Shown: positions 1-64,000 of the stretch, piece after piece
Layout: each line of letters opens with the position of its first letter
Position numbering within the stretch: position 1 is the stretch's first letter
NCBI GenBank assembly: GCA_015521085.1
Contig: WAOW01000005.1
Location: 186,001 to 250,000 of the forward strand
Direction of reading: 5' to 3'
Length of the DNA stretch: 64,000 nucleotides
Source of the DNA: Candidatus Thermodiscus eudorianus
GTDB lineage: Archaea; Thermoproteota; Thermoprotei_A; Sulfolobales; Acidilobaceae
The notes under the pieces: model-generated
Told to the model about the DNA's origin: nothing
Databases searched by the model: none
Seen by the model: only the letters and a program-made list of their open reading frames with translations
Translations under genes and position numbers: made by a program

Positions 1-896
1 TGGATAAAGTCGTCGTGGAATACGCCAAGCTAACCAGTTCGTTAGTGTCGACAGGTGAGTGGCGGCGCATACGTTTGAGGCGCTATGATATAACGGCAGA
101 ACCGCCCCGGATATACCCGGCTAGGAAGCATTTCCTAGTAGAGTTCATTGAGATGCTGCGCGATATAATGAAGGAGCTAGGCTTTATAGAGGTTAGGGGG
201 CCCTTGGTTGAAATAGAGCTATTTAACTTCGACGTTCTATTCCAGGCCCAAGACCATCCTGCACGGGAGATACATGACACGCTATGGATAAAAGAGCCCC
301 GGAAAGCAGACCTCTCAGCTTATAGCGATCTCGTGGAGAGAGTCGCACGCATCCACGAGAGGGGATGGGGTTACAAGTGGAACCCGGATATAGCTGCTCG
401 GCTACTCTTAAGGAGTCAAACTACAAGTGTCTCAGCGAGAATCCTTGTGGAAAGGCCGAAGCCGCCTATACGCTTCTTCACTCTCGGACGAGTTTACAGG
501 AGCGATGTCGTCGATGCAACGCATCTACCGGAGTTTCATCAGCTAGACGGTATTATGGGCTGGAAGGGTTACACTTTCAGGGATTTAATCGGACTTTTAC
601 AGGAGGTTGCTAAAAGACTTGGCTTGAATCTTAAGCTCAAACCGGGTTACTTCCCCTTCACAGAGCCAAGTGTAGAGGGATATGTTCAGTTGCCTAATGG
701 AAGATGGCTTGAGTTGTTTGGCGCTGGCCTCTTCAGGCCAGAGGTTCTTGAGGCGGCTGGCGTGGATTATCCAGTGGGCGCGTGGGGCTTTGGAGTCGAG
801 AGGTTGGCTGCCGCGGTATTAGGTATTAGTGATATCAGGGAATTATATACTAAAGATGTAAAGAAAATTATGGAGTTTAAGGTTAGGAGTGTATAG
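1..896 (+). CDS. pheS: Phenylalanyl-tRNA synthetase alpha subunit, C-terminal part (cut by window edge)
   Basis: Catalytic subunit of the cytosolic (alpha-beta)2 PheRS, which charges tRNA-Phe. The visible ~297 residues are the class II catalytic core: motif 2 with GRVYRSDVVDATHLPEFHQ near residue 160, and motif 3 GAWGFGVERLAA near residue 260. The frame is open through the left edge (GAT AAA GTC GTC precede the GTG at 15), and archaeal PheS is usually about 480-500 residues, so the N-terminal tRNA-binding helices lie outside the window and the GTG at 15 is not the real start. pheT begins 11 nt after the stop, so the two subunits form one transcription unit. Confidence 0.95.
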   Translation, partial: DKVVVEYAKLTSSLVSTGEWRRIRLRRYDITAEPPRIYPARKHFLVEFIEMLRDIMKELGFIEVRGPLVEIELFNFDVLFQAQDHPAREIHDTLWIKEPRKADLSAYSDLVERVARIHERGWGYKWNPDIAARLLLRSQTTSVSARILVERPKPPIRFFTLGRVYRSDVVDATHLPEFHQLDGIMGWKGYTFRDLIGLLQEVAKRLGLNLKLKPGYFPFTEPSVEGYVQLPNGRWLELFGAGLFRPEVLEAAGVDYPVGAWGFGVERLAAAVLGISDIRELYTKDVKKIMEFKVRSV

Positions 897-907
897 GTGT
901 ATGGAAC

Positions 908-2566
908 TTGCCGGTACTGAGGTTTAAGACCGAGAGGCTGGTCAGGCTAACCGGGCTCACTATAGGCGAGCTGCAAGAGGCGTTATTTAGACTCAAGTGC
1001 GAGACTGAACTAATAGAGGACGAGTTCGAAGTCGAGATAAACCCCGACAGGCCCGACATGTATCTGGGAGAAGGGATAGGTAGGGCAGTCCTGGGGTTAC
1101 AAGGTGCTAGGCTGGGCTGGCGAAAGCCAAGGACTACGACCACAGAGTATTCGCTGAGAGTAGAGCCCCCGGCCAAGAGACCCTATATTGCTGCGGCGGT
1201 AATCTACAACGTCAACGTCGATGAAGACTTTCTCCCCGAGCTAATACAGTTCCAAGAGAAGCTCCACGATACGATAGGGAGGAGGAGGAAAAAAGTCGCC
1301 ATAGGCTTCCATGACCTAGAGAAGCTACCTTCAACCAGTCTCAAATACACAAGCGTAAAAACTAGTGAGGAAATGAAGCCATTAGAGCACGGGGAAAAGA
1401 TGACAATCGGCGAGATTCTGAGGACTACACCTCAGGGTGAAAAGTATGGCACCCTGTCCCTGGACAGCAGGGATAACTCGCACCCCGCTCTATACTCGGG
1501 TGACGAGATAATCGCGATTCCACCCGTCATTAACTCTGACATCACCCGGATGGAACCTGGGACACGAGATCTGTTCGTAGACGTGACGGGGACAGATCTA
1601 CAAACCGTTTTAAAGGTACTCGATATAATCGCGTCTAACCTAGCCGAGCGGCCCGGCGTCTACATAGGCATGGTAAAGGTGGTCAACGCCGATGACAATA
1701 GCATACTCCACACGCCCGTTCTTAAATTCGAGAAGTTAACATTGAAGAGCGACTATGTGAATTCGACTCTAGGACTCTCACTGAGGCCCCCTGATATAAA
1801 GAACGCCCTGGAACGGATGCTGTATAACGTAGAGATGTCCGGGGCGGATCTACACGTTGAAGTACCACCCTTCAGAGCCGACGTACTAGGCGGGATAGAC
1901 CTGGTCGAAGACATAGCAATGGCCATCGGTTACGAGGAACTCGGCTTTAATAGACCCGTTGTAACCGATCCAGGCAAGCTAATGGCCGAAACCAGAGTAT
2001 CCCGTCTATTGAGGGATCTAGCTATAGGGCTTGGATTCACCGAGGTAGCACAGCTAACACTAACAAGCCCAGGGCTACTGGATTTGACTGGTTACAGAGA
2101 GCGTGTCGAGATAGCGAACCCCGTTCAGCTAGAATACAGTGTCCTGAGGCCTAGCCTGGTCCCCACGCTACTGACAGTGGCTCAGCGTAACGTGCATGCT
2201 AGCAAGCCTGTGAAGGTCTTCGAGATAGGGAGTATTGTCATACCTGGCGAGCCTCCCAGGGACGAGTATCGTATAGGGTTCCTGGTAATGGATGATGAGG
2301 TTGGATACGAGGACATACAGGCAGTCATCTACTCTATACTAAGAATACTCGATATTAAATTCTCTGTCAGGGAGTATAGGCATCCAGCCTTCATAGAAGG
2401 CAGAACGGCCGAAATCATCGACGCAAAGGGACGACACCTAGGGATAGCCGGAGAGATCTCACCCGAAGTACTGGAGAAGATGGAGATAGGATATCCTATT
2501 GCCGTGGCTGAACTTAACCTAGAGGTGCTGGCAGAATGGAAGTTCAAGACACAGAACCCGACATAA
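908..2566 (+). CDS. pheT: Phenylalanyl-tRNA synthetase beta subunit
   Basis: Non-catalytic subunit that partners PheS; it carries the B3/4 editing domain and B5 domain. At 552 residues it has the length of the archaeal/eukaryotic type, which lacks the bacterial N-terminal EMAP-like domain. Recognisable segments are the N-terminal NPDRPDMYLGEGIGRAV, the central VINSDITRMEPGTRDLFVD (B3/4), and VEVPPFRADVLGGIDLVED (B5). Start is TTG at 908; the ATG at 901 is in another frame and stops quickly. It follows pheS by 11 nt, and its 3' end overlaps mptA by 31 nt, so all three genes are probably co-transcribed. Confidence 0.95.
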   Translation: MPVLRFKTERLVRLTGLTIGELQEALFRLKCETELIEDEFEVEINPDRPDMYLGEGIGRAVLGLQGARLGWRKPRTTTTEYSLRVEPPAKRPYIAAAVIYNVNVDEDFLPELIQFQEKLHDTIGRRRKKVAIGFHDLEKLPSTSLKYTSVKTSEEMKPLEHGEKMTIGEILRTTPQGEKYGTLSLDSRDNSHPALYSGDEIIAIPPVINSDITRMEPGTRDLFVDVTGTDLQTVLKVLDIIASNLAERPGVYIGMVKVVNADDNSILHTPVLKFEKLTLKSDYVNSTLGLSLRPPDIKNALERMLYNVEMSGADLHVEVPPFRADVLGGIDLVEDIAMAIGYEELGFNRPVVTDPGKLMAETRVSRLLRDLAIGLGFTEVAQLTLTSPGLLDLTGYRERVEIANPVQLEYSVLRPSLVPTLLTVAQRNVHASKPVKVFEIGSIVIPGEPPRDEYRIGFLVMDDEVGYEDIQAVIYSILRILDIKFSVREYRHPAFIEGRTAEIIDAKGRHLGIAGEISPEVLEKMEIGYPIAVAELNLEVLAEWKFKTQNPT

Positions 2567-3393
2567 AGCTGCCACTCGAAAAGATAGGGTTTAAGGGGGT
2601 CAAAAGGCGGATCAAGCTAAACACTCCCAAGGGAGAGATCGTACTAGACCTAGACCTAGACGTTTTCATATCAATAGACGGTTCGAGGAGAGGCGCGCAC
2701 CTCTCAAGAAACATCGAGGCCCTAGACCTAGCAGGATTACTCGCGCTAGGCCCCGCTAGGAGTATAGAGGAATACCTAGAGGCTGTTTCCCAGAAGCTGC
2801 TAAAGCTACATAACTATGCCTCACAGGTCGAGGCCCGTGCTAGGACGATCTACTACACCGAGATCGAATACAATGGCATACAGGGAGTAGAACCCGTAAA
2901 CGTAGAAGTCGCGGTGGTAACCAGACGCGATGGGAGCAGGACATGGGTGACATCGGTGACCGTGGCCGCTATGAGCGTATGTCCAAGTGCACAGATTAGC
3001 GTGAGTCAATTACTTAAAACGGATAATCTAGCTCCGAGCCACGTCCAAAGGGTTCTGATAACGGGGAGAGTCACTACACGCGGTGAGATGGCTCGCATAG
3101 AAGATATAGCTCACGCACTCTTAGACAGCGCCTCCGCCCCCGTATTTACGCACCTCAAGAGGATGCAAGAGGCGAGACTAGTGATAGAAGCGCACAGAAG
3201 ACCCATGTTCGCCGAGGATATAGCCAGGAGTGCGCTCTGCAACCTAGCAAAGAGGCTAAAGAAAAAGGTTTCAACTGATTCAATCCTGGAGGTATCGGTT
3301 GATAGCATCGAATCTATACACCCGCACAATGTCTACGCGTATGCCAGGAGCGTCCTGGGAGAGCTATTGAACGAGCCGAGTAGATGTAGCTAA
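2536..3393 (+). CDS. mptA: GTP cyclohydrolase MptA (GTP cyclohydrolase IV)
   Basis: COG1469/FolE2-type Fe(II)-dependent cyclohydrolase; the archaeal family opens GTP to 7,8-dihydroneopterin 2',3'-cyclic phosphate, the first step toward tetrahydropterin-type cofactors. Family signatures are the SRRGAHLSRN segment (about residues 50-59) and a CPSAQISVSQ segment near 150, plus a conserved histidine in THLKRMQEARL. Length (285) is close to the usual ~300. The ATG at 2536 lies inside the pheT reading frame, a 31-nt overlap that suggests translational coupling. The 3' end overlaps the convergent acetyltransferase by 4 nt. Confidence 0.88.
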   Translation: MEVQDTEPDIKLPLEKIGFKGVKRRIKLNTPKGEIVLDLDLDVFISIDGSRRGAHLSRNIEALDLAGLLALGPARSIEEYLEAVSQKLLKLHNYASQVEARARTIYYTEIEYNGIQGVEPVNVEVAVVTRRDGSRTWVTSVTVAAMSVCPSAQISVSQLLKTDNLAPSHVQRVLITGRVTTRGEMARIEDIAHALLDSASAPVFTHLKRMQEARLVIEAHRRPMFAEDIARSALCNLAKRLKKKVSTDSILEVSVDSIESIHPHNVYAYARSVLGELLNEPSRCS

Positions 3394-3905
3394 TCTCCGT
3401 TCAATGGAATCTCGACTAGGATCATCGAAGAATAGTACTCCTTCAGGCGCCCCCCAAGTTTTTTAACAAGTTTCAGTGCCTTGACATTGTCAGCCAGGAT
3501 GTACCCATAGACCCTTTTTATGCCAAAGCTCCTGGCTATATCCCTCATCACTTTAGCCATAGTGCTCCCAAGGCCCTTCCCCTGCATGCTTTCAAGAATA
3601 ACAATTCCACCCTCGGCTACCCCGTTCTTTTCCAGGATAAGTTCTGCGACGCCAACAATCTCCCCTGTCTCTACATCTTCGGCTACCACGCCGAGTATCC
3701 CGGACTTAGACACGAGCCTCTCCACATAGGGATCGAAATATCTAATTATGGAGAAGAACCTAGTGTATATAGTCTCGTCGCTCAGCTTGTTATAGAAGTC
3801 CAGTAGCTTGTCACGATCCTCGGGGCATATACCCCGTATTATGATTCTCCGCGAGTCAATTGATATCTCGGCTAGCATCTTCCCGCATAGCGGACATCTC
3901 TTCAT
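3390..3905 (-). CDS. GNAT-family N-acetyltransferase with N-terminal CPLC zinc knuckle
   Basis: GNAT fold acyltransferase of unknown substrate. The acetyl-CoA pyrophosphate loop is QGKGLG (residues 108-113, the Q/RxxGxG/A motif), followed by the usual helix and the ADNVKALKLVKKLG strand-helix. The first 10 residues carry CPLC, with another Cys at 27 (RGICPED), hinting at a small metal site fused to the enzyme. 171 residues is typical. Divergent from the APH-like kinase gene, with 86 nt between the two starts. A protein acetyltransferase is possible, but the sequence alone does not show the target. Confidence 0.8.
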   Translation of the reverse strand: MKRCPLCGKMLAEISIDSRRIIIRGICPEDRDKLLDFYNKLSDETIYTRFFSIIRYFDPYVERLVSKSGILGVVAEDVETGEIVGVAELILEKNGVAEGGIVILESMQGKGLGSTMAKVMRDIARSFGIKRVYGYILADNVKALKLVKKLGGRLKEYYSSMILVEIPLNGD

Positions 3906-3991
3906 CTCTCAACCCATAAGATACGGCGATGCCATGATATAGAATATAATGGGCAATTCAATAATTTATCTTATCAAACCGGGTAGGATCT

Positions 3992-4915
3992 TTGAACATA
4001 ATTGACATAATTAATTTAATACTGCCCGTTAAACATATTGAAAGTCTTCCATCAAAAAACAAGAAAATCTATATAGTTAGATATCGAGATAACGACTATC
4101 TCCTAGCGTGTAACGGGGAGATCGACTACTATCTATTATTGCGTCAATGCACTGATTTCGTCCCGGAGGTCAATTTCCTGTTTGGTTCGAGAAATTGTAT
4201 TGTTGTCGAATACCTAAGGTATGAGACGGTGGCAGATCGAGTCCTACTTTACCTCATGAGGGGGGAACTTGCAGAGACTAGGAGGCTGGTTTACGACGTA
4301 GGTAGAAGCATGGCTCTCTTCCATAACCAGCTAGCGTCGTGTGGAGGAGCTAGGTCGTTGTTGGCTTCGCATACGCTGGAGGAGATAGTAAAAGATAGAT
4401 GCAGACTAGCATTACTAATTAAAGAAAATAAATATATAGTTAAAAAGATATGTAGTGCCATGATGGAATTACTGTTATCCTACACGGAGGAACCCTGCAG
4501 GACACCGATAGGACACGGAGACCTCCATCTCTACCAGATCCTAACAGGTGAGAATAGAATAGTATACACAGACCCAGGACCGGAACCCTACACTCAGACA
4601 ATGCCCTGCCTCGAATACGATATAGCCTCTCTCGTAAGAAGCATCGAGTACATCGACCATATGATAGCCGCTCTACTTGGAGACACCAAGGTTATCGCCA
4701 GAGACCTGGCTACATCTCTACTCTCAGGTTACCGGAGAGAAAGGCAACTGCCGGATAAAAAGACGCTAGAACTCCTCTACCTAGCTAGAACTATCTACGA
4801 GTATTATTATGAATATTCGAACCAGACTGGGTTCGAGTCAATACCATTATCTTCGCTAAAGGCATATCTCCTAGAGGGGAGTACCTTGATTGGGAGGCTA
4901 GTCGGCCATGACTGA
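3992..4915 (+). CDS. APH/maltokinase-like phosphotransferase
   Basis: 307-residue protein with the C-lobe of the aminoglycoside phosphotransferase/choline kinase fold. The catalytic loop reads GHGDLHLYQIL (about residues 173-183), and a second acidic metal site follows as YTDPGPEP about 15 residues later; both resemble the HGDLHxGQxL and DFEGEP motifs of Pep2-type maltokinases. The N-lobe is short and divergent. Start TTG at 3992 follows a purine-rich GGGTAGGATC. The gene overlaps the DUF2797 gene by 8 nt, so they are co-translated. The substrate is unknown; a sugar or small-molecule kinase is most likely. Confidence 0.6.
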   Translation: MNIIDIINLILPVKHIESLPSKNKKIYIVRYRDNDYLLACNGEIDYYLLLRQCTDFVPEVNFLFGSRNCIVVEYLRYETVADRVLLYLMRGELAETRRLVYDVGRSMALFHNQLASCGGARSLLASHTLEEIVKDRCRLALLIKENKYIVKKICSAMMELLLSYTEEPCRTPIGHGDLHLYQILTGENRIVYTDPGPEPYTQTMPCLEYDIASLVRSIEYIDHMIAALLGDTKVIARDLATSLLSGYRRERQLPDKKTLELLYLARTIYEYYYEYSNQTGFESIPLSSLKAYLLEGSTLIGRLVGHD

Positions 4916-5810
4916 AAGAGCTATACTACGTTTGATACACAAGAGGGTAGAGCCATCGGGATCAAAGAAGATCGAATCACGGGGTTTATTCGAGAATCGA
5001 TCCTGGGAGCTGAAGGAGTACAAGGCCTCGATAGACTATCTCGTAATACAGTACCCTGGAGGACCCGATGCCTACAAGTACGAGGCTAAGAAACTGTCTT
5101 TTGCACCCATGCCTTGGAGGACCTTCTGTAGATGGCATAATGGTCCCCTCTTTGAAAGGGACGAGCCCTGGAGAAGGCTCTACTGCGTGGTCGAGTCCAA
5201 ATCCTATTGCAGACAGCATAAAAGATCCATAAGGGCAATATACGAGTATTGCCTAGGCATGCACGCACAAGACGCGTTAGAGGCTTGTAAATTAATCGAC
5301 AGGATAGACCGGACGGAATACACTGTATACCTTACAGATGCAGGTTCTGGTAGAGCTAAGGTAGGTGTCACTAGATCGTTCAGGTTCCTAGAGAGACTCT
5401 CAGAACAGGCCCATAACTTGGCTACGGTACTGCAGGTCACTGACAGCCTCTACGAGGCTAGGAGGGCTGAGATAATGGTGAGTAAGGCGGGCATTGCAAC
5501 GCAAGCAAAGGCTAGAAAACTGTCCAGACTAACACCATCTCAAATTGCCCCGTCCTTGTCAGCCATCGCGGAGAGGGCATCGCGGATGCTGGGTACCGAA
5601 TGGGACCACAGTTTTGTAAGGGTGCTGAGCGAGGCCACGGATCTAGTCTATACGACTCCTGAGTTCAAGGAGGATAGATTGGCCGGGAAGTCTTTTGACT
5701 TGCTCGGGTACTGGGGCGGGCATATTGTGCTGCGATCAGGCGATGCAGTCTTTCACGTGAATGCGAGCAGATTAATGCACAGGGATGTTTTACTCGTTTC
5801 ACAGGGTTAG
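4908..5810 (+). CDS. DUF2797 family protein, GIY-YIG-like core
   Basis: I recognise the DUF2797 family, whose function is not established. N-terminal third is rich in Cys/His (FCRWHNGPLF, RLYCVVESKSYCRQHKRS around residues 70-105), which looks like a zinc-binding module. The central segment TVYLTDAGSGRAKVGVTR followed by ERLSEQAHNLATVLQVT and EARRAEI resembles the GIY-YIG arrangement (beta strand, conserved Arg, Glu on a helix). The gene overlaps the upstream kinase by 8 nt and ends 12 nt inside the convergent phosphorylase gene. A nucleic-acid role is possible but unproven. Confidence 0.65.
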   Translation: MTERAILRLIHKRVEPSGSKKIESRGLFENRSWELKEYKASIDYLVIQYPGGPDAYKYEAKKLSFAPMPWRTFCRWHNGPLFERDEPWRRLYCVVESKSYCRQHKRSIRAIYEYCLGMHAQDALEACKLIDRIDRTEYTVYLTDAGSGRAKVGVTRSFRFLERLSEQAHNLATVLQVTDSLYEARRAEIMVSKAGIATQAKARKLSRLTPSQIAPSLSAIAERASRMLGTEWDHSFVRVLSEATDLVYTTPEFKEDRLAGKSFDLLGYWGGHIVLRSGDAVFHVNASRLMHRDVLLVSQG

Positions 5811-6503
5811 GGCTTCCAGGGTGAGCGAGGCTATCTTCTTGAACACTGCTTCCATTCGCTGTTTATCTAGGAATTCGTGCGAGCCTAGTTTATTCGAAAC
5901 CAGTAGTATTGACAGCGCGTTTAACCTGTTTTTCCTGGCTAGTGCATAGAGTATACCGGTCTCCATTTCTATGGCTAGAACACCCATTCTCCGGAGATCG
6001 CCCTCTAACTCTGGAGTCTCTGCGTAGAAAGCGTCGCTGCAGAATACGGATCCCACCAGGTACTTTATATCATGTTTATTAAATATATCTATAATTTTAT
6101 GTAGTAGGGTGTGTGAAGGTGCGAGAGGCGGTATATACCTGCCGAAGTACTGCGCTAGGCTGCATCCACCTAAATATGTTGAAACGGAATCCCCAACGAC
6201 TATCGAGCCGACCTCGACGGCGTCGCCAACGCCACCAGCAGTACCGAGTCTAACTATATTCCTGGCACCGAGCTGGGCAAGTTCCTCGAAAACTATAGCG
6301 GCGGACGGAGCGCCAACGCCATGGGTGGCAATAGTAACATTGTTTCCACGCCACTTACCTGTGTAGGTGAGGAGACAGCGATTCTCGTTAACTAGGCTCG
6401 GATTATCTAGGAGTTGTGATAGCATCTTGGCTCTCAGCGGGTCGCCGACGACGATGACGTTCTCGGCTATATCGCCTTCCTTGGCCATTATGTGTACAGG
6501 CAT
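5799..6503 (-). CDS. Nucleoside phosphorylase (PNP/MTA phosphorylase type)
   Basis: PNP_UDP_1 fold enzyme that cleaves purine nucleosides or 5'-methylthioadenosine with phosphate. Motifs are GDPLRAKM (20-27, phosphate binding), RLGTAGG (85-91), SDAFYAE (156-162) and IEMET (178-182, ribose binding). 234 residues and the overall pattern match the hexameric Sulfolobus-type MTA/purine nucleoside phosphorylases. It lies divergently from the ROK kinase (70 nt between starts). Whether methylthioadenosine or inosine/guanosine is the main substrate cannot be decided by eye, so I give no gene symbol. Confidence 0.85.
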   Translation of the reverse strand: MPVHIMAKEGDIAENVIVVGDPLRAKMLSQLLDNPSLVNENRCLLTYTGKWRGNNVTIATHGVGAPSAAIVFEELAQLGARNIVRLGTAGGVGDAVEVGSIVVGDSVSTYLGGCSLAQYFGRYIPPLAPSHTLLHKIIDIFNKHDIKYLVGSVFCSDAFYAETPELEGDLRRMGVLAIEMETGILYALARKNRLNALSILLVSNKLGSHEFLDKQRMEAVFKKIASLTLEALTL

Positions 6504-6573
6504 TATCGCGTCCCGCTAGTGATTTTATGGTTATGGAGCATAAATCATGCTCGGTTGCTGAGGGCGTCTAATA

Positions 6574-7554
6574 GTGGCAGAGCCGGTTCTAGCCGTAGAT
6601 ATAGGTGCGACGAAGACCCTCATAGGATTATTTATAAAAAATAAATTAAAAAAATATATTAAGATGGCGACTCCTGACGAAGGAATAGAGTGGGCTATAA
6701 GAGAGAAAATAATAGAATTATTTAATAAAAATAATATTAATAGGATTGAGTACGCAGGTATAGCCGCTCCAGGCCCCCTCGATTATACGAAAGGACAAAT
6801 AGTGAATCCCCCGAACATGAAACAAACAACCATAAGCCTAATAGAAATGATGGAAGACATAGCCAGATACGTTCTAATAGCAAACGACACAGTAGCAGGC
6901 GTATGGGCCGAGAAAACGCTGGGAAAACATAGGTCCGAGAACATGGTCCTAGTGAGCATAGGCTCCGGAGTAGGAGGGGGCGTAATAGTCGACGACCATC
7001 TACTCCTAGGCAGCAGAGGCAACGCGCACGAGATAGGCCACATACCACTTAACCTCGACGAGGACGCACCCTGTGGATGCGGCGGTCAAGGCCACTGGGA
7101 AGCATTAGCCGGAGGAGTGTGGATCCCTAGAACGGCCAAACGCTTAGCCTATAATAAAAGACTGGAGTCAAGAGCTTGGAGACTCGCGTATGAGGGCTCT
7201 CTTACTCCTGAACTACTCTTCAACCTAGCTCGTGAAAACGATGAGTTCGCGCTATTCGCCGTCGACTACTTGTGTCGTGTGCATGGAGCTGGAATAGCAG
7301 CAGTCAAGTATGCCTATGACCCGGACCTCGTAGTCCTCTCCGGGGGCGTTTATCTCAGGAACAAGGATATGATGTTCGATAGAATCAAACGCTATATGAG
7401 AGTCTATCTAGGCTCTATAGACCCGCCTCAGTTATATGACGCGTCATTCGGGGAGTACCAGTCCCTCTATGGCGCCTATGCAATAATATATAGCCCTCCA
7501 ACCGGACTCGTCCACATAAACAGGCATAAACTAGCGCCTCCAGCGAGAGGGTGA
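6574..7554 (+). CDS. ROK-family sugar kinase (ATP-dependent hexokinase/glucokinase)
   Basis: Cytosolic ATP-dependent hexose kinase. The phosphate-1 loop is DIGATKT (9-15), the catalytic base D105 sits in IANDTVAG, the sugar-binding EIGH is at 153-156, and the ROK zinc motif CGCGGQGHWE lies at 167-176. Crenarchaeal relatives are broad-specificity hexokinases feeding modified glycolysis. Length 326 is normal. Start GTG at 6574. Residues 20-60 are encoded by an A/T-rich stretch with runs of AAA/ATA, unlike the rest of the gene. Confidence 0.88.
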   Translation: MAEPVLAVDIGATKTLIGLFIKNKLKKYIKMATPDEGIEWAIREKIIELFNKNNINRIEYAGIAAPGPLDYTKGQIVNPPNMKQTTISLIEMMEDIARYVLIANDTVAGVWAEKTLGKHRSENMVLVSIGSGVGGGVIVDDHLLLGSRGNAHEIGHIPLNLDEDAPCGCGGQGHWEALAGGVWIPRTAKRLAYNKRLESRAWRLAYEGSLTPELLFNLARENDEFALFAVDYLCRVHGAGIAAVKYAYDPDLVVLSGGVYLRNKDMMFDRIKRYMRVYLGSIDPPQLYDASFGEYQSLYGAYAIIYSPPTGLVHINRHKLAPPARG

Positions 7555-7608
7555 AGGGACTCGGCTAAGAGCATAGCATGGCTGAGGGCTGATCCCAGAT
7601 CTCTGAAA

Positions 7609-8205
7609 TTGTTAAAGAAAATAAAGAAATTACTGGAGGTTCAGGGTATTAGTGTGTATCTACCCGGGTTACACGAGTATATAGACGCCGACGTGGTTGT
7701 GGCCCCACTAGAGGGGTCCCCCGAGGAATCCGCTTACGTCGACACGCTTAGGAACTACCCAGGCCCCATCATCAGCGACAGCGACTCCATTAGAGCTCTA
7801 GCTCTCGCCCTCGCCTATCCCGATGACCGCTTCAATAGGCTGGTCTTGGGAGTCGATCCAGGCAGGAGATGTGGTTTTTCCTGCATAGGGGATGATATAG
7901 TTGTTTATGTAGGTAAAGTGGACTGTGGGAGTGTCGGTTTCACGGTGAAGTCACTCTTAGAGAGGATCCCTGCTAATCGCCGTGAGGTTTACGTAGGCGA
8001 TGGTAGCGGGTTTGAGGCGGCTGCAGCATCATTTGATGTCAATTCTATTCCGTACCGGGTAACTGATGAGCGGGGTACGAGTAAGACGCTCATGGTGACT
8101 AAGAGGATACTGGATGTTGTCAAGGACAGAGACATAATAGCCAGTATTGCAATAGCATTAAGAGGTGCATACGGTGCTAGATACATCAATAAATACATAT
8201 ATTAA
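7609..8205 (+). CDS. Conserved RNase H-fold-like protein of unknown function
   Basis: No family recognised with certainty. The pattern looks like an RNase H/RuvC-type fold: strand with LGVDPGRRCGF (D83), then VYVGKVDCG, VYVGDGSGFE (D131), and VTDERGTSKT (D153), giving spaced acidic residues. The annotated TTG at 7609 has no close Shine-Dalgarno. The frame is open back to the stop of the ROK gene (7552-7554), and the upstream codons read SAKSIAWLRADPRSLK, which looks like coding sequence, so the true start may be a non-standard ATA or CTG near 7573-7582. The 3' end overlaps the downstream decarboxylase by 41 nt. Confidence 0.6.
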   Translation: MLKKIKKLLEVQGISVYLPGLHEYIDADVVVAPLEGSPEESAYVDTLRNYPGPIISDSDSIRALALALAYPDDRFNRLVLGVDPGRRCGFSCIGDDIVVYVGKVDCGSVGFTVKSLLERIPANRREVYVGDGSGFEAAAASFDVNSIPYRVTDERGTSKTLMVTKRILDVVKDRDIIASIAIALRGAYGARYINKYIY

Positions 8206-9451
8206 TGAAAATAATATAAAAATAAAAGATTATGGTGTCGTCGAGAGAGACTTCCAGCCATCCAAGATCCTTCACGACACACAGGAAAGCGACACAATCC
8301 CAGTTTTCCAAGTCTCTGGGGCAACAACTAAAAGCACTGGCAATCTAGTCTCGACCAGGGATAGAATATATAAATCCCTAAAAGTCGAGAGCGACGAGGA
8401 AGCCTATGAAAAGCTCTTGAGAGCCGTGAGCAGCCCTGCAAAACTCGTCTTCAAGGAGGACCCAGGCTACTACAAGGAGACGGAAAAACTGTTAGACGCC
8501 CTACCCTTTGTTAAATTCTACGAGAAAGATGGAAACCGCTACCTAACGGCAGCCTTCTTCGTAGCCTGCCACCGGGAGGTATGCAACGCCAGCATACACA
8601 GGATAATGTACATTAACAGGCAGACCGCTGCAGTCAGAATAGTTCCAAGGCACCTCTACCGCCTGTACACTAGCGCGGTGAAAGATAAGGGCATGCTCCC
8701 AGTAACCATTGTACTAGGAGTCCACCCAGCAGTGCTCCTAGGCGTCTCAACCTCACCACGCCTAGGCGTCTTCGAGCTAGAAGTAGCGTCACGATTAATA
8801 GGGGGTCTAAGGGTTTTCCCCAGCCCTCTACATGGAAACCCAGTCCCACTCGGGGCAGGTGCGATAATTGAGGGTTACCTACTCCCGGATAGAGTAGAAG
8901 AGGGGCCCTTCGCCGACATACTCATGCTCTACGACCAAGTCCGCAGAGAACCCGTACTAAAGGTCGAGAAAGTCTATGTATCCCAAGAACACTACACACA
9001 CGTCTTACTCCCGGGCGGACTGGAACATATCAATCTAATGGGCTTCCCTAGGGAAGCCCATATCTGGGAGTCGGTCTCAAAAGTCGTTCCAAGAGTCTAC
9101 AAGGTGAGGTTGACCCGGGGAGGCGGAGGCTGGCTGAACGCAGTAATATCGATAGAGAAGAACCACGCAGGCGACGGTAAAAACGCTATACTAGCCGCGT
9201 TCGCAGGACACCCAAGCCTCAAACACGTTATCGTGGTCGACGGGGACATAGATCCAGATGATCCATCGATGGTTGAATGGGCTATAGCGACCCGCTTCCA
9301 GGCGGATAGAGACCTCATAGTTATCAAAAACGCTAGAGGATCGACCCTAGATCCATCAGCGAGGCAAGGTTTCACGGCAAAGATGGGTATAGACGCTACG
9401 GTGCCAGAGATAGGGGATCCACGGTTTGAGAGGGCTTCATTCCCACGGTGA
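8165..9451 (+). CDS. UbiD-family anhydromevalonate phosphate decarboxylase
   Basis: UbiD-like prenylated-FMN decarboxylase. In the archaeal mevalonate pathway demonstrated in Aeropyrum pernix, this family converts trans-anhydromevalonate 5-phosphate to isopentenyl phosphate. Support: PVFQVSGATT and GNLVSTRDRI near the N-terminus (UbiD-type), a central HPAVLLGVSTS, EGPFADILMLYD, and a C-terminal VVDGDIDPDDP followed by AIATRFQADRD. The two phosphomevalonate dehydratase subunit genes follow directly, which makes this assignment much stronger than UbiD homology alone. GTG at 8165 (or 8174) lies inside the upstream gene. Length 428. Confidence 0.85.
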   Translation: MHTVLDTSINTYINENNIKIKDYGVVERDFQPSKILHDTQESDTIPVFQVSGATTKSTGNLVSTRDRIYKSLKVESDEEAYEKLLRAVSSPAKLVFKEDPGYYKETEKLLDALPFVKFYEKDGNRYLTAAFFVACHREVCNASIHRIMYINRQTAAVRIVPRHLYRLYTSAVKDKGMLPVTIVLGVHPAVLLGVSTSPRLGVFELEVASRLIGGLRVFPSPLHGNPVPLGAGAIIEGYLLPDRVEEGPFADILMLYDQVRREPVLKVEKVYVSQEHYTHVLLPGGLEHINLMGFPREAHIWESVSKVVPRVYKVRLTRGGGGWLNAVISIEKNHAGDGKNAILAAFAGHPSLKHVIVVDGDIDPDDPSMVEWAIATRFQADRDLIVIKNARGSTLDPSARQGFTAKMGIDATVPEIGDPRFERASFPR

Positions 9452-9457
9452 GCGCCG

Positions 9458-10666
9458 ATGTATCTAACCAGAGAAGAGGAGCTCATATTGGAAGGGGAGG
9501 AGGGAGAGGCAAAGGCCCTGGCGTTGAAAACTATAGTCAAGGTCGGGGAGGCCCTAGGCGCCGAAAGCCTGATAGATATAAAACACGCCCACATCTCGGG
9601 GATTTCCTATGGAACGATAGGAGAGCATGGAGCAGTATTACTTGAGAAACTAGTTGAAATGGGAGCCAGGTTCTCTGTCCCAGCTAGCGTGAACCCAATA
9701 GGATTCGACTACGAGGATCCAGGAATACTAGAGGAGGTGGGAGTGCGCCTCGACAAGGAGTTCATAAAAGGCCAGACTAGGATAATCAGGGCATTAAAAG
9801 CCATGGGTGCTAACCTGACTCTGACCTGCACACCCTACCATCTACCCGATACAAGCCATCTGGCAAGAGGGGATAGCGTCGCCTGGGGGGAGTCGAATGC
9901 TATACTATACGGAAACAGCGTCCTCGGCGTCAAAACTAACAGGGAAGGGGGCCCCTTAGCTCTAATGGCCGCAATATCGGGCAAGACCTACAACTGGGGG
10001 CTGCACATAGACGAGAACAGGATACCGAGGACCGCGTTCCTCCTAGAAGGACAAAGTAGGCTGCTCGACGAGGTAGAGGCCGGGGTATTTGGAAAGGTCG
10101 TAGCAGAGCGATACACCAGTGTGAATCCTCCGTACCTGGCTGTGTCGTTGCGCGACGAGCTAGCAGTAAAGGAGCTGCTAGCGGCTATAGGCGCGGCTGG
10201 GAGTCTGGGAATGGTTTACATACCTGGAATCACCGGCCCGCGTATAGAAACCTTCGAGAGGGTCGAGCGAGTTCCCTTTGAGGCGCTGGAAGAAGAGGTA
10301 TCAATGTACAAGCCGGCCTCGGCCCCAGACATTGTATTCATCGGATGCCCCCATTCCCGTGCAGAGGACGTCTTACTAGTCTATAGGCTTCTAAAGCATA
10401 GGGGACGGCCCAAGTCTAAAATAGTGATAACACTATCCAGGGCAGAATACGAGAGACTCCAAAGCCAGCATCCAGAGGTCATATCTGGAGTCAGAGATAA
10501 AGTGGTTCTAGCCAGGGACACGTGCCTAATAGTCTCGCCTTTTGGATACAGCGGTAAGTTGAGAGTTGCGACTAATAGCTTCAAAGCCTATTTCTATCTA
10601 AAGAAGAGGGGGTTACCAGTGTTTCTGGCTAGTATAGAAGAGTTAGTCTCAGCTGCGTACGAGTAG
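9458..10666 (+). CDS. Phosphomevalonate dehydratase large subunit (aconitase X catalytic domain)
   Basis: Aconitase X (AcnX) large-subunit family. With the small subunit it dehydrates (R)-5-phosphomevalonate to trans-anhydromevalonate 5-phosphate using a 4Fe-4S cluster. Seen: N-terminal MYLTREEELILEGEEGEAK, IDIKHAHISGISYGTIGEHG, LTCTPYHLPD (Cys plus substrate-site residues), GESNAILYGNSVLG, TNREGGPLALMAAISGKTY and a C-terminal FIGCPHSRAED cysteine. The ATG at 9458 sits just after the decarboxylase stop, with GGTGAG overlapping that stop as the ribosome site. Length 402 fits the family. Confidence 0.88.
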   Translation: MYLTREEELILEGEEGEAKALALKTIVKVGEALGAESLIDIKHAHISGISYGTIGEHGAVLLEKLVEMGARFSVPASVNPIGFDYEDPGILEEVGVRLDKEFIKGQTRIIRALKAMGANLTLTCTPYHLPDTSHLARGDSVAWGESNAILYGNSVLGVKTNREGGPLALMAAISGKTYNWGLHIDENRIPRTAFLLEGQSRLLDEVEAGVFGKVVAERYTSVNPPYLAVSLRDELAVKELLAAIGAAGSLGMVYIPGITGPRIETFERVERVPFEALEEEVSMYKPASAPDIVFIGCPHSRAEDVLLVYRLLKHRGRPKSKIVITLSRAEYERLQSQHPEVISGVRDKVVLARDTCLIVSPFGYSGKLRVATNSFKAYFYLKKRGLPVFLASIEELVSAAYE

Positions 10667-10690
10667 AGGGGCCAAGGGGGTGGATCAGAG

Positions 10691-11083
10691 TTGATACAGG
10701 TTCGCGCTAGGGTCCTAGTTCCTGGAGAAGGGAGGGGAGAGGCCGTTAAGGTCGAGGCTCTAAGTTTCTATGGGGAAGTAGATCCGCGCACGGGTAAGCT
10801 AGTTGATGGGAGATCGATCACGGGGAAGGTTTTAGTTGTAGGGAGGCCTAGGGGGTCAACGGTCGGGTCTTATACTATTTATGGGCTTAAATATTATGGT
10901 AGAAAGCCGGCTGCAATTATAGTAGAGTCAGGCGCCGATCCAATACTAGTCGCGGGCGCCGTCCTAGCGGACATACCCTTATTTGACAATGCCAGGAATA
11001 TCCTCGAATCTGTAGATGAAGGTGACCTGATAGAATTTAACAGAGAAGGAGTCGTATCAATAGTAAAGCAGGGGTTATTGTAG
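10691..11083 (+). CDS. Phosphomevalonate dehydratase small subunit (aconitase X swivel domain, DUF126)
   Basis: Swivelling beta/beta/alpha domain that completes the AcnX-type dehydratase. Family marks are GEALVL-like GEAVKVEALSFYGEVDPRTG (residues 17-36), SITGKVLVVGRPRGSTVGSY, a loop that in this family binds substrate phosphate, and GADPILVAGAVLADIPLFD. TTG start at 10691 is preceded by GGGGGTGGATC, a strong ribosome site. It closes the mevalonate operon and its last 9 nt overlap the convergent thymidylate kinase gene. Length 130 is typical. Confidence 0.88.
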   Translation: MIQVRARVLVPGEGRGEAVKVEALSFYGEVDPRTGKLVDGRSITGKVLVVGRPRGSTVGSYTIYGLKYYGRKPAAIIVESGADPILVAGAVLADIPLFDNARNILESVDEGDLIEFNREGVVSIVKQGLL

Positions 11084-11719
11084 ATAACCGGCGAGACGCA
11101 AGTAGATCTCCTCGTTTACATCCTCGACGCTTAACTCCTTATCTCCCTCAACCTCGTATATCCTAAGGACTCTGACTCCCTCCTCCTCGGCTCTCTTCAG
11201 TACAATATCGTAGTTATGGTATATTTTTTCTAGGAGTTCGCGTTTCTCGTATCCCTCCCGGACAAATCCGTTCATGACCCGCGACTCGATCCTCTTCAAT
11301 GCTAGGTCGACGGGGACGTCTAGGAACACAATGATATCGGAGTGGGGGACCCTCGAATTAACCTCCCAAACCCACTCTATACTGGTAAACGCTCCCTGGT
11401 AGGCAATACTGGAATACTTGTATCTATCACTCACAACCACGTAACCTGCACTCTTTAGATTAGAGATGGGCTTCTCAGAGAGATAGTAGTTCCAGTACCT
11501 GTCGGCGGCGAAGAGAAGGGCTAGGAGCTCGTGATGAAGGGAATCATCCCTTCTAAGGTATGTCCTTATGAGTTCCCCTATAGGCCCGCTCGTAGGCTCC
11601 TTGAGGTATTCGGCCTTAAAACCGTTCCTGCGTAGCCGCTCTACTAGGAGCATGGAATGGGTTGTCAAGCCACTACCATCTATTCCCTCAAAGGCTATAT
11701 GCAGACCCGAGGCTGGCAT
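11075..11719 (-). CDS. tmk: Thymidylate kinase with atypical P-loop
   Basis: dTMP kinase for dTTP synthesis. Seen: P-loop region FEGIDGSGLTT (9-19), the KEPTSGPIG dTMP-binding segment, AADRYWNY and SDRYKYSSIAYQG (DRY/H motif) and FLDVPVDLALKRIESR with a lid region after it. The residue that should be the Walker A lysine (GSGKTT) is leucine here, encoded by TTG; the rest of the active site looks intact. Length 214 is normal. The gene is divergent from DNA polymerase B with 88 nt between the chosen starts. Confidence 0.85.
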   Translation of the reverse strand: MPASGLHIAFEGIDGSGLTTHSMLLVERLRRNGFKAEYLKEPTSGPIGELIRTYLRRDDSLHHELLALLFAADRYWNYYLSEKPISNLKSAGYVVVSDRYKYSSIAYQGAFTSIEWVWEVNSRVPHSDIIVFLDVPVDLALKRIESRVMNGFVREGYEKRELLEKIYHNYDIVLKRAEEEGVRVLRIYEVEGDKELSVEDVNEEIYLRLAGYLQ

Positions 11720-11807
11720 TGCTGGATCCCTCGTTCCGATTCCTGGACGACTGCTAGGTATTTGGCTCTCGGAACACCCTATTAAACAGGGGGAGGGTGC
11801 CGTAGAG

Positions 11808-14201
11808 TTGTGGATCGAGTTCCAAGTCCTAGATGCTAGTTATGAAGTGCTAGGCGGCGAGGCAGTTATAGCACTGTGGGCTAGGCTTAACGACAATAGG
11901 AGGGCCATACTCTATTATCGAGGCTTTAAACCATACTTTTACGCTCTTGTCGAAGATGATGCAGACATCGAGGATATAGCTAGGAAGATTAAATCACTAT
12001 CGAAACCTTCAAGCCCGATAACCGAGGTCCGATTAGTAGAGAAACGGTATCTGGGTAAGCGGGTCAACGCGTTAAGAATAGAGACCACGATACCGTCAAC
12101 CGTCAGGGAGTATAGAGAGAAAGTAGCCCGGATCCCTGGCGTCAGGGAGGTTCTAGAGGCTGATATAAGATTCACTATGAGGTATTTGATCGACAAGAAC
12201 ATATATCCGCTCAGATGGTATGGGGCGAGCGTCGAAGAGAAACAGGCGTCCTCTGGTACTAGAGTGGATGGGGTTTACATGATAAGAGGGGAGCTCGAAG
12301 AGCTCGAAGGATACGCTGGTAAGGATCCTTTGGAGGACCTTCGACTGCTTGCCTTTGACATTGAGGCATACAATCCCCAGAGAACCCCTGATCCAAGGAA
12401 GGACCCTGTAATAATCATTGGATACATGACCGATGAAATGAGCGAGCCAGAGCTGCTCGTTGCCGAGGACAACAATGACAGATTAATAATTAAAAAATTC
12501 GTAGAGAAGATACTTGAATATGACCCCGACATAATAGTTGGATACAATCAGAATAGGTTCGACTGGCCATACCTCGTTGAGAGATCAAAGGTACTAGGTC
12601 TCAAGCTAGACGTGGGCAGGAAAGCCAACTCGCCTCCACAGCCCAGCGTTTATGGACATTATAGCATAGCTGGCAGGCTCAATGTCGATCTCTATGATTT
12701 CGCCGATGAGATGTATGAGGTCAAAATGAAGACGCTAGAAGAAGTAGCCGACTATCTAGGCGTCATGCCCAAAGATAAGAGGGTAATGCTTGAATGGTGG
12801 CAAATAAGCGAGTACTGGGACGACCCAGAGAAACGTCCAACCCTACTCCAATACGCTAAGGACGACGTGTACTCCACCTACGGCCTAGTACCGAAATTCC
12901 TGCCATTCGGGGCACAGCTAAGCCAGGTTAGCGGGCTCCCGCTGGATCAGGTCATGGCGGCTAGCGTCGGGTTCCGTCTTGAGTGGAGGCTGATGCGTGA
13001 AGCCTTCAAGTTCAACGAGCTTGTGCCGAATAGGGTCGAGAGACTGGAGGAATCCTACACGGGAGCTATAGTCCTGAAGCCTAAGCCTGGCATCCACGAG
13101 AACATAGCGGTACTAGACTTCGCCAGCATGTATCCCAGCATAATGGTCAAATACAATGTAGGCCCGGACACCCTAGTAAAACCGGGGGAGCCCTACAAGG
13201 AATCCGAGGTAAACATAGCGCCAGAAGTAGGTCACAAGTTTAGAAAGAACCCCCCAGGCTTCTTCAAACTAGTGGTCCAGAAATTCCTTGACATAAGGAG
13301 GAGGATAAAGAGCGAGTTAAAGAAATATCCCGAAGGATCACCCATGTACAACCTACTCAATGAGAGGCAGAAGGCGGTAAAACTCCTGGCCAACGCGTCC
13401 TACGGCTACATGGGCTGGCCTCATGCACGCTGGTATTGTAAGGCATGCGCCGAGTCGATAACCGCGTGGGGGCGATCTATCATTAAAAGAGCCATTAGCA
13501 AGGCCAAGGAGCTGGGGCTTGACGTTATATATGGTGATACCGACAGCCTGTTCGTGACTTACGATAAGGTTAAGGTGGAGAGTCTAATTAGATGGATAGA
13601 GGAGAAGCTCGGATTCGAGGTAAAAATAGATAAAATATACAAAAGAGTATATTTTACAGAGGCTAAGAAGCGCTATGTTGGATTAACCGATAAGGGTAAG
13701 ATAGACGTAGTTGGATTTGAGGCTATGAGAGGGGATTGGAGCGAGCTAGCCAAGGAGGCCCAGATGAAGGTCGCTGAGATAGTCCTGTCAACCGGGGACG
13801 TCGAGAAAGCGGTATCATATGTTAGAGGCGTTATAGAGGAACTACGTAAAGGAAAAATAGATATGAGAAAACTGATAATATGGAAGACGCTTTCAAAGAG
13901 GCTTGAAGAGTATACGGCAGAGCAGCCTCACGTTGTCGTGGCTAGACAGCTGAAGAAGCTGGGTATAAAAGTCCATCCGGGTATGAAGATCGGTTACGTT
14001 GTAGTTAAGGGTACAGGGCCCTTGTCAAAGAGGGTAAAGCCGTACTTTCTGGCTAAGCCCGCCGAGCTTGATATAGACTATTACATCGACAAGCAGCTGA
14101 TCCCGGCTGTGATGAGAATATTAAAGTATTTTGGCGTGACAGAAAAAAGATTAAAAGGTGGAGGCAGGCAGACTAGCCTACTAGAGTTCATGGGAGGCTA
14201 G
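11808..14201 (+). CDS. polB: Family B DNA polymerase
   Basis: Replicative/repair DNA polymerase with 3'-5' exonuclease. Using the TTG at 11808 (GGGGGAGGGTG ribosome site 9 nt upstream) gives 797 residues, the usual archaeal size; longer in-frame starts would run into the divergent tmk gene. Exo I is LAFDIEAYNP (about 184), Exo II VGYNQNRFDWPYL, Exo III YAKDDVYSTY. Polymerase motif A is LDFASMYPSI (about 436), motif B RQKAVKLLANASYGYMG, motif C YGDTDSLF (about 574), and KKRYVGL follows. No intein interrupts the usual insertion sites. The last 4 nt overlap convergent dnaG. Which crenarchaeal paralog group it belongs to needs a tree. Confidence 0.95.
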   Translation: MWIEFQVLDASYEVLGGEAVIALWARLNDNRRAILYYRGFKPYFYALVEDDADIEDIARKIKSLSKPSSPITEVRLVEKRYLGKRVNALRIETTIPSTVREYREKVARIPGVREVLEADIRFTMRYLIDKNIYPLRWYGASVEEKQASSGTRVDGVYMIRGELEELEGYAGKDPLEDLRLLAFDIEAYNPQRTPDPRKDPVIIIGYMTDEMSEPELLVAEDNNDRLIIKKFVEKILEYDPDIIVGYNQNRFDWPYLVERSKVLGLKLDVGRKANSPPQPSVYGHYSIAGRLNVDLYDFADEMYEVKMKTLEEVADYLGVMPKDKRVMLEWWQISEYWDDPEKRPTLLQYAKDDVYSTYGLVPKFLPFGAQLSQVSGLPLDQVMAASVGFRLEWRLMREAFKFNELVPNRVERLEESYTGAIVLKPKPGIHENIAVLDFASMYPSIMVKYNVGPDTLVKPGEPYKESEVNIAPEVGHKFRKNPPGFFKLVVQKFLDIRRRIKSELKKYPEGSPMYNLLNERQKAVKLLANASYGYMGWPHARWYCKACAESITAWGRSIIKRAISKAKELGLDVIYGDTDSLFVTYDKVKVESLIRWIEEKLGFEVKIDKIYKRVYFTEAKKRYVGLTDKGKIDVVGFEAMRGDWSELAKEAQMKVAEIVLSTGDVEKAVSYVRGVIEELRKGKIDMRKLIIWKTLSKRLEEYTAEQPHVVVARQLKKLGIKVHPGMKIGYVVVKGTGPLSKRVKPYFLAKPAELDIDYYIDKQLIPAVMRILKYFGVTEKRLKGGGRQTSLLEFMGG

Positions 14202-15454
14202 GTTAAATCGCTGAAAGTAAAGAACAGTATCTCGCTGGGCTTGCCGACTAGCTTTGTTCCAGTCCTAGCACCGATAAGCACCTTCACTCCTTTCTCTGCT
14301 GCAGCGTCAATAATCCTCTGTGTGATTATACCGTCGAACACGATGCCGTAAATAGAGCCTGGCTCTATCCTCTGTAGTTCAGGGTATAGGTCCCTGACGC
14401 TTATCCGTTTTACAGGGTTCCAGTTCTCATCGTATAATATTGCTTCTAGGCTCCCCTTTAACTTGGGTATCTCGTCTATGACCGTCTTTGGAATGGCAGC
14501 TAGTTCAAGGGGCTTCTCCTTTTTCTCCTCCTCTATCGCTTTCTCTTCGACCGTCGGAGTAATAGTGGGTTTCTCCTCTTTCGCCTCCGACACGCTTTGT
14601 TCTACGGCCTTGGGTGCCGTCTGGGGCTTCTCCTTTATGAGGCCTAGCTTCTTCTTGTAGGTCTCGGCTGGGACCATCTGCTCTAGTGCCTGGGCTATCT
14701 CTCTACCCGTTAATTCCTCGACCTCCATATCTTTTGGTGCTCTAGCTACATAGTCTATGTCAGCCTGGTCGAGGAGAGTCTTTAGTATGAGTTCTCCTCC
14801 ACGGTCACCGTCTACAAGGGCTATGGCTTGCTTCTTCTTAGTCAAGTCGATGATGGTCTTAGGTATTTTCTCTCTGGCTCCCTCCAATGCGATAACGTTA
14901 GTGTAGCCATAGCGCAGTAGGTTTAGTACATCAGCCCTGCCCTCAACGATTATCACGGTATCAGACTTGTCTACGTCAGGCCCGGCTGGTAGCTTCTCGG
15001 GCCCGTATTCGACGAGTCTAGGCTTCTCCTCTTCGGAGGCCTGTACTTGCCGCATTATCTCTCTTATATCCGGCTCTGCTTCCTTCATTTTCTTCAGTAT
15101 CTCTTTGCTCCTCTTCAGTATATGCTTTATCTTCTCCGCTCTTAGATCTTTGATTTCATCGATCGTGATTCGAGCTGTGTACGGCCCGATTCTATCAACC
15201 GTCTCCAGCATCGCTGCTAGTATTGCCGTCTCCACTCTGTCTAGGTTGCTCGGTATTGTTATGGTTCCTGTCGTCTTTGTACCCTGGTACCGTATATCAA
15301 CGTGGACTCTCCCTATCTTATCCTTCTTCTGTAGCTCCTCCAGGTTAAACTCGCTGCCTAGAAGGCCCTCTGTCTGGCCAAATATGGCCCCGATAACGTC
15401 GTGTTTATCGACTCGCCCGTCGACTTCGAGCCGCGCCTTGATTAGGTACTTCAT
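14198..15454 (-). CDS. dnaG: DnaG-type primase / exosome-associated DnaG
   Basis: Archaeal DnaG: in crenarchaea it has primase activity and is also a stable poly(A)-binding subunit of the RNA exosome. Residues 1-110 form the conserved archaeal N-terminal domain; the Toprim domain carries EGRADVLNLLR (E171) and ALVDGDRGGE (D215, D217). A charged, Glu/Lys/Pro-rich linker lies around 280-320, and a C-terminal domain follows. The ATG is preceded by GAGGTGATG, a near-perfect ribosome site. It is transcribed after tyrS, with 149 nt between them holding a separate promoter-like region. Confidence 0.95.
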   Translation of the reverse strand: MKYLIKARLEVDGRVDKHDVIGAIFGQTEGLLGSEFNLEELQKKDKIGRVHVDIRYQGTKTTGTITIPSNLDRVETAILAAMLETVDRIGPYTARITIDEIKDLRAEKIKHILKRSKEILKKMKEAEPDIREIMRQVQASEEEKPRLVEYGPEKLPAGPDVDKSDTVIIVEGRADVLNLLRYGYTNVIALEGAREKIPKTIIDLTKKKQAIALVDGDRGGELILKTLLDQADIDYVARAPKDMEVEELTGREIAQALEQMVPAETYKKKLGLIKEKPQTAPKAVEQSVSEAKEEKPTITPTVEEKAIEEEKKEKPLELAAIPKTVIDEIPKLKGSLEAILYDENWNPVKRISVRDLYPELQRIEPGSIYGIVFDGIITQRIIDAAAEKGVKVLIGARTGTKLVGKPSEILFFTFSDLT

Positions 15455-15603
15455 TGTACATCACCTCGCGGGTGTATTTGTTCGGGTGGAACTTGAGAGC
15501 CGCTCTGAGCGTCTCAGTCTTTATGTCCTCTTAGTAGGGTTGTTATGACGCTTCTTTTATGTTATTGTCTAGTTACAACTAGAATAGAATTATAAATATT
15601 TAT
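15455..15603 (-). promoter_or_regulatory. dnaG upstream region: A/T-rich promoter, palindrome and leader hairpin
   Basis: On the minus strand an A/T-rich TATA-like block (15588-15606) is followed by the perfect palindrome CTAGTT-AC-AACTAG (15569-15582) about where transcription should start. Further along is a hairpin GAG-C-CGCT-ctg-AGCG-T-CTC (plus strand 15497-15515), and then GAGGTGATG before the dnaG ATG. If the TATA block is used, dnaG mRNA has a leader of about 110 nt, long for a crenarchaeon. The element types are inferred from sequence only. Confidence 0.4.
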
Positions 15604-16692
15604 TTATAGATTATAATATTCCTCTATCTTCCTTATTACCTCGACTAGTTCTCTATCGGATAAGAGGCTAGACCTTATGGGTTCCAGGAATTTGATGAGC
15701 GCCTCAGCTGTTGCGTGCTTGAGATCAGCGGGATGAAGTCTGCCCTCTATATAATCACGCTCAAGCTCCTCATAAGACTCATATATTACGGTTCCCCCGT
15801 ATTTCGCCGGTCTTTCGACGACTAGTTTGAATCCTTCTTGTTGGAATAACAGGTATTTATTTATCTCTATGATAGGATTATAATTCACCTCTCTAGGGGG
15901 ACAATAGGCCTTACTTATTACCCTGCGTATGTCATCCGGCGATGCATGAACGAATATAGTCTGCCCCGGTTTGCTCTTACTCATCTTGATCATAGCAAGT
16001 ATCTCGTCTCTCTCTAATTTGCTTGTATCCATTCTACCGGCTCCACGAAGCCCGGTTAGTATTGGCGTGTGTATTGCAATAGGCTTCTTCAATCCGATCT
16101 TCTCGGCCGTGTCGCGAGCCAGCATATGGGCTTTCCGTTGATCCATTCCACCCAAGGCTATATCGAGGTCTAGATAAAAAATATCCGCAGTCTGCATCAT
16201 GGGATAGATGAGCTTAGACGCATCGATCTCTGCCTCCTCGGCTCTCCTACCCATTATAGTCATAGCCCTCTTAATCCTGTGCAGCGTATTGTTCTTGGCC
16301 ACTCTAACTACCAGGGCCCAATAATCCTTATCGGAGGCCAGATCCTCCGCATCCACATATTTGATATCTCCCTCATTAACCCCAATAGCCCTAAACACGG
16401 CCCTAACGATTTTAGTGGACTCTCTGATGAGGTTGAGGTCACCTCCAAGCTTATCATTTATGTGGGCATGCCATGTCGCCTCCAACACGGTGAAATCGAC
16501 GCCAGCTCTGACAAGGTCTCGTACCTTAAGCATCCAGATTAGCCAACCTATATGAACTAGTCCGCTGGGCTCATAGCCTATGTATCCCTTAAGTTTCACG
16601 CCCGACTCAAGTTTTTCCCGGAGTTCTTTTATAGTGATAACCTCGGAGGTGTTCCGTGTTATCAGCTTTAGACGCTCTTCTATACTACTCAC
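15604..16692 (-). CDS. tyrS: Tyrosyl-tRNA synthetase
   Basis: Archaeal/eukaryotic-type TyrRS. With the GTG start at 16692 (1 nt after the upstream TAA, AGGGA ribosome site 8 nt before) it has 362 residues. Class I signatures are GLVHIGW (HIGH motif, 47-50) and KMSKSKPG (KMSKS, 236-240). YPMMQTADIFYL and LGGMDQRKAHMLARD form the tyrosine-binding region. A longer reading from 16743 would overlap the PP-loop gene by 50 nt and adds nothing typical of the family. Third gene of a tight minus-strand operon. Confidence 0.93.
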   Translation of the reverse strand: MSSIEERLKLITRNTSEVITIKELREKLESGVKLKGYIGYEPSGLVHIGWLIWMLKVRDLVRAGVDFTVLEATWHAHINDKLGGDLNLIRESTKIVRAVFRAIGVNEGDIKYVDAEDLASDKDYWALVVRVAKNNTLHRIKRAMTIMGRRAEEAEIDASKLIYPMMQTADIFYLDLDIALGGMDQRKAHMLARDTAEKIGLKKPIAIHTPILTGLRGAGRMDTSKLERDEILAMIKMSKSKPGQTIFVHASPDDIRRVISKAYCPPREVNYNPIIEINKYLLFQQEGFKLVVERPAKYGGTVIYESYEELERDYIEGRLHPADLKHATAEALIKFLEPIRSSLLSDRELVEVIRKIEEYYNL

Positions 16693-16693
16693 T

Positions 16694-18070
16694 TTACGAG
16701 TCCCTAGATTTCTCTTCGAGGAATCGTTTAATAAAGGTTTCATGGTGGGGTTTCCTATTCATGATCCTATCGAGGATGCCATGCTCGTTCATTATTGAGA
16801 GCTCCCATGATCTAAGGGAGAAACACACGTAACACCCCGTCCTGTAAAAACCATAGTCATAGAGTGGGTTGACTCCAATATTTCTAGACCAGAGAAAAAC
16901 CATTACATGGGCGGCAGACCAGAGCCTCAGAGGAGCTATGGTTGGATAGGGTAATCCTTTGTCGACGCGCAGCAAGGGCCTTCTGCTCCTGCGGTCGGAC
17001 TCGGAGTCCCTATCTCCTACTATGAGGGCGATCCTCTTTCCACTGGAGATCCTTTCTATGGCCTTCTTTAACGCAGCTAGTTTTCTAGCAGTACACCACC
17101 TATTATTGGGCGTTGGAAGTGGATACCCGCTTAGTAGACCTTTATCTACGCCAGCTTCAACAATGATGAGATCGATATTCAATTTACTAGTTAGGTTAAT
17201 CACATAGTCTCTGTTTTCGTCAAAGTCGATGCCGGTGTCTACGTAGATCGCAGTTATCTCGTCTCGATTGAACTCCTCTAGGGCTAGTAGTAGTGCTGCA
17301 GCGGAGTCTTTTCCTCCGCTTAGAGGAACTATTTTCTTGTCGTAATGGGCAATATTTTGTAAATAGGATTTACTCTCTTTTACTAGTATGTCTATTATTG
17401 GTTTATTAGTGTTTATTAATTCGCTCACGTCTAAATGCTTTTTAACAAGTATATTTCTTTTTATAGATTTGCCGTGGGGTCGAAGACCATGATTGTTCAT
17501 GTAGATTTCACCGATAAGCTCGTTTCCACTATAGATGTAATGTAATCCCTTGGCTAGTTTAACAGCATATAGAATAGGAGCGTCGCCGTTATCGGGCTCA
17601 GGGAGGCCTAGGACTTTGAGCGCGTGCATAGAACCCTTACCATACAGGAAGAAGGCATCGCCGTATGGCTCCATTGGTACCTCTATAGGCTCGCCTTCCC
17701 TCCATCCTGATAGCACATAGGTTCCGTTCCAAAGAGTGCGCATCCTGATAATTGCCCTGGCCCTGCTGAAGAGGGCGTTTATCATCTCTATGGTGCTATT
17801 CCTGACCTTCTTGGTGCGGGCCAGTATCGAGGCGGTGAAGGGGATGCGGAGGGTTAACTGGCTTATTTTCTCATGGATTTCGCGATCCTCCCACCCTAGT
17901 AGTATTATAGAGAAGGGCTCGATCTCGTCCAGAATTGAATCGTATAGCTTGCCTCCTCTGACCCCGCCTAGGCTCTTCACGGTCCAATGAGTAGTTTCGG
18001 GGAACTTCTCTAGGCTCGCTTTTACTGCGTCGGCGTCGCGCTTGCTTCTAACTAGTACTTTTACAGTCAT
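16694..18070 (-). CDS. PP-loop (PAPS reductase-like) protein with novel N-terminal domain
   Basis: The C-terminal half is an adenine nucleotide alpha-hydrolase fold: PLSGGKDSAAA (PP-loop 251-256), AIYVDTGIDFDEN, a family-typical NRWCTARK (C326), GDRDSESDRRS, and GCYVCF (C413, C416). The three cysteines could hold an Fe-S cluster as in COG0175 proteins. Residues 1-240 are an archaeal N-terminal region of unknown role. It lies between a small membrane protein (6 nt) and TyrRS (1 nt). Sulfate reduction is not implied: many archaeal relatives are thought to act in RNA or cofactor sulfuration. Function is open. Confidence 0.75.
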   Translation of the reverse strand: MTVKVLVRSKRDADAVKASLEKFPETTHWTVKSLGGVRGGKLYDSILDEIEPFSIILLGWEDREIHEKISQLTLRIPFTASILARTKKVRNSTIEMINALFSRARAIIRMRTLWNGTYVLSGWREGEPIEVPMEPYGDAFFLYGKGSMHALKVLGLPEPDNGDAPILYAVKLAKGLHYIYSGNELIGEIYMNNHGLRPHGKSIKRNILVKKHLDVSELINTNKPIIDILVKESKSYLQNIAHYDKKIVPLSGGKDSAAALLLALEEFNRDEITAIYVDTGIDFDENRDYVINLTSKLNIDLIIVEAGVDKGLLSGYPLPTPNNRWCTARKLAALKKAIERISSGKRIALIVGDRDSESDRRSRRPLLRVDKGLPYPTIAPLRLWSAAHVMVFLWSRNIGVNPLYDYGFYRTGCYVCFSLRSWELSIMNEHGILDRIMNRKPHHETFIKRFLEEKSRDS

Positions 18071-18076
18071 GGTGCG

Positions 18077-18322
18077 TCACGATAGATCCTGTGCCTCTTC
18101 GCTGGATTTCGGCCATCCCAGAGCTAATATTATTCCTGTAGCGCTCAACAGCGAACCAATGATAAATAATAAAATAATAAATAAAATTTTTAAGATATTT
18201 ATGAACGATTGGTAATCCAGCCTTATCGTAAGGTAAACTAGGGGAACCGCCAATACAAAACCAACAACGCTCAAAAGGATCCCGATAGTTCTGTCGTAGC
18301 GCCCCACACCGCATCCCCTCAT
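18077..18322 (-). CDS. Small two-helix membrane protein
   Basis: Unrecognised 81-residue protein with two hydrophobic helices, IGILLSVVGFVLAVPLVYL (about 13-31) and ILFIILLFIIGSLLSATGI (about 46-64), joined by a short polar loop; tail is acidic. No Shine-Dalgarno precedes the ATG. A TATA-like TAATATAAG near 18336-18343 would place transcription start close to 18314, so a leaderless start at the GTG 18307 is an alternative. First gene of the operon with the PP-loop protein and TyrRS. Confidence 0.6.
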   Translation of the reverse strand: MRGCGVGRYDRTIGILLSVVGFVLAVPLVYLTIRLDYQSFINILKILFIILLFIIGSLLSATGIILALGWPKSSEEAQDLS

Positions 18323-18387
18323 AGTAACTTCGCTCTCTTATATTAGTAGGGGCCCGGCCAGGTACATTATAAGGAGGGGTTAAGACG

Positions 18388-19233
18388 ATGCCTGAAGAGC
18401 TGAAGAGCGCCGCTATACCAGTCGCATCCAGGGGGCGCCAGTACCATATTGAAGTAGGTCCAGGTGATATCGCCCCCTATGTGCTTCTCCCGGGTGATCC
18501 TGAGAGGGCTGATTTAATATCTGCAAGCTGGGATGAGAGAAGGCTTGTAGCTTATCATCGGGAGTTCAAAACGTATACAGGCGTATACAAAGGAGCGCCA
18601 ATCACTACTACCAGCACTGGTATAGGGTCCCCTAGCACGGCCATTGCAGTGGAAGAGTTGTTGCGTGTGGGGGCTCATACTCTGATAAGAGTCGGGACAA
18701 TGGGCGGTATACTGAGTGATCTAGAGCCGGGTACTCTAGTTATAGGCACTGGTGCGGTCAGGCTGGAGGGTACTAGTAAGCAATACGTGGATATCTCATA
18801 TCCGGCACTGGCACATTACGAGGTTGTTCAAGCTCTCATTGAGGCGGCAGAGTTGCTGGGTGTAAGGTATAGTGTTGGTGTTGTAGCTACTACTGATAGC
18901 TTCTACTTAGGCCAGGGCAGGCCTGGTTACAAGGGGTATTTTACAGTGGAAGCTTCTAGTTTAATTCCAAGCCTCTCGGAGATAGGCGTAATGGGCTTTG
19001 AAATGGAGTCCAGCGCGTTATTCACGTTATCCTCCATATATGGGGTTAGAGCGGGATGCATTTGTGCTGTAGTAGCAAATAGAATAACCGACAAATTCGT
19101 ACCTAATGCCGGGGTTGAAGAGGCTGTTGCTGTTGCTAATGAAGCTGTAAGGGTGCTTTGGAATTGGGATCGAGTGAAGGAAAGCGCTGGGAAGAGATAC
19201 TTTTATCCGGGCCTGCTCAGACTCACGTCGTAA
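18388..19233 (+). CDS. udp: Uridine phosphorylase-like nucleoside phosphorylase
   Basis: PNP_UDP_1 family enzyme releasing base and ribose 1-phosphate. N-terminal QYHIEVGPGDIAPYVLLPGD and PERADLI (phosphate site), STGIGSPSTAIAVEEL, RVGTMGG, ATTDSFYLGQGRPGYKG (base/sugar site with insertion seen in uridine phosphorylases) and FEMESSALF (ribose-binding). 281 residues, longer than the other phosphorylase in the window (5799-6503) and of a different subgroup. AAGGAGGGG precedes the ATG. The next gene, a PfkB kinase, starts inside its 3' end. Confidence 0.87.
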   Translation: MPEELKSAAIPVASRGRQYHIEVGPGDIAPYVLLPGDPERADLISASWDERRLVAYHREFKTYTGVYKGAPITTTSTGIGSPSTAIAVEELLRVGAHTLIRVGTMGGILSDLEPGTLVIGTGAVRLEGTSKQYVDISYPALAHYEVVQALIEAAELLGVRYSVGVVATTDSFYLGQGRPGYKGYFTVEASSLIPSLSEIGVMGFEMESSALFTLSSIYGVRAGCICAVVANRITDKFVPNAGVEEAVAVANEAVRVLWNWDRVKESAGKRYFYPGLLRLTS

Positions 19234-20114
19234 TAGGTAATATAAATATAGATATAAGCGTTGAAGTGGATTCGTATCCCGACGAGGATACTACTACCTT
19301 TGCTAGGCGGGCCTGGATAGGCCCAGGTGGCGCAGCGACGAACTATGCTGTAGCTGTTGCAAGATTCGGTCATTCTCCAATCTTAGTTGCCAGGGCTGGA
19401 GAGGACCTAGTTAGACTAGGGATCCTAGACGATCTGAAGAAAATGGGCGTAGATACTTCTTTTGTCCAAGTCGCCAAAGGCGAACCCCCGGGTATAGTAG
19501 TTGTTATCGTAGCTCCAAGGAAGTCTACTAGGACTATGATTACTGTTCGTGGGGCTAATGAGGGTGTAACCGGGTCTATGATCCCGTCTGAAGGGGAGGT
19601 CGTTCACTTCGCTAGTGTAAGGGGCCATGTAGTTAGGGAGTCTAGATCCTTGATAGGCGATAGGCTTGCTACATATGACCCTGGAGGGGAGGTGTACAGG
19701 GATCCTGGCGGTGTTATGGAGGCACTGTATAGTGGTATTGTGAGTGTTCTCTATATCAACGATAAAGAATTAAATAACTTAATTATAAAAAATAATATAA
19801 ATATTATGGATTTAGTGTATGGGACGGACGACTTGATTATAGTTATTAAAAAGGGTCGCATAGGCGCTAAGGTAATCACTAGAGGTTTCGAAATAGAGCT
19901 ATATCCACCTATAACACCTAACCCTGTGGATGTGACAGGAGCTGGAGACGCATTTAACGCAATGTTCAATATATGTCTCATAAATAAGTGTAGTATAAAG
20001 GATTCATTAAAGATGGCGATGGCCGCGGGCGCCGCAAAGATACTCAGGAGAGGGGGTTCAAACATGCCGACTTTAGATGAAGTGTTAGAGATAGCTAGGA
20101 ACTCTGCATGGTAG
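19158..20114 (+). CDS. PfkB-family kinase (candidate ribose-1-phosphate or nucleoside kinase)
   Basis: Ribokinase-fold enzyme. HVVIGNINIDIS opens the fold, WIGPGGAATNYAVAVARFG is PfkB signature 1, and NPVDVTGAGDAFNAMF is signature 2 with the catalytic Asp. In-frame starts (TTG 19158 or 19164) lie inside the uridine phosphorylase gene, giving a ~70-nt overlap and suggesting translational coupling. No start codon exists between the phosphorylase stop and the conserved core. Coupling to a phosphorylase that makes ribose 1-phosphate suggests this sugar phosphate or a nucleoside as substrate; that is inference. Confidence 0.82.
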   Translation: MELGSSEGKRWEEILLSGPAQTHVVIGNINIDISVEVDSYPDEDTTTFARRAWIGPGGAATNYAVAVARFGHSPILVARAGEDLVRLGILDDLKKMGVDTSFVQVAKGEPPGIVVVIVAPRKSTRTMITVRGANEGVTGSMIPSEGEVVHFASVRGHVVRESRSLIGDRLATYDPGGEVYRDPGGVMEALYSGIVSVLYINDKELNNLIIKNNINIMDLVYGTDDLIIVIKKGRIGAKVITRGFEIELYPPITPNPVDVTGAGDAFNAMFNICLINKCSIKDSLKMAMAAGAAKILRRGGSNMPTLDEVLEIARNSAW

Positions 20115-20137
20115 CTAGATAATTTCTATAATTATAT

Positions 20138-20416
20138 TTATTTGCTTAGTGTATCCCTTAGTTCACGGAGTTTCCTCTCGGGTAGGCTTATCCCCTCTTT
20201 CTTTGCTGCGTCAGCTATTTTCTCAAGGAATTCAAGTGGATTCATCGACTCTCGTATTTTACCTAGGTCTACCGTAATGACTTTGGTTGTAGCGGGATCG
20301 TATAGCCTAACTACGTCTTTTATAACGTCTTTTTCACCCTTTATCCTGTATACGTCCAGCTGTCTCAGACCTAGCTCTTCGACTATGTACTTGTATTTGG
20401 AGAGTACCTTAACCAT
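20138..20416 (-). CDS. Conserved hypothetical small protein
   Basis: Not recognised. 92 residues, charged and soluble, with alternating strand and helix segments: KVITVDLGKI in the middle and a helical C-terminus (PLEFLEKIADAAKKEGI, ERKLRELRDTL). No cysteines and no membrane segment. It converges on the PfkB gene with only 23 A/T-rich nt between the stops and is divergent from the winged-helix gene at 20498. Confidence 0.6.
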   Translation of the reverse strand: MVKVLSKYKYIVEELGLRQLDVYRIKGEKDVIKDVVRLYDPATTKVITVDLGKIRESMNPLEFLEKIADAAKKEGISLPERKLRELRDTLSK

Positions 20417-20497
20417 ATCCGTCTCACACCCAATTAGATTCGGAGAGGAGTCTCCACCAGTTTAATAAAGTAATCCTCTACTGTTACGGTGTAGGGA

Positions 20498-20773
20498 TTG
20501 AGTGCTGCGATAAAGGTAACAATAGACTTGGAATTACTCGCCATGGATCTATATAAAAATAATAAGAAATACATAACTATTCAGGAGATAGCGAGAAGAT
20601 TGGGCGTCTCGGAGAGAACCGCCGGTAAGGTGTTATCCAGGCTTGAACGTCTAGGATTCGTAAAACGATATAGTAGCAGGGCCTATGAATTGTTATTCCC
20701 GCAGGGAAACGATAGATACACTTTTATGGATGCGAGAGCAATTATAATCCATAAAAATATCATAAAAAAGTAA
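20498..20773 (+). CDS. Winged helix-turn-helix protein
   Basis: 91-residue DNA-binding protein. The wHTH is clear: ITIQEIARRLGVSERTAGKV forms helices 2 and 3 (about 27-46), followed by LSRLERLGFVKRYSSRAYEL as recognition end plus wing. TTG start with GTAGGGA upstream. The tail after residue 70 is encoded by sequence that also carries the opposite-strand membrane protein (91-nt tail overlap). Target unknown. Confidence 0.72.
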   Translation: MSAAIKVTIDLELLAMDLYKNNKKYITIQEIARRLGVSERTAGKVLSRLERLGFVKRYSSRAYELLFPQGNDRYTFMDARAIIIHKNIIKK

Positions 20774-20904
20774 AATATTATATTTAATTTAATGTATGCG
20801 TATAGACTAAGCAGAGAACTAGCCAGAGAAACGAGTATAGCTCCCCATCCCAAAGCTCTAATTCGCTTATTTACACACCTATTATAACTATAAGGGCCCG
20901 CCAT
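20683..20904 (-). CDS. Putative small two-helix membrane protein
   Basis: 73-residue frame with a basic N-terminus (NRCVNKRIRALG) and two hydrophobic stretches, WGAILVSLASSLLSLYAYI and IIFYFFMIFLWIIIALASI. Its 3' third is antisense to the winged-helix gene at 20498, which is a reason for doubt. In its favour, GGGGTGAG stands 6-7 nt before the ATG, the best ribosome site type of this genome, and the size and topology resemble the protein at 18077-18322. Confidence 0.45.
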   Translation of the reverse strand: MAGPYSYNRCVNKRIRALGWGAILVSLASSLLSLYAYIKLNIIFYFFMIFLWIIIALASIKVYLSFPCGNNNS

Positions 20905-20923
20905 CGAGTACTCACCCCGGGAG

Positions 20924-21142
20924 ATGAAGATGGAAGAGAAGATATTAGAAGTACTTTGTAGTTGCGGCGAATGTACAATAGCGGAACTTAAAGCGCGTCT
21001 ATCCAGTGTAGAATTACAAGTAATTAGAAGGATTATATCAGATTTATTGAGACGGGGAATAATCGAGAAAAGACCTGATTATAGTAAGAATAAACTCGTC
21101 TATGTGCCTAAGAAGGCCTATTGCTCCGATAAACGTCTCTAA
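20924..21142 (+). CDS. Small winged-helix protein
   Basis: 72 residues. Reads as a compact wHTH: EEKILEVLCSCGECTIAELK (helices 1-2, with a CxC...C pair of cysteines), VELQVIRRIISDLLRRGIIEKR (recognition helix and start of wing), then NKLVYVPKK. Start ATG 20924 or 20930. It lies back to back with the membrane protein at 20904 and its 3' end overlaps the convergent aminotransferase by 35 nt. Likely a transcription regulator; target unknown. Confidence 0.68.
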   Translation: MKMEEKILEVLCSCGECTIAELKARLSSVELQVIRRIISDLLRRGIIEKRPDYSKNKLVYVPKKAYCSDKRL

Positions 21143-22463
21143 TCACGTCTCCTATTATTTCGAGAGCCTTCCACAACAGATCCTCGGGTATCGTCAATGG
21201 AGGAGCGATCCTCAACGTTGAAACCCCAGCTCCAACCACAAGGACGCCTCTCTTGAAAGCGCTAGTCATTACCCTAACCATCTCATCTTTAGCCGGCTCC
21301 TTCGTCTTCCTATCTTTAACGAGCTCCACGCCAATCATGAACCCTTTACCTCTCACATCGCCGATCAGCTCGACTTCACTGGCGAGATCCATGAAGAACT
21401 TCTTAATCTCTTCTCCTAGCCTCGAAACCCTGTCAAGCAAGTGTTCTTTCTCGATAAAGTCAATAACAGCCATCATAGCAGCCAGCGCAACAGGGTTACC
21501 TCCGAAGGTGTTCGCGTGGCCTCCTCTAGGTATATCCATAACGTCTGATCTTCCAATGACAGCTCCCAGGGGGAGGCCATTTGCTATCCCCTTAGCTAAA
21601 GCCATGAGATCCGGAGTCACGTTCCAATGAGTGATCGCGAACCACTTACCAGTCCTACCCATACCCGCCTGAACCTCGTCGCTCGCGAGCAATATACCGT
21701 GTTTCTCGGTAAGCCTCCTCAGCCTGGGTAGGAAGTTGTCCGGCGGCACAATATAGCCGCCTTCCCCCTGAATAGGCTCAACTAAGACTAAAGAGACCTC
21801 GCTAGGGTCAACCATTTTCCCGAAAATCCACTCCTCGATGTACTCGATCACCGACTCGCCGCACTCCTCTGCCGTCTCTGCCCTAAAGGGGCATCTGTAC
21901 GGATAGGGGTAGGGTACATGTATTATGCCTGGGACCAGGGGCGAGAAGCCCTTTCTCTGGACCGGCTTGCTTGCTGTGACGCTCATAGCGCCGTACGTTC
22001 TTCCGTGGAAGGCTCCTAGGAAGGCTATTACGTAGGGCCTAGCGTTTCTGAAGTGCCCCCTAGCGATCTTTAGGACTCCCTCTATGCTCTCAGCTCCGCT
22101 GTTCGTGTAGAAGACCTTGCCATTGCTAATCGGGGCTATAGATAGTAACCTCTCGGCTCCAGCAACGGCTTCCTCGTAGTAGAAATCTGTGAGGGAATAA
22201 TGTATTAGTTTATCCAACTGTTTTTTAATAGCATCGACCACGACAGGGTTACGGTGGCCTACATTAGTCACGACAAGCCCGCTGTTCATGTCAATGTAAA
22301 GATTGCCATCTACGTCCTCCACGACAGCCCCTTGCGCCTCTTTAACCACTATAGGATACCATCGGCTGAAAGACTGCATAATAAGGTCCTTGTCCTTCTC
22401 TATAACGCTCCTAGCCCGGGGCCCCGGAGGCTCCACTATGATCCTAGGCACGCTTGTCTCCAC
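21108..22463 (-). CDS. Class III PLP-dependent aminotransferase (or amino acid racemase)
   Basis: Fold type I PLP enzyme of the 4-aminobutyrate/acetylornithine aminotransferase family. NSGAESIEG (121-129) binds the cofactor phosphate, ASDEVQAGMGRTG holds the PLP-stacking Asp262, and LAKGIANGLPLG gives the Schiff-base Lys291. HANTFGGNPVA follows. Length 451 is slightly long, as in the thermococcal class III enzymes shown to be broad amino acid racemases, so racemase activity is a real alternative. It stands alone, with no arginine or GABA genes nearby. Confidence 0.87.
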   Translation of the reverse strand: METSVPRIIVEPPGPRARSVIEKDKDLIMQSFSRWYPIVVKEAQGAVVEDVDGNLYIDMNSGLVVTNVGHRNPVVVDAIKKQLDKLIHYSLTDFYYEEAVAGAERLLSIAPISNGKVFYTNSGAESIEGVLKIARGHFRNARPYVIAFLGAFHGRTYGAMSVTASKPVQRKGFSPLVPGIIHVPYPYPYRCPFRAETAEECGESVIEYIEEWIFGKMVDPSEVSLVLVEPIQGEGGYIVPPDNFLPRLRRLTEKHGILLASDEVQAGMGRTGKWFAITHWNVTPDLMALAKGIANGLPLGAVIGRSDVMDIPRGGHANTFGGNPVALAAMMAVIDFIEKEHLLDRVSRLGEEIKKFFMDLASEVELIGDVRGKGFMIGVELVKDRKTKEPAKDEMVRVMTSAFKRGVLVVGAGVSTLRIAPPLTIPEDLLWKALEIIGDVIRDVYRSNRPS

Positions 22464-22538
22464 ATTTCGACACCCTCATATCCAGTCTGCCAGCTGATTA
22501 ATAACTCCTGGGAATAGGAGACAACAGCGGGACAAGCT

Positions 22539-22712
22539 ATGGACCAGGAGTTTAGGATAATAGAGGTTTACACTATAGGCGGACAGAAGAGATACCGCGT
22601 CAAAGTCGGGGACACTAACATAGTGGTCAATGTAGCCGCCGCCAGCGAGGAAGAGGCTATAAATAACGCCAGGAGGATATTAGAGAACCTAAAGTTAAAC
22701 CTCAAGACTTAA
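22539..22712 (+). CDS. Small conserved-looking 57-residue protein
   Basis: Short frame ATG 22539 to TAA 22712 in the gap between two minus-strand genes. It starts MDQEFRIIEVYTIGGQK and continues as strand (YRVKVGDTNIVVNVAA), helix (SEEEAINNARRILENLK); that beta-beta-alpha pattern resembles small DUF-type domains. Codon use matches neighbouring genes. A purine-rich GGGAATAGGAG lies upstream. The last 11 nt overlap the convergent MoaD-MoaE gene. Function unknown. Confidence 0.6.
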   Translation: MDQEFRIIEVYTIGGQKRYRVKVGDTNIVVNVAAASEEEAINNARRILENLKLNLKT

Positions 22713-23418
22713 CACTGTACGGCTTTCCCCCCAGTATGTAGCTATAGCTACCATCGTCGTAAACCTCCTTCTTCCATATAGGCAACTTTCTCTTCATAGA
22801 CTCTACTAACTCCTCCATAGCCGGAAACGCCTCTTTCCTGCTCCTAGAAGCCACAACGACTATCATCGTCAAATCGCCAGGCTCTAATTCGCCTACATAG
22901 TGATAGGCTGCAAGATAGGAGAGCTTATACTTCTCTAGTACTTCCCTAGCTATTTCCCTGAGCTTAAGCGCAGTCAACTTGCCAGCATCTTCGTATACAA
23001 GCTTCTTAACACTTTTGCCGAAATTATCAGAGCGGACCGATCCGACGAATACAGCTATAGCTCCGGTGGAGTCGGAGGATGTTATAGCGTTCTCCACCAG
23101 TCTGTTCAAGTCTATCGTCTCTCCTTTGGCTAGAATACCGGTCTCGATTACGGCAACGTTTCCACCCTCGGGAGGAGGCATTACGTGGACAAGAGTGCTT
23201 TTCACGTTATCGCTCCAGGATAGTCTCCGGCCTCTATCGTCTAGTACGATTATGTTATCTTTTCCAAGGATCCTGATAGCTTCGAGAAAGCCGGCGTAAT
23301 TATCGGAGAGATAGCGGAACAGCTCCTGAAGATTTGCGCCATCCCGAACGTTGATGGATACCTCTCGCTTGCCTACGAGTTCGGAGATAATACTGTAGAG
23401 TCTAACCTTGATCCTCAA
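22702..23418 (-). CDS. MoaD-MoaE fusion, molybdopterin synthase
   Basis: Both subunits of molybdopterin synthase in one chain. Residues 1-86 are MoaD (ubiquitin fold), ending in VMPPPEGG where the double glycine (85-86) normally is the free C-terminus carrying the thiocarboxylate. From about 93 the MoaE domain follows: TGAIAVFVGSVR, VYEDAGKLTALKLREIA, AAYHYVGELEPGD, and SRKEAFPAMEELVESMKRKLPIWKKE with the catalytic lysines. Such fusions (MoaX in mycobacteria) are known to be cleaved after GG. It implies molybdenum or tungsten cofactor synthesis. 12 nt downstream of the TRASH protein gene. Confidence 0.9.
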   Translation of the reverse strand: MRIKVRLYSIISELVGKREVSINVRDGANLQELFRYLSDNYAGFLEAIRILGKDNIIVLDDRGRRLSWSDNVKSTLVHVMPPPEGGNVAVIETGILAKGETIDLNRLVENAITSSDSTGAIAVFVGSVRSDNFGKSVKKLVYEDAGKLTALKLREIAREVLEKYKLSYLAAYHYVGELEPGDLTMIVVVASRSRKEAFPAMEELVESMKRKLPIWKKEVYDDGSYSYILGGKPYSVKS

Positions 23419-23430
23419 CTGGCTCCCCAG

Positions 23431-23673
23431 CTATATGACTTTCCTAGAACTTTTTCTCTTTCTCTCTATAGCCTTCTGAAACTGCTCAAGAGTCTCTCCC
23501 AGGCTCTTTTCGATGCATGTGCTCTCGGAGTTCTCTAACAACGCTCGAAGAAACCTGGCAGCACACCTGCTGCTATGAAAGTATAATACGGTGTTTCCTT
23601 TGGAGATTACTATGCCCTGGCCTTCTGGGAATTTACGCCCACAAACTACGCACTCATAAAGCCTTTTTGCCAA
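23431..23673 (-). CDS. Small TRASH/eL24-like zinc-binding protein
   Basis: 80 residues. The N-terminal treble-clef pattern is C8-x2-C11 (ECVVCGRKF), GQGIVISKGNTVLYFHSSRC with C37, similar to the zinc ribbon of eL24 and to TRASH metal-sensing domains. The fourth ligand is probably H33 or another nearby residue. The C-terminal half is helical and basic (RKRKSSRK). Without the conserved eL24 body it is unlikely to be eL24 itself. Lies 12 nt upstream of the MoaD-MoaE fusion, so a link to molybdenum/tungsten cofactor genes is possible. Confidence 0.65.
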   Translation of the reverse strand: MAKRLYECVVCGRKFPEGQGIVISKGNTVLYFHSSRCAARFLRALLENSESTCIEKSLGETLEQFQKAIERKRKSSRKVI

Positions 23674-23745
23674 GAGTTACGCCACCCTCTAAGCAATGGA
23701 TCGAAACGCTAAATTAATAAGCGATAATCTGCGCTCTACTTTAAG

Positions 23746-23760
23746 GTCACAGCGTGTGAC
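23746..23760. promoter_or_regulatory. Perfect inverted repeat upstream of lhr
   Basis: GTCACA-GCG-TGTGAC, two 6-bp arms with a 3-nt spacer. It sits between a TATA-like AAATTAATA (23711-23719) and the lhr start, at a place where a repressor or activator could act. The site could equally serve the divergent gene at 23673. Function inferred from position only. Confidence 0.35.
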
Positions 23761-23801
23761 AATGGCTGCTAACTCCGCATCGAGAGGATACGACATAGGG
23801 C

Positions 23802-26645
23802 GTGATAGGAGGGATGAGCAGGGAAAGCACTATCATAGAGATGCTCCATCCAAAGGTCAGGGAGCTCGTCGATGAAAAGGGATGGTCTAGTCTAACTCCG
23901 GTCCAAGAGTTGGCACTGCCAGCGATATTCAATGGGCATAATGTGTTGATCATGGCTCCGACAGGAGAGGGTAAGACCGAGGCCGCACTCCTACCTATTC
24001 TATCCATGATGTTGAACTCTAGGGCACAGCCGGTCTCTCTACTCTATATAACACCCATGAAGGCGTTAATCAATGACATATACCTCCGCGTTAAATGGTG
24101 GACTGACAGGCTGGGTTTCAAAGTCGCTAGAAAGCACGGCGATACCAGTTCCAGCGAAAGAAGCCGTAGACTACGGGAGAAACCTCATATACTCATTACA
24201 ACCCCTGAGAGCCTAGAGATAGATTTAGACTGGGCCCCCAAGTTCCGGCAAAACTATAGGAACCTACAGTGGATAATCGTCGACGAGGTACACGAGCTAC
24301 TAGCCAGTAAGAGAGGGGCCCAGTTCGCACTCCAGCTAGAGAGGCTCAGAAAGCTTACTGGCAGGGATATACAAGTGATAGGCTTATCGGCTACAGTGGG
24401 TGATCCAGAGTGGACGATAACCCTCCTCTCTGGAGCTAGCCAGCGGCCTAAAAGCATAGTAGACCCCGAGATGATTAAGCACCCAGAGATCTCTATCGTT
24501 TACACTAACGAGGACTCAGGCGATCCGTGGATTGCTGTGGCTAGAAAGGTCGTAGAAGAAGTCGAGAAACCTTCACTCATATTCGTTAACAGCAGGTATG
24601 TTGCCGAGAGGATAAAGGGGGCTCTCGAAGAGCTCAACGTTAGGGATGTATTCGTTCATCATTCTAGTGTATCAGCGGAGCTCAGAGAGGAGGCCGAGGA
24701 CAAGCTCCGGAGTGGAGAGTTGTCGGCAATAGTATGTACTAAGACCTTGGAGGTCGGGATCGACGTAGGTAGGATAAGAAAAGTTATCCAGGTAAAGTCG
24801 CCTGGAAGAGTTGCTAGCCTGCTACAGAGGATTGGTAGAAGCGGGCATGTCCGTGGCGGCACTCCCAGGGGTGTAATCATAGCGACGGAGCCATTAGATC
24901 TCCTAGAGTCTATGGCTATCGCGTCACTAGCGGTCGAGAAGAAGGTAGAGAATACTTCTATCCGCAGGATACCTCTAGACGTATTGGCTAGACAGGTACA
25001 AGGTCTACTTTTATCTAAAAAGAAGATGAAAATCGACGATATATATGCACTCATAGCCAGTAGCCCAGCGGTAAACGTCTCCCGCGAGGAATTCCACGAT
25101 CTAATAGACTATATGGTATCATTGGGCACTTTGAGGAGGGAAGGCGACTACGTCAGACTGGGCTCCGGGTTCTACAAGATATGGAGGTTTAGAGGTGACA
25201 AAGGTGCCAAGGCCTGGTGGAGTAGGGATTTCAGCGAGTTCTTCTCTATGATAAATGAGCGAGACACTTTTATCGTAAAATATAATGATAGGATAATAGG
25301 TTATATTGACTCTGTATTCGTATACAGGCATCTTAGAACAGGCGACGTGATACGTCTAGCCGGCGGTTCCTGGCTCATCAAAAAGATAGACGACAACTCT
25401 GGTAAAGTAGAAGTAGAGCCCAGCGATTCACCGGCTGAAGTACCCCTATGGAGAGGGGAAGGTCCGCGGAGGAGCAAGACGGTCGCCGAGAGGATATCGG
25501 CTATCCTTGAAAACGGGGTCCCTCCCGGAGTCGAAGTTGAAGATTACGGTTTAGAGATACTGCGTAGATGGTCGAAAGAGTACAGGAGACGAGGCCTGCC
25601 TACACCGTCAACGGACTCTGTTATATACGAGACCTACAACGACGAACATATAGTGACTGTACTGCTGGGGAGCGGCGCCAACGAGGTATTAGGTCTAATA
25701 GCTTTCCATGAGGCCATGAAGGTTCTAGGGTTAAACGTCTATTATAGGGCCTCGTTCTCCGGTTTTAGCGTGAAATCCCCTGGTTTAAACCCTCTTGAAA
25801 CGTTTATGGAGATAAATCCCGACGAGATATATGACATCGTCTGGACTGTGCTCGATAAGAGTCCCTATCTATACCAGGTAATACGCGATATACAGCTATC
25901 TTTCGGCAAGATAGGCTCTATAGACGTCGAGGAAGACTACTTTATAGTTGAGGAGGCCAAGAGGCAGGTTATAGAAGAATACCTGGATATAGAGACGGCG
26001 AGAGAGTTCATCACCATGCTACAGGAGGGCAAGATAAAGGTACATACGCCGATGGGAGGAGGACTAACCCCCATCGCCAGAGAGATACTAAAGGCGCCGC
26101 CGGTAAAACCCTGGATGCCAGACCTGGCCAGGAGAATAGCACGCATGCTAGAGGGCTCCGCACTGACAGTATTCGAGCTGGCTGATATACTTGAACTAGC
26201 AGAGAAAACTGTGGAGGCTAAGATAAAAGACATGAGACGCCCGGATTACGACGATATAAGAGTAGTTGGATTTATCGATATCGATGATGATGACTGGAGG
26301 TGGACCCTCCTAAGATCGCTTGAAGAGGTGGTCTCGATGGAGGAGTTCGAGAACAGCTTCAAACCGGTAAGAATGAGGGAACCCCTGAGAGTTTATATAA
26401 AGCCTACACAGGCCCATAGGCCCAAGGAACTCATAGTTACTCCGGAGACGGTTGTCAAGAACTATGAACGGATCAAGCAGATGTTCCCCCAGGAACTGTA
26501 TAATGTTAGGATAACCTCTGCTTATAGTGAGAATAGGAAGGATGACGTTGTTATATCTCACTACTATGTAACGGCTGACGCCTTGAAATACCTGCTCCTT
26601 AACGCGGCTAAGTACATAGAAGAGAAATATTATTTCTTCTATTAA
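23802..26645 (+). CDS. lhr: Lhr-type superfamily 2 helicase
   Basis: Large helicase-related protein (947 residues; archaeal Lhr usually 850-950). Q motif LTPVQ, Walker A APTGEGKT (52-59), DEVH box (IIVDEVHELLAS near 160), motif III LSATVGD, motif IV-VI VFVNSR-type IFVNSRYVAER, KTLEVGIDVGRI and LLQRIGRSGH. The C-terminal half holds the winged-helix and Lhr-specific domains. Archaeal Lhr enzymes act on forked DNA in repair. Start is GTG 23802 or ATG 23814; GGAGG lies 1 nt from the latter, so the former is preferred. Heads a run of three same-strand genes. Confidence 0.93.
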   Translation: MIGGMSRESTIIEMLHPKVRELVDEKGWSSLTPVQELALPAIFNGHNVLIMAPTGEGKTEAALLPILSMMLNSRAQPVSLLYITPMKALINDIYLRVKWWTDRLGFKVARKHGDTSSSERSRRLREKPHILITTPESLEIDLDWAPKFRQNYRNLQWIIVDEVHELLASKRGAQFALQLERLRKLTGRDIQVIGLSATVGDPEWTITLLSGASQRPKSIVDPEMIKHPEISIVYTNEDSGDPWIAVARKVVEEVEKPSLIFVNSRYVAERIKGALEELNVRDVFVHHSSVSAELREEAEDKLRSGELSAIVCTKTLEVGIDVGRIRKVIQVKSPGRVASLLQRIGRSGHVRGGTPRGVIIATEPLDLLESMAIASLAVEKKVENTSIRRIPLDVLARQVQGLLLSKKKMKIDDIYALIASSPAVNVSREEFHDLIDYMVSLGTLRREGDYVRLGSGFYKIWRFRGDKGAKAWWSRDFSEFFSMINERDTFIVKYNDRIIGYIDSVFVYRHLRTGDVIRLAGGSWLIKKIDDNSGKVEVEPSDSPAEVPLWRGEGPRRSKTVAERISAILENGVPPGVEVEDYGLEILRRWSKEYRRRGLPTPSTDSVIYETYNDEHIVTVLLGSGANEVLGLIAFHEAMKVLGLNVYYRASFSGFSVKSPGLNPLETFMEINPDEIYDIVWTVLDKSPYLYQVIRDIQLSFGKIGSIDVEEDYFIVEEAKRQVIEEYLDIETAREFITMLQEGKIKVHTPMGGGLTPIAREILKAPPVKPWMPDLARRIARMLEGSALTVFELADILELAEKTVEAKIKDMRRPDYDDIRVVGFIDIDDDDWRWTLLRSLEEVVSMEEFENSFKPVRMREPLRVYIKPTQAHRPKELIVTPETVVKNYERIKQMFPQELYNVRITSAYSENRKDDVVISHYYVTADALKYLLLNAAKYIEEKYYFFY

Positions 26646-26669
26646 ATTTAATTTTAGATGGTGTAGAAT

Positions 26670-27317
26670 ATGGTGAGGGCCAACAAGGAGCTGAGGCCTA
26701 TCTACGACGAGTTAGAGCCGGTGTATGCTGCCCTAGCAAGAGCATCGCTAAATGCTCGTAGCGACCTTGAGTGGGGCTACGTAAGGGATCGTCTAGACGA
26801 CTTCGCATCCAAAATGGAGGAATTCGTTGGAACCTACAAGAGACTAGGATGGAAGACTATGGAGAAGACCGTGGTAGAGGGCCTCGCTGTACTTGACAGC
26901 GCTGGCGAACGGTGGAAACTAGTCGATGCCGTTTTGAAGCTGGAGGAGCGATTCGACAAAATAATCAAGATTACCAGTATCGCGTATAATTACATATTTA
27001 GAGCAAGGATCGTGTCTTATTCAGTAGCGTTCTTGACGTCGATTCTAATGGTTTTGAGTTCGCCTAACCTCCTGGGTCTATCGTTGTCAATGGTAGTGTT
27101 ATCAATGGCAATGGCGGCCCTCTTGTTGTCAGCTTCGAGTTATTCTTCGTATCCGGCGGCAGCGGCGATCATACTATTTATAATAAATATTATATCTAAC
27201 AAGTATCTTATTTCGATTAAGGCATCAGCCATACTATCAATCATACTACTCGCAATAACGATATCACTGCCCAGCGCCCTCAAGAGAACATTTAACATAG
27301 AGGGTCTACGGTCATGA
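26670..27317 (+). CDS. Hypothetical protein with cytosolic N-terminus and four-helix membrane C-terminus
   Basis: Not recognised. Residues 1-105 are soluble and helical (PIYDELEPVYAALARASLN, DFASKMEEFVGTYKRLG). From about 110 four hydrophobic segments follow, including YSVAFLTSILMVLSS, LSMVVLSMAMAALLLSA, AAAIILFIINIIS and ILSIILLAITISLPSA. No signal peptide. It lies 24 nt after lhr and its stop overlaps the next ATG by 4 nt (ATGA), so it is translationally coupled to the small multidrug-export family protein. Confidence 0.65.
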   Translation: MVRANKELRPIYDELEPVYAALARASLNARSDLEWGYVRDRLDDFASKMEEFVGTYKRLGWKTMEKTVVEGLAVLDSAGERWKLVDAVLKLEERFDKIIKITSIAYNYIFRARIVSYSVAFLTSILMVLSSPNLLGLSLSMVVLSMAMAALLLSASSYSSYPAAAAIILFIINIISNKYLISIKASAILSIILLAITISLPSALKRTFNIEGLRS

Positions 27318-27814
27318 TAACACGTAACGACGTAATACAGGCCCTCTCGACGCTAGACCCACGCTTGTCAACGCTCATACTGTCGTTTATCCCCATTATA
27401 GAACCGAGATTCGCCATATGGGCTGGAGTAACCATATACGGGATGCCTCCTCTAGAGGCACTAGCCGTAACAATAACCGGGTTGTTTATCTTGTCACTAG
27501 TTATAACACTCCTAATCGAGGGAATACTAGACTCTGCACGTGAAGGAATGTTGTCTAGGATACCGCTACTACAGCGCTTTGTCGTGTGGCTTGAGAATAG
27601 GAGCCTGGAGAAAGCTAGTCCCCTAATCAAGCGTTACGGCTGGATAGGACTCGTCGCTTTCGTCGCGGTGCCGTTGCCCTTCACTGGAGTCTATACAGGA
27701 TCCATCGCTAGTGTACTGCTCGGTATCAAGGGAAAAAGAATGTTTACTGGCTTGTTTGTAGGGGGGCTAATTAGCGTGTTGATTAATTTTATGGTTATAT
27801 TAGGTTATTATTGA
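27314..27814 (+). CDS. Small multidrug-export family membrane protein (COG2426)
   Basis: 166 residues, four to five membrane helices. Matches the PF06695/COG2426 pattern: an early re-entrant-type segment SFIPIIEPRFAIWAG, LAVTITGLFILSLVITLLI, a cytosolic loop, and then IGLVAFVAVPLPFTGVYTGS with the conserved P-L-P-x-T-G motif. Transport function is a family label rather than proven. Translationally coupled (ATGA) to the upstream membrane protein; converges on superoxide reductase with 5 nt between. Confidence 0.8.
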   Translation: MITRNDVIQALSTLDPRLSTLILSFIPIIEPRFAIWAGVTIYGMPPLEALAVTITGLFILSLVITLLIEGILDSAREGMLSRIPLLQRFVVWLENRSLEKASPLIKRYGWIGLVAFVAVPLPFTGVYTGSIASVLLGIKGKRMFTGLFVGGLISVLINFMVILGYY

Positions 27815-27819
27815 TGGCG

Positions 27820-28194
27820 TTACTCGACTTTTATCTCTTTTCTAGCTTCCCAGAGTCCATGCAGGTTGCAGTATGTTATAACGTACAGTGTACCGCTCTT
27901 GTTTAGCGTGAGCTTCAGCGAAGCCTCTGCGACGGTGTACTCGGGTTCCCACTCTATCTTTGCTACTCGTACAGGGTTGAAGGGCCTCCCCTCCTCATAG
28001 AACCATACTTCTGCATACCTGATCGAGTGGTGGGTCTTCATCTCATGGGGACCGACGGTTATCTTGACTTCGAAAGCCTCTCCTTTCTTAACCACCTCTG
28101 GCGCCTCTATCTTGGCTGTGTGTGTCTCGGCCTTGGAGATGACTTGCTCGGGCGCCTCCTCCGGGGTGTATATGATGTCTCCGAACTTCGCCAT
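27820..28194 (-). CDS. Superoxide reductase (neelaredoxin type), lysine-less
   Basis: Class II (1Fe) superoxide reductase reducing superoxide to peroxide in a catalase-free detoxification suited to anaerobes. The centre II ligands are visible: H25, H50, H55 or H56 (GPHEMKTHHS), C109 and H112 in CNLHGLWE. No N-terminal desulforedoxin domain. The usual EKHVP motif reads ETH (E23-T24-H25): the catalytic-loop lysine is threonine. 124 residues is normal. GGTGATG stands before the ATG. Electrons in such systems come from rubredoxin-like donors; none is seen nearby. Confidence 0.9.
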   Translation of the reverse strand: MAKFGDIIYTPEEAPEQVISKAETHTAKIEAPEVVKKGEAFEVKITVGPHEMKTHHSIRYAEVWFYEEGRPFNPVRVAKIEWEPEYTVAEASLKLTLNKSGTLYVITYCNLHGLWEARKEIKVE

Positions 28195-28302
28195 AATACA
28201 TCACCAGTTACTAGGATACATGTAGGAGTAAATAGACTTAAGGTAAATACTAGGGTTCCTGCATGGCATCCGGTACTGGTCCGTGTTATTAACCTGGTGA
28301 TA

Positions 28303-28327
28303 CCGGGTAATAGCTCCATTATCCCGG
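28303..28327. repeat. GC-rich imperfect hairpin upstream of reverse gyrase
   Basis: CCGGGTAAT and ATTATCCCGG flank a short AGCTCC loop, giving a 9-10 bp stem with one bulged base. It is in the 207-nt region between the divergent superoxide reductase and reverse gyrase genes, about 75 nt before the reverse gyrase ATG. It may be an operator or a leader structure. No other element is clear in this gap besides GGTGAT ribosome sites on both sides. Confidence 0.3.
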
Positions 28328-28401
28328 CCTCCCGCGTAATAGGCAACAGGAGTACGGCATCTAGCTAGACGAGGTCCACGAGTAAGACCGGTGATACCAC
28401 T

Positions 28402-31400
28402 ATGAAGAGGCTCGACCCCATCTTCAAGACCTCATGCCCTAACTGTGGCGGGCCTATAAGTGCCGAGAGACTGGAAAAGGGCCTTCCATGCGAGGCTTGC
28501 CTGCCTAATGCGACTGCTGGCACGGTGACTGAGATAGCCCAGAGCCTCGCTAAGAGAGGCGTGTTGAAGGGTTATCTATGGCTGTACGACCTAGCGGAGA
28601 GATTCGACGATTTTAAAGTCTTTTTCGAGGCTAGGGTGGGGTCGAGCCTCTGGAGCGCTCAAGCTAGCTGGGCTAAGAGGCTACTCTCCCTTGAGAGCCT
28701 GGCTATAATAGCACCCACGGGAGTGGGGAAGTCCACGCTGTTACAGGCCTATGCATCCTATAGAGTCCGCCGTGACCGGTGGCGCGTGCTTTATCTGGTT
28801 CCTACCGAGAACTTGGCCAAACAGGTTGTTGAGAGGCTCAAGGGGTTAGTGGGAGGGGAGCTAGCCTACTATTATGGTTCTATGCCGAAGGCGTTGAAGG
28901 AGCAGCAGCTTGAAAGGATCAAGAAGGGCAGTTATAAGGTACTCGTTGTGACCACAAGTTTCTTGCAGAGGAGATTCGATCTATTATCCGGAAGCAGCGG
29001 TTTCAACCTAGTCATAGTCGACGATGTGGACAGTCTACTCAGGAATAGCAGAAACGTCGACAGGGTCCTCCTACTACTGGGGTTCTCAAGGGAATCGATA
29101 GAGGCTGCAGAGGAGCTAGTCAAGGCCAAACTCAAACTGTACGCCGCCCTAGCCTCAGGGAAAGAGGAGAAAATCGAGGAATTAAGGTCGAGAGTAGCTG
29201 AGGTAGAATCCAGGTTACGAGCCTCGATAGACGGTAGCCAGGGTCAACTAGTTATCGCATCTGCAACGGGCAGGCCACGGGGCATAAGACACTTACTCTT
29301 CAAGGAGCTACTCGGCTTCGAGGTCGGCGGTGGAACTGACTACATGAGGAACGTCCTCGACACCTATAAGATCACGGAAAATCCTATTGGCGATGTTATA
29401 GAGATAGTTAAAACCATGGGAGACGGGGGGATAGTATTCATCTCACAGTTATATGGTAAAACACATGCGAAGCTAGTCTATAAGAAGCTGGATGAGGCGG
29501 GTATACCAGCTTCACTGGCGCTAGCTGGCTCCCGGAGGAGTATAGAGAAGCTGGCTAGCGGTAAGGTAAAGATCCTAGTCGGCGTGGCCAGCAGGTACGG
29601 TGTCATAGTGAGGGGACTCGATCTTCCGGAAAAAGTCAGGTATGCTGTATTCCTGGGCGTACCAGCCAGGATTCAACTTTATGAAGATGCTGTTTCAAAC
29701 CCTAGGCGCCTCTTGACACTGCTATACTACTTGAATGATCAGGGTATAGAGTGGGCTAAGTCCTATATCGATAAAATAAGGAAGCTAATGGATAAAATAA
29801 CAGATTACAGTATAGTATCCATGGCGTTCAAGGGTAGGATCAAGCCAGAGGGCCTTCTAAGGGAGCTAATCTCGACGATGAAGGAAGCCGCCGATCGGGC
29901 GGAGGAAGAATTCAAAACACGCATTGGAGTAGGGGAAACGCTGAGGATCGGAGGAATCGTCCTTGAAAATAGCGGGGACAAGCTATCGGTCATCATACCC
30001 GATGCCCCAACATACCTACAAGCCAGTGGCAGGACGAGCAGGCTCTACAAGGGCACAATGACTTATGGAGTAAGCATAATCCTGGAGCGGAGAAAGGATC
30101 TCGTAGAGGCACTCTGGGAGAGACTCTCCTGGTACACTAGCGACAAGCCTGTAGACTTCTCAAGGGTCTCCGTGGAAGACGAGCTGGCTAGGATCGAGGA
30201 GAGCAGGAAGGGTAAAGGGAAGAAGGTCACAGTTAAATCAGTCCTCCTCATAGTGGAGTCACCCACTAAAGCCCGGACAATAGCCTGGTTCTGGGGCAGA
30301 CCAAGCAAGAGGAGAAGTGGTAGAACGACTATTTACGAGACAAGCGTTAGCGACCCGGAGACCGGCATAGTGTATCTGCTCACGATAACAGCCACGAGAG
30401 GGCATCTATACGATCTATCAATCGATGAAGACGACGGGGTATATGGCGTCATTATGGATAACGGTAGGATAAGACCCGTCTATGCCCCGATAAGGAGATG
30501 CCTCGACTGCGGATACCAATACGCTGGCACCGGCCCCTGCCCCCGCTGCGGCTCGGTAAACGTCAACGACTCAAGGAGGACTATACAACTATTGAGAAAG
30601 CTAGCTACGGAAGTCGACGAGGTAATCATAGCAACCGACCCAGACCGGGAAGGCGAGAAGATAGCATGGGACGTCTACCTCGCCCTAAAACCCTATAACG
30701 ACAACATAAAGAGGGGGAGATTCCACGAGGTTACGAGGGAGGCAGTTCTAGAAGCCCTAAGGAACGCAAACGGCATAGAAGAGCCGCTAGTTAACGCTCA
30801 GATCGTCAGGAGAATAGAGGACAGATGGATAGGGTTCTACCTCAGCAGCCACCTATGGAGCGTATTCGGTAAGAGATGGTACGGAGCCGGCCGGGTACAG
30901 ACTCCAGTTCTCGGATGGATAATCGACAGGTACGAGGAGTACAAGAGAGGGAGGGGCTACCGGGTAGTAGCGGTATTAGAAGACGGCAGAGTCTACTTCT
31001 TCACAAAGGATAAAGCAGAAGCCGAGCAAGCGGCACAATCCAAGAGTATAATTGTGGCCGAAGCCACATACTGGGAGGAAACACATAACCCCCCACCCCC
31101 CTTCACCACGGACTCCCTACTCTACGAGGCGTCTAGAAGGTACTCCTATAACGCCCGGTTCACCATGAAGCTAGCCCAAGACTTATTTGAAAGCGGCTTG
31201 ATTACGTACCATAGAACAGACTCCACCAGGGTATCTAAAACCGGGATGGCTATAGCGGCCTCCTATCTAGAAAAGACTGGCCTAAAGCACCTCTACAGGC
31301 CCAGGTCTTGGGGCGACTCTGGAGCACACGAAGCAATCAGGCCCACAAGACCCATATCTCCAGAGGAACTCGAACGAATGGTCTACGATGGTACTATAAA

Positions 31401-32022
31401 GGTCCCGCTAAAACTGACTAGAGCCCACATAAAGCTCTACGACCTGATATTCAGGAGGTTCATCGCCAGCCAGATGACCCCGTCAACAGTGAAAATGGCG
31501 TCGATAACGCTCAGGCTAGGCACACTAAACGAAGTGGTCGAGGGCCCGGTCGACTACCGGGGCGAGGGATTCCATCTAGTCTACAAGCCCAGGGCCAGGA
31601 AGTGGGCTGACGGGTTATCAAAGGGCCAGGAGATCCCGGTACTGGAGACGCGTGTCGTGAGGGCCAGCGCGGTGTCACTACTAAAGTCCGGAGACGTTAT
31701 ACAGTTGATGAAGAAGCGCGGCATAGGCAGGCCTAGCACCTATGCCAAGGCGATAGAGGCCAATATAAGGCACGGCTATGTAATCGAGAGTAAGAGGCTC
31801 AACTACCTGATACCGACAAAGCACGGTATCAGCGTCTACGGGTACCTAGCCGAGAACTTCGCCGAGCTAGTCTCCGAAGAGACCAGCAGGAGAATGGAAG
31901 AGAGGCTAACCAGCATAGAACGCGGCGAGACCGATCCAATCGAGGTCATAGAGGATGTGAAGTCGCTCATAACAGGGTTGGTAGACGCGGCAAATCTATC
32001 GCGGACCGCCATCTCGACTTGA
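28402..32022 (+). CDS. rgy: Reverse gyrase
   Basis: Introduces positive supercoils using ATP; a hallmark of hyperthermophiles. N-terminal zinc finger C12-x2-C15...C30-x2-C33, Walker A APTGVGKST (about 105-113), VIVDDVDSLL as motif II, latch region in the second RecA domain, then the topoisomerase IA half: Toprim LLIVESPTKARTIAWFWG (about 616), a second zinc finger CLDCGYQYAGTGPCPRCGS (about 700), ATDPDREGEKIAWD, and the catalytic tyrosine Y936 in LITYHRTDSTR. 1206 residues is full length. GGTGAT precedes the ATG. No intein. Confidence 0.97.
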   Translation: MKRLDPIFKTSCPNCGGPISAERLEKGLPCEACLPNATAGTVTEIAQSLAKRGVLKGYLWLYDLAERFDDFKVFFEARVGSSLWSAQASWAKRLLSLESLAIIAPTGVGKSTLLQAYASYRVRRDRWRVLYLVPTENLAKQVVERLKGLVGGELAYYYGSMPKALKEQQLERIKKGSYKVLVVTTSFLQRRFDLLSGSSGFNLVIVDDVDSLLRNSRNVDRVLLLLGFSRESIEAAEELVKAKLKLYAALASGKEEKIEELRSRVAEVESRLRASIDGSQGQLVIASATGRPRGIRHLLFKELLGFEVGGGTDYMRNVLDTYKITENPIGDVIEIVKTMGDGGIVFISQLYGKTHAKLVYKKLDEAGIPASLALAGSRRSIEKLASGKVKILVGVASRYGVIVRGLDLPEKVRYAVFLGVPARIQLYEDAVSNPRRLLTLLYYLNDQGIEWAKSYIDKIRKLMDKITDYSIVSMAFKGRIKPEGLLRELISTMKEAADRAEEEFKTRIGVGETLRIGGIVLENSGDKLSVIIPDAPTYLQASGRTSRLYKGTMTYGVSIILERRKDLVEALWERLSWYTSDKPVDFSRVSVEDELARIEESRKGKGKKVTVKSVLLIVESPTKARTIAWFWGRPSKRRSGRTTIYETSVSDPETGIVYLLTITATRGHLYDLSIDEDDGVYGVIMDNGRIRPVYAPIRRCLDCGYQYAGTGPCPRCGSVNVNDSRRTIQLLRKLATEVDEVIIATDPDREGEKIAWDVYLALKPYNDNIKRGRFHEVTREAVLEALRNANGIEEPLVNAQIVRRIEDRWIGFYLSSHLWSVFGKRWYGAGRVQTPVLGWIIDRYEEYKRGRGYRVVAVLEDGRVYFFTKDKAEAEQAAQSKSIIVAEATYWEETHNPPPPFTTDSLLYEASRRYSYNARFTMKLAQDLFESGLITYHRTDSTRVSKTGMAIAASYLEKTGLKHLYRPRSWGDSGAHEAIRPTRPISPEELERMVYDGTIKVPLKLTRAHIKLYDLIFRRFIASQMTPSTVKMASITLRLGTLNEVVEGPVDYRGEGFHLVYKPRARKWADGLSKGQEIPVLETRVVRASAVSLLKSGDVIQLMKKRGIGRPSTYAKAIEANIRHGYVIESKRLNYLIPTKHGISVYGYLAENFAELVSEETSRRMEERLTSIERGETDPIEVIEDVKSLITGLVDAANLSRTAIST

Positions 32023-32041
32023 CACGGCCGGTGAATAGCCC

Positions 32042-32320
32042 CTAGGATTCGGGCCTATAGGCTAACTCAACGTACAAGTAGCTCTCCCTCCCACCCCCTA
32101 CCCGCCTACTATCTATCTCCCATCCAACAATCTCGACAGAACCCCCCAGCCTCCTACGTACCTCTGCGACGACGTCGGCTAGCACGCAGACGTCCCTTCC
32201 ATAACCGATAAGCCCGATCCTCTCAAACCCCCTATTGAACTCGACAATCACACGTAACGCGTATTCCAACACGCTCCCTCTACGCTTCACCACGATCCTG
32301 GGTACGCTATGGCTTCTCAC
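32042..32320 (-). CDS. Alba-superfamily-like small nucleic-acid-binding protein
   Basis: 92 residues. The strand-helix pattern follows the Alba/Rpp25 fold: PRIVVKRRGSVLEYALRVIV, NRGFERIGLIGYGRDVCVLA (the G-x-G-R-D segment that in Alba leads into helix 2), DVVAEVRRRLG, VEIVGWEID with an arginine-rich loop RRVGGGRES, and a last strand YLYVELAYRP. This is divergent from canonical Alba: the start lacks the acetylatable serine-lysine N-terminus. GTG start at 32320. Lies 60 nt downstream of the Sir2-family gene on the same strand, an Alba-deacetylase family. Confidence 0.62.
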   Translation of the reverse strand: MRSHSVPRIVVKRRGSVLEYALRVIVEFNRGFERIGLIGYGRDVCVLADVVAEVRRRLGGSVEIVGWEIDSRRVGGGRESYLYVELAYRPES

Positions 32321-32380
32321 GCCCCTGGCACCACATCCATTGCCTCTCCAGGCGGAACCACTTATGGAGTGGCGCCAGCC

Positions 32381-33142
32381 TCATATAGATATCTTTAGCC
32401 TCTCGGCTAGAGCCTTAAAGAACCCGCTTGAAGACCCCATATAATTCACGTGCGCAATACCAGAGTACCTGTTCGGCTCAAGGTTAATGTTAACGAGCTT
32501 GGCACCGTTCTCGACTGCAAGGAGTGGCAGGCTGCCAGCGGGCTCGACAACCCCACTAGTGCCGACAACCAGGACTAGATCGGCCTTAAGGAATTCACTG
32601 TAGGCTCTACGAAGAGCATCGGGAGGTAGAGCCTCGCCGAACCAGACAACATCGGGCCTGGCAAGTGAGGAACACCTGGGGCATCTCAGGGGCAACTCGC
32701 TATCCTCCAGGACCCTGTCTATCATCCACTTGTAGCCGCAACCCGTGCAACGCGCCCGCAGTATAGAACCGTGTAGCTCGATTACATTCCTGGAACCAGC
32801 CCTTTGGTGCAGGCCGTCAACATTCTGTGTTACAACAGACCTTACCAAGCCCCTATTCTCCAGCGCGGCTATAACTCTATGGGCTGGCGTCGGCCTCGCC
32901 TGTAGGACCAGTTTCAGCCTCCAAGCATACCATCTCCAAACCCTTAGGGGGTCCCTCTTGAAGGCCTCTGGCGATGCGAGTTCCTCCGGCCTATACTTGT
33001 TCCAGAGACCATCTCTTCCCCGGAAAGTCGGTATCCCTGCCTCCGAGGATATACCCGAGCCCGTGAATACGATGGCATAAGTAGATCTACTGAGCAGTTC
33101 CGCCGTTGCTTCAACAGCTTCCTCCAGGCCTTCTCCACCCAC
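32381..33142 (-). CDS. Sir2-family NAD-dependent protein deacylase
   Basis: Sirtuin. FTGSGISSEAGIPTFRG (26-42) binds NAD, TQNVDGLH (105-112) and the catalytic H124 in IELHGS follow, and four zinc cysteines are at 132, 135, 154 and 157. VGTSGVVEPAGSLP and NINLEPN complete the Rossmann part. In Sulfolobus a Sir2 homolog deacetylates the chromatin protein Alba, raising its DNA affinity. GTG start with GGGGTGA upstream. 253 residues is typical. The downstream same-strand gene is Alba-like. Confidence 0.92.
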   Translation of the reverse strand: MGGEGLEEAVEATAELLSRSTYAIVFTGSGISSEAGIPTFRGRDGLWNKYRPEELASPEAFKRDPLRVWRWYAWRLKLVLQARPTPAHRVIAALENRGLVRSVVTQNVDGLHQRAGSRNVIELHGSILRARCTGCGYKWMIDRVLEDSELPLRCPRCSSLARPDVVWFGEALPPDALRRAYSEFLKADLVLVVGTSGVVEPAGSLPLLAVENGAKLVNINLEPNRYSGIAHVNYMGSSSGFFKALAERLKISI

Positions 33143-33275
33143 CTAGATTCACCCCACAGGATTAAGCTAGGCGCCTCAGATTCCGGCGCATTCTCCACCT
33201 TGGAGTCGGTGACGAGGTTGATCGTCATCGGCGCCATGGAAAGGAGGGTCCCCACCACATACTTATTATTGGAGC

Positions 33276-34352
33276 CTAGTAGGTTAGCTCGGGGTCCTCC
33301 ACGTCGTATTCTCCCCCGCCTGGTGGTTCGGGTGCCTCGGGCCCCTCCGGGCACCCCTTTCCATGCCTGATCGGTTTCTCTATAGAGCTTAACAGCACTA
33401 CTCTACTCGCCTTGACCTCGCCAAGCACCTTATAACCTGTGAGCTCAGAGAGCCTCCAGGCGAACCTTCTAACTTCGTCGTGGCTGGGCATGTTTGCCTT
33501 GCTGAGCCTCTCCCTACTAGCCCCAACCCACATGTAGGCTTTTACCTCCACGTAGGTTGGCAGCCCGATTTCAACGAGCCTAGCAAACCCCCTTAGAGCC
33601 TCTGCAGTGTCGTTGAAGCCCTTGACGAGCGTTATCCTATATACTGTCGGGCTGGAGAAGCTCGGGAGTATCCGGAGCGTCTCCAAGGTTAGGTCCCATC
33701 CCCTCGGTACTAGGGGCCTATTGAAGTAGTTGTAGCTCTTTCTATCCCAGGCTTCAAGGCTAATGTAAAGTTGACTGGGCTCCTCGTCGAGGCCCGCTAG
33801 GACGTCCGGGCGCACCCCCCTGGTCACGACGAACGTAGTCATACCACGCCTGTGAATCTCTTTTATCAAGTCTCCCAGTAGCTCATAGAGTGTTGGCTCC
33901 CCGGTTAGGCTCATCGTGACGTGCACCGGGTTCATGGCCTCCTCTATCCTCTTGGGGTCGGCCTTAGGGTGCCCCTTGTATCCACTAACGATCCTCCTAT
34001 GCTCGCGTATTATACCGTCAACTATCTCTCTCGGGTCGTCGCTGAAGGGCATCCTCGTTTCATCTACGTCGATGCCTAGGTCCTGAGGCCTGATTCTCCA
34101 GCAGTGTAGACATGCATTCCAGCACCAGAAGGCGGATGGACTCATCTGGATGTCCCTATGGCTCTCTATGCCATAGAACTTACACTTGTAGCAGAACCTA
34201 TTCTCCACTATGGCGGTATGCGTCCAATAGCACTTTTTGACCACAGTATGCCTCCCGACGAAATGATACTTTTGCCTGGCCATTACCTCGGCTAGAGGCT
34301 TGTAGGGGTCCGGTACCCTCTCCACGGCATCTCTCAACCGTAGACTAGCCAT
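33276..34352 (-). CDS. taw1: tRNA 4-demethylwyosine synthase Taw1
   Basis: Radical SAM enzyme that makes the tricyclic 4-demethylwyosine base at position 37 of tRNA-Phe from m1G and pyruvate. The radical SAM CxxxCxxC is WCWNACLHCWR, and two further upstream cysteine groups (KKCYW, FCYKC) can hold the second 4Fe-4S cluster. Other family marks are SLTGEPTLY, RGVRPDVL and ITLVKGFND. ATG 34352 has GGGGAG 5-6 nt before it; the ATG at 34376 adds eight non-conserved residues. Proline/glycine-rich acidic tail after residue 340. Confidence 0.92.
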   Translation of the reverse strand: MASLRLRDAVERVPDPYKPLAEVMARQKYHFVGRHTVVKKCYWTHTAIVENRFCYKCKFYGIESHRDIQMSPSAFWCWNACLHCWRIRPQDLGIDVDETRMPFSDDPREIVDGIIREHRRIVSGYKGHPKADPKRIEEAMNPVHVTMSLTGEPTLYELLGDLIKEIHRRGMTTFVVTRGVRPDVLAGLDEEPSQLYISLEAWDRKSYNYFNRPLVPRGWDLTLETLRILPSFSSPTVYRITLVKGFNDTAEALRGFARLVEIGLPTYVEVKAYMWVGASRERLSKANMPSHDEVRRFAWRLSELTGYKVLGEVKASRVVLLSSIEKPIRHGKGCPEGPEAPEPPGGGEYDVEDPELTY

Positions 34353-34400
34353 TGTAGCTCCCCGGTTAACCCCCATAGTCTTATCTAGTGCATGATCATG

Positions 34401-35423
34401 CTAGCGTTGAAATATTGTACCCTCGATGCTCAGCTCGACCGGCCGATACCATCCCTTCTCGACGATGTAATTATAGGCGCTGTAGGCTGCAACAGCGCCC
34501 ATCGCCGCGGCGGTAATGACCTGCCTGAACCCGCGCCATTGGCTAGTGCAGTCTCCCGCGGCGAATACCCCGTCAAGATTAGTCCTCATCCACTCGTCTA
34601 CCTTGATGTAACCCGCGTCGTCAGTGTTGAGCCCGAGGCTCTCGAACCACTCCTTGGGGGGCTCGAAGCCTATTTCGATGAAGACCCCGTCTACTTTTAT
34701 CTCCCTCTCCTCGCCAGTGACTCTATTCTTTACGACGACCGACTTGACCTTCCCATCCCCCTTTATCTCGGTAACGATGCTATTCAACAAGAACTCTATG
34801 TTGTCCTTAGACTTGGCGACCTGGACGAAAAATGGTTTAGCACGGAACTGATCCCGCCTGTGCACCAGGTATACCTTCCTCACGTAGCCGCTCAGAAGTA
34901 TAGCCCCCTCAAAAGCCGCGTCTCCGCCTCCGACGACAACGACTGAGTCCTTCCCAGCATAGAAGGGAGCGTCGCACACGCTACAGTAGCTAACGCCTCT
35001 ACCGCTAAACTCCCTCTCCCCGGGGACGCCCAGCTTTCGCCTAGTCGAGCCAACAGCCATTATCACGGCCTTGGCTACCACGTCGAGACCCCTTTTACCG
35101 AGAACCCTTAGACGCCCATCGGGCAAGCGTTCGAACCTCACAACCTCCTCGGGATAGTATATATCGGCCTTGAACATCTCTGCATGCTTCTTGAACTTGT
35201 TAACCAGGTCGCTGGCCCTGATTTTACCGAGCCCGGGATAGTCGTCGATGTAATCTGTCAAGTTGAGCTGTCCACCGAGCTCTTTAGCCACGACGAGCGT
35301 CCTCAAGAGGAACCTTTGCGTATAGATCGCGGAGCTGAGGCCAGCTGGACCACCGCCTACTATCACTACATCGTACTCCTCGCCCTTAGGTATCCTCTTC
35401 AGTCTCCTCAGCCTAAGCGACAT
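34401..35423 (-). CDS. trxB: Thioredoxin reductase
   Basis: Low-molecular-weight FAD-dependent thioredoxin reductase. FAD-binding VVIVGGGPAGLSSAIY near the N-terminus, redox CSVCD (C147, C150 with this start), NAD(P)-binding VVVVGGGDAAFEGAI followed by VYLVHRRDQFRA, and the FAD-closing GVFAAGDCTSQWRGFRQ. The HRRD segment fits NADPH-type basic residues. ATG 35423 has GGAGGTG 5 nt upstream; the GTG at 35432 lies inside that ribosome site. Length 340. No thioredoxin gene is adjacent. Confidence 0.93.
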   Translation of the reverse strand: MSLRLRRLKRIPKGEEYDVVIVGGGPAGLSSAIYTQRFLLRTLVVAKELGGQLNLTDYIDDYPGLGKIRASDLVNKFKKHAEMFKADIYYPEEVVRFERLPDGRLRVLGKRGLDVVAKAVIMAVGSTRRKLGVPGEREFSGRGVSYCSVCDAPFYAGKDSVVVVGGGDAAFEGAILLSGYVRKVYLVHRRDQFRAKPFFVQVAKSKDNIEFLLNSIVTEIKGDGKVKSVVVKNRVTGEEREIKVDGVFIEIGFEPPKEWFESLGLNTDDAGYIKVDEWMRTNLDGVFAAGDCTSQWRGFRQVITAAAMGAVAAYSAYNYIVEKGWYRPVELSIEGTIFQR

Positions 35424-35583
35424 CTCATCCACCTCCTATAGGGTGTCTTCGGGGCAGAGGTAAAAGGTTGTAATCTATGCGGGTCGGGACTTAAAGGCTT
35501 CTTCACAGCCCCCCGGGACCGGGGGCGTTGGCGAGTACAGCCCTCCTCATCCCCGTCTTCGATGGAAGTACCCTTACAACCGT

Positions 35584-35946
35584 CTATTTATTATCCCTGC
35601 AACGCTCCCTACGCGAGCTTATGTAGCCGCTTGTAAGTATTTCTAGGAACTCGCGGGGATCCCTAGCACGCACCGAGAGCTCCCCGGGGTATTTGATAAC
35701 CTCAAGAGCACCAATCTTAGCCAAATACTTGATTATATTCCTCGCAGTTTTACGCGTCATGCACAACTCCTTGGACACGTTATCTATAATCGTGCCCAGA
35801 TTCGCCTCGCCGAGCTCCAAGACGAGGCGGTAAACAGCTAGTTCACGTCTACCGGGAAGCCCCATACCATACCCACCATGCAGTAGGGGCTCATGTAGTG
35901 GTCGGTGCTCCACATACATTATTTCGGTGTAGGGTAGCCTACTCAT
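35584..35946 (-). CDS. Winged-helix regulator
   Basis: 120 residues. After a 30-residue leader, RRELAVYRLVLELGEANLG (helix 1), TIIDNVSKELCMTRKTARN (helix-turn-helix) and IIKYLAKIGALEVIKY (recognition/wing) give a winged helix typical of crenarchaeal small regulators. Basic C-terminus. Its ATG overlaps the stop of the upstream 182-residue gene by 4 nt, so both are co-translated; it may regulate that operon. Confidence 0.68.
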   Translation of the reverse strand: MSRLPYTEIMYVEHRPLHEPLLHGGYGMGLPGRRELAVYRLVLELGEANLGTIIDNVSKELCMTRKTARNIIKYLAKIGALEVIKYPGELSVRARDPREFLEILTSGYISSRRERCRDNK

Positions 35947-36491
35947 CGCCCCCTACAGGAGGCGTATAGCCTAGCAGTAAAATTAAGGAACTCTATTGAG
36001 GGACCCTCAACGATGTTTGTACAATACACGCCATCGCCTCTGGCTCCAATGACAGGCTGGCCATCCAACAGCACTAGAGGAATACACCCGGATAGGGACC
36101 CTCTTGTACGAAAAACGCCCTTGACCCCGTTCGCAGACAACGCTATGGGATCCCTAGCGTTATACGCTACAAGCCTCCCCGTAATCTCTCGCTCCTCGCC
36201 AATCCCCGACCGCTCTAGACCCGTACCAGCGAGTTCGTTGATAACACACCCATCGACCCATTCTGGACTGGTAATGACATAGCCCTTGAGCCCTGAACCG
36301 GGTGGAAGTATAACACTACCCACCGCAAGCGCCAGTCTAACACTCCGTAGAGTCCCACGTGCAGTAACTATGCTGGGATAGGTAACTAGTACTCCACCGG
36401 TCGATTCGACAGCGTCCAATACCCTGTCATAGCCTTCACCCTCTACGGCTGGCTTATCAAGGACGATCCATCCAGCATCCACACGAGGCAT
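35943..36491 (-). CDS. Orphan protein of unknown function co-translated with a regulator
   Basis: 182 residues, no family recognised. Alternating strands and loops with many glycines (GWIVLDKPAVEGEGYDRVL, GGVLVTYPSIVTARGTLR, VGSVILPPGSGLKGYVITS, RLVAYNARDPIALSANG) suggest an alpha/beta or all-beta soluble domain such as a Rossmann-like or beta-barrel fold. No signal peptide or membrane helix. GGAGGAG is placed 6 nt before the ATG. Coupled to the winged-helix gene by an ATGA overlap. Confidence 0.6.
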   Translation of the reverse strand: MPRVDAGWIVLDKPAVEGEGYDRVLDAVESTGGVLVTYPSIVTARGTLRSVRLALAVGSVILPPGSGLKGYVITSPEWVDGCVINELAGTGLERSGIGEEREITGRLVAYNARDPIALSANGVKGVFRTRGSLSGCIPLVLLDGQPVIGARGDGVYCTNIVEGPSIEFLNFTARLYASCRGR

Positions 36492-36739
36492 ACAATCTCC
36501 TCCCTCTAGTAACCCCCGGTGTCTGGAGCCATTTAACCTTCCCCGGCGACAGAACTGGACGGAAGCCGATGAAGCGACGTGTAAGGGCCAAGCCCCCAGC
36601 TAGTAATGGGGGCTATGAGGAGTAACCAGGCTCACGAGGCACCTAAAAACGATCCTACAGCCGGCTAATACCTTGGGAATGGATTCAGCATTTAAATTGC
36701 AACGCGCTACGTAACATCACTGTGGAAGGGTGGATTGGC
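36492..36739. promoter_or_regulatory. Divergent promoter region with GC-rich hairpin
   Basis: Largest gene-free stretch of the window. For sucC it holds a TATA box ATTTAAAT (36690-36697). For the minus-strand operon a weaker TTAAAT-like site lies near 36532. Between them is a perfect 7-bp hairpin AGCCCCC-agctagtaat-GGGGGCT (36591-36614) inside a GC-rich block (36550-36665) with further short complementary pieces. No tRNA or known RNA family could be recognised. The block is either a structured small RNA or a regulatory element. Confidence 0.4.
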
Positions 36740-37873
36740 TTGAAGTTATTCGAGTATGAAGCCAAGGAGATACTTGCTAGAAAGGGGGTTAAGGTACCTA
36801 GAAGCGTCCTGGTCACGCCCTCGGATGACCCAATAGCCAAGATGAAGGAGGCAGGCCTGACGCCACCAGTCGTGGTCAAGGCGCAGGTCCTAGTAGCCGG
36901 GAGGGGTAAAGCAGGAGGCATAAAGATGGCGAAGACCGAGGAAGAGGTCAGACAGGTAGTCCAGGAACTATTTAACAAGCCCATCAAAGGATTAGTGCCG
37001 AGGCTACTCCTAATAGAGGAGGCTATCCCCCACGAGGTAGAGCTCTATGCAGCGATAGTTCTCGACAGGAGTGCCAGGAAGCCGGTCGTCCTAGCAAGCA
37101 AGTACGGTGGAATGGACATAGAGGAGATCTCCAGGGAGAAACCAGAGAGCATAGTCCGGCAGCACATAGACCCCTTCATCGGGATGAAAGGATACCAGGC
37201 CAGACTCATAGGGAAGAAGATAGGGCTGTCCGGGAAAGCGTTATCTAGCTTCTCACGCTTCCTAACGGCGCTGTACAACGTGTTCGTGGAATATGACTCT
37301 GAACTAGCAGAGTCGAACCCACTAGCACTCGTGGGAGACGAGGTGATACCCCTAGACGCCAGGATGATAGTCGACGACAACGCCCTCTACAGGCACCAAG
37401 AGCTTGTAAAGGAGATAGAGCTGACAGGCGAGTATACGGAGTGGGAGATCAAAGCGCGGAAGGCAGGGCTAGCTTTCGTCGAGCTCGACGGAGAGGTGGG
37501 GATAATCGGTAACGGGGCAGGCTTAACCATGACCACAATGGACCTCGTATACGAGTTCGGCGGCAAACCAGCTAACTTCCTAGACATAGGCGGCGGTGCC
37601 AGTGCCGACCTAGTCAAGAAGGCGGTCTCATTCCTCATAGAGTATCCCAAGGCCAAGAAGATATTCATAAACATATTCGGGGGAATAACCAGGGGAGACG
37701 AAGTAGCTAAGGGAATAGTCAAGGCCATGGAGGAGCTAGGCCAGATACCGAAGCCCATAGTAATAAGGCTGGCTGGAACGCGGGCCGAGGAGGGCAAGGA
37801 GATACTGCAGAAAGCGGGGATAGAAGCCTTCACAGATCCTATTGAAGCAGTAAAAAGGGTGATAGAGTTATAG
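36740..37873 (+). CDS. sucC: Succinyl-CoA synthetase beta subunit
   Basis: ATP-grasp subunit of succinate-CoA ligase. The family starts with [11 protein letters not shown], which here follows the TTG at 36740 with GGGTGG as ribosome site; the GTG at 36722 would add six residues. [18 protein letters not shown] binds nucleotide, PLALV-type [13 protein letters not shown] and [25 protein letters not shown] and [15 protein letters not shown] are typical. 377 residues, normal. sucD follows 19 nt later. Confidence 0.93.
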
Positions 37874-37892
37874 GAGAGAGGGGTGGCGTGAA

Positions 37893-38765
37893 ATGGCCGT
37901 CCTATTAGACGAGAACTCGAAGGTAATAGTCCAAGGCATAACGGGCAGAGAGGGCTCGTTCCATACCAAGCTCATGCTAGACTACGGGACGAAGATAGTG
38001 GCTGGAGTAACCCCAGGCAAGGGAGGCCAAGAAGTGCATGGAGTGCCAGTGTATGATACGATGAAGGAGGCGGTAGAGGCTCATCCAGACGCCAATACCT
38101 CGATAATATTCGTCCCGGCGAGATTCGCGCCCGACGCGGTGTACGAGGCTGTGGACGCTGGGATGAAGCTGGTCGTAGTAATCACCGAGCACATACCGGT
38201 CCACGAAACCCTAAAGTTCGTCAACTATGCAAAGCAAAAAGGGACGGTAGTCATAGGACCCAACTGCCCAGGCATAATATCCCCCGGCAAGTCAAAGGTA
38301 GGAATAATGCCGGGTGCAACGTTTAAGCCAGGTCCCGTAGGCATAGTTTCAAGAAGCGGTACATTAACCTATGAGATAGGCTATGCCCTGTCAAAGGAGG
38401 GTATAGGACAGAGTACCGTCATCGGCATCGGAGGAGACCCAATCATAGGATTATCCTTTACAGAGGCAATGGAGTATTTCGAGAAGGATCCAGAGACGAA
38501 GGCACTAGTACTAGTGGGAGAGATCGGAGGCGACATGGAGGAGAGAGCCGCTAAGATGATAGCTGAAGGCAGGTTCACGAAGCCAGTAGTTGCCTTCATA
38601 GCAGGCAGAACGGCCCCACCCGGGAAACGAATGGGCCACGCGGGCGCGATAATAATGATGGGGACCGGCACCTACGAAGGCAAAGTCAAAGCCCTGGAAG
38701 AGGTCGGGGTGAAAGTAGCTAGAACCCCGTTCGAGATACCAAGCCTGATAAAAGAATACCTCTAA
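37893..38765 (+). CDS. sucD: Succinyl-CoA synthetase alpha subunit
   Basis: CoA-binding, phosphohistidine-carrying subunit. [15 protein letters not shown] (CoA-binding Rossmann), [29 protein letters not shown] and the active-site histidine H249 in [10 protein letters not shown]. Adjacent to sucC in one operon. The pair interconverts succinate and succinyl-CoA in oxidative or reductive TCA-type or dicarboxylate carbon flow. 290 residues. GAGAGAGGGGTGG precedes the ATG. Confidence 0.95.
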
Positions 38766-38783
38766 ACCAGAGGCCCCACACAT

Positions 38784-40415
38784 CTATAACCTAGACATCC
38801 TCCTCTTCCTAGCTTGATACTCTTCACTAGTCCCCGCGGCTATGACCTCGTAGAGCACCGCGGTATTCTTACCGGGCTTGGGCCTCAATAACCGGCCCAG
38901 CCTCTGTATGAACTGCCTATGCGAACCAGTGCCAGAAAGGAGAATTCCCACGTTAGCGTCCGGTATATCGAGGCCCTCGTCGCCGACTGTAGTCACTACC
39001 AACACACCGGTTCTGCTACGCTTGAAGGTATCCAGTATACGGGCTCTACGGGTCTTGTCGAGGCCGCCGTGTAAGAGTAAGCCATTGACTCTTCTAGCTA
39101 TCTCCTCGGCCTGGGATTTAAGCTGTGTAAAGACTATGATCTTAGACCCTTTTGCGAGTTCACTGTTTATTATTTTCTCGGCCTCCCTCAGCTTTGCCTC
39201 GCTATGCTGTACTAGTTTCACCATCTCCTTGTGGACGCGCAAGGCCTCTATAGCACTCTTGTCTCCCTTCTTGGCAGCCTCAAGTAGCTCCTGGAAAGTC
39301 CTACCCCGAGATAGGGCCTGGTACTTTCTCCTAAGCTCCTCATACCTCTTCCTTTCGTTGTCAAGCAACTTCACCTTCCTAGTCCTAATTACATACGTAG
39401 CCAGGTATCCCTGCCTGGTGAGCTCGCCGGGGGTTAGCGAGAAGATTACACCACCTATCAACGGGAAGATCTCTTCGTGCTTCCCATCCTCCCGCTCAAC
39501 GGTAGCAGACAAGCCAAGCCTGTAGGGAGCTGCAAGCCCAATCGATATAGCCTTAAACTTATCAGCCGGCAGATGGTGTGCCTCGTCATAGACCACAAAA
39601 GCATAGTTTCTTGAGAATACTTTAAGGTGGCGATGCGTGGTCTGGTAGGTAGTTACCGTGATAGGGGCTAGCCGCTTCTCATCGCTGTAATAGGCTCCAA
39701 CCATGGCTCCAGCGTTAGTGAAGTGCCTGATGGCTTCAATCCACTGCTTCACCTGTTCTTTAGTATAGACTACGACCAACGTCCTGACTCCCAGCTCCGC
39801 GATCCCAGCGATGGCGATGACAGTTTTACCGGCTCCCGTGGGTAGAGCAATTATCCCTGTATACCCGTTTGACCGCCACTTCTCAAGCGCCTCTTCCTGG
39901 TAGGGCCTTAGTTTGCCCTTGAATTCTATGGGCCGCGGAAGCCGTGCTCTAGAGTCTAGTAAGCCGATTTCATCGTTAACGGGTAACCCTCTTCGCTGTA
40001 ACGCCTCGATAATCCTCCTATACATGTATGGGGGAGCCTTGTAGGCGTGTTCGCTCCTATCATAGGGAAGCCTTATACCGTGTTCGCTTAGAATATCCTT
40101 AAGGTATACCTTGGATTTAACCCGTATCCAGCCGTCATCCCCGAAGTACACGTCGACTCGGGTCGCCTCTGCTATGAGTTGTTTCAACGCCTCTCTATCC
40201 TCTTCATTGACACCATCAATACTGCTGATAATAGCTAGGATATCGTCCAATCCAAGCCCACTCCTATTTATACGGTCGGGGTCAAGCTCGAAAACCGAAT
40301 AGTTATCGAAGCGCCCCAGATACCTTGCTATTCTTGTGAGCTGGTAGAAGTCCTCTTTCGGAAGCCACTTAGCCACCCTAATGCGGATCCGCGGCAGCAC
40401 AATGGTGTTCTTCAT
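38784..40415 (-). CDS. xpb: Archaeal XPB (Rad25-like) DNA helicase
   Basis: SF2 helicase related to the TFIIH subunit XPB. An N-terminal damage-recognition-like domain (1-160) precedes Walker A LPTGAGKT (191-198), DEAHH (277-281), the XPB-specific RED motif (308-310, within SATVERED), a thumb-like helical insertion (about 345-420), and RecA2 motifs FTQLKSQAEEIA, TTVGDEGLDIPDA and QFIQRLGRLLRP. 543 residues. The ATG overlaps the stop of the upstream gene by 1 nt (TGATG). The usual partner nuclease Bax1 is not adjacent. Confidence 0.9.
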   Translation of the reverse strand: MKNTIVLPRIRIRVAKWLPKEDFYQLTRIARYLGRFDNYSVFELDPDRINRSGLGLDDILAIISSIDGVNEEDREALKQLIAEATRVDVYFGDDGWIRVKSKVYLKDILSEHGIRLPYDRSEHAYKAPPYMYRRIIEALQRRGLPVNDEIGLLDSRARLPRPIEFKGKLRPYQEEALEKWRSNGYTGIIALPTGAGKTVIAIAGIAELGVRTLVVVYTKEQVKQWIEAIRHFTNAGAMVGAYYSDEKRLAPITVTTYQTTHRHLKVFSRNYAFVVYDEAHHLPADKFKAISIGLAAPYRLGLSATVEREDGKHEEIFPLIGGVIFSLTPGELTRQGYLATYVIRTRKVKLLDNERKRYEELRRKYQALSRGRTFQELLEAAKKGDKSAIEALRVHKEMVKLVQHSEAKLREAEKIINSELAKGSKIIVFTQLKSQAEEIARRVNGLLLHGGLDKTRRARILDTFKRSRTGVLVVTTVGDEGLDIPDANVGILLSGTGSHRQFIQRLGRLLRPKPGKNTAVLYEVIAAGTSEEYQARKRRMSRL

Positions 40416-40849
40416 CAGGCTACCTCCACCACAGGTCTATACCCTAGTACTCCTAGTTTGCCGGTGATACCTATTTTTTCTAGAAGCCTCGCAGCTCTGG
40501 CGACTGGGTTGAAGCTAGCTACCAGTACAACACAGTTCGAACCGCCGATCCTCTCCAAGCTAATCCTAACTACCTCAGCCTCATCCGCGAATGGTATGAG
40601 GCGTTCAGCTCCTTCACCGCAGCTCCTTATATGAAGCTCCTCTACATACACACAGTCGGCTCCCAGGGTTCCTCTAGCATAGACTTCCAAGCCAGGACTG
40701 TCATACAAGAGAATGTCAACCCTGAGGTATTCCCTGTATTGGAGAATCGACCATACCTCATAGGCGCTCTCTGGGTTAACAAAGGGGAGATCCTCCAGGC
40801 AGAGGCCGGCTCCCGGCGTGGGTCCCTGATCATCACCCATGGGGCTCAC
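40415..40849 (-). CDS. Unknown protein co-translated with XPB
   Basis: 144 residues, not recognised. Contains ILQYREYLRVDILLYDSPGL, ADCVYVEELHIRSCG, and a C-terminal GGSNCVVLVASFNPVARAARLLEKIG, suggesting a small alpha/beta domain; four to five cysteines without a clear metal pattern. It ends exactly at the XPB start (TGATG), so the two are translationally coupled. It occupies the place where Bax1 is found next to XPB in many archaea but is far too short to be Bax1. Confidence 0.6.
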   Translation of the reverse strand: MSPMGDDQGPTPGAGLCLEDLPFVNPESAYEVWSILQYREYLRVDILLYDSPGLEVYARGTLGADCVYVEELHIRSCGEGAERLIPFADEAEVVRISLERIGGSNCVVLVASFNPVARAARLLEKIGITGKLGVLGYRPVVEVA

Positions 40850-41046
40850 CTCTTAAAACCATCTTCATCGCCGGACCCCTCAAGGGTCATGGTGGAGTCC
40901 AGGACTAATTAGAAGGTCGGTGAGGTCACCACTCGGCATCGCCCAACTACTAGGGCTTCAGACTCGGCAAACTCCTCATCCCGCTACTACAAGCCTATAC
41001 CTGGTAGTTAAAAGCCTCTCCTGCAAAATAGACCGTGGTGTGCTAG

Positions 41047-41922
41047 ATGTCGTCCATGAGAATCAACAGGGGGGAATACAAGGCTGTTGCACAGAGGATG
41101 AAGGCACTACAGGAGCAACAGAAGAAGATAGTGGAGAGGATGAAGAGGATCAAGTACAAGATCGCTATCATGAGCAACAAGGGTGGTGTCGGAAAGAGCT
41201 TTGTGACCGCGAGCCTAGCCGCGGCTCTTGCGGTCTCTGGTAAGAGGGTCGGCGTGCTAGATGCCGATGTCCACGGACCAAGCATCCACAAGTTACTGGG
41301 CCTTCCAACGGGACTCGGGATGCCTGCAAGAGCTGACGGAACTATAATGCCGGTCGAGGTCCCTCCGGGCATAAAGGTTGCTAGCCTCGGCCTGCTGCTC
41401 CCAGAGGACGAGACTCCACTAATATGGAGGGGGCCTATCAAGACGAGCGCACTAAGAGAGCTACTAGCATATACTGAATGGGGGGACCTTGATTACCTCC
41501 TAATAGATCTGCCTCCGGGTACTGGCGACGAGCAACTTACTATAGCCCAGTTGATACCGAAGCTCACTGGATTCATACTGGTAACTATACCGAGCGACCT
41601 ATCCAAGGCTATAGTGTTAAAGGGTCTATCATTCGCTAGGAGGCTCAACGTGCCGGTTATAGGGATTATCGAGAACATGTCTTACTTCAGGTGTCCCGGT
41701 GGCACAATACACTATATATTCGGGAAGGGCGCAGCCGAGGAGATAGCCAGGAAGTACGGTATCGAGTTTCTAGGATCTATACCAATAGACCCTAGGATTA
41801 GGGAAGCGAACGATAAAGGTAAGATCTTCTTCATAGAGTACCCCGACTCGGAGGCGAGCAAGGCCTTTGTAAAAATAGCGGAGAAGGTTATGGGTAGAGT
41901 CGAGGGATTAAAACAAGAGTAG
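41047..41922 (+). CDS. Mrp/NBP35-family iron-sulfur carrier ATPase, one cluster cysteine missing
   Basis: Deviant Walker A MSNKGGVGKS (42-51), Walker A' LDADVHGPSI, switch LLIDLPPGTGDEQLT, and IIENMSYF before the metal motif: this is the ApbC/Mrp group that carries 4Fe-4S clusters for delivery to apoproteins, using a cysteine pair (CPxC) at the dimer interface. Here the motif reads FRCPGGT: C216 is present, and the second position (219) is glycine. N-terminal 35 residues form a basic helix. ATG 41047, TATA-like GTTAAAA near 41010. 291 residues. Confidence 0.9.
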   Translation: MSSMRINRGEYKAVAQRMKALQEQQKKIVERMKRIKYKIAIMSNKGGVGKSFVTASLAAALAVSGKRVGVLDADVHGPSIHKLLGLPTGLGMPARADGTIMPVEVPPGIKVASLGLLLPEDETPLIWRGPIKTSALRELLAYTEWGDLDYLLIDLPPGTGDEQLTIAQLIPKLTGFILVTIPSDLSKAIVLKGLSFARRLNVPVIGIIENMSYFRCPGGTIHYIFGKGAAEEIARKYGIEFLGSIPIDPRIREANDKGKIFFIEYPDSEASKAFVKIAEKVMGRVEGLKQE

Positions 41923-41923
41923 T

Positions 41924-41937
41924 TTATTTATAAATAA
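41924..41937. terminator. A/T palindrome between convergent mrp and uL23 genes
   Basis: TTATTTATAAATAA is a perfect 14-bp palindrome in the 32-nt gap between the stops of the Mrp gene and the uL23 gene. The surrounding sequence is entirely A/T-rich with T runs on both strands, which suits archaeal T-rich termination in both directions. Assignment rests on position and composition. Confidence 0.35.
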
Positions 41938-41954
41938 TTATATTATGTTTGGAT

Positions 41955-42215
41955 TTAGACTAGGCCGAGCTTCGACGCTAGTTCAGATGCGCTATATTCT
42001 CTAGCCAACTTGACATACGCTTTCTTCTCTCCCTTCGATGTGACCAGGGTCCTGACCTTCTCCACCTTGACACCGTATAACTGCTCTACAGCCCTCTTTA
42101 TATCGGGCTTGCTAGCCTCCATCCGGACGATCAGGGTTAGCGTGTTCTCATCTTCGAGAAGCCTCGAAGCCTTCTCGCTCATATGAATCCTAATGATAAC
42201 CTCCTCCGGCCTCAT
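41955..42215 (-). CDS. rpl23: Ribosomal protein uL23
   Basis: Large-subunit protein at the nascent chain exit, binding SRP and the translocon. 86 residues. [36 protein letters not shown] and [16 protein letters not shown] match archaeal uL23. Its ATG overlaps the uL4 stop by 4 nt (42212-42215). It is the last gene of the uL3-uL4-uL23 operon; uL2, the usual next gene, is not here but at 49373. Confidence 0.95.
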
Positions 42216-43027
42216 GGAGCAATCACCCTGAACCTAGCCTTTAACTGGTCAAGAGCACCCCTGGTAATCACAGTTAACCGGCCCGGCTCGCCACCTGGAG
42301 CCAAGTGTATCACGCCTACATTCCACGGCTCCGCAACGCTGACTCCAGGCAAGCCCTTGACTGACAGGGCAAAGGGGGACCTATGGTTTTCCACGATAAA
42401 GAGTATGCTGACCGGCTGTTTGTATCTCCTGCCACGCATCTTCCCCTTGCCGGCCCTCCATCTCTTACCAGATCTAGCTCTTAGCACATCATCATACACG
42501 CCGATCTTCTCCAGCAACTCCTTGGCTTGGGACACTTTAGATACGGCATCGAGTACGCCGCTATCGAGAATTACTGGAAGTGACTCAACGCTGAATCTGT
42601 GGCCTCGCCCTCTAACTAGGTCGACTATGGAAGTCGCGGCCAGAGCACTCATAGTCGCAATCCTCTTCTCGACGCGGTTTATTTCTTCATGAATCCTCTT
42701 CTCAACACGCGGTGGGTGCGCTAGCCTCCCACCCCTAGTCATGTTCACCAAGGCGGCCCTCATACTACCCCTGATTCTAGGTACCCTTGAAACCCCGTGG
42801 TGGGCTCCGAGGCTCCTGGCACTGGTTCTCTTACCGGCCATAGGATCTCTTCCCTTGGGCTGCAATTTTGCCGTGAACTCGCTGTAGTACGCCCTTCTTA
42901 TCAAATCCTTCCTAACGGGTACTCTAAACACGTCGGGGAGGGTGATCTCCTCCAGGACACTACCATTTACGTCATAAACGGGAGCCGATACGGGTTCCCT
43001 GAGATACAAGAACAAAGACGAATACAT
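42212..43027 (-). CDS. rpl4: Ribosomal protein uL4
   Basis: Archaeal/eukaryotic uL4, early-assembly protein of the 50S subunit with a loop lining the exit tunnel. [18 protein letters not shown] near the N-terminus, RQG-type loop [60 protein letters not shown], and [19 protein letters not shown]. 271 residues. GAGGTGAGG lies 5 nt before the ATG. Eleven nt after uL3. Confidence 0.96.
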
Positions 43028-43038
43028 GCTGCCTCACC

Positions 43039-44070
43039 TCAGTTACCCTGCTTCGAAGCCAGACTCACATAGACGATCTGAGGAGCCTTGACACCCATCT
43101 TCAAGTACCAGGTCGGCGGCCTGACGGGCCAGCGAAGCACCAGCGGTCTCTTCGGCGTGCCTGGTAGGCTACCAGCGATAATGGCATAGGGACCCTTAAC
43201 CACGCCATAGTGTAGGAACCCCCCGGCCGGCGTTATCTCAAAACCGTTTTCACCATACGCTAGTATCCTCTTGTTATACTCGGTTCTTCTGTGGTAGCCC
43301 ATTTGCCCAGCAGCTGGAATTTCCCACCATGTGCCCCTGCCGTGGCTTCTGGCTCCAGTCCGCCTGCTTCCTTTTCTATGTTTGTGCCATCTGGGTAGCT
43401 CCTTCACGCCCCACCTCTTAACCGGTCCCTGGAACCCCTTGCCCTTCGTCACACCAATTACATCCACTAACTGGCCCACACTGAATACGTCAGGGAACTT
43501 CAACTCTCCTCCAAGCTTCTTCGTTGCATACGAGAACAATGCGTTAATATCAGTGGTGCCGCCGAGTTTGACTTCGAGCAGGTCCGGCTTCTTCTTGCTA
43601 AGCCCGCCGGTTAGTTTCGGTTGAGTCGCGATTATGATCCGGAGCTCTCTTATACTGTCTAGTTTTGATTCGAGTTTTTTCAAGTTCTCTTCCTTAAACC
43701 CGCCAAGAGTCGGTATCTTCCTCCAGAGTTCTAACTGGCTGGGCGGCTCTGCCCATACCTCGCCTGTAGAATACATTCCGCGGTTAGGGTCGTACGCGTA
43801 GCCTCGGATAGCTAGTACGTAGACCGGTGGTACCTCGACTACAGTAGCGGGCACAAAGATCTCTTGTCCAAAGGTTGGGCTCCCGGCTCTATCGTCTATC
43901 ATGTAGAGATGCGTCATGCCAGCTTTGTAGCCGAGGAAGGCTAGTGGTTGGGGCTCCCCGGTTTCTATATCGGGCCATGTCTTGATGCGTGGAACTAGTC
44001 TAGAGGCTCTCTTTCTAGGCGAGTAGCCTAGGCTGCCTCTCCTTGGAGCACTGTGCTTTCTTGCTCCCAA
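43039..44070 (-). CDS. rpl3: Ribosomal protein uL3
   Basis: Binds near the peptidyl transferase centre and is central to early 50S assembly. The conserved N-terminus [20 protein letters not shown] follows the TTG at 44070 with GGGTG upstream; a GTG at 44079 would add three residues. [40 protein letters not shown] and GPAGQMG-like [15 protein letters not shown] are uL3 signatures. 343 residues. Downstream of the SPOUT methyltransferase gene. Confidence 0.96.
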
Positions 44071-44129
44071 TGCTAACACCCTTCAGCCTGAACAGTATCC
44101 TCTTCCAGACCCCCTCTAGCCAAGTCCCC

Positions 44130-44978
44130 CTACGGGTTATAAAGCCTCTGTGATTCGAGTGTGCTGTTTAGTATGGCTAGCGTCGCGTGTATTGCCTCCT
44201 CGGTTCTCACCGTCTTAGTTCCCTGCATTGGTATTGTGTTCAAGACGAGATCGTAAAGGTCTGGAGAGGCCTCGTCCACAACGCTCCCCGTGGGACCACC
44301 GAATACGACTAGAAAGCCTTTGCTATCCTCATATTCCTGAATTGCCTCTCGACTATAGCATTCACCTTTCTTGCTCGTACCTATGATGGTATAGCCATGG
44401 TCTCTGTAGCGGTCCAGGACACGTGGCAGGTCCGGGTTAGCTTCAACGCGGAATCCGGTGTAAAAGTCCGGGTCTGTCACACGCTCCAATAGTAATTTAT
44501 CTTCATCTATTATTCTAACTAAAATTCTTTTACCGGGTTTGGAGTTCCCTCTTAAGAGACCGTAACCATAGCTTCCGAGAAATACCCTACAGACGCCGCT
44601 TGTACACTCCTCCACTAAACCCTCCATAACCAAGTTCCTAGCGGGCCTACGCGGTATGTCATGAAGTGGAATTCTCAGCGGGGGTAGTAGACCTGCTGCC
44701 CGCAACTCGGGTAGGAGTGGGAAGAGCCTCTTCCTAAGGTAGGGTGGGGTCGAAATGTACTCTAACAGGAGCCTCAATAGTTTATAGTCTTTTTTACTAG
44801 AGAATTTATCTTTGTATATGATAACCTTGTCAACCCTATATAGGGCGGCTGCTCTAGCTATGACCCCAGCCTTCAGGGTTTTCAACTGTAAAGTCTCCTC
44901 AGTAGAGAGAACACTCGCCGCTACGGCTATGGCGATCGTATGCCTCCTCTTCCACGGGGGCCACCGAGAGCAAGGCAA
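44130..44978 (-). CDS. SPOUT RNA methyltransferase (COG2106/DUF171 type)
   Basis: SPOUT-fold methyltransferase with an OB-like insertion, related to human SPOUT1/C9orf114. TIAIAVAASVLS starts the fold; LKAGVIARAAALYRVDKVIIY is the next conserved block. The middle holds a beta-rich insertion (LVEECTSGVCRVFLGSYGYG), and the knot region reads FLVVFGGPTGSVVDEAS, then LNTIPMQGTKTVRTEEAI. The substrate in archaea is not established. It is a usual upstream neighbour of uL3 in archaea, suggesting rRNA as a target. Confidence 0.88.
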   Translation of the reverse strand: MPCSRWPPWKRRHTIAIAVAASVLSTEETLQLKTLKAGVIARAAALYRVDKVIIYKDKFSSKKDYKLLRLLLEYISTPPYLRKRLFPLLPELRAAGLLPPLRIPLHDIPRRPARNLVMEGLVEECTSGVCRVFLGSYGYGLLRGNSKPGKRILVRIIDEDKLLLERVTDPDFYTGFRVEANPDLPRVLDRYRDHGYTIIGTSKKGECYSREAIQEYEDSKGFLVVFGGPTGSVVDEASPDLYDLVLNTIPMQGTKTVRTEEAIHATLAILNSTLESQRLYNP

Positions 44979-45032
44979 ACCCTAGACCTCAACCAGCCCT
45001 CCAGGTAAAGAATGAGGGACATGCTGCCAGCC

Positions 45033-45134
45033 CTACTTCTTTTTCTTCTTATATCCACTTTTCGTTTTTACCTCTTCCTCTTCTTTCTTCTTCCCTTTCT
45101 CCATGAAGAGCGTAGTCCTCTGCCTCCCACCCAT
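45033..45134 (-). CDS. 33-residue lysine-rich microprotein at head of the uL3 operon
   Basis: ATG 45134 to TAG 45033 encodes a 33-residue protein: N-terminus MGGRQRTTLFMEKG, then a Lys/Glu stretch, ending SGYKKKKK. AGGTGGTGAGG is placed 4 nt before the ATG, one of the strongest ribosome sites in the window, and GTATATAA (45174-45181) can serve as TATA box. The MGG-basic-MEK start is reminiscent of the N-terminal tail of archaeal eS25, but the winged-helix body is absent. Pure composition could mislead; the regulatory signals are the main support. Confidence 0.6.
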   Translation of the reverse strand: MGGRQRTTLFMEKGKKKEEEEVKTKSGYKKKKK

Positions 45135-45137
45135 ATA

Positions 45138-45181
45138 GCCTCACCACCTATGATGTGTCTCCCCGGGACGGGGTTATATAC
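45138..45181. promoter_or_regulatory. Divergent promoter for the microprotein/uL3 operon and the PrpB-type lyase
   Basis: TTATATAC (45174-45181) reads as a TATA box on both strands. On plus, the lyase ATG at 45203 is about 22 nt downstream, fitting a leaderless transcript. On minus, the microprotein has a ~15-20 nt leader holding AGGTGGTGAGG (45138-45148). Both transcripts may share this one element. Confidence 0.45.
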
Positions 45182-45202
45182 AGTAGCAGTTCTCTATACT
45201 CA

Positions 45203-46162
45203 ATGAGGGTGTTGGAAGTGGCATTCTTATACTCGTCTCCGATAGAAGACCCCGGAAGCGTGCTCCGTAGGTTAATGAGAGAGAGGGATATAATAGTAGC
45301 ACCCGGTGTATTCAATCCAGCAGTAGCGTTACTCGTCGAGAGAATGGGTTTCGAAGCAGCATATCTCTCCGGTGCTGCACTAACTGGTAGCTTGGCAATG
45401 CCAGACCTGGGGCTGATCACCTTAACCGAGCTGGCCACATTTACTTCCTACATAACACGAGTAGTATCCATACCGATAATCGTAGACGCGGATACCGGTT
45501 TCGGAGAGGCCATTAATGTTCAACGAACTGTTAGAGAGCTGGAAGCTGTTGGTGCAGCCGCGATTCAAATCGAAGACCAGGTCCTACCGAAGAAGTGCGG
45601 ACACCTGACGGGCAAGAAGCTGATTCCAGCAGAGGATATGGTTAAGAAGATAGTAGCCGCCGTAGAAGCCAGGAAGAAGGAGACGGTGATTATAGCTAGA
45701 ACCGACGCCAGGGGCGTAGAGGGGTTAGAAGCGGCTATCGATAGAGCGAAACTCTACGTTGAGGCTGGAGCAGACGTTATATTCCCAGAGGCCCTAAAAA
45801 GCCTCGAAGAATTTAAGGAGTTCTCAAGAGCCCTACCCAACACGCCGCTACTGGCAAACATGACTGAGTTCGGCAAGACACCCTACCTAACAGTTGACCA
45901 GTTCAAAGAGGCCGGCTTTAAAATAGTCATATTCCCGGTAACAACCTTCAGATACGCTATGGGTGCTATAAGGGAGGCGTTGGAAGTATTAAGAAATAGT
46001 GGCACACAGAAACCCCTCCTAGAGAGGATGATGACCAGATGGGAGTTCTACGAGCTCATAGGCTATAAGGTCTATGAAGACAAGGATAGACAGATAGCTG
46101 AGAAAGCCGGGGAAATCGTCTCGAAACATAAGGGTTTCACAGACGGTGGAATAGCCGATTAG
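45203..46162 (+). CDS. 2-methylisocitrate lyase-like enzyme (isocitrate lyase/PEP mutase superfamily)
   Basis: PrpB-group TIM-barrel lyase. APGVFNPAVALLVERMGFEA and AYLSGAALTGS at the start, metal-binding VDADTGFGEA, IQIEDQVLPKKCGHLTGKK with the catalytic cysteine (KKCGH), and IARTDARGVEGLEAAIDRA all match PrpB more than isocitrate lyase. It would split 2-methylisocitrate into pyruvate and succinate. ATG 45203 suits the TATA box for a leaderless mRNA; 319 residues. No methylcitrate synthase is nearby. The Ced-like operon follows 59 nt later. Confidence 0.85.
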   Translation: MRVLEVAFLYSSPIEDPGSVLRRLMRERDIIVAPGVFNPAVALLVERMGFEAAYLSGAALTGSLAMPDLGLITLTELATFTSYITRVVSIPIIVDADTGFGEAINVQRTVRELEAVGAAAIQIEDQVLPKKCGHLTGKKLIPAEDMVKKIVAAVEARKKETVIIARTDARGVEGLEAAIDRAKLYVEAGADVIFPEALKSLEEFKEFSRALPNTPLLANMTEFGKTPYLTVDQFKEAGFKIVIFPVTTFRYAMGAIREALEVLRNSGTQKPLLERMMTRWEFYELIGYKVYEDKDRQIAEKAGEIVSKHKGFTDGGIAD

Positions 46163-46221
46163 ATCCGTTAACCACTCCCTCTCCTCTTCATATGGCCTTT
46201 TTCTACCAATAAGGGGAGTAA

Positions 46222-46470
46222 ATGGCGGTCCAAGACCTGCTAAACCTGATCCAAAATACCACCCAGCAGATTTCGATACTGGCGTGGGCGGTCTTCCTCT
46301 TAACCTGGAGCATTGGTTGGACTCTACGAGGCGCGCCAATACCCCTCGGTAGGCTAAAAAGGACGGGATCCAGCTTCATAGAGGACTCTGTCTGGGCGGC
46401 TCTCTGGCTCGCGCTCGGGTCGACGATATTCAGTCTGATAACATACTTGATACAAGTCATAACGAGTTGA
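46222..46470 (+). CDS. cedA1: CedA1-like two-helix pilin/membrane protein
   Basis: 82 residues: an amphipathic start (QDLLNLIQNTTQQISIL), then helix 1 LAWAVFLLTWSIGWTLRG, a short cytosolic turn with APIPLGRLKR, and helix 2 VWAALWLALGSTIFSLITYL. This hairpin of two helices with a basic turn is the CedA1/VirB2-like pilin layout. AAGGGGAG precedes the ATG. The stop overlaps the next ATG (TGATG). In Aeropyrum, CedA1 polymerises into a conjugation-like pilus used for DNA import. Identity rests on topology and context, not a strong sequence match. Confidence 0.65.
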   Translation: MAVQDLLNLIQNTTQQISILAWAVFLLTWSIGWTLRGAPIPLGRLKRTGSSFIEDSVWAALWLALGSTIFSLITYLIQVITS

Positions 46471-47855
46471 TGGAGATGGAGGTAGACTACCTGAGAGTCG
46501 CATATGAGCTCTCGATACTCTCATTCTACATCGGAGTCTTGATATACGCGCTTCCGATACCGTGGCCGCCATTGAAGCGTTGGGCCCCAAGATTAATGAT
46601 GGACGGGTTTTTCACAGCAGCTCTCGCAGCGCTATTCTACGGGTTGCTTTCAACAAGCGACTATATAGCCCGCGTGCTGGGTGGATCCTGGGAGTTGTTT
46701 CAGGGATGGCTCTCCACTGCTATAAGTACTTTAATATCGCTCAAGGGATTTGTCTTTGTTATAACGATGATCACTTCTCAATTCCCATTCGCCGGTGCAA
46801 TCGGATCGGCTCTAAGGCCGGTGGATAGAGTAGCCGATATAGGCTTCATAACCATAGCATGGATATCGGCCTTGATGATAATAGTGAGTAACTTCGGCAA
46901 AGCCCTCGCAGCTATCGGAATAGCGTTGTCGGCGGTTCCCTTCAGAATATCGCGAAGTGCTGGTGCATGGCTCCTATCCTTTGTCCTGGTCTTCAATGCC
47001 GGTCTGCAGGTACTCCCGTCCTTCCTCGCTACACTAGCCGAACAACCTGGGAGGCCGGATCCGTCGGAGCTAGAAGCGAACGGCCTCGCGATAGCGAAGC
47101 TACATGTCATCGACTACACCAACAGGAGTGTCGGGGGAGGAATCCTCTACATGTATAATAGTGCTGGGGACGAGTGGGCTAAGTATATAGTCTCTAATGG
47201 ATTAGCTTGGGACGACGACTTCGGTAGCACGGTTCCCGTGCCAAGCAGAACCGAGGTATATCTCGCGCTGGAAATCGATAACGTGCGCTTTAATCTAAAA
47301 CCCTACCCGCTCCACCCCTCTGATTACCAAGGTAATGGGACCCTATGGGAGGCGGTAGTTTCCAACAAGTACCTTGTATGGGTCGGGAACTACACTATAA
47401 TATACACTACAGGCGAGCCTCAAAGCTTCACCAGAGATGGCGACAACGTGTCTCTTACAGTGTATCTTAACAGCGGTGAATACATAGCATTTAGGACCCC
47501 CTCAGAGTGTAGCGTGTCAGTCAACCACTCCGACGGCCTAGAAAGCACTAGCTCCACCTGGGAATGGATGGATATGACGGGGACGTTAGTAAAGTATACA
47601 CCCAAGCATCCAGGCGAATACACGCTAAGTCTAACCATAGACACCTGCAATAGGGTCTCGCCGGACTTTGGAGACACGGAGAACTATCTGGAGAAGGTCG
47701 GGAAGCTCGGAACATACATGGACATAGACTTCATTTCATCCATCCTACTCTACTACACCACGATACCTCTACTCTACACCTTTGTTTTGTTCACGATAAC
47801 AACGGGCCTAGCCAGGATACTCGGGGGACGGGAAAGGCTCTTCATTAAGGTTTAG
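46470..47855 (+). CDS. cedA: CedA-like polytopic membrane protein with large external domain
   Basis: 461 residues. About six hydrophobic helices lie in the first 190 residues (YELSILSFYIGVLIYALPI, FFTAALAALFYGLL, LISLKGFVFVITMI, DIGFITIAWISALMIIVS, ALAAIGIALSAVPF, AWLLSFVLVFNAGLQVL). A ~230-residue beta-rich soluble domain with at least five N-x-S/T sites follows, and a last helix SILLYYTTIPLLYTFVLF near 440. The domain should be outside the cell. CedA is the channel candidate of the crenarchaeal DNA importer. Start ATG 46470 couples to cedA1; cedB begins 13 nt later. Confidence 0.65.
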   Translation: MEMEVDYLRVAYELSILSFYIGVLIYALPIPWPPLKRWAPRLMMDGFFTAALAALFYGLLSTSDYIARVLGGSWELFQGWLSTAISTLISLKGFVFVITMITSQFPFAGAIGSALRPVDRVADIGFITIAWISALMIIVSNFGKALAAIGIALSAVPFRISRSAGAWLLSFVLVFNAGLQVLPSFLATLAEQPGRPDPSELEANGLAIAKLHVIDYTNRSVGGGILYMYNSAGDEWAKYIVSNGLAWDDDFGSTVPVPSRTEVYLALEIDNVRFNLKPYPLHPSDYQGNGTLWEAVVSNKYLVWVGNYTIIYTTGEPQSFTRDGDNVSLTVYLNSGEYIAFRTPSECSVSVNHSDGLESTSSTWEWMDMTGTLVKYTPKHPGEYTLSLTIDTCNRVSPDFGDTENYLEKVGKLGTYMDIDFISSILLYYTTIPLLYTFVLFTITTGLARILGGRERLFIKV

Positions 47856-47868
47856 TGGGTGGACACTC

Positions 47869-49371
47869 ATGTGGTTTGAGGTTCTAATAGGAGGGATGGC
47901 AGTAGCATCACTCACATTAATAATCAAGAATACGAGGGCGACTAGAGACTTCGGAGTGAGTCTAAGTAGGGCGTCAATAGCGGATAGAAGGGGTGGTACC
48001 GAGGCGATAGTATTCGAGGGGAAGACCTACGAGCCAATCATATACTATTCCGAGGACCCGATACGCGATGAAACCGGCAGGCTGGGTGAGAGACTGGCCA
48101 ACCTGGCTCGGAGTGTAAGGATAAACGTTACATACATGACAAGCCTGTTCAGAGTGGATAAGGGCAGGCTACTCTCGTACCTGGAAGACCAGATAAACAA
48201 GGCTCAATTCGGATACCAGGCTACCGGCCACGTCAGATACGCTGAGAGACTACGCTTCCTCAAGAAACTATACAATGAGGTGGCTAGAACCCATACACCC
48301 TATACCCACAGGGTCCTCCTCGTGGTATGGAGCGAGAAGGGCGATACTGAGGCGCGTGCAAAAGCCGAAGCCTTCAAGTCGATGGTCGAGGCCGAAGCCG
48401 GGATTAGACTTGAGAGGGCCAAAGAGCCTCTATTGAAGGCTCTCCTACCCTCCACCAGCGAGGGACTGGGGACCATGCCGCCGTCTATCTTCGCTAGCAT
48501 TTATGACTCTCCCGGCGTCGTCCTCGGGAGAGACTCCGACGGCAGGCTAGTGGTCTTGGACTGGCCGAGGGATTTCGAGACGCACATAGGCGTCTTCGGC
48601 CCCACGGGTAGGGGTAAGACGGTACTGCTAAACGGTATAGCGTCACAGCTGGCTAGCAGGAGCGAATCAAGGCTAGACCCCTATATGGTAGCCGTAATAG
48701 ACCCGAAGGGCGACCTAGTAGCGATGCTCTCAGCACAGGCAACGGCTGTAGAAGTCTTAGAGCCCGGAGACTGTATACAAATACCAAGGATGGAGGGTTT
48801 AGCCGAGATATTATTGGAGTCTGTTTTCGAGAGCTATTCCTCCAAGAGCGTTAATGCGTGTGAGGGAAGCCTGCTCAGGCGAGGCTTAGTGGTCTTCGAC
48901 CTGTCGAGCCTTGCTAACGAGGATAGAGATGTGGCGGCGTCGCTTATATTGTCGAGCCTCGTGTTAGAGGCTAGCGAGGGGGATCTCCCCGGCAGGGTCG
49001 TGGTAATAATAGATGAGGCGTGGAGGCTGGCTATGAGTGGAGCCAAGCACCTGGTATGGGCTCTTAGAGAGGGTCGAAGTAGGAGACTCCACGTAGTATA
49101 TGCGACGCAGTCGCCCGAGGATCTACCAGATTCTGTGCTAAACAACACGGGGACCCTTATAGTGTTCGGCGGGTATACGAGGAGCTATACAGAGGCGGCC
49201 CGGAGACTCGGGCTTGACGATGCTAGACGCCTGCTGGAGATGCCGATCGGGACAGCTATGGTGAAAGTCAAAGACCTGCCGCCAACGGAGACTCGTGTAT
49301 TCGGATTCCACGAATACGTTAAAAAGGTGGAAGAGCAGAGTATCCCTGGATCGGACAGGGGAGTGAGCTAA
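47869..49371 (+). CDS. cedB: CedB-like HerA/VirB4-type ATPase
   Basis: 500 residues. An N-terminal membrane helix (FEVLIGGMAVASLTLII) anchors the protein; residues 30-230 form an N-terminal domain; Walker A is FGPTGRGKTVLLNG (about 243-250), Walker B VVVIIDEAWRL (about 378-388), and YATQSPEDLPDSVLNNTGT is the sensor/motif typical of VirB4/HerA ATPases. Membrane-anchored HerA-like ATPases of this size next to CedA energise DNA import in crenarchaea. GGGTGGA precedes the ATG. Its TAA is 1 nt from the uL2 TTG start. Confidence 0.8.
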   Translation: MWFEVLIGGMAVASLTLIIKNTRATRDFGVSLSRASIADRRGGTEAIVFEGKTYEPIIYYSEDPIRDETGRLGERLANLARSVRINVTYMTSLFRVDKGRLLSYLEDQINKAQFGYQATGHVRYAERLRFLKKLYNEVARTHTPYTHRVLLVVWSEKGDTEARAKAEAFKSMVEAEAGIRLERAKEPLLKALLPSTSEGLGTMPPSIFASIYDSPGVVLGRDSDGRLVVLDWPRDFETHIGVFGPTGRGKTVLLNGIASQLASRSESRLDPYMVAVIDPKGDLVAMLSAQATAVEVLEPGDCIQIPRMEGLAEILLESVFESYSSKSVNACEGSLLRRGLVVFDLSSLANEDRDVAASLILSSLVLEASEGDLPGRVVVIIDEAWRLAMSGAKHLVWALREGRSRRLHVVYATQSPEDLPDSVLNNTGTLIVFGGYTRSYTEAARRLGLDDARRLLEMPIGTAMVKVKDLPPTETRVFGFHEYVKKVEEQSIPGSDRGVS

Positions 49372-49372
49372 A

Positions 49373-50089
49373 TTGGGTAAACGGCTCAGGCAGCAAAGAG
49401 CAGGCAGGGGGACGCCGACATACCGCAGCCCAGGCCATATACACCCCGGGCCCGCCAAGTATCCGCCCCTTGCAGACTCTACCGTTAAGGGCAAGATCGT
49501 CGAGCTACTCCACGACCCAGGTCGCTATGTCCCGCTGGCAAGGATCGTGACGGAAGACGGCAAGGAGTTTCTAACACCAGCTGCCGAAGGCGTATACGTG
49601 GGGAAGATCGTAGAGATAGGCCCTGATGCCAAGCCCGATCCAGGCAACATAATGCCTATAGGCAATGTACCCGAAGGAACCATGGTATTCAATGTAGAGA
49701 TAGTCCCGGGCGACGGGGGCAAACTAGCCCGGCAGGCAGGAAGCTATGCCCTAATACTAGGCAGGGCTGGGAGCAAGACTAGGATACGCCTGCCCAGCGG
49801 CAAGGAGAAAGAGGTGCCAAATAAGGCCAGGGTAACAATAGGGATTCCGGCTGGAGCTGGAAGAGTAGAGAAACCGATTATGAAAGCCGGACTCGCATAC
49901 CACAAGTGGAAGGTAAAGGCTAGGAAATGGCCTAGAGTAAGAGGTGTCGCCATGAACGCCGTAAACCACCCATTCGGAGGCGGAAGCCACCAGAGGAAGA
50001 GCCACCCGTCAACCGTAGCCAGGGAGACGCCGCCAGGCCGGAAGGTAGGTCATATAGCGGCTAGGAGAACCGGTAGGAGAAAGAGATAG
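49373..50089 (+). CDS. rpl2: Ribosomal protein uL2
   Basis: Universally conserved 50S protein near the peptidyl transferase centre. GKRLRQQRAGRGTPTYRSPG at the N-terminus, RIVTEDGKEFLTPAAEGVYVG, MPIGNVPEGTMVFNVE, and the C-terminal GVAMNAVNHPFGGGSHQ with the essential histidine. 238 residues. TTG start sits 1 nt after the cedB stop, so it depends on readthrough or coupling from the Ced-like operon. In most archaea uL2 follows uL23; here those genes are 7 kb away on the other strand. Confidence 0.96.
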   Translation: MGKRLRQQRAGRGTPTYRSPGHIHPGPAKYPPLADSTVKGKIVELLHDPGRYVPLARIVTEDGKEFLTPAAEGVYVGKIVEIGPDAKPDPGNIMPIGNVPEGTMVFNVEIVPGDGGKLARQAGSYALILGRAGSKTRIRLPSGKEKEVPNKARVTIGIPAGAGRVEKPIMKAGLAYHKWKVKARKWPRVRGVAMNAVNHPFGGGSHQRKSHPSTVARETPPGRKVGHIAARRTGRRKR

Positions 50090-50103
50090 AGCCCCAGCAC
50101 CCC

Positions 50104-50784
50104 CTACAAATAACCCAGAAGCCTCTCGGCCGCACAGACAAGACGGGACGCCACGCTCCAAGCCTTCAATCCAAAACCAGACATTATCCTATACCTCTCA
50201 GCAGACTTCCTAAGAGTAGACCTCTTAAAGTCCCCCCTAGCAAAGGCTCCTATGCCGAGGGGCATGCCCGTATAGAGACTCCTAGCAACAATCCACTCGG
50301 GACTCCTATCCTCGCCATGCTCCCAGAGAAGTAGGAGTTTACCGTGTTCTTCTACAAAATCTCCCAGTCTCTCGTGTGTCATATAGATGAGGGCGTCGCC
50401 CTCCAGGGGGACCCTCCCATACTCCAGCAACTGGGCCATTAGACCGCGGAATCGCTCATAGCTCTTGGGAATCCTGGTACTAGTTTCAACACGGAAAATC
50501 CTCCCGTCATACACGTGTACATATACTTCGAGCAAGCCATCCCTCGCTAAGGGCGAGTCTAGGAGGGACAGTAGGGTCACGTGGACTATATCGGGCCTGC
50601 CACGTTTCCACTTCTGAGGGAGCGCAGCCATTGCATTGTAGTGCAGACTCTTCTCCAGCAACATGTCTCCAGGCCTAACACCATACCGGCGCGCACTCCT
50701 AACCACCTGAGGATGGCTCCACAGCTCGCGAGGGACCCTCTCAAGGGCAGCCTCCAAAAGAATTACCCGGAGGATTCCCTCCAT
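50104..50784 (-). CDS. nep1: rRNA pseudouridine N1-methyltransferase Nep1
   Basis: SPOUT-fold Emg1/Nep1 that methylates a pseudouridine of 16S rRNA (yeast position 1191 equivalent) and helps 30S assembly. RGRPDIVHVTLLSLLDSPLA is the conserved alpha/beta core; IRVPRSY-type ETSTRIPKSYERFRGLM binds RNA; the knot end reads LYTGMPLGIGAFARGDF. 226 residues. Its start overlaps the UPF0282 gene by 22 nt in a minus-strand run of four RNA/DNA processing genes. Confidence 0.9.
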   Translation of the reverse strand: MEGILRVILLEAALERVPRELWSHPQVVRSARRYGVRPGDMLLEKSLHYNAMAALPQKWKRGRPDIVHVTLLSLLDSPLARDGLLEVYVHVYDGRIFRVETSTRIPKSYERFRGLMAQLLEYGRVPLEGDALIYMTHERLGDFVEEHGKLLLLWEHGEDRSPEWIVARSLYTGMPLGIGAFARGDFKRSTLRKSAERYRIMSGFGLKAWSVASRLVCAAERLLGYL

Positions 50785-51644
50785 AACCCCCTCCTCCTAG
50801 CCTCAAGCTGATTGACAGGCCTACCCATGAACTCCGCCCCGGTTACCAGTCTCACTCCAACACCCTTAGCGGCGTCATAGTGCTCAGCTATCTTGTCAGA
50901 ATAGTTTATATCGCGTAGCAGGTGGTGATCTACAACCACCACTCGCGGCTGGAGGAGTGTTATGACCCTCTTCAACCCCGCAAGCCCGGCTTCAACGGCC
51001 TTGACTGGGACCTTGAAACCCGCGAAATACGTTGGGGGACCCCCGACGATCACGATATCCGGTCTAGGCCTGCTCCACCCTTCAAGGACCCTTAGAGCCT
51101 CGGGGTCCGCTGGCCCCTGGACGTCGCTAGTAAATATAACTGCCCCCTCCTCCGACAATATCCTAACCATCACCAGCCTCCCCACACGGGTGCCTGGCTC
51201 CCCGTGCCATACAGGGGGCGAGAACTCTATCCTGACACCCTCAAACTCTAGGAACCGGCCATCGGCTATCCTGACATCGGCTAGCTCCTCGACGCCCAGC
51301 TTCTTCAAGAAAACATAGCTCCTGATCGCCTGGCTCCTGTTAATATTCCTCCTAGGATCCTTCACAGCTAGGATCTTACCCCTATAGAGATCCGGTTCAT
51401 CCCTCATATAATGATCATAGTGATAATGTGTAATCGTTACAACATGGCTCTCACGGATCCACCTCCTAGCCTCATCCAAGGCCCTTTCAAGCGTCTTCCA
51501 CTCCATCTCATGAGGCGGCAAGCCATAGCGTCTAGGAGCAATACTCGCACCAAGGTCCAGGCCGATCACTACGCCAGATACCTCAACTACTGTAGCTAGA
51601 CTCCTAACCCCCATACTATCAGCCGCTATAATCCTAACCCTCAC
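50763..51644 (-). CDS. UPF0282-family metallo-beta-lactamase-fold hydrolase
   Basis: Archaeal MBL-fold protein. The metal motif is ITHYHYDHY (H73, H75, D77, H78); SPPVWHGEPGTRVG gives the next histidine; FTSDVQGPAD the bridging Asp; and VVVDHHLLRDINY a late His pair. DSMGVRSLATVVEVSGVVIGLD is the family start. Residue pattern fits a two-metal hydrolase, with substrate unknown (nuclease or phosphodiesterase candidates). Located between Nep1 and Trm10 genes with overlaps of 22 and 11 nt, so an RNA-related role is plausible. Confidence 0.85.
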   Translation of the reverse strand: MRVRIIAADSMGVRSLATVVEVSGVVIGLDLGASIAPRRYGLPPHEMEWKTLERALDEARRWIRESHVVTITHYHYDHYMRDEPDLYRGKILAVKDPRRNINRSQAIRSYVFLKKLGVEELADVRIADGRFLEFEGVRIEFSPPVWHGEPGTRVGRLVMVRILSEEGAVIFTSDVQGPADPEALRVLEGWSRPRPDIVIVGGPPTYFAGFKVPVKAVEAGLAGLKRVITLLQPRVVVVDHHLLRDINYSDKIAEHYDAAKGVGVRLVTGAEFMGRPVNQLEARRRGLWRESSG

Positions 51645-52662
51645 ACTCCCACCCGACCTCGACTCCGGATCTCCTGGCCATGTCCAGGTAATCCCTGCAA
51701 GATACCGGTAGCCACCGGCTCAGCATTTCATAGTGATCCCTATCTAGAGCCAGTCTCCCACCCTTGGAGGCTCTAAGTATCTCCACCTGGAGCCTCCTCA
51801 GCACGTCCCTTCTCGTCATAGACGATATAATAGCCTTCTCAAGAGTCATCCCTTCGAAACGCACCTTAAATACGATCTCGGCTATTCTGTTGATCCTATC
51901 GGGGACTCCTACAAGGGAGCCTCTCAGCTCTATCCTCCTAGGCTTACCCCACGGGACAGCCGTGTCTAGGAACCTACTAACACCTGGCCTAGGTATCTTA
52001 TCAACGATTCCCCCCACCAGGAAGGCATCAGCATCCCTTATGTCATCCTCGCTAAGCACCTTCTCAGCGTCTGGCCTCAATATTACCACTTTATCAGCAT
52101 TCATATTCCAGAGGACTCTTCCAGGCCTCTCACCCCTAACCTGTATCTTGGATTTACCCACAGAAGGATAGAGCCACTCCCAGGCGTTCTCGGGGGCACT
52201 AGTTAGTATCAAGTGTGGATCCCATAGAAACCTCCTCACGACGGTTAGCGTCATGGCGAGTTGTATCTTGAGGGATGCGCGTTCCTCATCGCTATGCTGG
52301 CTTAGCCTGCTTAAGTCCACGACGAAGGCTGGAAGAGGATTAGCCGGAAGCGCCTCTCTCAGCGTCCTCCAAGAAAGAAGTCTTCTAAGGCAATTCCTCA
52401 ACCCCACAACATACCTACAGGACCCGCCCTTCCCGGGAACCGCTACCGCTACGCCGCGTCCCTCCCAGATAACCCGACAGGGAACGGGCTCCCTTGATGC
52501 ACAGATGTCTAGTTCCTCGACAAGCATCTCAACCGCCAGCTCCTGCAAGCCCAGCTCCGCAAGCCTCCTCCTATTAACAGGCCTAAGAACAGCGACCCTA
52601 TCAACCCCGAGATCCACCAACAGGGCCGCCAGTGCATCACCCGGCCGTAGCAATGCAGTCAC
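51634..52662 (-). CDS. Trm10-family tRNA purine-9 N1-methyltransferase
   Basis: Archaeal Trm10 (SPOUT class) methylating N1 of A9 or G9 in tRNA. The C-terminal half contains DADAFLVGGIVDKIPRPGVS (the Trm10 VGGIVD block that binds SAM), RRIELRGSLVGVPDRINRIAE, and LEKAIISSMTRRDVLRRLQVE. The N-terminal 200 residues resemble Trm10's variable region and include PAFVVDLSRLSQHSDEERAS. 342 residues. Overlaps the UPF0282 gene by 11 nt. Confidence 0.78.
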   Translation of the reverse strand: MTALLRPGDALAALLVDLGVDRVAVLRPVNRRRLAELGLQELAVEMLVEELDICASREPVPCRVIWEGRGVAVAVPGKGGSCRYVVGLRNCLRRLLSWRTLREALPANPLPAFVVDLSRLSQHSDEERASLKIQLAMTLTVVRRFLWDPHLILTSAPENAWEWLYPSVGKSKIQVRGERPGRVLWNMNADKVVILRPDAEKVLSEDDIRDADAFLVGGIVDKIPRPGVSRFLDTAVPWGKPRRIELRGSLVGVPDRINRIAEIVFKVRFEGMTLEKAIISSMTRRDVLRRLQVEILRASKGGRLALDRDHYEMLSRWLPVSCRDYLDMARRSGVEVGWECEG

Positions 52663-52694
52663 GATGTCATCGCCTTGCGAGGCATGCCTCCACT

Positions 52695-53378
52695 CTAGAG
52701 GAAGTCATCTAGAGTTATACGGTGTTCTCCTCCCTTCTTCTTCCTCACCCTAAACCCGGTACCCTCCAAGGTGCCCCATGAATATCTGATGATCGGTGGT
52801 TTCTCACCCCTTCCTACAACGTCCATTACCCAGTCAATAGTCCTTGGATCACTGGGATAACCGCTCCCCCTCACCCCATAGAGGCTCGATAGAACCCGTA
52901 TTCTAGCGTCTCTAACATGCTTGGCCACTATACTTGCCGCCGACACCTCTATGTACTTGGAGTCGGCCTTCTCCTCGACTATAATAGGCCCCCTATAGCC
53001 TAGCTTTCTGAGAAGTATCTTCAACTTGACTACCCTGCCATACCTATCCACCGTAACCCGAGATATGGCTGCCGGGTTGACTCGCACGAGTAGTAGCTTG
53101 AAGGCATTGTATATGGCTTCCTCGGTGAGCTTCGTCAGGTTATACGTGTCTATGTCACGGGGCTTGACCGGGTATACAGAGAATGCTAGGCAATCCAGCC
53201 TTGAGAGCTCCTTATAGATAGAGGCGCGAGTGGAAGGGGAGAGATCCTTGCTATCACGTACTCCCAGGGCATGCAGTGTCTCGACGCAGTCGGACCTGAC
53301 AGCGGCTACCGCGACAATCATCTCCCCAACTAAGCTTCCACGGCCAGCCTCGTCGGCGCCGACTAGCCACGTATCCAT
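52695..53378 (-). CDS. rnhB: Ribonuclease HII
   Basis: Removes RNA from RNA-DNA hybrids. LVGADEAGRGSLVG gives the catalytic D9 and E10 with the ATG 53378 start (GAGGGACC upstream); GVRDSKDLSP, TVDRYG-type VTVDRYGRV, EEKADSKYIEVSAASIVAK with the third acid, and SGYPSDPRT follow. A reading from 53441 adds 21 residues with no family match. 227 residues, basic C-terminal tail. Last upstream member (first transcribed) of the Trm10-UPF0282-Nep1 run. Confidence 0.93.
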   Translation of the reverse strand: MDTWLVGADEAGRGSLVGEMIVAVAAVRSDCVETLHALGVRDSKDLSPSTRASIYKELSRLDCLAFSVYPVKPRDIDTYNLTKLTEEAIYNAFKLLLVRVNPAAISRVTVDRYGRVVKLKILLRKLGYRGPIIVEEKADSKYIEVSAASIVAKHVRDARIRVLSSLYGVRGSGYPSDPRTIDWVMDVVGRGEKPPIIRYSWGTLEGTGFRVRKKKGGEHRITLDDFL

Positions 53379-53479
53379 GGTAGAGGGTCCCTCGTCATAG
53401 ATGCCGTGCAAGCGGAAGATTATTAACTGGTCCAGTGTCAAAGGCTAGCGCCATAAACGAGTAGCTTAGGGCAACAGGG

Positions 53480-53509
53480 CTCCCGAGGTCTTATAGGAGA
53501 TCCTGGGAG
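53480..53509. repeat. Inverted repeat just upstream of the glmM TATA box
   Basis: CTCCC-G-AGG...CCT-GGGAG: an imperfect 8-bp stem with a bulged G and a loop containing TTATAGGAG. It ends 2 nt before the TATA-like TTTATTTAA (53511-53519) of glmM. Position suits an operator or BRE-adjacent control site, between the divergent rnhB and glmM genes. Confidence 0.3.
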
Positions 53510-53566
53510 TTTTATTTAACGGGATGACAGGCTAGGGATACCTGGCCGTATCGAGGGAGAGCATCT

Positions 53567-54937
53567 ATGGGCAGATTATTCGGGACCGACGGGGTGCGCG
53601 GCGTCGTTGGCGTTCAGCTTACCCCAGAGCTGGCGCTGAGGCTTGGCAGAGCCATTGGAGCCTTCCTCGGCAAGGGATCGAGGATACTTGTTGGCAGAGA
53701 TGTGCGGGCTGGTGGGTCGATGATTAAATCCGCTGTCGTGGCTGGATTGCTTTCAGAGGGAGTCAAGGTTTATGATGCCAACTACATTCCTACCCCAGGC
53801 CTGCAGTATAATGTTAAGGAGGGTCCCTATGATGGGGGCGTCATGATAACTGCCAGCCACAATCCACCGGAGTACAACGGTATCAAGGTGATAGCTGGCG
53901 ATGGAATCGAGGTGTCTAGGGAGGACGAGGAAGTTATCGAGGAATACTATTTCAAGGGGACGGGATCAGCCCTAGAGTGGCGTTCCTACGTGCATGACCC
54001 GATAGTACTCCACGACGCTATAGACTTGTACGTCAATGGAATCCTGGGCAACCTAGAAAGGCTCCCCCCACTAGAGTCTAAGCACAAGGTCCTGGTGGAC
54101 TGCGCAAACAGCGTGGGGTCGCTTGTAACTCCACGTGTGCTACGGGAGATAGGGGTCCAGGTCAGGACCATAAACTGCAACCTAGACCCACTCTTCCCCG
54201 GTAGAGAGCCAGAACCAACGCCTGAAACCCTAAAGGAGGCTGCAGAGATGGTTGTAAGAACAGGGGCATCGCTCGGAGTAGGTCATGACGGTGATGCTGA
54301 CAGGGCCATCATAATAGATGATACAGGAAACGTCGTCTGGGGAGACAGGACTGGCGCGCTACTGTCCGGGTACGTCTCGGAGCGCTGGAAAGGGCTTCCA
54401 CGCAGAGTGTACACCGGTGTATCCAGCAGCATAGCCGTAGAGGACTACCTCAAGCCGCTAGGCATAGAAGTTGTGTGGACCCCGGTGGGTAGCGTAGTCA
54501 TCTCCCGGATGATACAGCGGGATGGAGGAGCGATCTCTGGCTTCGAGGAGAACGGGGGATATATGCATGTGCCACACCAAACGGTCAGGGATGGGGCCAT
54601 GAAGGCGGCTCTACTAGTACACATGGTCGACGAGGAGGGACCCCTTTCAAGCCTACTAAAGGCCCTCCCCCAGTACTACCCGGTCAAAACAAAGCTACCC
54701 GCCACACGCGAACAAGCCGCCTGCGCCGTTGAAGCGGTCAAGGAGCACTACTCTAATCTACGCCAAGTAACCATTGACGGTGTAAAGGTTTTCGGCGACG
54801 GCTACTGGGTCCTAGTAAGGCCCAGCGGCACCGAACCAGTCGTGAGAATAATGCTAGAAGCCAGGGATCCGTCGAAAACCGACGAGTTATTGAGGGAGGT
54901 AAAGTCCCTGTTAAAGGATAAATGCGGTATCGGGTGA
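53567..54937 (+). CDS. glmM: Phosphoglucosamine mutase / phosphohexomutase
   Basis: Alpha-D-phosphohexomutase family. LFGTDGVRGVVG opens the fold, the phosphoserine is S97 in ITASHNPPEYNG, the metal loop is GHDGDADRA, the sugar-binding loop FEENGGYMH (the GEESGG/EENGG site), and the phosphate-binding end VLVRPSGTEPVVRI. 456 residues. Family members act on glucosamine, mannose or glucose phosphates for glycan and N-glycan precursors. ATG 53567 with GAGGGAG upstream and a TATA box at 53511-53519. Confidence 0.88.
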   Translation: MGRLFGTDGVRGVVGVQLTPELALRLGRAIGAFLGKGSRILVGRDVRAGGSMIKSAVVAGLLSEGVKVYDANYIPTPGLQYNVKEGPYDGGVMITASHNPPEYNGIKVIAGDGIEVSREDEEVIEEYYFKGTGSALEWRSYVHDPIVLHDAIDLYVNGILGNLERLPPLESKHKVLVDCANSVGSLVTPRVLREIGVQVRTINCNLDPLFPGREPEPTPETLKEAAEMVVRTGASLGVGHDGDADRAIIIDDTGNVVWGDRTGALLSGYVSERWKGLPRRVYTGVSSSIAVEDYLKPLGIEVVWTPVGSVVISRMIQRDGGAISGFEENGGYMHVPHQTVRDGAMKAALLVHMVDEEGPLSSLLKALPQYYPVKTKLPATREQAACAVEAVKEHYSNLRQVTIDGVKVFGDGYWVLVRPSGTEPVVRIMLEARDPSKTDELLREVKSLLKDKCGIG

Positions 54938-54945
54938 ATGCCGTA

Positions 54946-55341
54946 TTGAAGTACTTCGTCATGGATCTACTCGCTTGCCCTGTCTGCAAAAGCACTAACC
55001 TAAAACTACACGTTATCGAGGAGGAGGAAGAGGACACGGGGCTAGATCCCGGCAAGGTCAAATGCAGGAATTACTGCCACTACCTCGGCAAGCCGGCCAG
55101 CGAGGTATCCATAGATGAGTGTAGGGTGTGTGTCAAGAAGAGGATAAAGACTGGCGTGATAGTCTGCCTCGACTGTGGAAGATGGTATCCGGTAATCGAG
55201 ACCATAGCCGTTATGCTGGATGATGAATACAGGGATGAGAAGATAGACAAGAGATTCGTCAGGGAGTATCTGGATAGGATTCCCGAGGAAGTAAAGGGCC
55301 TCATGAAGATTCCAGACTTGAACAAGCTACGAGGCCAGTGA
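54946..55341 (+). CDS. Trm112-like zinc protein, methyltransferase activator candidate
   Basis: Begins with the Trm112/UPF0434 signature DLLACPVCKS and ends with CLDCGRWYPVIETIAVML, which is the classical fold closing segment. A central insertion carries CRNYCHY and ECRVCVKK, adding four cysteines and so perhaps a second zinc site. Trm112 activates tRNA, rRNA and protein methyltransferases. Start uncertain: ATG 54922 overlaps glmM by 16 nt; TTG 54946 has GGGTGA 8 nt upstream and is preferred; ATG 54961 starts directly at the domain. Confidence 0.75.
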   Translation: MKYFVMDLLACPVCKSTNLKLHVIEEEEEDTGLDPGKVKCRNYCHYLGKPASEVSIDECRVCVKKRIKTGVIVCLDCGRWYPVIETIAVMLDDEYRDEKIDKRFVREYLDRIPEEVKGLMKIPDLNKLRGQ

Positions 55342-55409
55342 TAACCGTGTAATACCGGGCGGGCCACAAGATCACCCTCCCCCGGCAAATACACAGACGG
55401 GGTTAGCCG

Positions 55410-55907
55410 TTGAGCTACAGCGAGAAAGAACAACTGGCCAGTAGGGAAGAGGTATTATCGTGGATTAAACACAGGATAGAGGAGTTGGAGAACGAGTTAA
55501 AGATGTTGAAGAGCATCCTATACCACTATGAGGAGGGAACCCCTGGGAGGCTATCTATCGACGAGAAGGTTGAGGAGGTAAAGGTTGGTAGGAGGAGGAT
55601 AGCCAGGCTCTACATCGGAGACAGCTATGTGAGGATTGTTCCCGAGTTCGAGATGGTCTTGATCGGCGACATGAAGGAGTACCTGGATGAGATCATAGAC
55701 GAGATCAGGGAAAAACAGATCAAAGAGGGCGTAGAGGAGCAGGACCAGGCCAAACTCACTATCAGGGAGAGAACGAACGGTAGTATAAAAGAGATAATTA
55801 TTTCAAATATAGAGGGTATTGCTGAAGTGATTAAAGCCAAAGCCGCGCTCAAATACGTCGCAGAGCTAGCATGGGAGATTTACAAGGCCAAGGAAAAAAG
55901 CGAGTAA
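55410..55907 (+). CDS. Conserved hypothetical, coiled-coil N-terminus
   Basis: 165 residues. EEVLSWIKHRIEELENELKM forms a coiled-coil-like helix at 12-40. Then a beta-rich part with VGRRRIARLYIGDSYVRIVP and FEMVLIGDMKEYLDEIIDEI, and a C-terminal helix AALKYVAELAWEIYKAKEK. Acidic overall, no cysteines, no membrane segment. I recognise no function. TTG start at 55410. Sits between the Trm112-like gene and DNA ligase on the same strand. Confidence 0.6.
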   Translation: MSYSEKEQLASREEVLSWIKHRIEELENELKMLKSILYHYEEGTPGRLSIDEKVEEVKVGRRRIARLYIGDSYVRIVPEFEMVLIGDMKEYLDEIIDEIREKQIKEGVEEQDQAKLTIRERTNGSIKEIIISNIEGIAEVIKAKAALKYVAELAWEIYKAKEKSE

Positions 55908-56089
55908 CGCCAAGAGGGGGCTCGGGCCCAAAAGGATCCGCATCCGGCGTCCGCCTACGGGCTTGCCGGGTATCCTCATCGCCACTACCACCTTAAACAC
56001 GATGGACGCTAATAACCAGCTTGCATCCCAGAGCTCAGTTCCTAGCCTTATAGCTTCTCGCCGAGAGATAATAATGAGGGGTGTCGTCG

Positions 56090-57913
56090 TTGGGCGATCT
56101 AGAGTTTGAGATTGTAGCAGAGACGTTCGACTCCATGGAGAGGATAACGGCTCGAACACAGCTAACGCTACTCCTTGTCAGGCTCTTCAAGAAAACCCCG
56201 CCCGAGGTCATAGACAAGATAGTCTATATAATACAAGGAAAGCTGGGGCCGGAGTGGAAGGACATACCGGAGCTAGGTGTCGGAGAGAAGCTACTCATAA
56301 AAGCCATCGCACTAGCATACAAGGTCCCCGAGGACAAGGTCGATAGGCTGTACAAAGAGCTGGGAGACCTAGGCAAAGTCGCCGAGAGGCTGTGCAGGGA
56401 ACACAAGTCACGTGCAGGAAAGACGGCCCGGGGCTTGTTAGCGTTCATGGGTGAAGAGCCTGAATCCAGGCTCACGGTTTCAAGGGTATACAACAGCCTA
56501 ATGAAGATAGCCTACGCGCAAGGAGAGGGTAGCAGGGACCTCAAGCTCAGGATCCTAGCCGGTTTACTGGCTGATGCAAGCCCCCTAGAGGCACGGTACA
56601 TAGTGAGGTTCGTCGAGGGCCGTCTAAGGGTCGGCATAGGCGACGCCACTGTACTAGACGCGCTAGCAACAGCGTTTGGCGGAGGAGCCTTTGCAAGGGA
56701 GGTTATCGAGAGAGCCTATAACCTTAGAGCAGACCTGGGCCTAATAGCCAGGCTCCTCGTGGAGAAGGGCTTAGACTCGCTCAAGGAGATCAAACCGGCG
56801 GTCGGCACGCCGATCAGACCGATGCTAGCCGAGAGGGGGAGGGACCCCTCTGAGATACTGAGGAAGGTCGGTGGCAGGGCACTTGTAGAATACAAGTATG
56901 ACGGGGAGAGGGGGCAGATACACAAGAAAGGCGACACGGTATACATATTCTCTAGGCGCCTGGAGAATATAACCTCAATGTATCCAGACGTAGTTGAGAT
57001 GGTCAAGAGTAGTGTAAAAGCCCATGAGGCCATAGTAGAGGGGGAGATAGTAGCGATCGACCCGGAGACGCTGGAGTTGAAGCCATTCCAGGAGCTCATG
57101 CAGAGGAAGAGGAAACACGACATACACAAGATCATGAAGGAAGTCCCCGTCGCGGTATTCCTATTCGATATGCTGTTAAAGGACGGAGAGGACCTCACGG
57201 TCAAGCCACTACCAGTTAGGAGGAGGAATCTGGAGGGGTCGATAAACGAGTCAGACACCTTCTCTCTGGCCAAGGCGATTGTAACAAGCGATCCCGAGGA
57301 ACTGTGGAACTTCTTCCTACAGGCAATAGAGGACGGCGCCGAGGGTGTAATGGTCAAGGCACTACACGACCAGAGCATTTACAGGGCTGGCATCAGGGGA
57401 TGGCTCTGGGTCAAGCTCAAGAAAGACTACAAGAGCGAGATGACCGATACAGTAGACCTGGTGGTAGTCGGTGCGTTCTATGGCAGAGGCAAGAGGGGTG
57501 GAAAGCTGAGTAGCCTACTCATGGCAGCGTATAATCCGGAGACAGATACTTTCAGGACTGTATGTAAAGTCGCTACTGGATTCACTGACGAGGAGTTAGA
57601 GAAGATGCAGGATATGCTCAAGCCCCTGATAATTCCGCATAAGCATCCACGAGTGGACTCCAGGGCCAAACCCGATGTGTGGATCGAGCCAAAGATAGTG
57701 GCGGAGATCCTGGGGGCGGAGCTGACACTCTCGCCTATGCACACCTGTTGCCTGGGCGCAGTCAAACCTGGAGTAGGTATATCGATCAGGTTCCCGAGGT
57801 TCATTAGGTGGCGGCCGGATAAAGCTCCCGAGGATGCAACGACTGAGGAGGAGCTCTTCGAGATGTATAAGAGGCAGTTGAGGAGGATTGAAGAGGAGCC
57901 GGCGAAGGTCTAG
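56090..57913 (+). CDS. lig: ATP-dependent DNA ligase
   Basis: Archaeal replicative ligase (607 residues). The N-terminal DNA-binding domain spans 1-210. The nucleotidyltransferase core has the adenylated lysine in [12 protein letters not shown] (about residue 269), [43 protein letters not shown], and WVKLKKDY (motif V), then an OB domain. TTG 56090 has GAGGGGTG 6 nt upstream and leads into [13 protein letters not shown], the usual beginning; GTG 56081 lies inside that ribosome site. Its 3' end overlaps Rpp21 by 26 nt. Confidence 0.95.
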
Positions 57914-58274
57914 GGCGGTCCTAAAGGACCTTGTCGTCCAGAGGATAGAGATACTATACGAGATAGCGGTCCAGAAGGCCAAGGAGGGGGACTGGGACTA
58001 TGCTGCAAGGCTCGGATCACTGATAAAAGAAATGTCGACGACAACAAGGGTGAGACCCCCCAGATGGATCAAGAAGGCTTTATGCAAGAGATGTAACCTC
58101 CCACTTATACCAGGGGTAACAGCGTCGCTACGGTTGAGAAGCCAAGGCAGGTTCTCATATATAGTAATAAGGTGTGCTAGATGCGGTTGGATTCACAGGA
58201 GGCCCTACAAGAAGGGAGGTCAACGAAATGCCCCCGAGGAGCGCGAGGAGAGCAAGAGCGGCGCATCACGATAG
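57888..58274 (+). CDS. rnp4: RNase P protein subunit Rpp21 (Rpr2)
   Basis: Zinc ribbon protein of archaeal RNase P, pairing with Rpp29 to bind the specificity domain. The long N-terminal helices ([32 protein letters not shown]-type) precede the zinc ribbon C66-x2-C69 ([12 protein letters not shown]) and C96-x2-C99 ([14 protein letters not shown]). 128 residues. Overlaps the ligase 3' end by 26 nt and its tail overlaps the CRM gene start by 47 nt, so a tight transcription unit. Confidence 0.9.
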
Positions 58275-58500
58275 CCCGCATGTAATCATAGGGAAGAAGG
58301 GCTTCACGAAAGAAGTCCTGAAGGAGATCGATAACAGGCTCGACAAGCAAGAGGTAGTGAAAGTCAAGATGCTGAGAACAGCGGTGGGAACGGGTAGAGA
58401 GCGTAGGCTGGCTGCAGAGAGGGTAGCTCAGAGCCTGGGCGCACGGCTTATGGGTGTGAGGGGCCGTACATTCGTACTCTACAGGCCCAGGAAGAAATAG
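58228..58500 (+). CDS. CRM/YhbY-like RNA-binding protein
   Basis: 90 residues with the CRM domain: HVIIGKKGFTKEVLKEIDNR (the GxxG-type loop IGKKGFT), LDKQEVVKVKMLR, ERVAQSLGARLMGVRGRTFV and LYRPRK. The domain binds structured RNA, and bacterial YhbY associates with pre-50S particles. ATG 58228 has GGAGGTC 6 nt upstream; an in-frame ATG at 58174 has none and lies deep in Rpp21. Basic N-terminal extension rich in Arg. Confidence 0.85.
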   Translation: MPPRSARRARAAHHDSPHVIIGKKGFTKEVLKEIDNRLDKQEVVKVKMLRTAVGTGRERRLAAERVAQSLGARLMGVRGRTFVLYRPRKK

Positions 58501-58550
58501 TGTTTTTAATTCCCGTGGACAGCGTAGCCGATGGATGGGTGTAAGAGGCC

Positions 58551-59009
58551 GTGGTCAATGCAATGGAGGTTCCAGCGGACCTGCTAGTCAAGAGAGTCGC
58601 AGAGAAGCTCAAGAAATACGAGCAGGTCAAACCGCCCGTATGGGCCTTCTTCGCTAAAACAGGAGTCCACAAGGAGAAGCCCCCCGAGGACCCGGACTGG
58701 TGGTATATGAGAGCGGCCTCCATGCTCCGGAAAATGTACAAGAGCGGGGAGCCCATAGGGATAGAAACGTTCAGAACCATTTACGGTGGTAGACAAGACA
58801 GGGGCTCGGCGCCGGAGCACTTCAAGAAAGCCTCGGGTAGCGTTGTAAGGAAGCTGCTCCAGCAGCTGGAGGATGCGGGGCTTGTAGCTAAGATCCCCGG
58901 GAAGGGGAGAGTCCTCACCCCGGCCGGGAGGAGTCTACTAGATAAAACAGCCAAGGAGATCCTAGAGGATCTAGTCAAGGAGAGGAAGGACCTAGAGATA
59001 TACCTCTAA
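58551..59009 (+). CDS. rps19e: Ribosomal protein eS19
   Basis: Archaeal/eukaryotic 30S head protein. VPADLLVKRVAEKLKKYEQV, KPPVWAFFAKTGVHKEKPPE, DPDWWYMRAASMLRKMY, RTIYGGRQDRGSAPEHFKKA and GSVVRKLLQQLEDAGLV form the winged-helix-like body of eS19. 152 residues, with the usual archaeal N-terminus MVNAMEVP giving the GTG 58551 start. Forty-nine nt after the CRM gene. Confidence 0.95.
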   Translation: MVNAMEVPADLLVKRVAEKLKKYEQVKPPVWAFFAKTGVHKEKPPEDPDWWYMRAASMLRKMYKSGEPIGIETFRTIYGGRQDRGSAPEHFKKASGSVVRKLLQQLEDAGLVAKIPGKGRVLTPAGRSLLDKTAKEILEDLVKERKDLEIYL

Positions 59010-59030
59010 GGGGCCCCGGCATTCTACTCC

Positions 59031-59040
59031 AATATAAAAA
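59031..59040 (+). promoter_or_regulatory. TATA box for the pdcd5-eL39-eL31 genes
   Basis: AATATAAAAA between eS19 and the PDCD5 gene. Its distance to the TTG start at 59080 (about 40 nt) leaves room for a short leader with GGGGGTGC as the ribosome site. Assignment is by motif and position. Confidence 0.5.
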
Positions 59041-59079
59041 CCGTTCCCGAGGACTACCTCTACCCGGGGGTGCTACTGC

Positions 59080-59424
59080 TTGAGCGTAGATGATAGGGAG
59101 TTGGAGGAGATAAGGCGGAGAAAGCTAATGGAGCTACAGAGGGAGCTGGAAGAGGAGAAGAAGAGGAAGGCCCTTGAGGCTGAACTTAGGGCTAGAAAGG
59201 AGGCGTTGCTACGCAGGATACTGACTGATTCCGCCCGGGAGAGGCTTGCTAACATAAGGCTTGTAAAACCAGAGCTAGCCGAGGCGGCAGAGAACCTGAT
59301 AATACAACTAGTCCAGGCGGGCCAGCTTGTGCCTCCGGTGTCCGACGAGCAGGTAAAGGCTATATTGTTAAGATTAGACTCACAGGCCAGGCGTAGCTTC
59401 AAGATACGGTTCGAGCGCAAGTAG
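59080..59424 (+). CDS. PDCD5-family DNA-binding protein
   Basis: Archaeal homolog of human PDCD5. Long charged N-terminal helix ([20 protein letters not shown]), the three-helix core [40 protein letters not shown] and a C-terminal [17 protein letters not shown] with conserved RR/KI. 114 residues. TTG start with GGGGGTGC upstream. It precedes eL39 by 10 nt, an arrangement common in archaea and linked to translation genes. Confidence 0.93.
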
Positions 59425-59434
59425 GTGGGCCTGG

Positions 59435-59590
59435 ATGGCTAGGAACAAACCCCACGCAAGGAAGCTTAGGCTCGCGAAAGCCGCCAAGAGAAGTAGGGCT
59501 TTGCCTGCATGGGTTATAGTAAAGACCATGAGGAGGTTCACTTTCAACCCCGTTAGAAGGCATTGGAGGATGACTAAGCTGAAGAAGTAG
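59435..59590 (+). CDS. rpl39e: Ribosomal protein eL39
   Basis: 51 residues, too short for many ORF cut-offs. [20 protein letters not shown] start, [14 protein letters not shown], and [15 protein letters not shown] end match eL39, which threads along the peptide exit tunnel and replaces part of the bacterial uL23 loop. GTGGGCCTGG precedes the ATG. It lies between PDCD5 and eL31, its typical place. Confidence 0.95.
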
Positions 59591-59613
59591 CTGGAGGGTA
59601 GGTGGTAATAGCC

Positions 59614-59958
59614 ATGGCGGAGGAGAAGGTTCTGTTCAAGGCCGTCTACAATGTTAACCTCTCCCGTGTATACTGGGGTAGGAGGACTAACCGCGCCGAC
59701 AGGGCTGTAAAACTCGTTAGAGAGTTCGTCAGGAGGCATACAAAGGCGGATAGGGTAGTCATAGCCGACGAGGTCAACAACTATATATGGAGTAGGGGCC
59801 GGGAGAAGCCTCCGAGGAGGGTGAGTATTCTAGTCAAGGTCGTTGAGAAGAGTGAAGAGGAGGAAGAGAAGGAAAAAACTAGAGAAGCCCGCGTATACCT
59901 CGCATCGCCTAAGCTAAAGCCCGGTAAGATAGTAGCCAAGGAATCCAAATCCAAGTAG
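59614..59958 (+). CDS. rpl31e: Ribosomal protein eL31
   Basis: Exit-tunnel rim protein. ATG 59614 with GGTGGT 7 nt upstream leads into EEKVLFKAVYNVNLSRVYWG; RTNRADRAVKLVREFVRRHT, ADEVNNYIWSRGREKPPRRV and a lysine/glutamate-rich C-terminal tail follow. 114 residues. GTG 59602 in frame would add four residues and lies inside the ribosome site. Confidence 0.95.
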   Translation: MAEEKVLFKAVYNVNLSRVYWGRRTNRADRAVKLVREFVRRHTKADRVVIADEVNNYIWSRGREKPPRRVSILVKVVEKSEEEEEKEKTREARVYLASPKLKPGKIVAKESKSK

Positions 59959-60020
59959 CTGTGGACTTAAGGATCCACTAGACCCGATATGGGTATCGAG
60001 GATTGGCGGGGCGTTAGAAG

Positions 60021-60716
60021 GTGCCGTCTACGGGTAAATTCGAGATACAGACTATGACAGTGATGGGTAACTCCAACGTAGGCGTTTACATGTTCGCCAC
60101 CGACAAGTACGTCCTCGCCCCGGCAGGGCTAGATAAGGAGGATAAGGAGGTCATAACCGAGGTCCTCGGAGTCGAACCTGTCGAAACCACTATAGCCGGG
60201 ACCAGGCTCATCGGCGTCCTAGCATCGGGCAACGACAAGGGCCTGCTAGTGGCATCCAGCATCTCAGACGAAGAGTTGCGTCTCCTCAAGAGATCCCTTG
60301 GCGACGGAGTTATCGTGGAGACATTACCTTCGAGGAATAACGCGGTCGGTAATCTACTCGTCGCCAACTCTAGGGCTGCACTGGTGTATCCCGGGCTTGA
60401 GAGGGAGGCCTTAAAGACTATACAGGACGTGCTCGACGTTGAAGTCTTCCAGAGGGCTATCGCTGGCGTTTCAACAGTTGGAAGTATAATAGCATTAAAC
60501 ACTAGAGGCGGCCTCGTCCACCCCGATGCAACCGACGAAGAGATCAAGTTCCTATCCGAGGTATTCGGAGTACCCTTCATAACCGGAACAGTTAATTTTG
60601 GCGTTGCATTCGTCAGAACTGGATTGGTGGCGAACTCTCGGGGCGCCATAGTAGGAGAGGAAACCAGCGGACCCGAACTCGCCCGTATACAAATGGCCCT
60701 AGGAGGTGGAGAATAG
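60021..60716 (+). CDS. eif6: Translation initiation factor aIF6
   Basis: Binds the 50S subunit and blocks premature joining with the 30S. Five-fold pseudo-repeats with NSNVGVYMFATDKY, TIAGTRLIGVLASGN, PSRNNAVGNLLVANSRAALV, AGVSTVGSIIALNTRGGLVH and FGVAFVRTGLVANSRGAIVG are unmistakable. 231 residues. GTG start 60021. A 62-nt gap from eL31 contains a small hairpin (GTGGA...TCCAC). The eL20 gene follows 2 nt later. Confidence 0.95.
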   Translation: MPSTGKFEIQTMTVMGNSNVGVYMFATDKYVLAPAGLDKEDKEVITEVLGVEPVETTIAGTRLIGVLASGNDKGLLVASSISDEELRLLKRSLGDGVIVETLPSRNNAVGNLLVANSRAALVYPGLEREALKTIQDVLDVEVFQRAIAGVSTVGSIIALNTRGGLVHPDATDEEIKFLSEVFGVPFITGTVNFGVAFVRTGLVANSRGAIVGEETSGPELARIQMALGGGE

Positions 60717-60718
60717 GA

Positions 60719-60982
60719 ATGACGAGTGTGAAGATATACCTGGTTAAGGGGGAGATGCTACTCTCCCACGATAGATTCCCCGAGTGGAGGAAGTTCGAGA
60801 TATACGTTCGAGCAGTGAGGCCAGAGCACGCCATAGAGAAGATCTATAGCGATCTAGGAGGCAGGCACAAGCTAAAGAGATACCACATCAAGATAAAGGA
60901 GGTAAAAGAGGTCGCCCTAGACGAGGTAGACGATCTAAGGATGCTGAGGCTATCAATGCTAACTAAATGGGTGAAAGCCTAA
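60719..60982 (+). CDS. rplX: Ribosomal protein eL20 (LX / L18Ae)
   Basis: Archaeal-type short eL20. KIYLVKGEMLLSHDRFPEWR, KFEIYVRAVRPEHAIEKIYS, LGGRHKLKRYHIKIKEVKEV match the LX family. 87 residues. ATG 60719 starts 2 nt after aIF6; its TAA overlaps the prefoldin ATG by 1 nt. This aIF6-LX-prefoldin-FtsY order is the standard archaeal cluster. Confidence 0.94.
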   Translation: MTSVKIYLVKGEMLLSHDRFPEWRKFEIYVRAVRPEHAIEKIYSDLGGRHKLKRYHIKIKEVKEVALDEVDDLRMLRLSMLTKWVKA

Positions 60983-61434
60983 TGTCAAAAAAACCAGAGG
61001 AGCAGACAGTAATAGACCCAAACGCGCTACTCGTGCAAGCCCAGGAGCTAGCGCAGATCATAGAGAATCTACGGAGCCTTCTGGCAAACCTAGGCGTTAG
61101 AAGGGACAGTATAAGCAAGGCCAAGGAGACCATTGAAGCCATCGGCGAGAGCGAGGAGCCTATATTGGCCCCAGCAGATCCCGAGGGTATAGTATTCTAT
61201 AAAACCCAGCCGGTCGAGAAGGATAAGTTCCTAGTCCATCTAGGCCTCGACGTCTACGCTGCCCTCAGCAGGGAAAAAGCATTGGAATCGTTGGCTAAGA
61301 AGGAGGCCGAGATAAGCAAAGAAATATCGATAGTCTCGGAGAGGCTCGAAGAAGCCCGGCGGCAATACGAGGCGATACAATCGATCCTCCAACAGCTAGC
61401 CATGAAACAAGCCCAGGCTAGACGACAACAATAG
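60982..61434 (+). CDS. pfdA: Prefoldin alpha subunit
   Basis: Chaperone subunit delivering nascent proteins to the thermosome. Two coiled-coil helices (NALLVQAQELAQIIENLRSL at the start, ISIVSERLEEARRQYEAIQS at the end) flank the beta-hairpins PADPEGIVFYKTQPVEKDKF and LVHLGLDVYAALS. ATG 60982 overlaps the eL20 TAA (TAATG) with GGGTGA 6 nt upstream; ATG 60967 is an alternative. 150 residues. Confidence 0.93.
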   Translation: MSKKPEEQTVIDPNALLVQAQELAQIIENLRSLLANLGVRRDSISKAKETIEAIGESEEPILAPADPEGIVFYKTQPVEKDKFLVHLGLDVYAALSREKALESLAKKEAEISKEISIVSERLEEARRQYEAIQSILQQLAMKQAQARRQQ

Positions 61435-61518
61435 ATCGCCCGAGGAGTGCGTCCTCTAGTCTAACCCCTTCCATTAAACGAGGCCACGGGATGAAGTAAC
61501 CGATCTGGGGGTCGTCTG

Positions 61519-62445
61519 TTGTTCAATAGATTTAGAGACGCCATAAAGAAGACCGTGTCTAGTCTGAAGGAGAGAGTGGGTGAGAAGCTACAGAGGGAAA
61601 TCAAGGAGGACGACCTAGACGAGATACTGGATGAGATGATGATGGAGCTCCTAGAGGTCGATGTAGCCTATGAAGTAGCTGAGTCCCTGGCAGAGGCGGT
61701 TAAGAGGTCCCTCATAGGACTACGAATAAGTCGAGGCGTGGACTTAGAGGCTCTAGTGAGGAAGACTATAGAGGAGAAGCTCCTGGAGATCCTTGACAAG
61801 CCAGTGCCTGATGTTGTAAGAGAGGCTAGATCAAGGGAGCCCGGCGAGAGACCGTTGGTCCTTGTCTTCCTAGGGGTTAACGGGGTGGGCAAGACAACTA
61901 CAATTGCAAAGATGGCCTACATGCTCAGGCAAGCAGGTGTAACCCCTGTACTGGCAGCTGCGGATACCTTCAGGGCCGGAGCCCAGGAGCAGCTAGCAGT
62001 ACATGCTGAGAGGCTTGGAGTGCCCCTGGTAAGGGGTAGGTATGGGGCGGATCCAGCTAGCGTCGCTCACGACGCTATAAGCTATTCCCGGGCTAGGGGG
62101 TACCGTGTAGTCCTGGTTGATACTGCTGGTAGAATGCATGCTGATTATGATCTAATGGGCGAGTTGAAGAAGATAGTGAGGGTTTCCAAGCCCGACTACA
62201 AGGTGCTGGTGGTTGACAGCCTGACGGGTAACGATGCTGTGGAGCAGGCTAGGAGGTTTAATGAGGCTGTTGGGGTCGACTTTGTCATACTCACGAAGAC
62301 GGATGCAGACGTTAAGGGGGGTACTGCCGTGTCCGTAGCTGGCGTCATAGGAAAGCCCATAGCCTATCTCGGCATTGGCCAGGGCTATGGAGACCTAGTA
62401 CGGTTTGATGCGAAAAAGTTTGTAAAGGATTTAGTGGGGGCCTAG
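61519..62445 (+). CDS. ftsY: Signal recognition particle receptor FtsY
   Basis: SRP GTPase receptor at the membrane. N domain (residues 5-100), G1 GVNGVGKTT (119-127), DTFRAGAQEQL with the DTFRAGA motif, DTAGRMHADYDLMGEL (G3), TKTDADVKGGTAVS (G4 region) and IGQGYGDLVRFD (G5 closing). 308 residues, short acidic A-domain typical of archaea. TTG start at 61519. Its stop overlaps the convergent CBS gene by 4 nt. Confidence 0.95.
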   Translation: MFNRFRDAIKKTVSSLKERVGEKLQREIKEDDLDEILDEMMMELLEVDVAYEVAESLAEAVKRSLIGLRISRGVDLEALVRKTIEEKLLEILDKPVPDVVREARSREPGERPLVLVFLGVNGVGKTTTIAKMAYMLRQAGVTPVLAAADTFRAGAQEQLAVHAERLGVPLVRGRYGADPASVAHDAISYSRARGYRVVLVDTAGRMHADYDLMGELKKIVRVSKPDYKVLVVDSLTGNDAVEQARRFNEAVGVDFVILTKTDADVKGGTAVSVAGVIGKPIAYLGIGQGYGDLVRFDAKKFVKDLVGA

Positions 62446-63305
62446 TATTCCGCGATTACTGATACGAACTCGTGCTTGGTTAATAGTAGTTCTAACCTAC
62501 CCTCCTCGTCCACTACGGGGAGCGCCCCTATGCCGTTTGCCACCATTATTCTAGCGGCTTCAGCGGCATCGATGTCCTTTGTGGTGGTTATGATGTCCTC
62601 GCTCATGAGGTCTCTGGCTAGGGGGACTATGTACTCTCGTAGCGCTACTATCTTGTCCCTACCCATGTAGTCCCTTGACTTCACCTTCCTGTATCGGTCT
62701 TTGCCTCGGGCGAGCCTGGATTCCAGGGGTATGCTGGCGAATGCCAGGTCCCTCTTAGTAATTATGCCGATTGGCTTGTTATCGTCGTCGACCACGACGA
62801 CTTTACCGGCCGGATCGAGTGCTATAAGTCTAGCTACATGAAACACTGCGTGATAGGGATTCGCCACGGCGTAGGGTTCCCGAGCTAGATCGCCCACCAG
62901 GAACTTCCCCTTGTAGATGTCTGCAAAAGCCCTAGTGAGGTCGGTCCTAGTTATTATGCCCTTGACAGCTCCATCATCTTCTACGACGGGCAATCCCCCG
63001 ATCTTATACTTCTTCATCAGTTGAGCGGCATACTTGATGGATTTCCTCGGCGTAACCACCTTGGGGTCTCTGGTCATTACATCAGAGGCCGTGAGCGTGT
63101 TGATGGGCCTGCTAGGGTATCGGCTTAGGAGGGCGTTGACTAGGTCGGATACAGTTATTATACCGACCGGCTTATCGTTCTCGTCTGCGACAATTATCCT
63201 ACCGATACCGTGGCGTAGCATTAGGCGGCGTATGTGAGCTAGGTTCTCCCATGGGCGGACGACTACGACTTCCATGCTCATATATGATGAGATCCTAGGG
63301 GGCAA
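62442..63305 (-). CDS. Protein with four CBS domains
   Basis: 287 residues made of two CBS pairs (Bateman modules). Each CBS repeat shows the usual pattern: HGIGRIIVADENDKPVGIIT, YKIGGLPVVEDDGAVKGIIT, AGKVVVVDDDNKPIGIITKRD and NGIGALPVVDEEGRLELLLT. Such modules bind adenine nucleotides or SAM and usually regulate attached or partner proteins. No effector domain is present. 6 nt downstream of a second CBS protein, so the pair is an operon. Confidence 0.88.
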   Translation of the reverse strand: MPPRISSYMSMEVVVVRPWENLAHIRRLMLRHGIGRIIVADENDKPVGIITVSDLVNALLSRYPSRPINTLTASDVMTRDPKVVTPRKSIKYAAQLMKKYKIGGLPVVEDDGAVKGIITRTDLTRAFADIYKGKFLVGDLAREPYAVANPYHAVFHVARLIALDPAGKVVVVDDDNKPIGIITKRDLAFASIPLESRLARGKDRYRKVKSRDYMGRDKIVALREYIVPLARDLMSEDIITTTKDIDAAEAARIMVANGIGALPVVDEEGRLELLLTKHEFVSVIAEY

Positions 63306-63311
63306 ATTGCA

Positions 63312-64000
63312 TCACCATAATATAGCTGTTAACACGTCTCTCTCAGTCACGATACCGATAATGTCGTTATTATCATCAACAACGAGTAGACTACTCGTGT
63401 TATACTCCATCATCGAAGCCGCTGCATCGCCAGCATCAACGTTCTCGTTCACAGTATAGAAGCCCGGCGTCATTATCTCGTAGACGGGGATCTTCAATAC
63501 CTCCTCGATATCGACGCTGGAGAGCTCCTTAAACGCCGTGTGACCGCCGAAGAACCTGACATAGTCTTTCGCGGTGACGATCCCTTTAACCTCGTCTCCG
63601 GACTCGCTTACAACGGGTAGCCTCCTGAACCCGAATTTCACCATCTGCCTAGCGGCATCCATCAATGTATCCTCTATGTTTACGGTAACGATACTCCTAG
63701 TGGCTATCTGGCCCACCTTTACCCCCAGCTTCTTGCCAGCTATGTGTTTCACAATATCGTGCTCGGTCACAACGCCATATACACTCCCATCCTCGTATAC
63801 TACTGGTATGATCCCCACGCCGTTCTCTATCATTAACTGTATCACGCTGTCAAGGGCCTCGTCCCTTGTCACGAATATGGGCGTCGGGTTTGCTATCGAG
63901 CTAACATACTCGTCTCTCAAGGCAGAGTATATGTTCCTCTTGTGCCTCTCGACAACGATACTATAGTACTCGCCCCCGCCTAGATAATTGACTAGATCCA
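63312..64000 (-). CDS. CBS-domain protein, 5' part cut by window edge
   Basis: Visible part has at least two CBS pairs: VGIIPVVYEDGSVYGVVTEHD, FGFRRLPVVSESGDEVKGIV and SSLLVVDDNNDIIGIVTERD. A TTG start at 63920 is possible, but the frame stays open to the edge, and the upstream codons read LVNYLGGGEYYSIVVERHKR, which resembles the linker between CBS modules in crenarchaeal multi-CBS proteins. The gene therefore almost certainly begins beyond 64000. Translated just before the other CBS protein. Confidence 0.85.
   Translation of the reverse strand, partial: DLVNYLGGGEYYSIVVERHKRNIYSALRDEYVSSIANPTPIFVTRDEALDSVIQLMIENGVGIIPVVYEDGSVYGVVTEHDIVKHIAGKKLGVKVGQIATRSIVTVNIEDTLMDAARQMVKFGFRRLPVVSESGDEVKGIVTAKDYVRFFGGHTAFKELSSVDIEEVLKIPVYEIMTPGFYTVNENVDAGDAAASMMEYNTSSLLVVDDNNDIIGIVTERDVLTAILW

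Follow-up and report, generated by a model that had tools for sequence, protein, structure and literature searches.

A chromosomal cedA1-cedA-cedB operon of the Ced DNA-exchange type beside ribosomal protein genes in an Acidilobaceae genome

The Ced system of Sulfolobus and Saccharolobus comprises CedA, CedA1, CedA2, CedB, CedD and CedE, the last of these in Saccharolobus only; its genes are damage-induced and its hosts also carry Ups pili (PMC11868833). Thermoproteales contain the Ted system, in which TedA, TedB and TedC have three functions in common with Ced (those of VirB6, VirB4 and VirB2 types), but the parts of the two systems show no recognisable sequence similarity, and TedC has a cleaved signal whereas CedA1 has none (PMC9905601). 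Unlike bacterial conjugative type IV secretion systems, such as that of R388 (TrwK/VirB4), Ced has no relaxase or outer-membrane parts, and its direction is reported as import.

The locus described here was found in the window, a 64,000-base stretch that covers bases 186001-250000 of contig C5 in a genome of 1.52 Mb. It shares with Sulfolobus and Saccharolobus homologous CedA1, CedB and CedD, together with the channel part of CedA. In Sulfolobaceae, however, CedA is about 260 aa long and lacks the outer domain, and cedB is unlinked; in the other families most CedA proteins have about 450-530 aa. Aeropyrum pernix K1 has the same five-gene order as the window (lyase gene-cedA1-cedA-cedB-rpl2), a long CedA (452 aa) and a CedA1 that is 57% identical, although its CedB is diverged and shorter (461 versus 500 aa) and the gene gaps differ. 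The whole locus, positions 46222-49371, consists of three open reading frames on one strand, near-abutting or overlapping as the original prediction had described them:

46222..46470, + strand: cedA1, VirB2-like pilin, 82 aa, two hydrophobic helices (NF041797; PDB 8dfu_B)
46470..47855, + strand: cedA, VirB6-like polytopic channel protein, 461 aa, or 462 aa from a possible TTG start at 46467 (NF041796)
47049..47705, + strand: outer domain of CedA, residues ~194-412, beta-rich, two conserved cysteines
47721..47819, + strand: C-terminal membrane helix of CedA, residues ~418-450
47869..49371, + strand: cedB, membrane-anchored ATPase of the VirB4/HerA superfamily, 500 aa (NF041017, tree, fold)
48598..48621, + strand: Walker A of CedB, GPTGRGKT, residue 244
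49012..49026, + strand: Walker B of CedB, DEAWR, residue 382
45155..46162, + strand: methylisocitrate/isocitrate lyase-family gene, a neighbour outside Ced (TIGR02317, 421.9 bits, cut-off 354.4)
49373..50089, + strand: rpl2 (ribosomal protein L2), a neighbour outside Ced (Pfam PF03947)

The stop codon of cedA1 is overlapped by the ATG of cedA (TGATG), 13 bases separate cedA from cedB, a single base separates cedB from rpl2, and 59 bases lie between the end of the lyase gene and cedA1; these two neighbours had gone unmentioned in the original prediction. On the strand opposite to ced, positions 42212-44978 hold rpl3 and rpl4 together with a putative RNA methyltransferase gene (PF02598). Across 42212-50089, the RNA methyltransferase gene, the lyase gene and the three ced genes stand between rpl4/rpl3 on the minus strand and rpl2 on the plus strand. 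Searches of the window for tRNA and Rfam RNA found none. Related genomes conserve CedA1, CedA and CedB at the protein level, dN being much lower than dS wherever the latter could be estimated; they are thus real genes and not chance open reading frames. The operon is chromosomal, lying on a 418-kb contig with ribosomal genes on its flanks, and an origin from a mobile element was rejected, as no plasmid match was found for CedB (E 0.001) or CedA1 (E 0.01).

The identification of the 82-residue, two-helix protein as CedA1 was borne out. In a profile search it passed the curated model NF041797 (120.2 bits, cut-off 100), and it aligned without gaps over 76 residues, 43 of them identical (57%), with the A. 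pernix pilin, a CedA1 whose structure was determined by cryo-EM (PDB 8dfu_B; E 2.3e-28). Its hydrophobic stretches span residues 17-35 and 59-77, and the first of these aligns to the mature 8dfu pilin. A TedC-type pilin with a cleaved signal was rejected, since the window pilin matches CedA1 along its length. The CedA1 of the nearest relative is 86% identical, and the closest matches belong to metagenome-assembled genomes that bear the labels Thermodiscus, Thermoproteota or Acidilobaceae. Of 117 genomes of the order, 94 have a CedA1 above the cut-off; among 300 genomes sampled across the phylum, matches above it came from this order only. The locus confirms that outside Sulfolobus the Ced machine belongs to the standard chromosomal equipment of this order.

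The third protein has a single N-terminal hydrophobic helix, carries DUF87/HerA Pfam matches and scores weakly against the CedB model NF041017 (E 2.1e-12, 46.5 bits, cut-off 700). Both the Pfam matches and the low score would suit a repair-type HerA or a CedD, which would make the operon only partly Ced. Because the profile score was weak, a tree of 66 ATPase domains was built, in which one split (96/89) joins the window ATPase with Sulfolobaceae CedB and with the genes that follow cedA in other families and separates them from CedD and HerA. The Walker B motif of the window protein, DEAWR, is likewise of the CedB type, whereas CedD mostly has a DEAHN-type and HerA an EEAHI-type motif. A repair HerA was rejected, as the HerA clade (100/100) holds a different gene of this genome, which is located on G000:C4 and adjoins NurA (PF09376, 37.8 bits, cut-off 21). 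CedD was rejected as well, since tree and Walker B place the window ATPase with CedB and the genome has its own CedD elsewhere (G000:C2:1432-2412, 218.6 bits), inside the CedD clade and co-occurring with CedB. With both genes present separately, it is scarcely credible that the window ATPase is either of them, and the predicted membrane-anchored CedB, clear of the repair HerA group, holds. The AlphaFold model of CedB (pLDDT 77) had R388 VirB4 as its top fold match (8rtd/8rtb; E 1.5e-14, 13-14% identity); HerA structures were also good matches, as expected within one superfamily. CedA, CedB and CedD of this genome all fall below the curated equivalog cut-offs, which only Sulfolobaceae proteins pass. 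In family f6, CedB-like genes (L136, L139) were placed outside the CedB clade.

The second protein had been predicted to be CedA, a polytopic membrane protein with a large external domain and one C-terminal helix, and both profile and model agree with this. It matches NF041796 with E 5.9e-37 over residues 6-193 (127.6 bits, below the cut-off of 330), a model of 259 positions that covers short CedA only. Six hydrophobic stretches within residues 11-187 are followed by a beta-rich stretch of about 215 residues and one C-terminal helix, a topology seen also in the AlphaFold model (mean pLDDT 85), where the outer domain is beta-rich and of good confidence. A fold search with the full CedA model matched no solved VirB6; the best matches had low TM-scores, a bacterial pilin being among the weak ones, and the outer domain was accordingly assigned to no fold family.

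The outer domain of Acidilobaceae CedA, with its ~215 residues and two cysteines, evolves fast and is absent from the short Sulfolobaceae CedA. Each of 15 CedA proteins from relatives of the window has exactly two cysteines between the sixth and the last helix and none elsewhere, and in the window CedA the five N-glycosylation sequons all fall inside this domain. In all 11 pairs compared, its non-synonymous rate was higher than that in the membrane part, by about 1.4- to 3.5-fold; simple motifs served to delimit the domains, and some genomes occur in more than one pair. The rate remained below the synonymous one where this could be estimated. These features fit an extracellular domain, possibly disulfide-bonded, under weaker or more varied selection. 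The domain might be a partner-recognition or adhesion module that replaces the role of Ups pili outside Sulfolobus, so that the pore itself would help to select the mate, but partner recognition is one reading among several and a rather unlikely one.

A large outer domain that could be an adhesin, as the weak fold match to a bacterial pilin would allow, also bears on what the machine does. In this lineage it may be a type IV-like apparatus that serves mainly for export or for contact between cells and imports little or no DNA; in Sa. islandicus, CedA1 has a part in export too, and other Crenarchaea are reported to lack genes for Ups pili (PMC11868833). However, both CedB and CedD are kept in this genome, and in Sa. 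islandicus the two are required for import and dispensable for export (PMC11868833). A machine devoted chiefly to export or contact is therefore considered improbable.

Very probably, then, this chromosomal locus encodes a Ced (crenarchaeal exchange of DNA) system, a type IV secretion machine that has become domesticated and with which the cell takes up DNA from a partner. Leading to this reading are the passing score and 8dfu match of CedA1, the model match of CedA, the clade, DEAW motif and VirB4 fold of CedB, the presence of CedD and HerA-NurA in the genome, the gene order common with A. pernix, the confinement of CedA1 to the order and the lack of plasmid matches. Against it stand the sub-cut-off scores of CedA, CedB and CedD, the lack of a VirB6 fold match for CedA and that of a damage-response element. 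Following the functions described for the Ced components (PMC9905601; PMC11868833), CedA1 would polymerize, together with lipids of the membrane, into a pilus of the conjugation type; at its base CedA would form the membrane pore, and CedB, probably with CedD, would act as the ATPase driving DNA inward, most likely as a single strand; HerA-NurA would probably make that strand in the donor. Pilus formation is here inferred by analogy with A. pernix, and DNA import would be carried over from the genetics of Sulfolobus and Saccharolobus; no DNA-transfer experiment was found for the window's family.

The original prediction also implied that a single ced operon is a novelty when set against Sulfolobus, where cedB lies apart. 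The latter holds: cedB was not found near cedA1 in six sampled Sulfolobaceae, nor in families f2, f3, f5 and f6, in a search with the window's own CedB as query, which a very diverged neighbour could escape. Family f11 was equated with Sulfolobaceae on the ground that its CedB and CedD score above the cut-offs, as among control genomes only those of Sulfolobus acidocaldarius do. The implied novelty was not upheld, as 37 of 60 loci (11 families) have cedB less than 5 kb from cedA1, including 16 of 16 of the window's family. A. pernix is among them: the CedA1 of locus L062 is identical to the 8dfu chain over 76 aligned residues, and L062, which has the gene order of the window, was therefore taken as A. 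pernix K1. A single operon is what several non-Sulfolobaceae families usually have, and it is not new; the layout of Sulfolobus, with a short CedA, cedB apart and damage control, does not represent the general case.

The ribosomal neighbours recur as well. Of the 60 loci, 37, from 7 of the 11 families, have rpl2 or rpl3 within a stretch of about 13 kb around cedA1, in two main layouts, cedB-rpl2 or cedB-methyltransferase gene-rpl3-rpl2. Although related genomes are not independent, the occurrence in seven families suggests that the linkage is old. Two papers on Ced make no mention of it (PMC9905601; PMC11868833). Together with the outer domain of CedA, it offers leads on how partners are chosen without Ups pili and on the timing of DNA exchange. 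In the window, expression of ced is probably tied to rpl2 and steady as opposed to damage-triggered.

The DNA damage response element ANTTTC (PMC9738581) is absent from both strands upstream of cedA1 (46000-46222) and upstream of the lyase gene (44979-45200), so the absence first reported stands for the window. Beyond it the motif does occur in another non-Sulfolobaceae family: at -100 to -36 of cedA1 it was found in 10 of 10 f9 genomes, where 1.2 were expected and none of 500 shuffles reached ten, and in 3 of 15 f1 genomes (1.5 expected), positions being approximate since start codons were picked by length, and the f9 genomes being mutually related. Across families f9 and f10 it was seen upstream of cedA1 in 12 of 12 loci (L102-L113). 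This suggests damage control of Ced outside Sulfolobaceae in these two families. The missing element is a trait of regulation and no component of the machine, and it does not exclude the window from Ced.

One further ATPase of the HerA/VirB4 superfamily, of about 630-700 aa, is located some 0.6-14 kb from cedA1 in families f4, f7, f8 and f9; it was not found in the window's genome. Examples are L100 9565-11490 (- strand) and L148 565-2523 (+ strand), and others lie near ced in G007, G028, G065 and G083. Two examples placed in the tree (L100, L148) stand beside CedD, and this protein is a possible candidate for the export ATPase of Ced.
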